A stretch of DNA of 32,384 nucleotides, taken from contig PBJZ01000010.1 of NCBI GenBank assembly GCA_002721275.1, positions 48,708 through 81,091 of the forward strand, written 5' to 3'. The stretch comes from Flavobacteriaceae bacterium. GTDB lineage: Bacteria; Bacteroidota; Bacteroidia; Flavobacteriales; Flavobacteriaceae. The position numbers and the translations under genes were made by a program. Numbering within the stretch: the first letter of the stretch is position 1; every line of letters starts with the position of its first letter. The notes beneath the pieces are model-generated. The model was given only the letters and a program-made list of their open reading frames with translations, was not told the DNA's origin and made no database searches. Shown piece after piece: positions 1-32,384 of the stretch.

Positions 1-176
1 CCCCATTTGGTCAGCCTGAAAAATATTCGGTATGTGTTGATAGAGAGAAGTTTCCTGGAATTCCAACATCAATATATGGAAATTTCATACCTAAGGGATA
101 TGAAGACGCTTTTAGAACAATTGATCCTCTAACAATTATTGAAAAAGCTATTCAGATAATCGAAAAAAACATCTAA
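1..176 (+). CDS. C-terminal fragment of an unidentified protein, truncated by the window edge
   Basis: Open frame from base 3: PFGQPEKYSVCVDREKFPGIPTSIYGNFIPKGYEDAFRTIDPLTIIEKAIQIIEKNI*, stop at 174-176. Family not recognised. Confidence 0.6.
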   Translation, partial: PFGQPEKYSVCVDREKFPGIPTSIYGNFIPKGYEDAFRTIDPLTIIEKAIQIIEKNI

Positions 177-1207
177 ACATCATCAAAATTAATTTTTAAA
201 TAACTATCAGTCGATTTAGATTGACAGACCAAAATAAGACCATCATCAATTTCCTGGTCTGTTAAAATCTGATTATTGTCCATTGTTACTTTTCCTTTTA
301 TTATTTTGGCAATACAAGCAGCACAGACACCACCTTGGCAAGAATAGGGAACATCGATATTTGAATCTAAAGCTGAATCTAAAATAGTTTTACTTTTTGG
401 ATTTTTAATAGTATGATTGACACCTTCGTAAACAATATCTATTGTTGATTCAATATCCTCTGTTAATTCTGAGCTTTTAGTATTTTTTGATACAAATAAT
501 TCAAAGAATATATTTTTTTTTGAAATCCCTGAACTTAAAAGTTTATCAGATGATTTTTTAATCATTTCCTCAGGACCACAGATAAAATACTTGTCTGCCT
601 TACCATATTTTTTGAAACAATAATTAATTATTGAATTGTCAATTCTACCAAAAAAACAACCTTCCTCACTGGCTCTGCTATAAACATCAATAATAATAAA
701 TCTGTCAGGAAATTCTGATTTTAATTTTAAAAGTTCCGTTGAAAACATTTTATCAGATTTTGACTTATTACCATAAATTAGCACGAATTTATTTTCCTTA
801 TTTGCTCTTACTACTGACTTGGCTATTGATAAAATTGGAGTAATTCCACTTCCAGCTGCGATTCCAGTTATAATTTCTTTTCCATAATTTTCTTTGTAAT
901 AAAAACGACCTTCGGGTGTGCTGACATTAATTGCTTCTCCTTTTTTAAAGTTCTCCACTGCATGTGTAGAGAATATTCCACCTTGAAGTTTTTTTATACC
1001 TACAGTTATATCCTCATTTGGAGCAGAGCAGATTGAATAGGACCTTCTTGTGTTATTTCCATTGATCTTAGTTTCTAATGTTACATATTGACCGGAGTAA
1101 AAATTAAATTTACTTTTCAATTCGGCTGGTATTACGAAACTAACAGCTACAGATTCTAGAGTAAGTTCCTCTACACTTTTAATCTTCAATGAATAAAAAT
1201 CAGACAT
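173..1207 (-). CDS. Ferredoxin-NADP reductase / PaaE-like oxidoreductase (FAD-NAD domain plus C-terminal 2Fe-2S ferredoxin)
   Basis: RRSYSICSAP FAD motif, GIAAGSGITPILSI NAD motif, CGPEEMI, and plant-type 2Fe-2S motif CQGGVCAAC...C. Internal Met (MSDFYSLK) at 1207 is preferred to the longer ORF start at 1270. Confidence 0.88.
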   Translation of the reverse strand: MSDFYSLKIKSVEELTLESVAVSFVIPAELKSKFNFYSGQYVTLETKINGNNTRRSYSICSAPNEDITVGIKKLQGGIFSTHAVENFKKGEAINVSTPEGRFYYKENYGKEIITGIAAGSGITPILSIAKSVVRANKENKFVLIYGNKSKSDKMFSTELLKLKSEFPDRFIIIDVYSRASEEGCFFGRIDNSIINYCFKKYGKADKYFICGPEEMIKKSSDKLLSSGISKKNIFFELFVSKNTKSSELTEDIESTIDIVYEGVNHTIKNPKSKTILDSALDSNIDVPYSCQGGVCAACIAKIIKGKVTMDNNQILTDQEIDDGLILVCQSKSTDSYLKINFDDV

Positions 1208-1341
1208 AAAAATATTTTTTGCAAAAATAAATAATTTGAAAATAATGGAAATTAATAATCGGCTTAACACACAAATATTAATTAAATTTAATTAAAGTAT
1301 AATAATCAATCTATTTTTTAGTTAATATAAAAAAAACATAC

Positions 1342-3825
1342 TTGAAAAAACAGCATATTTCGAACATACTTAAAGTTTTGACAATAGTACTTTTGTCCTC
1401 CTGTTCAACACAGAAAGACAAGTTAATAAATAGAAAATACCATTCATTAAATACAAAATATAATGTTTTATTTAACGGAAAAGAAGCACTTAAAATAGGG
1501 GAAACCATAATTGAGGCAACTTTTGAAGATGATTTCTACGATATTATAGAGATTGATCCGATTTTACTAAAGGGAGAAAAATTTGACGAAACTACAATAG
1601 TTCCAGGATTTAAGAAGGCTGAAGATAAGGCTGTAAAAGCTATCCAAAAACATTCTATGAATATTAATGGCCTTCAAAAAAACAGTTTTATCGATGAGGC
1701 TTATTTACTTCTTGGCAAAGCAAGATATTATGATAGACGATTTTTTCCTGCTATTGAAGCTTTTAATTTTTTATTGGATAACAATACAGATGAATCCGTT
1801 TTTATTGAAGGAAGAATATGGAGGGAAAAAACAAATATCCGTCTTCAGAATAATCAAACTGCAATTAATAACCTAAGATCTTTATCAAGAAACCTAGTTA
1901 AGACTAATAAGTTTTTCGGTTTAGCGAACGCAACATTAGCTCAAGCATTCATAAATCTTGAAAAATTAGATTCTGCTAATTTTTATATCAAACGAGCAGG
2001 TAACTATGAGAAAAACATAGACCTTAAGGCAAGATATAAATATGTGACTGCTCAAGTTAATGAAAGGCTTGGCAATTTTGACACTGCCTTACTTAATTAT
2101 CAAACTATAGTCGATATGAATTGGAAAGTCCAACGAAAATTTTGGATTAATGCAAAAATCAAGTCTTTGAGACTATTGCACAAACTAGAAGGAACAGCTT
2201 TTGTTGAACCAGTAATTGAGCTATTAAGCCTTTATGAAAATAAGATGTTTTCTCATTCAATAAATAGGGCTTTAGGGGTTTATTATATTGATAAAAACAT
2301 TGACAGCTTAGCCCAAAAGTACTTATCAATTTCATTAAATAGCCAGGGTATTGATTTATCAACACGTCAAAAAAACTATAGAGATTTGATTGATCTAAAC
2401 TTAAAGAACCAGAAATATTTTATAGCTGGAAAATACCTTGACAGCTTAATACCAGTTTTATTCACTGGTGGTTTAAAACAAAAAAAAGCATTAAGAGAAA
2501 AAGAGAACTTATCCGATGTATTATTTTATGAAAATCAGTTTAGAGAAACTGACAGCCTAATCAGTCTATTAAATTTAAACAAAGAGCAACAACTTGTTTT
2601 TTTTGAAAATTTTTTATCAAAAAAAAGAAAGTTAGCTATTGAAAAAATTCAACTGGAAGAGAAAAATAATAATTCTAAGTCAATTTTTAAACAAAAAAAT
2701 AGTTCTAATTTTTATTTTTACAACGATATTGAAGTTCTAAGAGGTAAGCAATTTTTTGCTTCAACATGGGGAAAAAGACCAAACATAGATAACTGGAGAG
2801 ACAAAACAATCGTAAGGTTTGACAACTACGATAGAAAGCAAACAAATTCTGATATACTTAAGTTTACAGAAATTGAAGTTGAAACCCCTGAGTTTTATGT
2901 CAATAACCTTCCCGATATAGATATTATGGATAGTCTTATGACTCAAAATGGCAAAGCTGCTTTAAAATTAGGGATGATTTATAAAGAAAAGTATAATGCT
3001 AGAGATATCGCCATAAATAAATTAAGACATATTTTAGATAATGATTTAGACTCAACCTTTGTAATTCCAGCACTATACAACTTATATAATCTTTACAAGG
3101 TAGACTCAATTCAAATTGCCAATAATTATAAGAATATCCTTGTAAACAATTACCCAAAATCGATTTATGCACAATATTTTATTAATCCTGAAAATTTTGA
3201 AATGGGAGAATATAAGACCCCAAAATCTCTCTATTCCGAGGTGTTAATGCAGTTTGATAATACAGAATATGACGAACTATTAAAAAAACTTGATAACATC
3301 AAGCTCTTGATCGCGAATACTGAGTGGGAACCAAAAGCAGCCCTACTAAAAGCTCAAGCCATTGGAAGATTAAACGGGAAAACATCTTGGATGAATGAGC
3401 TAGAGAGCATTATTTTAGATTATCCAAACTCAAAAGTTGCTATAAAGGCAAAAAATGATTTAAAACAATTAAGAATTAATCTTAAAGATAAAACTAAATT
3501 ACTTGTAGAATTTAAATGGGTTTTTCCGCTTAAAAGTGAATTAAAACTTAAACAGGTAGCGCTTATAGACAGTTTAGTGGCAAATATTGATGACTTAAAA
3601 CTTAATAACTGGAAAATAACAAGTGACACTTATAACTCTGAATATCAGTTTATTGTCATTCATGGTATAAAATCAAAGATACAAGTACTTAATTTAAAGA
3701 AAAAACTATCAAAAACCACATTGAGGTTAATAGATTCAAATAATTTCATAACTTTGTCAGCCCAATATCGTAAGCTGTTTCTTGAAAAAGATTGGCCCGA
3801 TAAAAATTATAAAGATTATGAATAA
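1342..3825 (+). CDS. sprE: SprE/PorW-like TPR lipoprotein of gliding motility / type IX secretion
   Basis: 827 aa with a lipoprotein signal (LLSSCSTQ), N-terminal LINRKYHSLNTKYNVLFNGKEAL typical of SprE/PorW, and TPR-like repeats. TTG start. Adjacent to bactofilin and atp genes. Confidence 0.8.
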   Translation: MKKQHISNILKVLTIVLLSSCSTQKDKLINRKYHSLNTKYNVLFNGKEALKIGETIIEATFEDDFYDIIEIDPILLKGEKFDETTIVPGFKKAEDKAVKAIQKHSMNINGLQKNSFIDEAYLLLGKARYYDRRFFPAIEAFNFLLDNNTDESVFIEGRIWREKTNIRLQNNQTAINNLRSLSRNLVKTNKFFGLANATLAQAFINLEKLDSANFYIKRAGNYEKNIDLKARYKYVTAQVNERLGNFDTALLNYQTIVDMNWKVQRKFWINAKIKSLRLLHKLEGTAFVEPVIELLSLYENKMFSHSINRALGVYYIDKNIDSLAQKYLSISLNSQGIDLSTRQKNYRDLIDLNLKNQKYFIAGKYLDSLIPVLFTGGLKQKKALREKENLSDVLFYENQFRETDSLISLLNLNKEQQLVFFENFLSKKRKLAIEKIQLEEKNNNSKSIFKQKNSSNFYFYNDIEVLRGKQFFASTWGKRPNIDNWRDKTIVRFDNYDRKQTNSDILKFTEIEVETPEFYVNNLPDIDIMDSLMTQNGKAALKLGMIYKEKYNARDIAINKLRHILDNDLDSTFVIPALYNLYNLYKVDSIQIANNYKNILVNNYPKSIYAQYFINPENFEMGEYKTPKSLYSEVLMQFDNTEYDELLKKLDNIKLLIANTEWEPKAALLKAQAIGRLNGKTSWMNELESIILDYPNSKVAIKAKNDLKQLRINLKDKTKLLVEFKWVFPLKSELKLKQVALIDSLVANIDDLKLNNWKITSDTYNSEYQFIVIHGIKSKIQVLNLKKKLSKTTLRLIDSNNFITLSAQYRKLFLEKDWPDKNYKDYE

Positions 3826-4213
3826 CTCAGAAATAAGTGGTCGATATAGTCATATCGAGAGCACAACAAAATTCAAAGGAGATATTATATCTGATGCAGA
3901 CTTCCGAATTGACGGTGAATTAGATGGAAATATAAAGACAAAAGGAAAATTAATCGTAGGTAAAAGCGGCAAATTGAATGGAACAATTGAGTGTGATGCT
4001 GCTGATATTGAGGGTTTAGTCAATGGTACATTGAAAGTGACTAACACACTCTCATTAAAATCATCAAGCAAAATAGATGGTGATATTTACATCGGTAAAC
4101 TAATTGTGGAAGGTGGAGCCAAATTCAATGCTAATTGTTCTATGAGATCTGCAGACCGAAATGCTTTAAAAAACATTTCTAAATTTGCAAAACCACATGA
4201 AAAAACTGCCTAA
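3818..4213 (+). CDS. Bactofilin (polymer-forming cytoskeletal protein)
   Basis: MNNSEISGRYSHIESTTKFKGDIISDADFRIDGELDGNIKTKGKLIVGKSGKLNGTIECDAADIEGLVNG: repetitive beta-helix bactofilin pattern. ATG at 3818 overlaps the sprE stop. Confidence 0.92.
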   Translation: MNNSEISGRYSHIESTTKFKGDIISDADFRIDGELDGNIKTKGKLIVGKSGKLNGTIECDAADIEGLVNGTLKVTNTLSLKSSSKIDGDIYIGKLIVEGGAKFNANCSMRSADRNALKNISKFAKPHEKTA

Positions 4214-4397
4214 AAGATGGTTTGTTTTTTCTGGCTTGGCATTTCAAATAGGAGCCACAATGTATCTGATGGTAGAATTAGGCGGTTGGATAGAAAATAA
4301 GATTTCATCACAAAATAATTTTCCTACTTTTATTTGTTCAGTGATTGGTTTGTTTGGTGTTATTTATATAGTATTTAAACAGAGTAAAAATTTTTAG
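4197..4397 (+). CDS. AtpZ/AtpI-family small membrane protein
   Basis: MKKLPKRWFVFSGLAFQIGATMYLMVELGGWIENK... two TM segments, directly upstream of the atp genes, overlapping the bactofilin end. Confidence 0.82.
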   Translation: MKKLPKRWFVFSGLAFQIGATMYLMVELGGWIENKISSQNNFPTFICSVIGLFGVIYIVFKQSKNF

Positions 4398-4402
4398 TTT
4401 TT

Positions 4403-4771
4403 ATGCTAAAGATTCTAATTAGCTTTACACTAAATCTATTTTATTGGTTATTTGCTGTTTTTTTTGTTCATATAATAACACATAAATTTTTTTATAATGA
4501 ATATTCTTTGATTATAGCCTTTTCGTATATTTTTAATTTTATTATTGCCACATTCATATATTATGTGACCAATTTTTTTTCAAAAAAAAATATTAATAAT
4601 TCAATCGTTTTTTTTTTAGCGGCCAGTTTGTTAAAAATCTTTTTATTTTATCTGCTTCTGTACCCCTTTTTTATATCTGACGGTAGCATTACTAAGGATG
4701 AGATTTTTGTGTTTTTTATACCTTATACCATATCATCAATTTATCAAATTGAAAGACTATCAAACCAATAA
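4403..4771 (+). CDS. Small polytopic membrane protein, DUF6168-like, ATP synthase-associated
   Basis: 122 aa, highly hydrophobic, between the AtpZ-like gene and atpB. Confidence 0.6.
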   Translation: MLKILISFTLNLFYWLFAVFFVHIITHKFFYNEYSLIIAFSYIFNFIIATFIYYVTNFFSKKNINNSIVFFLAASLLKIFLFYLLLYPFFISDGSITKDEIFVFFIPYTISSIYQIERLSNQ

Positions 4772-4844
4772 TTACAAAAAAATAACTTAAATAGAATAAA
4801 ATAAATTTCTACAAAAAGTGTTTTATTATAATTAGCGAATGACT

Positions 4845-4852
4845 TACATTTG
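4845..4852 (+). promoter_or_regulatory. Bacteroidetes-type -7 element (TAnnTTTG) upstream of atpB
   Basis: TACATTTG matches TAnnTTTG, 41 nt upstream of the ATG at 4893. No clear -33 match was defined. Confidence 0.5.
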
Positions 4853-4892
4853 CAATGCGTAGGTTGTGAATAAAATATATACTCCAAACATG

Positions 4893-5969
4893 CTCAAAAA
4901 TGTATTAAATTTTTTCTTAATCATTGCATTCAGTTTTGCTTCACCTATCACTGCTAAAGGAACAATTGCCCCTGACTCAAAAACGGAAAATAAAAAAACA
5001 AATATTAAGGAATATATTTTACACCATTTAAAAGATTCGCATGATTTTAACTTACTCTCTTACACTAATGAATCGGGTAAAAAGACATACGTTGGATTTC
5101 CATTACCTGTAATTTTGTGGGATAACGGATTAAAGATTTTTTCTTCATCAAAACTTGATCACGGCAAAGCCATTGCTTCAGTAGAAAATAATTATTATAG
5201 ACTTTATCACGATAAAATATATAAGACTGATGTAGAGGGTACAATTGAATACGATAAGGAAAATCATCCAACAAATCTATCCCCATTGGATTTGTCCATA
5301 ACAAAGGGTGTAGCAAGTATATTATTTACATCTATTATAATGTTTTTTTTATTCAAAAGTCTTGCAGATTCCTACAAAAAAAACAACCTTATTGCAAATG
5401 GTATGGGTAGGTTTTTTGAGCCCATTGTTTTGTATGTTCGAGATGAAATTGCTATTCCAAATATTGGCAAAAAATATTACAAAAAATATATGAGTTACCT
5501 ATTAACTCTATTTTTCTTTATATGGTTTCTGAATATATTAGGATTAACTCCTTTGGGAATAAATGTAACAGGTAACATCGCTGTTACATTTTGCCTGGCT
5601 TTAATAACATTTATAATAACAAATATAACTGCAAAAAAAACATATTGGAAGCATATTTTTTGGATGCCAGGCGTTCCATTGCCTATGAAAATTGCTTTGG
5701 CACCAATTGAGTTACTGGGAGTAATAATTAAACCCTTTGCGTTAATGATTCGTTTGTATGCGAACATTTCTGCAGGGCATATAGTTTTAATGAGTCTTAT
5801 TTCTTTAATTTTTATTTTTAGAAATTGGATTGGATCAAGCTTGTCATTTATTTTGGCTTTCTCTATTTCTATAATAGAAATTTTGGTAGCTGTGTTGCAG
5901 GCATATATCTTTACTGTTTTATCAGCATTGTATTTTGGTTTTGCAGTTGAAGAACATGAACATGAGTAG
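4893..5969 (+). CDS. atpB: F0F1 ATP synthase subunit a
   Basis: APIELLGVIIKPFALMIRLYANISAGHIVL conserved subunit a region. The ATG at 4893 fits the promoter better than the GTG at 4866. Confidence 0.95.
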   Translation, partial: LKNVLNFFLIIAFSFASPITAKGTIAPDSKTENKKTNIKEYILHHLKDSHDFNLLSYTNESGKKTYVGFPLPVILWDNGLKIFSSSKLDHGKAIASVENNYYRLYHDKIYKTDVEGTIEYDKENHPTNLSPLDLSITKGVASILFTSIIMFFLFKSLADSYKKNNLIANGMGRFFEPIVLYVRDEIAIPNIGKKYYKKYMSYLLTLFFFIWFLNILGLTPLGINVTGNIAVTFCLALITFIITNITAKKTYWKHIFWMPGVPLPMKIALAPIELLGVIIKPFALMIRLYANISAGHIVLMSLISLIFIFRNWIGSSLSFILAFSISIIEILVAVLQAYIFTVLSALYFGFAVEEHEHE

Positions 5970-6020
5970 TATTTTTGTTCATTAAATTTAGAATAGTTAA
6001 TTAATGTATAATTTAAATAA

Positions 6021-6221
<201 letters not shown>

Positions 6222-6266
6222 TGAAAGTTTTTTGTAGTTACACAAATAATAATTTAAAAAATTGAA

Positions 6267-6764
6267 ATGGATAAGTTAATAAATGAATTTTCTTTTGGAT
6301 TATTTTTTTGGCAGCTTTTAATTTTTATTGGTTTAGTGTTTTTATTAAAAAAATTTGCATGGAAACCGATTTTAGATTCTGTAAATGAAAGAGAAAACTC
6401 TATTAAAGAAGCCCTTTACTCTGCTGATAAAGCAAGACAGGAAATGGAGGCTCTAAATGAGGATAACAAAAAGATCATAATGGAAGCTCGTGCGGAGAGA
6501 GAAAGCCTGATAAAAGATGCAAAGATTACAGGCTCAAAAATAGTTGAGGATGCCAAGAACGAAGCGAAAGTAGTAGCAGAGAAACTTATATCTCAAGCAC
6601 AAGAATCCATAAATTCCGAAAAGAAAGCCGCAATAGAAGATTTAAAAGCTCAAGTTGCTGATGTGTCAATTAAAATTGCAGAAAAAATATTACGTTCTGA
6701 ATTAAAACATAATGACAAGCAAAGTGAATTGATCGATGATTTAATTAAGGATTCAAAATTATGA
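6267..6764 (+). CDS. atpF: F0F1 ATP synthase subunit b
   Basis: N-terminal TM (FFWQLLIFIGLVFLLKKFAWKPI) followed by a charged helix; position in operon. Confidence 0.95.
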   Translation: MDKLINEFSFGLFFWQLLIFIGLVFLLKKFAWKPILDSVNERENSIKEALYSADKARQEMEALNEDNKKIIMEARAERESLIKDAKITGSKIVEDAKNEAKVVAEKLISQAQESINSEKKAAIEDLKAQVADVSIKIAEKILRSELKHNDKQSELIDDLIKDSKL

Positions 6765-7312
6765 GAATCAGCAGAGCTGCAATAAGATACTCTAAAGCAT
6801 CGCTTGAATACGCAATTGAAAAAAAAGTAACAAGTATCATAAAAAATGATTTTGAATACATTTTGCTAGTCTTATCAAATTCAGATGAGTTAAATAAATT
6901 CCTTCCGAATCCGGTGATATCCTCAAGATTAAAGTTGGATATCCTACATAGAATATTTCCTAACTTATCTAAAACCACTAAATCAGTAATTAAACTACTT
7001 TCAAATAAAAGAAGGCTTTCTATATTAGGTCAAGTTGCAGAAGATTTCATTCACAGATTAAAAATATATGAAGGGAAAACAACAGCCACGGTAACTACCG
7101 CAATTCCTTTGAACGAAGAACTCAAGGCTTTAGTGCAAGAAAAAGTAAAGAGTATTTCTAATAAACTTGATGTAGAACTTATTAACAAAGTTGATCCTTC
7201 TATTATTGGAGGTATGATTCTAAATATTGAGGGTAAAGAATTAAATGCAAGTGTAACTAACCAAATAGAATCTTATAGAAGATCATTGATTTCAAATAAA
7301 AATATTGCCTAA
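6761..7312 (+). CDS. atpH: F0F1 ATP synthase subunit delta
   Basis: AIRYSKASLEYAIEK N-terminus and PSIIGGMILNIEGKELNASV C-terminal motif; 4-nt overlap with atpF. Confidence 0.95.
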   Translation: MRISRAAIRYSKASLEYAIEKKVTSIIKNDFEYILLVLSNSDELNKFLPNPVISSRLKLDILHRIFPNLSKTTKSVIKLLSNKRRLSILGQVAEDFIHRLKIYEGKTTATVTTAIPLNEELKALVQEKVKSISNKLDVELINKVDPSIIGGMILNIEGKELNASVTNQIESYRRSLISNKNIA

Positions 7313-7326
7313 TTAAATAAAATATT

Positions 7327-8901
7327 ATGCCAGATGTAAATTCAGCTGAAGTATCAGCAATTTTAAAAAAACAATTAGAACATCATGAGTCTTCTCTTGA
7401 GTTAAATGAAGTTGGAACGGTGCTTGAGGTGGGTGATGGAATAGCACGAGTTTTTGGATTGACTAACGCCCAGTATGGGGAATTGGTTTCTTTTGATAGT
7501 GGATTAGAAGGAATGGTTTTGAATCTTGAAGAAGACAATGTTGGGATTGTATTGTTGGGTCCTTCAAAAGATCTCAAAGAAGGAGATACAGTAAGAAGAA
7601 CTCAAAAAATTGCCTCAATTAATGTAGGGGAAGGAATTATTGGAAGAGTTGTTAATACACTAGGAAATCCAATAGATGGTAAAGGGCCTATTGAAGGAAA
7701 ACTATATCAAATGCCACTTGAGAGAAAAGCGCCTGGAGTGATATTTAGACAGCCAGTCAGCGAACCCATGCAGACTGGAATAAAATCAATAGATGCTATG
7801 ATTCCTATCGGTAGAGGACAGAGAGAATTGGTTATTGGAGATAGACAAACCGGTAAAACAACTGTCTGTATTGACACTATCCTTAATCAAAAAGAATTTT
7901 TTGATGCTGGTGAACCAGTATTTTGTATTTATGTCGCAATCGGTCAAAAAGCTTCAACTGTCGCTGGAATTGCAAGAATTTTAGAAGAAAAAGGTGCATT
8001 AGCTTATACCACTATTGTTGCAGCAAATGCGTCTGATCCTTCAACAATGCAGGTATATGCCCCTTTTTCAGGTGCAGCTATAGGAGAATATTTTAGAGAT
8101 ACAGGAAGGCCCGCTTTAATTGTTTATGATGACTTATCCAAGCAAGCAGTTGCCTACAGAGAGGTTTCATTACTTCTCAGAAGACCCCCTGGAAGAGAAG
8201 CATACCCTGGTGATGTATTTTATTTACATTCAAGGTTATTGGAGAGGTCTGCAAAGGTAATAGCGGATGATCAGATCGCAAGGAAAATGAATGATTTGCC
8301 CGCTGCTTTAAAAAATGAGGCAAAGGGAGGGGGGTCGTTAACTGCACTTCCAATTATCGAGACTCAAGCCGGAGATGTTTCAGCTTATATTCCAACCAAT
8401 GTTATTTCTATTACAGATGGTCAGATTTTTTTAGAGTCAGACCTTTTCAACTCTGGAGTTAGACCAGCAATTAATGTTGGTATTTCTGTCTCTCGGGTTG
8501 GAGGATCAGCACAGATTAAATCAATGAAAAAAGTCGCTGGAACGCTTAAATTAGATCAAGCACAATTTAGGGAGTTAGAAGCCTTTGCAAAATTTGGTTC
8601 TGATCTTGACAATGCAACACTTAGTGTAATTGAAAAAGGTAAACGAAATGTTGAAATTCTTAAACAATCACAAAACGATCCATTTAAAGTAGAAGACCAA
8701 GTGGCAATAATATATGCAGGTTCTAAGAACCTGTTGAGATCTGTTCCTGTAGAAAAAGTTAAAGAATTTGAGTCGACTTTTATTGAGTTCTTGAACAAAA
8801 ACCATTCTGATATTTTAGATCTTTTAAAACAAGGAAAACTAACAGATGACGTGATAGATACATTGAATAGTGTGTCTAAAAAAATCTCAAAACAATTTTG
8901 A
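7327..8901 (+). CDS. atpA: F0F1 ATP synthase subunit alpha
   Basis: Walker [40 protein letters not shown]. Confidence 0.99.
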
Positions 8902-8910
8902 CATTAACTC

Positions 8911-9783
8911 ATGGCTAACTTAAAGGAAATTAGAAATAGAATAGCATCGGTTTCGTCAACTATGCAAATTACTAGTGCCATGAAAATGGTTTCAGCTGCA
9001 AAATTAAAAAAAGCAACAGACGCAATTTTACAAATGAGACCCTATTCAAATAAACTAACAGAACTTATTCAAAAACTGACTAAATCAAATCCAGAGTTTG
9101 ATTCAAGCCCTTATACGAGGGTCAGAGAATTAAAAAAAGAATTATTAATTGCAATTACTTCCAACAGAGGTCTTTGTGGTGGATTTAACTCGAATATAAT
9201 TAAGTCTGTTAATCAGACATCTGCCGTTAACACACAATCTGAAATTTCTGTACTTTCTATTGGTAAGAAAGGAAGTGATTTACTTTCAAAGAAATTTGAA
9301 ATTCATAGCACATATGACGATATATACGAAAATTTAAATTTTGAAAGTATTTCTAAAGTTGTTGATATAATTCTTGATGAATTTGATAAGGGTAAATTTG
9401 ATCAAGTGAAAATTATTTATAATCGTTTCAAAAATGCTGCAACACAAACAGTAATTACCGAATCATTTTTACCTATTTCAACCACTTATAAAGATAATAT
9501 GTCTGACGTCTTTCATGACGCAACGGATTATATTTACGAACCATCACAAAAACAAATTATTGAACATCTTTTACCTAAGTCTCTAAAAATACAGTTACTA
9601 AAAGCGATTAAAGATTCAATTGCAAGTGAACACGGAGCAAGAATGACTGCAATGCACAAAGCAACTGATAATGCGCAGGAGTTAAGAGATCAGCTTAAAC
9701 TTTCATATAATAAAGCAAGACAAGCATCTATAACAAATGAAATCCTAGAGATTGTTGGTGGCGCAGAAGCTCTTAATAATTAA
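8911..9783 (+). CDS. atpG: F0F1 ATP synthase subunit gamma
   Basis: N-terminal IRNRIASVSSTMQITSAMKMVSAAKLKKA and C-terminal YNKARQASITNEILEIVGGAEAL. Confidence 0.98.
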   Translation: MANLKEIRNRIASVSSTMQITSAMKMVSAAKLKKATDAILQMRPYSNKLTELIQKLTKSNPEFDSSPYTRVRELKKELLIAITSNRGLCGGFNSNIIKSVNQTSAVNTQSEISVLSIGKKGSDLLSKKFEIHSTYDDIYENLNFESISKVVDIILDEFDKGKFDQVKIIYNRFKNAATQTVITESFLPISTTYKDNMSDVFHDATDYIYEPSQKQIIEHLLPKSLKIQLLKAIKDSIASEHGARMTAMHKATDNAQELRDQLKLSYNKARQASITNEILEIVGGAEALNN

Positions 9784-9839
9784 TTTTTTTTATTAATATT
9801 TGATACTTGTCTTTTTGTAATTTTATACAAACTACAAAT

Positions 9840-10277
9840 ATGATAAAGGTTCCAATAATAAACCAAAGCGCATATGATCTTCCTTCCTATGCGACAATAC
9901 ATTCAGCAGGTCTAGATCTTAAAGCTGTTTTGACTTCCGAAGTCACAATAAAACCATTGGAGAGAAAAGTTGTTGGAACGGGAATAAAAATTGCACTTCC
10001 TGAAGGCCACGAAGCACAGGTCAGACCAAGAAGTGGCCTAGCCGCCAAAAAAGGTATTACAGTGCTAAATTCTCCAGGTACAATTGATGCTGATTATAGA
10101 GGCGAAATAGGAGTAATTTTAATCAACCTTTCGTTAGATAATTATGTTCTTAATCCTGGAGAAAGAATTGCACAGTTAGTCATTTCTAAATACGAAAAAA
10201 TAGAATGGGAGCTAAATCAAGACCTAGACTCTACTGAAAGAGGAAAGAAAGGATATGGTAGCACTGGAAAATTGTAG
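9840..10277 (+). CDS. dut: dUTP diphosphatase
   Basis: AGLDLKA, RPRSGLAAKKGITVLNSPGTIDADYRGE, ERIAQLV, RGKKGYGSTG motifs. ATG at 9840 preferred. Confidence 0.97.
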   Translation: MIKVPIINQSAYDLPSYATIHSAGLDLKAVLTSEVTIKPLERKVVGTGIKIALPEGHEAQVRPRSGLAAKKGITVLNSPGTIDADYRGEIGVILINLSLDNYVLNPGERIAQLVISKYEKIEWELNQDLDSTERGKKGYGSTGKL

Positions 10278-10279
10278 AT

Positions 10280-11059
10280 ATGCGAGTTATTCATTTTAGG
10301 TCAATAATCATACTTTTTAGTTTAATTGTTTTTACAGGATGTAAGTTGACAAAGGTTCTTCCAAGTAATACTCCTGTTGAAAATTTTAAAATGAAAGAAT
10401 TAAAAAAAGCGATTAAATCATCTTCATCAAATTTTAAGTTATTCAGATCTAGATTGAAAGTGGTATACAATGATGGAAGTAGACAACAGCAGTTGATTGT
10501 TAATTTAAGAATGAAGGAAAATGAAGCAATTTGGTTAAGTGCTACGATGCTAATTCCGATTGCAAAACTTCTCATTGAGCCCGAAAACATCTCATTTTAT
10601 GAAAAATTTCAAAAAACTTCATATCAAGGAGATTTAAATTTTTTAAATAATTATTCTGGAACAGACTTTAATTATAAAAACATAGAGAGACTGTTTTTAG
10701 GGAAATCTATCATAGACTTGAACAAGGCAAATTTGACTCAAATTAAGAATCCAAGATTTTATGTAATATCTGTGAAAAATAAAAAAGATGTAATTCAACC
10801 AATTTTATTTTATGATCCGACTACCTTCACGTTAAAAGAACAAAGGTTTTTTATTACAAAAAATAATAGTTTCATTTCAATAATGTATGATGATTTTCAA
10901 AGTGTTGATGGTGAGCTAGTGCCTAGTAAGATTGAAATATCCTTTTCAAATGAAAAAATTAGAAGGAAATTAACTATTGAATACACTAGGTCTGAGATTC
11001 CTGCAAATTTGACCTTTCCCTTTAAAATTCCAGCTGGTTATAAAAAAATCATACCATAA
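10280..11059 (+). CDS. Lipoprotein, DUF4292-like
   Basis: Lipobox VFTGCKLTK; LolA/DUF4292-like body; position before the EnvC-like gene. Confidence 0.7.
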   Translation: MRVIHFRSIIILFSLIVFTGCKLTKVLPSNTPVENFKMKELKKAIKSSSSNFKLFRSRLKVVYNDGSRQQQLIVNLRMKENEAIWLSATMLIPIAKLLIEPENISFYEKFQKTSYQGDLNFLNNYSGTDFNYKNIERLFLGKSIIDLNKANLTQIKNPRFYVISVKNKKDVIQPILFYDPTTFTLKEQRFFITKNNSFISIMYDDFQSVDGELVPSKIEISFSNEKIRRKLTIEYTRSEIPANLTFPFKIPAGYKKIIP

Positions 11060-11064
11060 TTTTA

Positions 11065-12282
11065 ATGAAAGTATTTATTAGAATTTTTATGACTTTTCTT
11101 TTTATTCAAAACCATGTTGTTTGTCAGGATTTTAAGGCTAAACAAATAGGCTTGGAGAAAAAAAGCCAGAAGTTAAAAGAGGAAATAAATCAGATAAATT
11201 CTCTTTTATTTTTAAATAAAAAAATTAAGAAATCAACTTTAACTAAAGCTGAAGATGTAGAGTTAAAAATATCAATCAGAAAAGAATTGATAAGCATAAA
11301 TAATCAACAAGTAAATTCTCTTGAAAAATTAATTAATATTAATCAAAGAGATATATCAAAATATAGAAAAGATATTGAAAAGCTAAAAACTGACTACTCA
11401 GAGATGATCGATAACGCTTACAAAAGTAAATCAAAGCAAAATAGATTAATATTTATTTTTTCCTCCGAAAATTTTTTACAAGCATATAAAAGACTAAATT
11501 ATTTGAATCAGTATAGTTCATATAGAAAAAAGCAGGTTCTTAACATAGAGAAGAAAACTAAAATTCTTCAAGAGTTAAATAAAGATTTAATAGTTCAGAA
11601 ACAAAAAAGAAGGGTTTTAGTTGAGAACAACAGACAAGAACAAAGAAAATTGATAGAGGAACAAAACCAGCAAAATAAAATTTTAGCTGATCTCAAGAAA
11701 AAGTCAAAAAGCTTTACTAAACAAATAAGAATTAAGCAGTTAAAAGCAGAGTCTATAGATAAAGAAATACAAAAATTGATTAGGGAGGCTATAGTCTTAT
11801 CAAATAAAAAAGAAAAAATTAACACTTCGGATGTTTTTAAATTGACTCCTGAGGCAAAACTTCTTGCTGATAATTTTAGATCCAATAAGGGTAAATTACC
11901 TTGGCCAGTATCTAAAGGTGTAATAATTCAAAAATATGGTATGCAGACACACCCCCTGGTAAAGACAACAAAAATAAAAAGTAGTGGAATAACCATAGCA
12001 TCCGTTGATAACGCAAAGGTCAGAACTGTGTTTGAAGGTCAAGTAATGGCGATTTTAAGTTTTAAAAACAGTAATCCTACGATACTTGTAAAGCATGGGA
12101 ATTATATAACGGCTTATAAAAATCTTTCTAAAGTTTACGTAAAAAAAGGGCAATATTTAGATTCAAAAGAGACAATTGGAGAGGTATTTACTAATTTAGA
12201 AACTGGAAGAACAATACTACAATTTAGTGTCTTTAATGCTATGAAGCCAGAAAATCCAACTTCCTGGTTATACAATAAATAA
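11065..12282 (+). CDS. EnvC-like murein hydrolase activator / M23 peptidase-domain protein
   Basis: Signal peptide, long coiled coil, C-terminal M23 (LytM-like) domain (LPWPVSKGVIIQKYGMQTHPLVKTTKIKSSGITI...VLVKHGNYITAYKNLSKVYVKKGQ). Confidence 0.85.
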   Translation: MKVFIRIFMTFLFIQNHVVCQDFKAKQIGLEKKSQKLKEEINQINSLLFLNKKIKKSTLTKAEDVELKISIRKELISINNQQVNSLEKLININQRDISKYRKDIEKLKTDYSEMIDNAYKSKSKQNRLIFIFSSENFLQAYKRLNYLNQYSSYRKKQVLNIEKKTKILQELNKDLIVQKQKRRVLVENNRQEQRKLIEEQNQQNKILADLKKKSKSFTKQIRIKQLKAESIDKEIQKLIREAIVLSNKKEKINTSDVFKLTPEAKLLADNFRSNKGKLPWPVSKGVIIQKYGMQTHPLVKTTKIKSSGITIASVDNAKVRTVFEGQVMAILSFKNSNPTILVKHGNYITAYKNLSKVYVKKGQYLDSKETIGEVFTNLETGRTILQFSVFNAMKPENPTSWLYNK

Positions 12283-12285
12283 CAT

Positions 12286-13050
12286 TTAATTTTCCTTTAA
12301 ATACCATGCTTCTTTACCCAGCTCGTATTTAACGTAATATAACAAATTCATCGCTTCTTTCTTAGACTTAAATCTTCCATATGCAACACGAAACATGCCC
12401 TTTGGATTTAAATCAGTAAATGATGACTTGAAGCCTTCTCGTTTTAAATTTCTTATTTTTCTTACAGCAAATGATTTATTTCTGAAAGTTCCAGCAATGA
12501 TACTATAATGGGTTTCATTTAATAAAGGTTCGTCATTATCTTCAACATCACCTACAATTAATGAAATAGAACTCAACGATCCTAAATTAAATGTTGATGA
12601 TTGAATGTTTTTTTGAATTTTTCTTTGTGCCATTTGTTGGTTCAGAAATCTCTGGTCTTGTATGTAACGATCCCCTAGAAAGATTCCTGAAACAGATAAT
12701 GAAATCAGAACAATAAAAATTGCTGTGTATTTTAAAAATGAATTTATCTTCTGTTTGCTGTTGCTGAGAGTGAAAATTAATTTTGTATCTGATTTCGTAA
12801 TAGGATAAATTCTTGTTTTTTTTGGTGAATAAAGGGGCAGCTTATTGAAAATTCTCAATCCAAAAGATGCATCATCAAAGTTCACCCGATTAAATGGTTC
12901 AAACTGAATTTTGTTGTTTTTTAAACAACTTATTATTCCTATATTTTCGAGATAAAGGGGTTCTATTTTCAATTGTTTTCTCCAATTTTTGACTTCTTTT
13001 TGGATGAGATTTTGAGCTTTTTTATATTTAATTTTATTTTTTTTTTGCAA
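12286..13050 (-). CDS. C-terminal part of an HU-CCDC81/SPOR-domain protein (TM plus SPOR), frame-split from the next ORF
   Basis: Frame encodes second HU-like domain, TM FLKYTAIFIVLISLSVSGIFL, and SPOR-like YSIIAGTFRNKSFAVRKIRNLKREGFKSSFTDLNPKGMFRVAYGRFKSKKEA. The nominal start is only a TTG in the slippery A-run. Confidence 0.75.
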   Translation of the reverse strand: MQKKNKIKYKKAQNLIQKEVKNWRKQLKIEPLYLENIGIISCLKNNKIQFEPFNRVNFDDASFGLRIFNKLPLYSPKKTRIYPITKSDTKLIFTLSNSKQKINSFLKYTAIFIVLISLSVSGIFLGDRYIQDQRFLNQQMAQRKIQKNIQSSTFNLGSLSSISLIVGDVEDNDEPLLNETHYSIIAGTFRNKSFAVRKIRNLKREGFKSSFTDLNPKGMFRVAYGRFKSKKEAMNLLYYVKYELGKEAWYLKEN

Positions 13051-13243
13051 AATAATTGATTAACACTCCATCATTGCTAGTTAAAAGGCTATTAAATGTC
13101 AATTCTTTTCTTGGGGGAGTGAATTTTCCAGTTATTTTATTTACTTCGAAGCCAAATGACCTTGTCAAAAATGCTCCAAAATCTGGGATTGTTACACATT
13201 CGTAATCATATAAAAGTTCTTCAATATATTTTTCAAGGCCCAT
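13034..13243 (-). CDS. N-terminal part of the same HU-CCDC81/SPOR-domain protein
   Basis: MGLEKYIEELLYDYECVTIPDFGAFLTRSFGFEVNKITGKFTPPRKELTFNSLLTSNDGVLINYFAKKK* resembles the N-terminus of HU-CCDC81 domain proteins, then runs into a stop right after an A10 run. Confidence 0.75.
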   Translation of the reverse strand: MGLEKYIEELLYDYECVTIPDFGAFLTRSFGFEVNKITGKFTPPRKELTFNSLLTSNDGVLINYFAKKK

Positions 13244-13290
13244 ATCTCAAAAGTAACAAATTAATTTTTTTCGAATAATTTTTATTCCAT

Positions 13291-14259
13291 CTAATATCCA
13301 ATTTTTTTTCTGACCCTTTTAATTACTGATTCAGCTATTATTTTTGCATTTTGCGCTCCTTTATTGAGGATTAAATTAACCTCGTCAGGATCAGCAATAA
13401 AAGAGTTAAAAAGCTTTCTTTCCTGTTTAAATTTGTTTAGTATTTCTTCAAGCAATATATTTTTTGCTGCTCCGTATCCAAAACCCCCGTTTAAATACAT
13501 AGATTTCATTTCTTCAATGTTTTCATCAGAGGCAACTAGTGAGTAAATTTTAAATACAGTACATTTATTTGGATCTTTTGGTTTTTCGATTGAGATACTA
13601 TCAGTTTTAATGCTCATTATTTGCTTTTTTAGCTCATCATCAGATAGAAATATATTAATTGTATTATTTTTTGATTTACTCATTTTACCACCATCAATAC
13701 CGGGTATTATTTTGTGTTTTTCTCGAATTATTGGAGAAGGAATAACAAATGTCTCACCATTATCTAAATTAAATTTTGAAGCAACTTTTCTAGTTATTTC
13801 TATATGTTGTAATTGGTCATTTCCAACGGGAACATATTCTGCATCATACAGTAATATATCTGCAGCCATTAGCAAAGGATAACTAAATAAACCGGTATTT
13901 ACATTTTTAAGATTTTCAGATTTATCTTTGAATGAATGAGCAAGTGTGAGTCTTTGGTAGGGGTAATAGCAGGAGAGATACCAAGAGAGTTCGGTTACTA
14001 AAGGCACATCACTTTGCCTGTAGAATACCGTTTTATCAGTATCTAATCCGAAAGCCAACCATGCAGCAGCTGTTGCTAAAGTATTCTGTTTTAGTACACT
14101 CGCATTTTTTATTTGAGTTAATGAATGAAGGTCAGCTATAAACAAAAATGATTCATTTTCTCCTTTTTTAGAGAGTTCTATTGCAGGAATTATTGCACCT
14201 AGAATATTTCCTAAATGTGGAGTACCAGTCGATTGTACTCCAGTTAAAATTCTGGACAT
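13291..14259 (-). CDS. trpS: Tryptophanyl-tRNA synthetase
   Basis: ILTGVQSTGTPHLGNILGAI, VPVGNDQLQHIEITR, GGKMSKSKNNTI (KMSKS). Confidence 0.98.
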   Translation of the reverse strand: MSRILTGVQSTGTPHLGNILGAIIPAIELSKKGENESFLFIADLHSLTQIKNASVLKQNTLATAAAWLAFGLDTDKTVFYRQSDVPLVTELSWYLSCYYPYQRLTLAHSFKDKSENLKNVNTGLFSYPLLMAADILLYDAEYVPVGNDQLQHIEITRKVASKFNLDNGETFVIPSPIIREKHKIIPGIDGGKMSKSKNNTINIFLSDDELKKQIMSIKTDSISIEKPKDPNKCTVFKIYSLVASDENIEEMKSMYLNGGFGYGAAKNILLEEILNKFKQERKLFNSFIADPDEVNLILNKGAQNAKIIAESVIKRVRKKIGY

Positions 14260-14276
14260 AGATTTTAATATTGTAA

Positions 14277-14284
14277 CAAAGTTA
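14277..14284 (-). promoter_or_regulatory. Bacteroidetes-type -7 element (TAACTTTG) upstream of trpS
   Basis: Minus-strand TAACTTTG matches TAnnTTTG, 17 nt upstream of the trpS ATG. Confidence 0.45.
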
Positions 14285-14356
14285 AATTTTTTATTTACAG
14301 CTTGATTATATTTTTAAATTACGCTTTGTATATTCGATATTCATTAAATCCAATAA

Positions 14357-15142
14357 ATGAGTTTTTTAAAGCGTTTCGCATTAATACTATGGAGAATTTG
14401 GTTTTACCTATTGTGTTCGATTCCTGTCATCTTCTTTTTCCCAATTTTAGTTGTAGTAATATTTCTGCCTAATGGTTATAATATCATTTTTTGGTATGCC
14501 AGAAACATATGGGCATCTTTTATTTTAACTGGGATGGGGTTTTATATTAAAAAACATCAAATCCCAAAATTAAACGAAAAGCAATCGTATTTATTGGTTG
14601 CAAATCATTCAAGTTATATTGATCCATTTGTCATGTTAAGACTATTCAAAACCCCATTTGTATTTGTGGGGAAAAAAGAATTAGATAAGATTCCTTTTTT
14701 TGGTTTTTTATATAAGAGAGCAGCTATTCTAGTCGATAGAAGTAAAAAAGAAAGTCGTTTTGCAGTCTACGGAAAAGCAAATAATAAATTAGACACGGGT
14801 TATAGTGTTTGTATTTTTCCTGAAAAGGAATATGTGAACGAAAACAATATTTTGAATGAGTTCAAACATGGAGCATTTAAACTTGCTATAGCGCACAAAC
14901 TCCCAGTTTTACCGATGGTTTTTTATGACTGCAAAAGAAAATTTCCATGGTATACAACTCATGGATATCCTGGATATTTACGTGTAACAATTTTTAATCC
15001 CATTCAAACCAAAGATTTGAAAGCCGAGGATTACAAAAGATTAATGGAGGATACAAGATTATTTATTCAAAAAAAATTGATAGCTGACCCACAAAAGGCT
15101 GCTATAAAAGCAGTGGAAGTATGGAAAAAAATGAAAAGTTAA
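14357..15142 (+). CDS. plsC: 1-acyl-sn-glycerol-3-phosphate acyltransferase
   Basis: NHSSYIDPF (NHxxxxD), FVGKKELDKIPFFG, FPEKEY, and PlsC fold pattern. Confidence 0.92.
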   Translation: MSFLKRFALILWRIWFYLLCSIPVIFFFPILVVVIFLPNGYNIIFWYARNIWASFILTGMGFYIKKHQIPKLNEKQSYLLVANHSSYIDPFVMLRLFKTPFVFVGKKELDKIPFFGFLYKRAAILVDRSKKESRFAVYGKANNKLDTGYSVCIFPEKEYVNENNILNEFKHGAFKLAIAHKLPVLPMVFYDCKRKFPWYTTHGYPGYLRVTIFNPIQTKDLKAEDYKRLMEDTRLFIQKKLIADPQKAAIKAVEVWKKMKS

Positions 15143-15151
15143 TAAATGAAA

Positions 15152-16159
15152 TTATGAGTTTAAAGCTTTTATTGTATCCATTATTTTTAACTCAATTTCA
15201 TCCATAAGATCTGGATTATCTGCTAAAAGTGCTTTAACTGAATCCCTACCTTGGCCAAGTCTATTTTCCCCATAACTGAACCAAGAGCCACTTTTGCTTA
15301 TGATTTCATAGTTCACACCAAGATCAATTATTTCTCCAATTTTAGAAATTCCCTCACCATACAAAATATCGAATTCGGTAGTTTTAAATGGTGGAGCCAC
15401 TTTGTTTTTAACAACCTTTACCCTAGTCTTGTTGCCCATCACTTCAGCTTCTGTATTTTTTATCTGGGTAGATCTTCTAATATCAAGCCTAACAGATGCA
15501 TAAAATTTAAGTGCATTCCCACCAGTTGTAGTTTCAGGATTCCCAAACATAACCCCAATTTTTTCTCTTAGTTGATTTATAAAAAAAACTGTACAATTAG
15601 TTTTACTAATCGATCCAGTTAACTTTCTTAATGCCTGAGACATTAATCTGGCGTGGAGTCCCATTTTTGAGTCTCCCATCTCACCTTCAATTTCACTCTT
15701 AGGGGTTAGTGCAGCTACAGAATCTATAACTACAGCATCAACGGCTCCGGAACGTATTAAGTTGTCTGCGATTTCAAGGGCCTGTTCACCATGATCTGGT
15801 TGAGAAATAATTAATTCATTAATATCTACACCTAATTTTTCAGCATAAAAACGATCAAATGCATGTTCTGCGTCAATAAATGCTGCGACCCCTCCACTTT
15901 TTTGGCATTCGGCTATCGCATGTAAAGTCAGAGTTGTTTTTCCTGAAGATTCTGGACCATAAATTTCAATAACTCTTCCCTTTGGATACCCCCCTACTCC
16001 CAATGCAATATCAAGACCTATAGATCCTGAGGAAATAGCCTCTGTCTCAACTACAGCCTCGTCTCCAAGCTTCATAACAGCACCTTTACCATATGTTTTA
16101 TCTAACTTATCTAAAGTTAATTTCAATGCTTTGATCTTCGCTGATTTATCGTCTGTCAT
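15152..16159 (-). CDS. recA: Recombinase A
   Basis: [23 protein letters not shown] Walker [56 protein letters not shown]. Confidence 0.99.
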
Positions 16160-16214
16160 TTAATTGTCGTTTAACACTAAAGTAATATTTTTTATATTTA
16201 TATTTTACGAAAAT

Positions 16215-17543
16215 ATGAGAAAGATATCAATAAATTTAATCCTAATTCTTAGTTTAAACATTTCAGCTCAAGAGATTCTCCCACTCAAGAAAAGAGCAGA
16301 AGTAATTAACGAGATTCAATATGATAGACTAACTAATTTATTACCCAATATTATGAAAAAAAATAATATCGACATGTGGGTGATAATGACAAGGGAATAT
16401 AATGAGGATCCTGTGATTAAAACCATGTTACCCCCTACATGGCTTAATGCAAGAAGAAGAACAATACTCGTCTTTTCTATAAATGAAAAAACTGGAAAAT
16501 TTAAATCTGTTGCAATTACAAGATATCCATTTGGAAAAAATATACCATCAATATGGGTCAAGGAAGAACAGCCAGATCAACTAAAGGCTTTAAGCGATTA
16601 TATTCAAAAAGAAAATCCAAAAAAAATAGGAATTAATATTTCGAAATATGAGTCTTTATCTGATGGTTTAAGTAAAAATGCTTACGATGAATTATATAAA
16701 TCATTATCAAAAAAATTTCAAAATAGATTGGTGTCTGCTGAAAAACTATCAATTGCCTGGATTGAAACCAGAACAAGTCTAGAAATGAAAGTCTTTTCAA
16801 AGCTTGTTGAGATAAGTAATAATATTATCAGGGAAGCCTTTTCATCCAAGGTTATTACTCCTGGTATTACAACAACCGATGATGTAGTATGGTGGATGAG
16901 AGAAAAAGTGATTGAGATGGGGATCAAGACTTGGTTTCATCCAACGGTTGATATTCAAAGAAAAGATGGGAGTGATTTATATGCCTTTGGTGGCAAATCA
17001 AAGTTTGATATAATTCAGCCCGGAGATATAATACATTGTGATTTTGGGATTAGTTATTTAACACTAAATACCGATTGTCAGCAACTTGCATATGTTCTTA
17101 AACCAGACGAGAAAACTCCACCCAAATTTCTTGTTAATGCTCTAATAGAAGGTAATCAAGTACAAGACATTTTTACTAATAATTTCGTGGAAGGAGCTAC
17201 TGGAAATCAGATACTTTCTAAATCACTAAAAGAGTCTATTAATAAGGGTTACAGACCTCAAATTTACACTCATCCATTGGGTCTTTTTGGTCATTCTGCA
17301 GGAACAGCCTTTGGAATGTGGGATTCACAGAATGGAGTCCCCCATTCAGGAGAACACCCACTAAAAAAAAATACCGCCTATGCAATAGAGCTTAACACCA
17401 CTGTTTTTATTCCAGAATGGGATAAGGATATAAGAATAATGTTAGAGGTCCCTGGCTTTTTTGGAGAAGATGGATTTAGATATATTAATGGAAGGCAAAC
17501 TGAATTTATATTAGTTGGGTCAAAACCTAGATATTTAGAATAA
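16215..17543 (+). CDS. M24-family Xaa-Pro aminopeptidase-like secreted protein
   Basis: Signal peptide MRKISINLILILSLNISAQ, creatinase-like N-domain and M24 metal-site pattern (DIIHCDFGISYLTLNTDCQQ; THPLGLFGHSAGTAFG). ATG at 16215. Confidence 0.82.
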   Translation: MRKISINLILILSLNISAQEILPLKKRAEVINEIQYDRLTNLLPNIMKKNNIDMWVIMTREYNEDPVIKTMLPPTWLNARRRTILVFSINEKTGKFKSVAITRYPFGKNIPSIWVKEEQPDQLKALSDYIQKENPKKIGINISKYESLSDGLSKNAYDELYKSLSKKFQNRLVSAEKLSIAWIETRTSLEMKVFSKLVEISNNIIREAFSSKVITPGITTTDDVVWWMREKVIEMGIKTWFHPTVDIQRKDGSDLYAFGGKSKFDIIQPGDIIHCDFGISYLTLNTDCQQLAYVLKPDEKTPPKFLVNALIEGNQVQDIFTNNFVEGATGNQILSKSLKESINKGYRPQIYTHPLGLFGHSAGTAFGMWDSQNGVPHSGEHPLKKNTAYAIELNTTVFIPEWDKDIRIMLEVPGFFGEDGFRYINGRQTEFILVGSKPRYLE

Positions 17544-17582
17544 TACTACCTTTATACTTTATTTAATTTAAAATAGTATAGC

Positions 17583-18611
17583 ATGCAACTGTACAATAAA
17601 TTAAGTTCATCAGAGCGCTCAAAAATAATTGAAAAATCAGGAAAAGAAAGATTGGTCCTTTCTTTTTATCAATATGCAAATATTTTAAACCCAGAAATTT
17701 TTAGAAACCATATTTTTATTGAATGGAACAAAATGGATATCTTGGGAAGAATATATGTCGCCAAAGAAGGAATTAATGCACAAATTTCGCTACCTTCTAT
17801 AAATCTCAAGCTTTTTCAAAATCATTTAGAATCTATTTCTTTTTTAAAAGGTGTAAGACTAAATATTGCAATTGAACACAATAATAAATCTTTTTTAAAA
17901 TTAACTATTAAAGTAAAAAATAAGATTGTTTCAGATGGAATAAATGACCCTACTTTTGACGTCACTAAACGAGGGACCCATGTTAATGCAACTCAGTTTA
18001 ATAGATTATTAAAAGATCCAAATACAATTTGCATCGATATGAGAAACCATTATGAGAGTGAGATAGGGTTTTTTGAAGGAGCAGTTAAGCCAGATGTTGA
18101 CACCTTCAGAGACTCTCTTCCTCTTATTGAAAAATCAGTGGTTAAAAATAAAGAAAATAAGAATCTTTTAATGTATTGTACTGGTGGTATTAGATGTGAA
18201 AAAGCCAGTGCATATTTTAGGCATAAGGGTTTTGAAAAAGTTTTTCAGCTTGAAGGTGGTATAATTGAATATGCAAAACAAGTTAGAGATCAAAAAATTG
18301 AAAATAAGTTCAGGGGAAAAAATTTTGTATTTGATGAAAGAAGGTCAGAAAGAATTTCAACTGATATTGTATCAAAATGTCATCAATGTGGTAATCCAAG
18401 CGATAATCACATAAATTGTGCTAATGATGCATGTCATTTATTATTTATTCAATGTGAAAAATGTCAAATTCAGAATAATAAATGTTGTTGTGAAAAATGC
18501 AAAGAGATTAAGAGTCTTCCTTTAAATATCCAAAAGAATATGAGAAAAGGAACTCATAATAGTAATAAAATATTTAAAAAAGGCAGGTCAAAACATTTAA
18601 AATTTAAATAG
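17583..18611 (+). CDS. trhO: Rhodanese-related tRNA uridine 5-hydroxylase (TrhO/YceA family)
   Basis: GRIYVAKEGINAQIS, DMRNHYESEIGFFEGA, MYCTGGIRCEKASAYFRHKGFEKVFQLEGGI, C-terminal Cys-rich tail. Confidence 0.95.
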   Translation: MQLYNKLSSSERSKIIEKSGKERLVLSFYQYANILNPEIFRNHIFIEWNKMDILGRIYVAKEGINAQISLPSINLKLFQNHLESISFLKGVRLNIAIEHNNKSFLKLTIKVKNKIVSDGINDPTFDVTKRGTHVNATQFNRLLKDPNTICIDMRNHYESEIGFFEGAVKPDVDTFRDSLPLIEKSVVKNKENKNLLMYCTGGIRCEKASAYFRHKGFEKVFQLEGGIIEYAKQVRDQKIENKFRGKNFVFDERRSERISTDIVSKCHQCGNPSDNHINCANDACHLLFIQCEKCQIQNNKCCCEKCKEIKSLPLNIQKNMRKGTHNSNKIFKKGRSKHLKFK

Positions 18612-18635
18612 ATTATCTGTAAATGTATATTAAAA

Positions 18636-19130
18636 ATGAAAAGAAATAGAAATTTATATTTACTCCTATTTACTATAATTTTTCAATTCTGTGCTGACAA
18701 CTCCGTTTATAAAAGTTACAAGGATTTCGAAAATGGATGGAAATTAAATGATACTGTTTTTTTCAAATTTAGAACTTCGGTTGATAAAAAATGTGATATC
18801 CAATTTCATATCAGAAATGACAATGATTATCAATATTCAAATCTTTTTCTTATTGCCTCATTAGAAGAGGATAATTATGAGGTTAGAAAGGATACACTAG
18901 AATATTTGATGGCTGATAAGGAAGGAAACTTATTGGGTAGACGATATGGTAATATTAGAGAAAGTTTTCTGACATGGGTTAATGAATTTGATTTTAAAAG
19001 TAATTCAGATTATTTAGTCACTATAAACCACGCAATGAGAAAAAACGGAGAAGAAAAAGGCATAAAATCATTACAAGGTATAATAACCTTAGGAATTAAG
19101 GTTTCTGAAAAAATTTATGATAATGAGTAA
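18636..19130 (+). CDS. gldH: Gliding motility lipoprotein GldH
   Basis: Lipobox IFQFCADNSV; YKSYKDFENGWKLNDTVFFKF and GKEGNLLGRRYGNIRE-like segment (EGNLLGRRYGNIRES); directly upstream of a class A PBP. Confidence 0.85.
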   Translation: MKRNRNLYLLLFTIIFQFCADNSVYKSYKDFENGWKLNDTVFFKFRTSVDKKCDIQFHIRNDNDYQYSNLFLIASLEEDNYEVRKDTLEYLMADKEGNLLGRRYGNIRESFLTWVNEFDFKSNSDYLVTINHAMRKNGEEKGIKSLQGIITLGIKVSEKIYDNE

Positions 19131-21426
19131 TAGTGTTAATTACCCAAAAATTGTTATTGTAGCAATCTGGTCTCTTATTGTAGTATCGATTTTTGTTGTT
19201 TTGTATGTTTTTTTCTCAGCAGCAAATGGCTCATTTGGTCCCATGCCTGATTTACAACAACTTGAAAATCCTAAAACTAATTTGGCAACACAAATAATTT
19301 CTTCTGACGGAGAAATTTTAGGTAAATTTTACTACCAAGACAACAGAACACCCATTCAATTCGATGAGCTTCCCACGAACATTGTTAATGCTTTAATTGC
19401 TACTGAAGATGAGAGGTTTTATGATCATTCTGGAATTGATTGGAAAAGAACTATAAGTGCGGTTTTATTTCTTGGAAAAAGAGGTGGGGCTAGTACAATT
19501 ACTCAGCAGCTTGCTAGACAACTTTTTGTTGGGGTAAGATCTAGAAACCTTAAGGAAGCTATTATTCAAAAAATAAAAGAATGGGTTCTTTCTGTTCAGC
19601 TAGAAAGAAGATATACTAAAAAAGAAATAATAGCAATGTATCTAAATATATATGATTTTGGATATAATGCAGATGGAATCCGTTCAGCTGCAAAAATATT
19701 TTTTGATTCAAATCCATTAGAACTTAAAATTGAACAATCAGCAATGTTAATTGGAATGTTGAAGAACTCATCATATTATAATCCTATTAGAAGACCAGAG
19801 TTAGTTGAGAAAAGAAGAAATATTGTAATTAGACAAATGGTTCGTAATAAATATATAAATAAAGAATTTGCAGATTCTATTATAAAACTCCCACTTGAAA
19901 TCAAATATACCCCTGAATCTCATAGAGAGGGTTTAGCAACATATTTTAGGGCCTACTTACAAGAGTTTATGAAAGATTGGATAAATAAAAATCCAAAGGA
20001 AGATGGAACAAAATACAATATATATAGAGACGGGCTAAAAATTTTCACAACTATTGATTCCAAATTACAAGAAATTGGTGAAGAGGCTGTAAAAAGTCAT
20101 ATGAAAAATTTACAAAAAGAATTTTTCATTCAAAATAGACCATCAAATAATGAAACCGCTCCTTTCCTAGAATTAAGAGAAGGGCAGATTGATACTCTAA
20201 TGGAAAGATCAGCATATAGATCTGAACGTTGGAGAAATAAGGTTAATTCTGGTTGGGATAAGGATAAAATTTTATTAAATTTTACCGAACCTACAGAGAT
20301 GTCAGTATTTTCTTGGCGAGGTGAAATTGATACTGTAATGTCTCCAATGGATTCAATAAGGTATTACAAACATTTTTTAAGAGCCTCAATGATGTCCATG
20401 GAGCCACAGACAGGTCACGTTAAAGTTTGGATTGGGGGATATGATTATAAACATTTTCAATATGACCAGGTGAAGCAAGGGAAAAGACAAATAGGATCAA
20501 CATTCAAACCATTCCTATATGCAACTGCAATCGATCAGTTAAAGTTATCACCCTGTGATATTTTACCCGATGCACTTTTTTGTATTGAACCAATGAAACA
20601 CGGAAATATTGACGCTTGGTGTCCAAAAAATTCCGGTGATAAATATGGTCGTAACAGAACCTTAAAAAATGCATTAGCAAACTCAGTTAATACAATAAGC
20701 GCAAGACTTATGGATAAAGTTGGTCCAAGACCGGTTATTAATCTTGCAAAAAAAATGGGTATTAGTTCGAGAATACCACCTGTTCCCTCAATTGCACTTG
20801 GTACTCCTGATTTTAGTTTATTTGAAATGGTAGGTGCATATAGCACATTTGCTAATAGAGGAATTTATGTAAAACCAGTTATGGTCTCAAGAATTGAAGA
20901 CAAAAACGGAACTGTCATATATGAAAGTATACCAGAGACAGAAGATGTTTTATCTGAAGAGGCGGCATACGTCACAGTAAGTTTAATGAAAGGGGTTACT
21001 GAGCATGGTTCAGGAGCTAGATTAAGACATGCAGGCTTAGAAGAAGAGAGTTATATCTATAAAAATATAGTTACTGGCTATCCCTATATTTTCGAAAATC
21101 CAATAGCTGGAAAAACAGGAACCACTCAAAATCAGAGTGATGGTTGGTTTATGGGCATGGTTCCTAATCTGGTAACTGGAGTTTGGGTGGGAGGTGAAGA
21201 CCGATCAATTCATTTTGATGAAATTGCATATGGTCAAGGAGCAACAATGGCTTTACCAATATGGGGACAGTTTATGAAAAATGTATACCTAAATCCTGAG
21301 CTTGGAGTTTCAAATGAGGATTTTATGGAGCCTGGGAATCTCACAATTAATTTAGATTGTGAGAAATTTTCTAAACAAATTTTTTCAGATAATGAAGATG
21401 AGGATCTGGATAGTTTAGGGTTTTAA
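19117..21426 (+). CDS. Class A penicillin-binding protein 1A
   Basis: Glycosyltransferase motif ATEDERFYDHSGID and GGASTITQQLARQLF; transpeptidase GSTFKPFLY (SxxK), SVN, KTGTT. Start 19117 or 19123. Confidence 0.96.
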   Translation: MIMSNSVNYPKIVIVAIWSLIVVSIFVVLYVFFSAANGSFGPMPDLQQLENPKTNLATQIISSDGEILGKFYYQDNRTPIQFDELPTNIVNALIATEDERFYDHSGIDWKRTISAVLFLGKRGGASTITQQLARQLFVGVRSRNLKEAIIQKIKEWVLSVQLERRYTKKEIIAMYLNIYDFGYNADGIRSAAKIFFDSNPLELKIEQSAMLIGMLKNSSYYNPIRRPELVEKRRNIVIRQMVRNKYINKEFADSIIKLPLEIKYTPESHREGLATYFRAYLQEFMKDWINKNPKEDGTKYNIYRDGLKIFTTIDSKLQEIGEEAVKSHMKNLQKEFFIQNRPSNNETAPFLELREGQIDTLMERSAYRSERWRNKVNSGWDKDKILLNFTEPTEMSVFSWRGEIDTVMSPMDSIRYYKHFLRASMMSMEPQTGHVKVWIGGYDYKHFQYDQVKQGKRQIGSTFKPFLYATAIDQLKLSPCDILPDALFCIEPMKHGNIDAWCPKNSGDKYGRNRTLKNALANSVNTISARLMDKVGPRPVINLAKKMGISSRIPPVPSIALGTPDFSLFEMVGAYSTFANRGIYVKPVMVSRIEDKNGTVIYESIPETEDVLSEEAAYVTVSLMKGVTEHGSGARLRHAGLEEESYIYKNIVTGYPYIFENPIAGKTGTTQNQSDGWFMGMVPNLVTGVWVGGEDRSIHFDEIAYGQGATMALPIWGQFMKNVYLNPELGVSNEDFMEPGNLTINLDCEKFSKQIFSDNEDEDLDSLGF

Positions 21427-21474
21427 AATAGGGAATCCATTAAACTTTAACGATAAATTTTTTTCTGGAAATTT

Positions 21475-21864
21475 TTAACATCCTCTTCCAACTTTTCTAA
21501 TTTTAATATTTCTGTTTCTATTCTCAGACTTTTTCCCTTCGTCACCAAAAATACCAGAAAAATAATTGTACCGATCCCTATAATTTCTTCGCATAGACCT
21601 CATATTTTCTGAACTTCTGTCTACACCAATTCTATTTTTATTATACGATCTTCCATTTGTCCTGTCTTTTAAAGACCATTTTTTTTTATTTAAACGCAGA
21701 TCATTTCTTTCAAAAGGCCTGTAATCTTTCTTAAGAGATTTTATTTTGTTCAAATCAACCTCGTTAACTGCAGAGTTTGGATTATTTTTTTCTAATAAAG
21801 AGTTTTTGATAGGAATAAATTCATTTTCTTGGGCATTGAGTGAAAATGCAAATATTAAAATCAT
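21475..21864 (-). CDS. Hypothetical small basic secreted protein
   Basis: N-terminal MILIFAFSLNAQ signal-like segment, then Arg/Asn/Lys-rich body. No family recognised. Confidence 0.55.
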   Translation of the reverse strand: MILIFAFSLNAQENEFIPIKNSLLEKNNPNSAVNEVDLNKIKSLKKDYRPFERNDLRLNKKKWSLKDRTNGRSYNKNRIGVDRSSENMRSMRRNYRDRYNYFSGIFGDEGKKSENRNRNIKIRKVGRGC

Positions 21865-21929
21865 TAATATTACTTATCTCTTTTTCATTCAAAAATGTAT
21901 AAATATCAAATAAAAGTTTATAATTAAAA

Positions 21930-22388
21930 TTAATTGTCAGATTCATACCACTCAGCGTAGGCAGTTGCTGTCTCTGTTAATTTTAAAGAATAGAGGGCTA
22001 TATTTGAAGGTAATTTTTTCTTAATTTTTTTTGCAAAATCTACTACAAGCATCTCACATGTGGGCTGAAAATTAACTTTTATAATTTTATTTCCTCTTTC
22101 TTCCATCTCATCTGCCATTAATTTGTGTGGAGATTTATAATTTAAGACAGTTGCATGATCAAAAGGTATGACAATTTCCTCGCGAACTATTTTTTTTAAA
22201 TCAGAAAAATCTATAATCATACCATGTTTTACATCATCAGGGTTATTTATTGGGCAACCAATCACGGTTACACTTAGTTTATAACTGTGACCATGGACAT
22301 TTTTGCAGAGCCCATCATAACCATGAATTGCGTGTGCTGCCTCGAATGTAAATTTTTTTGTAATTCTTATTTTATCATCCATAATCAT
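21930..22388 (-). CDS. queD: 6-pyruvoyltetrahydropterin synthase / 6-carboxytetrahydropterin synthase
   Basis: FEAAHAIHGYDGLCKNVHGHSYKLSVTV, GMIIDFSDLKKIV, FDHATVLN, PTCEMLVVDFAKKI, LTETATAYAEWY. Confidence 0.95.
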   Translation of the reverse strand: MIMDDKIRITKKFTFEAAHAIHGYDGLCKNVHGHSYKLSVTVIGCPINNPDDVKHGMIIDFSDLKKIVREEIVIPFDHATVLNYKSPHKLMADEMEERGNKIIKVNFQPTCEMLVVDFAKKIKKKLPSNIALYSLKLTETATAYAEWYESDN

Positions 22389-22396
22389 TAAGGCAA

Positions 22397-22897
22397 TTAA
22401 ATTATTTTTTCATAACAATGGAAAGGATATTCACTTTGATTAGGAAGGAAAATATTTTCCAGCTTAACATATCCTCTAATTTCATAAAATTTTATATTCC
22501 TTAGATTTTTGCTAAATGTATCCAATCTAATTGAAACATAATTATTTTTTTTCGCAAAATTTTCTGCATATTCCATCATGGATTTAGCCAATCCAATTTT
22601 TTGATAATCTGGGTGTACTGCAAGCCTGTGAATATAAAGATTTTTATAATCTTTGGTAAGCCATGATATATCATTGTAAACTAAATCTTTTTTTTCAGAT
22701 AATACAATACAACCTCTAACTAAATTTTCAATTTCAATTACATAAAGACTCTTGTTTAGTACATCTTTTTTAAAAATATCTTTCGAAGGGTAGTTTTCAT
22801 TCCATTGAAAAATATTATCATCAATCATTTTCTTAGCACACCTTTCGGCAATATTTTTTACAACATCTAAATCTAAAAGATTGGCTTTTCTAGTCAT
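22397..22897 (-). CDS. GNAT-family N-acetyltransferase
   Basis: LYIHRLAVHPDYQKIGLAKSMMEYAENFAKKNNYVSIRLDTFSKNLRNIKFYEIRGY. Confidence 0.92.
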   Translation of the reverse strand: MTRKANLLDLDVVKNIAERCAKKMIDDNIFQWNENYPSKDIFKKDVLNKSLYVIEIENLVRGCIVLSEKKDLVYNDISWLTKDYKNLYIHRLAVHPDYQKIGLAKSMMEYAENFAKKNNYVSIRLDTFSKNLRNIKFYEIRGYVKLENIFLPNQSEYPFHCYEKII

Positions 22898-22966
22898 TTT
22901 TTACAAAATTTTATATACAATGTTAGTTGATGTACAATTAGTTTTATATTTAAATAAAAACTTTTT

Positions 22967-23842
22967 TTGTTGAAAACCAAATATTGCCTTTCGTTATCTC
23001 TAGTCTTTTTTGCTTTTTATGTGTCAGGTCAATCTTATGTCGAATTATCAGTTGACAATGATCTTTATTTTAGAACAGATCATTATTATTCAAGCGGGAT
23101 ATTCCTTTCATATGGTAAAAAGAAAGAAAACCATATTCAATATTGGACATTTGCTCAACATATTTACAATCCTTCGTTAAGATATACTGATGATATAACA
23201 ATTATGGATTATCCATACAGTGGTTGGTTATTTATTCAGTCTGAGAAAGAATATTTAATAAATGAAAATTCGAGTTATAGTTATGGAATTGAGCTTGGAG
23301 TAACAGGTGATGCCTCTCTAGCTAAAACTTTTCAAAACTTTTATCACAAGACCTTTTTAAACCTGCCCGAATTGACATGGGTAGGCGCTCAACCTCAGAG
23401 AATACATTTTGGAATTTTTGGGCAAATAAATAAGGTCATTTCTCTAACAAATGATATTCATTTATTAGGTCAAGTCTACAGTAAGTTGTCATCACACACA
23501 ACCAATATAATAGGACGTGTAGGAATAATGATGGGTTCAAAAAACCTTCTTCCATTTAAAAGAACTAACATAAACTCTAATGAAGATTCGACTGGAATAT
23601 ACTTTGGAACTACGCAAGAGTACAGACCTCACGATTTTACTTTAAGTGGAAGTTTTCGAGATGATGAATCAGCGTTAATTCTTCCAAGTATAAAGTACAG
23701 AAATAATTTTGAGGTAGGTATCTATGCTAGAAAAGATAAATGGTCATTATCTGTTTTATATCAAATTATGAGTAAGTTTACACCTGATCAATTATTCAAT
23801 AAACACGAGGTTTTAAACATTACCATAAGAAAATCAATTTAG
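22967..23842 (+). CDS. LpxR-like (DUF2219) outer-membrane lipid A deacylase family protein
   Basis: Signal peptide then ELSVDNDLYFRTDHYYSSGIFLSY (NDND/YTNG-like region), GIELGVTGDAS, GAQPQRIHFGIFGQ. TTG start. Confidence 0.72.
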   Translation: MLKTKYCLSLSLVFFAFYVSGQSYVELSVDNDLYFRTDHYYSSGIFLSYGKKKENHIQYWTFAQHIYNPSLRYTDDITIMDYPYSGWLFIQSEKEYLINENSSYSYGIELGVTGDASLAKTFQNFYHKTFLNLPELTWVGAQPQRIHFGIFGQINKVISLTNDIHLLGQVYSKLSSHTTNIIGRVGIMMGSKNLLPFKRTNINSNEDSTGIYFGTTQEYRPHDFTLSGSFRDDESALILPSIKYRNNFEVGIYARKDKWSLSVLYQIMSKFTPDQLFNKHEVLNITIRKSI

Positions 23843-24523
23843 TTTTTGTTTTGGCTTATCTAAAGGATTTTTGAAAAAAGTTTCAATTTTCAATGAGAGA
23901 CCTCTAAAATTATTTGGATAAATTCCCACCTGGTTTTTTCTTGAGCCTTTCAAGTACTCATATTGAATCCCAATGTGTAATCTTTTCCAGATTTTATAAT
24001 TGAACCCAAAAAAAATACCAAGGGAGCTATCAAATAGATCATCTAAATAATTGTTAGAATTATCGTTTGGATTAATATATTCAGAGTTTTTAGCTGATAA
24101 TAAATAGTAGTATTTTACACCAGACTCAATATATAATTTCCTGCTCGGATAGAGTCTTATTGAAAAAGGAATAGTCAAATAATTTAAATTATCTTTTGAG
24201 CCATTAAAGTATCCAAGGTATTTATAATTGACTTCATTAAATTCCAATCCTGTTCCAAAACCAAAACTCTTAGAATTTAGTTTTTGAATCATAAAACCCA
24301 ACCCTTTGCCAGGACGAATTTTAGTATAATTTTGGTCTGAATTGATTAAATTAAATTTTGCATAAAATGAATAATTCCATTTATGAAAAAAATTATCTGG
24401 GTCAGGTCCTTTTCTATATTGTTTATACAAGTTTTTGTCTCCCTGACCATATGAGAGAGTTAGTTTAAAAACTAAAAATAATAAGAAATAAAATCGAAAC
24501 ATCTTTCTAATATACATTAACAA
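23834..24523 (-). CDS. Outer-membrane beta-barrel protein
   Basis: Signal peptide and alternating aromatic beta-strand pattern (FGFGTGLEFNEVNYKYLGYF, LYIESGVKYYYLL, LHIGIQYEYLKG). Confidence 0.68.
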   Translation of the reverse strand: MLMYIRKMFRFYFLLFLVFKLTLSYGQGDKNLYKQYRKGPDPDNFFHKWNYSFYAKFNLINSDQNYTKIRPGKGLGFMIQKLNSKSFGFGTGLEFNEVNYKYLGYFNGSKDNLNYLTIPFSIRLYPSRKLYIESGVKYYYLLSAKNSEYINPNDNSNNYLDDLFDSSLGIFFGFNYKIWKRLHIGIQYEYLKGSRKNQVGIYPNNFRGLSLKIETFFKNPLDKPKQKLN

Positions 24524-24562
24524 ATCTTTATTAAATGTATAGTAAAGCGAGATAGTTTTATT

Positions 24563-24570
24563 TACTTTTG
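24563..24570 (+). promoter_or_regulatory. Bacteroidetes-type -7 element (TACTTTTG) upstream of the class III aminotransferase
   Basis: TACTTTTG matches TAnnTTTG, 19 nt before the ATG at 24589. Supports the internal start. Confidence 0.5.
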
Positions 24571-24588
24571 TTCATCTTTTTTAAGTGT

Positions 24589-25920
24589 ATGGCTAAGGAT
24601 ATTGAAAATGAAATATTAAGAAATAGTTTAAAGTACACTCTTTTTGAATGGAGAAAGCAGTCAGATTTTAATCCTTTAAATATTGATAAGGCAGAGGGAG
24701 TTTATTTGATAGATCACAACAAAAATAAAATTTTGGACTTTTCATCAGGGCTAATTAATGTAAACATAGGTCATGGTGATAAAAGAGTTACTGATGCTGT
24801 AGTAGAACAAATGAACAAGGTTAGTTATGTAAATCCCTCCACCATAACACAAGTCAGGGGAGAGTTGGGTAAGAAATTATCTCAAATATGCCCCGGCAAT
24901 TTAAACAAATCTTTCTTCACTATCTGTGGCGCAACAGGTATTGAAAATGCAATTAAATTAGCAAGAATTTACACTGGAAGACATAAGATATTAACAAGAT
25001 ATCGATCATACCATGGCTCTACTATGGGAGCTATGTCAGCCGGTGGAGATCCAAGAAAACTTAGAGTAGATAGTCAGATGGGACCTAATTTTATTCATTT
25101 AGAAATTCCATATGCATATAGATCAACAGGAGATGATTGGGAGCAGAACTCATTCGATCATTTAGATAGAATATTAGAATACGAAGGCCCAGAAAATTTT
25201 GCAGCTATAATTATGGAGGGTGAATCTGGAAGTTCTGGATGTCTTAAACTACCATCGGGATATTTTAAAAAATTAAGAGACGTTTGTAATAAGTATGGAA
25301 TTTTGCTGATAGCTGACGAAGTTATGAGTGGTTTTGGGCGGACTGGTGAATGGTTTGGAATTAATAATCATGAAGTTGTTCCTGATATTATGGTTATGGC
25401 CAAGGGAATTACATCAGGATATCTACCTTTTGGGGCTGTTCAAGTCAGTGATTCGATTGCAAGTTATTTTGACGAAAAGGAATTAATGATAGGCTTAACA
25501 TACTCAGCTCATCCAGTGTCATGTGCAGCCGCATTGAGAGTTATAAGTATTTATGAGGAAGATAATCTTATAAACAATGCAAAGAAAATGGGAGAGTATC
25601 TTCAGAAGCAAGTTCTAAAGATGAAATCAGACCATCCATCTATTGGAGACTACAGAAACACTGGGCTTCTTGGGTGTATCGAATTAGTTAAGAGTAAAAA
25701 AACGAAAGAACCAATTGTTAGTTTTCATGCCAAATCTAAAGAACTGAATATTATAAATCAAATCAAACTAAAAACTTCTGAACTAGGGATGAATGTTTTT
25801 ATTAAGGGTAATTATATATTTATTGCTCCTCCTTTGTGTATAAATACAAGTCAAATAGATGATGGTCTAAATATCTTATCAGAGGCATTAAAAATCTCTG
25901 ATAAAGTATGCCATGATTAA
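24589..25920 (+). CDS. Class III PLP-dependent aminotransferase
   Basis: FSSGLINVNIGHG, RYRSYHGSTMGAMS, LLIADEVMSGFGRTGEWFG, MVMAKGITSGYLPFGAV (PLP Lys), TYSAHPVSCAAAL. Confidence 0.93.
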   Translation: MAKDIENEILRNSLKYTLFEWRKQSDFNPLNIDKAEGVYLIDHNKNKILDFSSGLINVNIGHGDKRVTDAVVEQMNKVSYVNPSTITQVRGELGKKLSQICPGNLNKSFFTICGATGIENAIKLARIYTGRHKILTRYRSYHGSTMGAMSAGGDPRKLRVDSQMGPNFIHLEIPYAYRSTGDDWEQNSFDHLDRILEYEGPENFAAIIMEGESGSSGCLKLPSGYFKKLRDVCNKYGILLIADEVMSGFGRTGEWFGINNHEVVPDIMVMAKGITSGYLPFGAVQVSDSIASYFDEKELMIGLTYSAHPVSCAAALRVISIYEEDNLINNAKKMGEYLQKQVLKMKSDHPSIGDYRNTGLLGCIELVKSKKTKEPIVSFHAKSKELNIINQIKLKTSELGMNVFIKGNYIFIAPPLCINTSQIDDGLNILSEALKISDKVCHD

Positions 25921-26387
25921 TTTATTCCGCCAACATATGATTTAACAACAGGATTCATAGCTTGAATCTTTTTCTTAAAATCTTTATTTATATCACCCAA
26001 AACAGTTAGTTTTTGAATTTTGAAAAGTTCTTGAAATTTAACATTTATTGGAGAGCCTAAAACCTTATTTCCAAGATTTTCCCATACGTTTTTATTCTCA
26101 AATACTTCTATTAAAGTTCCACTTTGATTTTCTTCATTTAAAAACCACTCAAATCTCACAATTCCTGAATCATCCAGATTAAAGAATAGCGGACATTGTT
26201 CATCTCGTATGAATTTTTTTATTACTTCTACATTATCAGAATATGAAACTTCAACTAAAACAGTTACTTGGTTATTATTAATATTTAATTCTTTTTTCAT
26301 TTTATTGATGTGATTATTTTCTTTCTTAATCTCAGTGCAATTATTAAATGAGATTAGAAAAATTAGTATAAAAAATGTTCTTTTCAT
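25917..26387 (-). CDS. Small lipoprotein, possible dimeric alpha/beta-barrel (ABM-like) domain
   Basis: Lipobox FNNCTEIK. Domain call is tentative. Confidence 0.55.
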   Translation of the reverse strand: MKRTFFILIFLISFNNCTEIKKENNHINKMKKELNINNNQVTVLVEVSYSDNVEVIKKFIRDEQCPLFFNLDDSGIVRFEWFLNEENQSGTLIEVFENKNVWENLGNKVLGSPINVKFQELFKIQKLTVLGDINKDFKKKIQAMNPVVKSYVGGIN

Positions 26388-26421
26388 TACAAATAGATTT
26401 AAATTAATTTAGTCAATTTTT

Positions 26422-26793
26422 TCAAGGTGACTTAATCTTGAATGCATGTTTTATAAGTTTATCCATGGAAGTATACTCCAAGGTTTTTTCGTGAGTCGCT
26501 TCCAAAATTACTTTCGGTGCTTTTCCTTCTTTTTCTGCTTCAATCCATCTTGTAACACAAAGGCACCATTTGTCACCTTCCTTTAAGCCAGGAAAGTTGT
26601 AATAAGGCATGGGTGTGATTAAGTCGTTCCCTTTTAATGCTGAAAATTCTAAAAACTCATTTGTCATTATAGCACATACTGTATGTGTACCAGTATCTTC
26701 TGAAACAGTTCTACATAAGCCGTCTCTGAAATACCCTGTCATTGGTTTTGTACAACAAATTTGAATAGGTTCTCCAAAAACATTTTTTTCCAT
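26422..26793 (-). CDS. DUF2237 family protein
   Basis: KNVFGEPIQICCTKPMTGYFRDGLCRT...DTGTHTVCAIMTNEFLEFS...GNDLITPMPYYNFPGLKEGDKWCLCVTRW. Confidence 0.93.
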   Translation of the reverse strand: MEKNVFGEPIQICCTKPMTGYFRDGLCRTVSEDTGTHTVCAIMTNEFLEFSALKGNDLITPMPYYNFPGLKEGDKWCLCVTRWIEAEKEGKAPKVILEATHEKTLEYTSMDKLIKHAFKIKSP

Positions 26794-26844
26794 ATCTCAG
26801 ATCTATAAATTAAAATTCATTTATTTAAAGTGCATCAATTTAAC

Positions 26845-27015
26845 TTACAGAATAAATTCGTATATAATTACAGTAATAATTATTCCTCCAATGATGTGAA
26901 TAACTCTAAATCCTTCAAGACCAAATTTTTTTAAAAACCAATAATTAATTCGAAACCTAATTGGAATTAATCTATCAAGAAATTTTTTTTCAAATGTTAC
27001 TTTATTTTTATCCAT
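26845..27015 (-). CDS. 56-aa single-TM membrane microprotein (not in supplied ORF track)
   Basis: Read by hand: MDKNKVTFEKKFLDRLIPIRFRINYWFLKKFGLEGFRVIHIIGGIIITVIIYEFIL*. Basic N-terminus plus one C-terminal TM, 51 nt upstream of DUF2237 on the same strand. Confidence 0.5.
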   Translation of the reverse strand: MDKNKVTFEKKFLDRLIPIRFRINYWFLKKFGLEGFRVIHIIGGIIITVIIYEFIL

Positions 27016-27097
27016 ATTGACAAGCTACAAAATAAATGGTATTTTTAAAAAAATTAAGTTAAGCTATCTCAAAAATTTTAAAACAGAATCTAATAAC

Positions 27098-27586
27098 ATG
27101 TTAAAATATTTTTTATTTGCACTACCAAGAAGTCTTTTTTTTATATCTCTAATCTTCATGTCATGCAGTAAAAATAATTTAGAAAATGTAATACAAGAAA
27201 ATTTTGAATTAGCTGAAGAAACAGAAGAATATTATGTTTATATAATGTCAACAAATGGAGGAGGAAATATAACTATTTCATCTGAAGAAGGGGTTGTTAG
27301 TGAATCTAATTTAAATCAAGTCCGGGAAATCAATTCAAAAGCTGGAACCTTAATATCTGATAATTATATTGGTAAATTTGCAGGCGCCTATAATAAGGGG
27401 GTTATATTAAATTTTAATATTACAACCAATGAAGGATTTAGTTTTACAGGCTGGACAGGATATAAGTGCATAAAGTGTTATTGGGTCATGACACCCTTTG
27501 CCAGCAATGAGAGTTCAATTGAGCTAGTTGTTGATAAATTTATTTTTTTAACAGCAAATTTTGAAAAAATTTTGGAAAATAATTAA
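27098..27586 (+). CDS. Lipoprotein with an InlB B-repeat-like domain
   Basis: Lipobox IFMSCSKNN; FNITTNEGFSFTGWTGYKC and VDKFIFLTANFE resemble InlB/Flg_new-type repeats. ATG at 27098. Confidence 0.6.
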   Translation: MLKYFLFALPRSLFFISLIFMSCSKNNLENVIQENFELAEETEEYYVYIMSTNGGGNITISSEEGVVSESNLNQVREINSKAGTLISDNYIGKFAGAYNKGVILNFNITTNEGFSFTGWTGYKCIKCYWVMTPFASNESSIELVVDKFIFLTANFEKILENN

Positions 27587-27608
27587 AAGCACTTGTTGTT
27601 ATTGAAAT

Positions 27609-27682
27609 GGGGATGTAGCTCAGTTGGTTAGAGCGCTTGACTGGCAGTCAAGAGGTCGTGAGTTCGAATCTCATCTTCTCCA
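27609..27682 (+). tRNA. tRNA-Ala (anticodon GGC)
   Basis: GGGGATG TA GCTC..GAGC G CTTGA CTGGCAG TCAAG AGGTC GTGAG TTCGAAT CTCAT CTTCTCC A. Anticodon GGC; G3:U70 Ala identity pair; CCA not encoded. Confidence 0.95.
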
Positions 27683-27958
27683 CAAGTGTTTATACGGTTT
27701 AACAAAGGTTAGCCCTTTTTTCTTAAATCAAAACTACATAGAAAACTACATAATTTTAAAAACTAGCATCAATTTTGCTGATTTTGTGGGTCGTGAATTT
27801 TTCTTTTTTCACTTGTCCAATTTCCCTCATTATCTCTCTTAATTATATTGGCTTCAAGTTCTGTAACAAATAATATAATACTATTTGTTTTATCTATTAT
27901 TAAAATTAAAAACCTAGGTAGTAATGTTTTATATTCACAAAAATTATAAAAATATATT

Positions 27959-28474
27959 ATGAAAAAATTAGTACTTATTTATTCAATTATTTTATCAATA
28001 GCATTTTCAAAAAATACAAATGCCCAAGGTACGATAGTTGATGTTGCTGTTGGTAACAAGAATTTTTCAACTTTAGTTACGGCTTTAAAAGCTGCTGACT
28101 TAGTTAGTGCTTTACAAGGCGATGGTCCTTTTACTGTTTTTGCTCCAACAAATGATGCTTTTGCTAAAATTGATTCAGAAACACTAAATTCTTTATTAGA
28201 AGAAAAAAATCAAAAAGTTTTAGCAAATATTTTAACTTATCATGTTATCTCTGGAAAATTAGCTGCTACTGATGTAGTTGCTGCTTTAGATAAAGGGAAT
28301 GGTTCCGTTGAGTTAAAAGCACTAAATGGTGAATTAATTTCTGTTATGCAAAAAGATGGAAAAATTTGGTTGAAAGACTCGAATGAGAATTACAGCGAAA
28401 TTACTGCAACAGATGTTATGGGAAGTAATGGTGTTATTCACGTAATAAACACTGTTGTGATGCCTAAAAAATGA
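27959..28474 (+). CDS. Secreted fasciclin-domain protein
   Basis: Signal peptide, then FSTLVTALKAADLVSALQGDGPFTVFAPTNDAFAKI, ILTYHVISGKL, DVMGSNGVIHVINTVVMPK. Confidence 0.95.
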   Translation: MKKLVLIYSIILSIAFSKNTNAQGTIVDVAVGNKNFSTLVTALKAADLVSALQGDGPFTVFAPTNDAFAKIDSETLNSLLEEKNQKVLANILTYHVISGKLAATDVVAALDKGNGSVELKALNGELISVMQKDGKIWLKDSNENYSEITATDVMGSNGVIHVINTVVMPKK

Positions 28475-28519
28475 TTATAAATTGTTTATATTTTTAGTCG
28501 AAAAATAATTCTTTACAAC

Positions 28520-28555
28520 AAAACCCCTCTAATGATTTATTGGGGTTTTATTTTT
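28520..28555 (+). terminator. Rho-independent terminator after the fasciclin gene
   Basis: AAAACCCC-(14 nt)-GGGGTTTT followed by ATTTTT. Confidence 0.75.
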
Positions 28556-28606
28556 AAACTTAAACAACACTTATTATTTACCGTTTTGCTATAGACCAAA
28601 TGTCTG

Positions 28607-28771
28607 GGTTAATTTTTTATTTAACCACTTCTTTGCTACTGTGCTTCTATCTTTCATAATTATATTTTTTAACTGGTATCTCTTGGTAACCAGTTGCAAC
28701 CAAAAAAACTGGGTACTTCCTTATGACCGAGCTTAAGATAGGTAAGGGAGTCATGTTTCACATGAACTCCC
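28607..28771. other. Cluster of three inverted repeats in non-coding DNA (possible structured RNA or DNA element)
   Basis: GGTTAA-N8-TTAACC (28607-28626); AACTGGT-N11-ACCAGTT (28671-28695); GGGAGTCATG-TTTCA-CATGAACTCCC (28746-28771, one-nt bulge) with outer AGGTA (28740-28744)/TACCT (28779-28783). Confidence 0.5.
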
Positions 28772-28830
28772 AACATACTACCTACCAGAAGAACCAAAGA
28801 AATGCAAGTTCCAGTTAGCCCAATTAATAA

Positions 28831-29388
28831 TTAATTAAGCACTTCAGGGTTCACTCTAAATCCATTTTTGTACATATCAAAATTGACATATCCATTGGTC
28901 AGACGATTTGTGAACATCTTGGCAATGGGATGCACTTTGTCCATTTCATCTAAAGCACTAATGAATTTATTTCCAACTAATAATAATTTATTTTGTTTCT
29001 CACTGGTTGTCCAAGTTTCAAATTCTTTCCTATCTACTTTTATGAATGCTTCATTGTTCTTAAAATCCACTTTCATTTTAATATCCTGATAAGCCGATTG
29101 AATATCCACCAAAGAAAAATAATTAATCTCCTTTGCACGAATTAACTCATTAGCACTTAATCCAAGAGTATTTTGCTTGAAAAATGTTTCCAGAACTAAA
29201 TCCTTAAAATATGAAACCATATTATTATGGAGTTTTTTCATATCGACTTTTTTAGGGTCAATAGCATTATGAATCCAGACAGATGCTTCGTCTAATAATT
29301 CTAATTTCTGTGTCGCTTTCTCTTGTTCTTCTTCATACTCCTTTTTAGCAAAAGAAATCATTAAGGGTTTAAATTTAGATTGCTTCAT
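28831..29388 (-). CDS. Hypothetical protein, 185 aa
   Basis: Intact ORF with balanced composition; overlaps the upstream 69-aa ORF by 14 nt. No family recognised. Confidence 0.6.
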   Translation of the reverse strand: MKQSKFKPLMISFAKKEYEEEQEKATQKLELLDEASVWIHNAIDPKKVDMKKLHNNMVSYFKDLVLETFFKQNTLGLSANELIRAKEINYFSLVDIQSAYQDIKMKVDFKNNEAFIKVDRKEFETWTTSEKQNKLLLVGNKFISALDEMDKVHPIAKMFTNRLTNGYVNFDMYKNGFRVNPEVLN

Positions 29389-29584
29389 TGTGATATGCTT
29401 GGGTTAATATTTCAGCGACATATTTATTAGCATCTTTCTTTTTCGCTTTTGCTTTTCTTCGATAATAAGATGATGCATCATTATCTAATTGAATTAAAAA
29501 ATTCTCTTTAAGTTTTTTTCTATTTGTTGTCCTGGTAAATGCCTTAAATAAGCCATCCTTAACCATTGTTAGTTTATATCTCAT
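29375..29584 (-). CDS. Hypothetical small basic protein, 69 aa
   Basis: MRYKLTMVKDGLFKAFTRTTNRKKLKENFLIQLDNDASSYYRRKAKAKKKDANKYVAEILTQAYHNEAI; basic, helical. Confidence 0.55.
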   Translation of the reverse strand: MRYKLTMVKDGLFKAFTRTTNRKKLKENFLIQLDNDASSYYRRKAKAKKKDANKYVAEILTQAYHNEAI

Positions 29585-29654
29585 TTATAAATATCTATAT
29601 AATTATATATATTTGTTTAAATAATATAGATTCATAGTTTGTCTATTAAATTAT

Positions 29655-29789
29655 TTATTTGATGTCAGAGGTTAATTTAGTTCTGCAATAAGTCGAAACA
29701 GGAACTCTGTCCTTCTTTGCCTTATCTCTTAAAATCTCCATATCTACTTCATTCATTCGAATGTTTACACTTGATGTTAAAATATCCAT
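29655..29789 (-). CDS. 44-aa ribbon-helix-helix-like (CopG/MobC-type) microprotein (not in supplied ORF track)
   Basis: Read by hand: MDILTSSVNIRMNEVDMEILRDKAKKDRVPVSTYCRTKLTSDIK*. SVNIRMNEVDMEILRDKAKKDRVPVSTYCR fits an RHH strand-helix-helix pattern. Confidence 0.55.
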   Translation of the reverse strand: MDILTSSVNIRMNEVDMEILRDKAKKDRVPVSTYCRTKLTSDIK

Positions 29790-29810
29790 ATTATTGTGTT
29801 GTTTTTATTC

Positions 29811-29834
29811 GTCATGGCACAAAGTGCCAATGAC
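29811..29834. promoter_or_regulatory. Inverted repeat GTCATGGCAC-AAA-GTGCC(A)ATGAC upstream of the RHH-like gene
   Basis: 10-bp arms with a one-nt bulge, 22 nt upstream of the ATG at 29789 (minus strand). Confidence 0.5.
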
Positions 29835-29987
29835 TTTGATTAATAATTGTAACTAATAAACAACAATAACCATACTACAAGCAAGGGTTTTTTTAATATT
29901 GAAAATTATTCTGTAAATCAGTGTGAATCATTATATATCACTTGTGAAGAATTAATGATATTTCTATGTTTCTTTAATATAAAAAGC

Positions 29988-30046
29988 TTGAAAAAACTTG
30001 ATGAATCAAATAATATTATCTTTAAGTTAAATACATACACTATGAA
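29988..30046 (+). repeat. 59-bp exact direct repeat, copy 1 (promoter/leader/ATG module)
   Basis: TTGAAAAAACTTGATGAATCAAATAATATTATCTTTAAGTTAAATACATACACTATGAA, identical to 31758-31816. Contains a -7-like TATCTTTA and the palindrome TTGATGAATCAA. Confidence 0.95.
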
Positions 30047-30101
30047 GAAGCTACTACTTGTTTTACTGTTTGTTCCACTTGTTTCTAATAACTTCTGTTA
30101 A
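30042..30101 (+). CDS. 19-aa leader or truncated signal-peptide ORF
   Basis: MKKLLLVLLFVPLVSNNFC*; start codon lies inside the 59-bp repeat; stop abuts a terminator. Confidence 0.35.
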   Translation: MKKLLLVLLFVPLVSNNFC

Positions 30102-30128
30102 ATCTAACATAAGTTAGATTAGTTTTTT
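30101..30128 (+). terminator. Rho-independent terminator
   Basis: AATCTAAC-ATAA-GTTAGATT perfect 8-bp stem followed by AGTTTTTT. Confidence 0.7.
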
Positions 30129-30191
30129 ACTTGTGTTTTACAATTATATTTTTATTTAGGTATATTTGAAATCAAATTAAAAACAATTAAA

Positions 30192-30941
30192 ATGAAAAAA
30201 TTAATATACATATTATCAATAATCGTATCTACAATATCATATGCTCAGCAACAAGATGCTGAAATATGGCAAACATATAGAATAAAATCATTAAAGGGAA
30301 AAACGCAAGAGTTTGAAAAAGCTGTTTCAAAGAAAACCAGAATGTTTAATAAAACTCCAGAAGATGCTATTTTTACCTTTAAAGTGGTTGATGGTCAGGA
30401 TCAAGGAATGTACGAAAGAGTTGTTGGTTTTAAAAATTGGAGTTGGTTCAATAGATCAAACCAAAAAGAAATGGACTACTGGATGAAAAATGTTGATCCA
30501 TTAATAGAATCTCAAACTGGATGGATTGTTTGGGAGAGGATAAAGGAATATTCTCACAATTGGAACCCAGGAAATGCTCCAAGCAAACACCAGCTTAGAA
30601 GATCAAGAATGGTTAAACCTAGCGGATATAGTGACTTTCTAATTGTTCATGAAAAAATGAAAAAAGTCTATGATAAATATGGTTATAAAGGGATAAAAGG
30701 ACTTTTTAGATGTGTTTCTGGAGGAAGCGAACAAATGTTTCTAATAGTTAGCCCTTTTGATGAGTATGGGGAAAATACAGGATTTGATAAATCTGACAAA
30801 AATACAGCTGAATTGTACAATGAAATGTTTGGAGATGATGCATGGCAGAAAGATATATTAAAATATAATTCCTCATTGGTTGACTGGGGAAGATCTGCAG
30901 AAAGATTAACTATTGTTAAATCAATGTCTTCCCAAAATTAA
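30192..30941 (+). CDS. Hypothetical secreted protein, possible dimeric alpha/beta-barrel
   Basis: Signal peptide MKKLIYILSIIVSTISYAQQ; W/Y-rich soluble body (EIWQTYRIKSLKGKTQEFEKAVSKKTRMFNK). No firm family. Confidence 0.65.
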   Translation: MKKLIYILSIIVSTISYAQQQDAEIWQTYRIKSLKGKTQEFEKAVSKKTRMFNKTPEDAIFTFKVVDGQDQGMYERVVGFKNWSWFNRSNQKEMDYWMKNVDPLIESQTGWIVWERIKEYSHNWNPGNAPSKHQLRRSRMVKPSGYSDFLIVHEKMKKVYDKYGYKGIKGLFRCVSGGSEQMFLIVSPFDEYGENTGFDKSDKNTAELYNEMFGDDAWQKDILKYNSSLVDWGRSAERLTIVKSMSSQN

Positions 30942-30960
30942 TTTACAAAACCTACTAAAT

Positions 30961-30988
30961 AAAAAAACCTCCATTTGGAGGTTTTTTT
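30961..30988. terminator. Bidirectional rho-independent terminator between convergent genes
   Basis: AAAAAAACCTCC-ATTT-GGAGGTTTTTTT: perfect 12-bp stem with A-tract/T-tract symmetry, between 30192(+) and 31147(-). Confidence 0.85.
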
Positions 30989-31146
30989 ATACCCTTTAAA
31001 TATGGAATAATAAACAAAGAAAGTAATTTAACAGTAAGCTAAAATTATCATTATTTGATAGTTACAACATAGTAAAACTTTCTGTATCGGGAAATAAATT
31101 ACCGTTTATTTCACTTTCATTTACCTTCAAAATAGTATGATAATAA

Positions 31147-31590
31147 TTAATTTGATAAAACCTTCACCCCGTTTGCAATTAAAGAATATACTATTTCAGG
31201 TTTATTAATAGAGGCAATTTTTTCGTCTGAATCCCCCCTGTCAGAAGCATAATGTTTTAATTCATCAATGGGTATGATTTTCTTAAAAGCTACACCGCTC
31301 ACGACAACATTTTTTCCAGATATATCCTTTGGGACAAAGAAACCGTAATCTTTAAAATTTACCAATACTTTTTTGTTATCACCCAAATCTAATCTCATCC
31401 AACATCCCTTCATTTGACAAACATCAAAAACAGTTGCTTCAAATTTAGTATTGAATTTTGAATCCTCATCATAAAGTAATATTAACTGCTTATTGGACAT
31501 GATTTTATCATTTTCAATGTTTTCACCAAAAACATTTTTTTGTCCGTTTAATCCAATTGTAAATAATAAAAGTAAAAGTATCTTTTTCAT
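31147..31590 (-). CDS. DUF4920 family protein
   Basis: Signal peptide; GEATVFDVCQMKGCWMRL-like motif (FEATVFDVCQMKGCWMRLDLGDNKKVLVNFKDYGFFVPKDISGKNVVVSGVAF). Confidence 0.85.
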   Translation of the reverse strand: MKKILLLLLFTIGLNGQKNVFGENIENDKIMSNKQLILLYDEDSKFNTKFEATVFDVCQMKGCWMRLDLGDNKKVLVNFKDYGFFVPKDISGKNVVVSGVAFKKIIPIDELKHYASDRGDSDEKIASINKPEIVYSLIANGVKVLSN

Positions 31591-31757
31591 AGAAGATTTT
31601 TTAAAAGTATAAAATTAAAAATACCTGATATATAATCCTAATTTATAAAATATAATTACAGAAAATTAAAATAAATAACCCTTCATCCAGTCTATTATTC
31701 TATTCTTGTTTTATTGAATTTTCTTGATTCCATTCACTACATTTCTTTTATGGTAAA

Positions 31758-31816
31758 TTGAAAAAACTTGATGAATCAAATAATATTATCTTTAAGTTAA
31801 ATACATACACTATGAA
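31758..31816 (+). repeat. 59-bp exact direct repeat, copy 2
   Basis: Identical to 29988-30046. Confidence 0.95.
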
Positions 31817-31886
31817 AAAACTTATTACACTATTATTATTCATTGTAGCAGTTATAATGACTTATTTAGCATATACCAAGGCTTGA
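31812..31886 (+). CDS. 24-aa hydrophobic microprotein ORF
   Basis: MKKLITLLLFIVAVIMTYLAYTKA*; start inside repeat copy 2. Confidence 0.35.
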   Translation: MKKLITLLLFIVAVIMTYLAYTKA

Positions 31887-31919
31887 AGAGTTCAAACCCT
31901 AGTAGGAATCTAACCCCAA

Positions 31920-32313
31920 TTAATTGAAAAAATTAATTATTCTATACAAAGGATGAAGAAATACAAAGAAAATATTAAATCCGTAATAAATCATAATGTT
32001 TCTTTTTTTTAAAACAAGTGAAGGTATTATGTATATCAATACATAGAATACAGCAATAAAAATCAATAAATCCCCCACATCATTAGAATTAATAACATTA
32101 TCAACCACAAACTGAACTAACATAGAATCCAAATGAAAAAATTGGGTGAAAAATAAAAACCCCCAAATCCACATCATTAGAAGAACCCAAAAATCATATC
32201 TTTCTCCTAGGTCTACCCCCTTAACAGAACAAGAGTTACAAAGCCCCTTCCAATCTAAGGGAACATCTCTTCTGTAGCAATTAAGACAAAATTTAATGCT
32301 TATTTCTTTTTTG
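31920..32313 (-). CDS. Zinc-ribbon plus transmembrane ORF lacking a canonical upstream start; possible -1 frameshift continuation of an upstream membrane ORF
   Basis: Frame reads EISIKFCLNCYRRDVPLDWKGLCNSCSVKGVDLGERYDFWVLLMMWIWGFLFF..., extending N-terminally past the listed start at 32177. It contains CxxC...CxxC and no ATG/GTG/TTG upstream of MMW. Confidence 0.5.
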
Positions 32314-32384
32314 ATTTAAGGTACATAAGATAAAAAGAGAAAAGCATTATTAGAAGTCCTGTAATATGAAATACTATTTCATAA
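32264..32384 (-). CDS. N-terminal membrane ORF running off the window edge, ending at AAATAA just after A AAA AAG
   Basis: Minus frame ...YEIVFHITGLLIMLFSFYLMYLKSKKK*, open to the window end. The stop immediately follows the A6G run; true 5' end unseen. Listed span is approximate at the 3' side and includes the downstream stem region. Confidence 0.4.

Follow-up and report, generated by a model that had tools for sequence, protein, structure and literature searches.

A 59-bp direct repeat near tRNA-Ala as the probable core of a dispersed, mosaic 5'-end module in an uncultured marine Flavobacteriaceae genus

The window, by which we mean the whole stretch of 32,384 nucleotides analysed (G000:C10:48708-81091, where G000 is the host genome), reaches the end of contig C10. 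Towards that end an intact tRNA-Ala gene is followed by two copies, A and B, of a 59-bp sequence, each running into a tiny open reading frame, with a gene for a 249-aa protein and a DUF4920 gene between them (Table 1). A search of the window for RNA families with Rfam returned tRNA alone. The other genomes of the genus used for comparison are, like the host genome, draft assemblies (MAGs where named), and chimeric contig ends are therefore possible.

Table 1. Features of the repeat locus, in window positions
Feature	Position	Strand	Basis or remark
tRNA-Ala (ggc), intact; conserved island side, likely integration site	27609..27683	+	ARAGORN, Rfam
Variable region 3' of tRNA-Ala to contig end, both copies inside	27684..32384	.	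synteny with G006 and G002 stops at the tRNA
Copy A, 59-bp module (promoter P1 + leader L + start codon)	29988..30046	+	exact repeat
Palindrome TTGATGAATCAA, copy A	29998..30009	+	overlaps expected -33 element; fixed 7-nt gap to TATCTTTA kept in other P1 copies
-7 box TATCTTTA, copy A	30017..30024	+	17 nt before ATG; near Bacteroidetes consensus TAnnTTTG (PMC9723704)
19-aa ORF MKKLLLVLLFVPLVSNNFC, signal-peptide block cut off after ~15 codons	30042..30101	+	block common to many longer proteins in relatives
Terminator-like hairpin AATCTAAC-ATAA-GTTAGATT + T run, fused to truncated ORF	30101..30128	+	~42-bp element, two G002 loci near tRNA-Phe
896-bp block with 249-aa gene	30123..31018	+	95% identical in G006:C35, other neighbourhood, without copy A
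249-aa protein, signal-peptide-like start, no Pfam family	30192..30941	+	Pfam
DUF4920 protein (PF16267)	31147..31590	-	paralogue, 64% aa, on G000:C8, 3.2 kb from third P1 copy
Full P1+L unit of copy B	31724..31811	+	homologous to G001 copies over ~90 nt
Copy B, 59-bp module	31758..31816	+	exact repeat
Palindrome, copy B	31768..31779	+	sequence
-7 box TATCTTTA, copy B	31787..31794	+	17 nt before ATG
24-aa hydrophobic ORF MKKLITLLLFIVAVIMTYLAYTKA after copy B	31812..31886	+	ORF translation

The two copies are identical over 59 bp, stand in the same orientation and lie 1.77 kb apart, as an earlier note on this sequence had described. No exact repeat of this length arose in 100 shuffles of the window, and the repeat lengthens to 65 bp when 97% identity is allowed. 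A search of the host genome with a 36-nt core of the repeat, at up to three mismatches, matched copies A and B only. The palindrome and the TATCTTTA box were present in both copies, and the ORFs that follow have the claimed lengths of 19 and 24 aa. The claim of shared first codons was accurate only in part: the identical stretch terminates in ATGAA and hence leaves barely two codons common to both copies, beyond which copy A runs into a conserved signal-peptide block but copy B does not. Upstream of the 59 bp, the suspected weaker similarity over ~30 bp between A and B is present, weak and gapped. The DNA upstream of copy B matches that of a relative, G001, at ~88% over 91 nt, yet different ORFs follow; the DNA upstream of copy A is poorly conserved with G001. 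Identity over 59 bp with only weak similarity further upstream suggests a recent local duplication or gene conversion between A and B. The 1.77-kb interval is a possible recombination unit; its deletion was seen in none of the genomes compared.

Both copies look like orphan modules driving truncated ORFs. We read them in this way because the signal-peptide block of copy A stops after ~15 codons and joins a terminator-like element, while the 249-aa gene occurs in G006 without copy A and has its own TATATTTG box in the DNA before it. Copy A is probably a module that a rearrangement left behind; that it should drive the 249-aa gene is made unlikely by the hairpin that intervenes and by the presence of the gene in G006 without this copy. 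Of the two, copy B looks like the older, full module. The RNA comprising the leader, ORF and terminator of copy A has a fold that is not unusual as a whole (z -1.33).

Rather than an isolated duplication, the 59-bp repeat represents one version, P1, of a 5'-end module built as a mosaic. P1 consists of the palindrome TTGATNAATCAA, a fixed gap of 7 nt and the box TATCTTTA, and is followed by a short leader, L (..AATACATACACT), and the start codon. The same leader or signal-peptide block (S) is also found attached to another kind of upstream sequence, P2 (GGCATATCTTCTTCAGTAAGTTCAGGTATTTTTAATTTTCTTACATTTAAG), and the box reads TATCTTTA or TACATTTA across modules. Among the aligned copies, copy A combines P1, L and S; copy B, G001:C7:245943 and C25 combine P1 and L with another ORF; C8 and G001:C7:244878 have P1 and S without the leader; and P2+S and P2+L combinations also occur. 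In most copies the distance from the -7 box to the start is 4-6 nt or 14-18 nt, a clustering such as promoters would show. The TAnnTTTG box of F. psychrophilum occupies positions -12 to -5 (PMC9723704), so that near-leaderless mRNAs or leaders of ~12 nt would be expected from these distances. In F. johnsoniae, an A at -3 and at -11 to -13 favours initiation (PMC6847099), and leader L has an A at -3 and at -11 to -13. From motif and spacing, we infer that the P1 and P2 boxes are real promoters; the palindrome over the expected -33 element could be an operator. On the reverse strand, many P2 copies, among them those on G001:C7 and G004:C11, keep a frame open up to a terminal PELTEEDMPVV*. This frame could be read as a protein C-terminus, as if P2 came from the end of an opposed gene, but no full-length gene was found.

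With up to one mismatch, the pattern TTGATNAATCAA-N7-TATCTTTA has four sites in the host genome (two on C10, C8:633 and C25:11755), and a reversed control pattern has none at the same tolerance. Three P1 copies were found in G001, which belongs to the same genus. P1 copies occur in some lineages only among the genus genomes compared, all of them incomplete assemblies: the pattern is present in G000 and G001, degraded in G006 and absent from G003-G005, with one candidate 1-mismatch match in G002. A sequence model built from eight P1 copies (R1) gave four host matches at E<1e-10 and three in G001 at E<1e-12. In 149 other genomes drawn from the family, the best R1 match reached only E=1.1e-4, and P1 therefore looks restricted to the genus; weak family-wide matches (E about 1e-3, one per genome) were treated as background. 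A model built from nine P2-type sequences (R2; P2 plus signal peptide) gave 64 matches in seven genus genomes (25 in G001, 21 in G004 and 6 in the host), nine of the matched sequences being those on which it was trained. The weaker of these matches may be generic lipoprotein or signal-peptide starts, and three adjoin tRNA-His without a proper ORF. Among 84,980 genomes, the signal-peptide DNA pattern was found in four MAGs, all from uncultured Flavobacteriaceae. A phage origin was considered and rejected, as a phage collection held no similar DNA and viral contigs lacked both the leader pattern and the signal-peptide pattern; nine matches of a short degenerate promoter pattern in viral contigs may be due to chance.

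The four P1 copies in the host, the three in G001 and the 64 R2 matches before unrelated genes point to a dispersed promoter plus signal-start cassette, as the earlier note had proposed. That note had also named the contrary outcome, only two copies and a simple local tandem duplication, and the further copies in the host, in G001 and across the genus are at odds with it. Plain local duplication, in which 59-65 bp were copied within the locus and all other matches are ordinary promoter or signal-peptide similarity, would account for A and B alone being identical at this length, 1.77 kb apart and in one orientation. We regard it as unlikely: copies on C8 and C25 and three copies in G001 have the same palindrome, 7-nt spacing and box, the unit that copy B shares with G001 spans ~90 nt, and blocks from the upstream DNA reappear in front of unrelated genes. 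That another species has copies already weakens this explanation.

Downstream of the modules we found 42 proteins of at least 45 aa, which can be sorted into 31 clusters; after residue 22, homology between clusters could not be detected. The protein types look unrelated and include beta-lactamase-like, InlB-repeat and small membrane proteins and one that we take to be MBL-like, a label read from a sequence motif and not from a database result. The MBL-like gene is 90.6% identical between G001 and G004 over 617 nt from the ATG on, a small membrane protein gene is 86.9% identical between G001:C10 and G006:C17 and a 127-aa gene is 79.9% identical between G001 and G006, again from the ATG on; in each case, the upstream DNA differs. 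In a further MAG, NP22, the MBL-like gene (94%) stands behind yet another upstream sequence, the third for this gene. The C8 gene that stands behind P1 in the host has a P2-type upstream sequence in G002, with similarity starting 8 nt before the ATG. Orthologues with different upstream modules and a break at the start codon indicate promoter switching, as judged from these alignments. Module junctions vary and may fall at the end of the box, at the ATG or inside the signal peptide. It could be argued that we are looking at a paralogous gene family in which the 5' ends evolved slowly and survive as the modules, whereas the mature parts have diverged beyond recognition, since promoter and signal-peptide block are conserved together in many copies and some of the clusters are true homologues. 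We find this quite improbable, as the downstream proteins look unrelated, orthologues change their upstream sequence at the ATG, and noncoding upstream DNA is unlikely to remain at 88-95% while coding DNA diverges wholly.

The stretch G006:C17:1-4500 is a run of very small hydrophobic genes (~55-66 aa), each with its own leader and with almost no spacing. At G000:C8:780-8355, small lipoproteins bearing InlB-type repeats are encoded several times over (the one tested has PF18998), together with a 155-aa gene; in G002, the homologue of this gene stands near tRNA-Ala.

Copies A and B lie 2.3 and 4.1 kb 3' of tRNA-Ala. To the left of this gene, synteny between the window and its relatives holds (78-83% in G006); to the right, each of the six relatives (G001-G006) has a contig that runs out 0-1.6 kb past the 3' end of the tRNA. 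This side carries a leader plus signal-peptide module in G003 and a P2-like stretch on the other strand in G004. In G005 it carries a gene weakly similar to integrases (PHROG E=0.0022, measured on a related G004 fragment, with no Pfam integrase match); this gene is the sole integrase candidate close to tRNA-Ala and had no match in the host genome. Window positions 27627-27694 align at 91% with G000:C8:435-502, and over the final 43 nt of the tRNA the two do not differ; this 3' fragment lies 0.1 kb from the third P1 copy, on the same strand of the contigs as given. No other tRNA-Ala 3' fragment was found in the host genome. The intact gene on C10, which ends at window position 32384, and the fragment at C8:435 are on separate contigs whose linkage is putative; the duplicated 3' part resembles the trace that tRNA-targeted islands leave. 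In G004, modules lie on the 3' side of tRNA-Ser, and a 36-bp repeat 12.5 kb away on the same contig bounds the island.

Contig ends are enriched for these modules: 25 of the 64 R2 matches lie within 2 kb of one, compared with 4.7 expected. With neighbours collapsed, 19 of 39 loci are near contig ends against an expected 2.8, an expectation somewhat generous to the enrichment because each locus was treated as one position. Fifteen loci have a tRNA or tmRNA gene no more than 6 kb away, 12 on its 3' side, 2 on its 5' side and 1 mixed (p=0.006), a result that bears on side and not on closeness; 42 of the 64 matches are more than 6 kb from a detected tRNA or on stretches with none. Blocks common to G000 and G006 (30123-31018 and 32286-32384) are 95% identical, above the 78-83% of core DNA, and stand in different neighbourhoods, which points to recent exchange. 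The copies thus appear to sit in hypervariable DNA, mostly islands and often by tRNA genes. At G005:C16:692-746 and G001:C15:77584-77623, the tRNA-Ala sequence stops once past the anticodon region and gives way to other DNA, which in G005 is that of the weakly integrase-like gene; each is either a split tRNA or an assembly chimera. In a long-contig MAG, a partial tRNA-Val with downstream DNA (L234 2587-2692), not called by ARAGORN, lies ~0.9 kb from a signal-peptide module and is a possible further att remnant.

Our results suggest that a dispersed module of P1, L and start codon (in copy A also S), with the 59-mer as its core, serves island genes of one uncultured marine Flavobacteriaceae genus and is exchanged by recombination, an explanation that we consider probable. 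As many module versions stand before unrelated genes in hypervariable islands, island genes appear to gain new switches by recombination. P1 and P2 would act as sigma-A promoters, and tRNA-Ala islands would arrive via site-specific integration. Within islands, recombination through short shared blocks (P, L, S) would swap promoters between genes; alternatively, an incoming gene may gain an existing promoter and signal peptide by recombination through the same blocks. Homologous recombination through such blocks, in DNA delivered by tRNA integration, seems to us the likeliest mechanism. A more speculative proposal, which we advance tentatively, is that promoter, leader and signal peptide form a standard interface: incoming genes would recombine via blocks of 15-50 nt and acquire a promoter, a translation start and a secretion signal, a capture of expression without a dedicated recombinase. 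The cassette idea of the first reading was right in kind; it lacked the island setting, with tRNA-Ala and the duplicated tRNA fragment, and the truncated-remnant look of the tiny ORFs.

It is also conceivable that the palindrome, conserved at a fixed spacing and overlapping the -33 position, is the operator of a regulon under one transcription factor, with selection keeping the modules alike without mobility. We give this little credence, as the identity covers spacer, leader and upstream DNA where operator selection is not expected, the genes are island genes and no regulator was identified; a regulon is compatible with the recombining module as an added layer. An integron-like or other site-specific cassette system, with the module itself as recombination site, is suggested by the short genes in succession on G006:C17, one leader each, and by small membrane proteins as cargo, but is very improbable given that no attC-like structure was noticed by eye, no dedicated recombinase was found beside the modules and the junctions have no one fixed point.

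These observations bear on how newly acquired genes come to be expressed. Within one small genus, promoters are swapped repeatedly at the start codon and a signal peptide is common to unrelated secreted proteins, and hence this question can be tested by strain comparison. A warning also follows, as similarity in signal peptides or 5' regions in these genomes does not equal protein homology.

Several known systems resemble parts of this picture. As in the tRNA/tmRNA genomic islands of Islander (PMC4383910), we observe an intact tRNA, a displaced 3' fragment in direct orientation (tRNA-Ala and C8; in G004 tRNA-Ser, on one contig) and variable DNA on the 3' side, although the window island differs in that its own integrase was not found and its fragment is on another contig. 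Tycheposons of Prochlorococcus and Methylophilaceae, in the part of PMC10872708 drawn on here, are likewise tRNA-bordered cargo regions of streamlined aquatic bacteria; the genus islands differ in having no demonstrated tyrosine recombinase in the island itself and in their promoter modules, which that part of the source does not mention for tycheposons. Horizontal regulatory transfer, or intergenic switching, in E. coli and S. aureus (PMC5890482) similarly yields orthologues with unrelated upstream regions, as found here between related genomes; in this genus, however, the start codon marks the break, and a small set of alternative promoters recurs in front of many island genes, across species. 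There is also a likeness to mobile promoters and promoter propagation (Matus-Garcia et al. 2012 and van Passel et al. 2014, as cited in PMC8049555), in which short promoter-bearing repeats lie upstream of unrelated genes in related genomes; here, near-identical upstream sequences precede non-homologous genes (31 clusters among 42 proteins). To this the genus module adds a leader and signal-peptide codons, mosaic combinations and a concentration in hypervariable, partly tRNA-flanked DNA. The description that suits it best is that of a mosaic 5'-end module, akin to a mobile promoter, that belongs to island genes.
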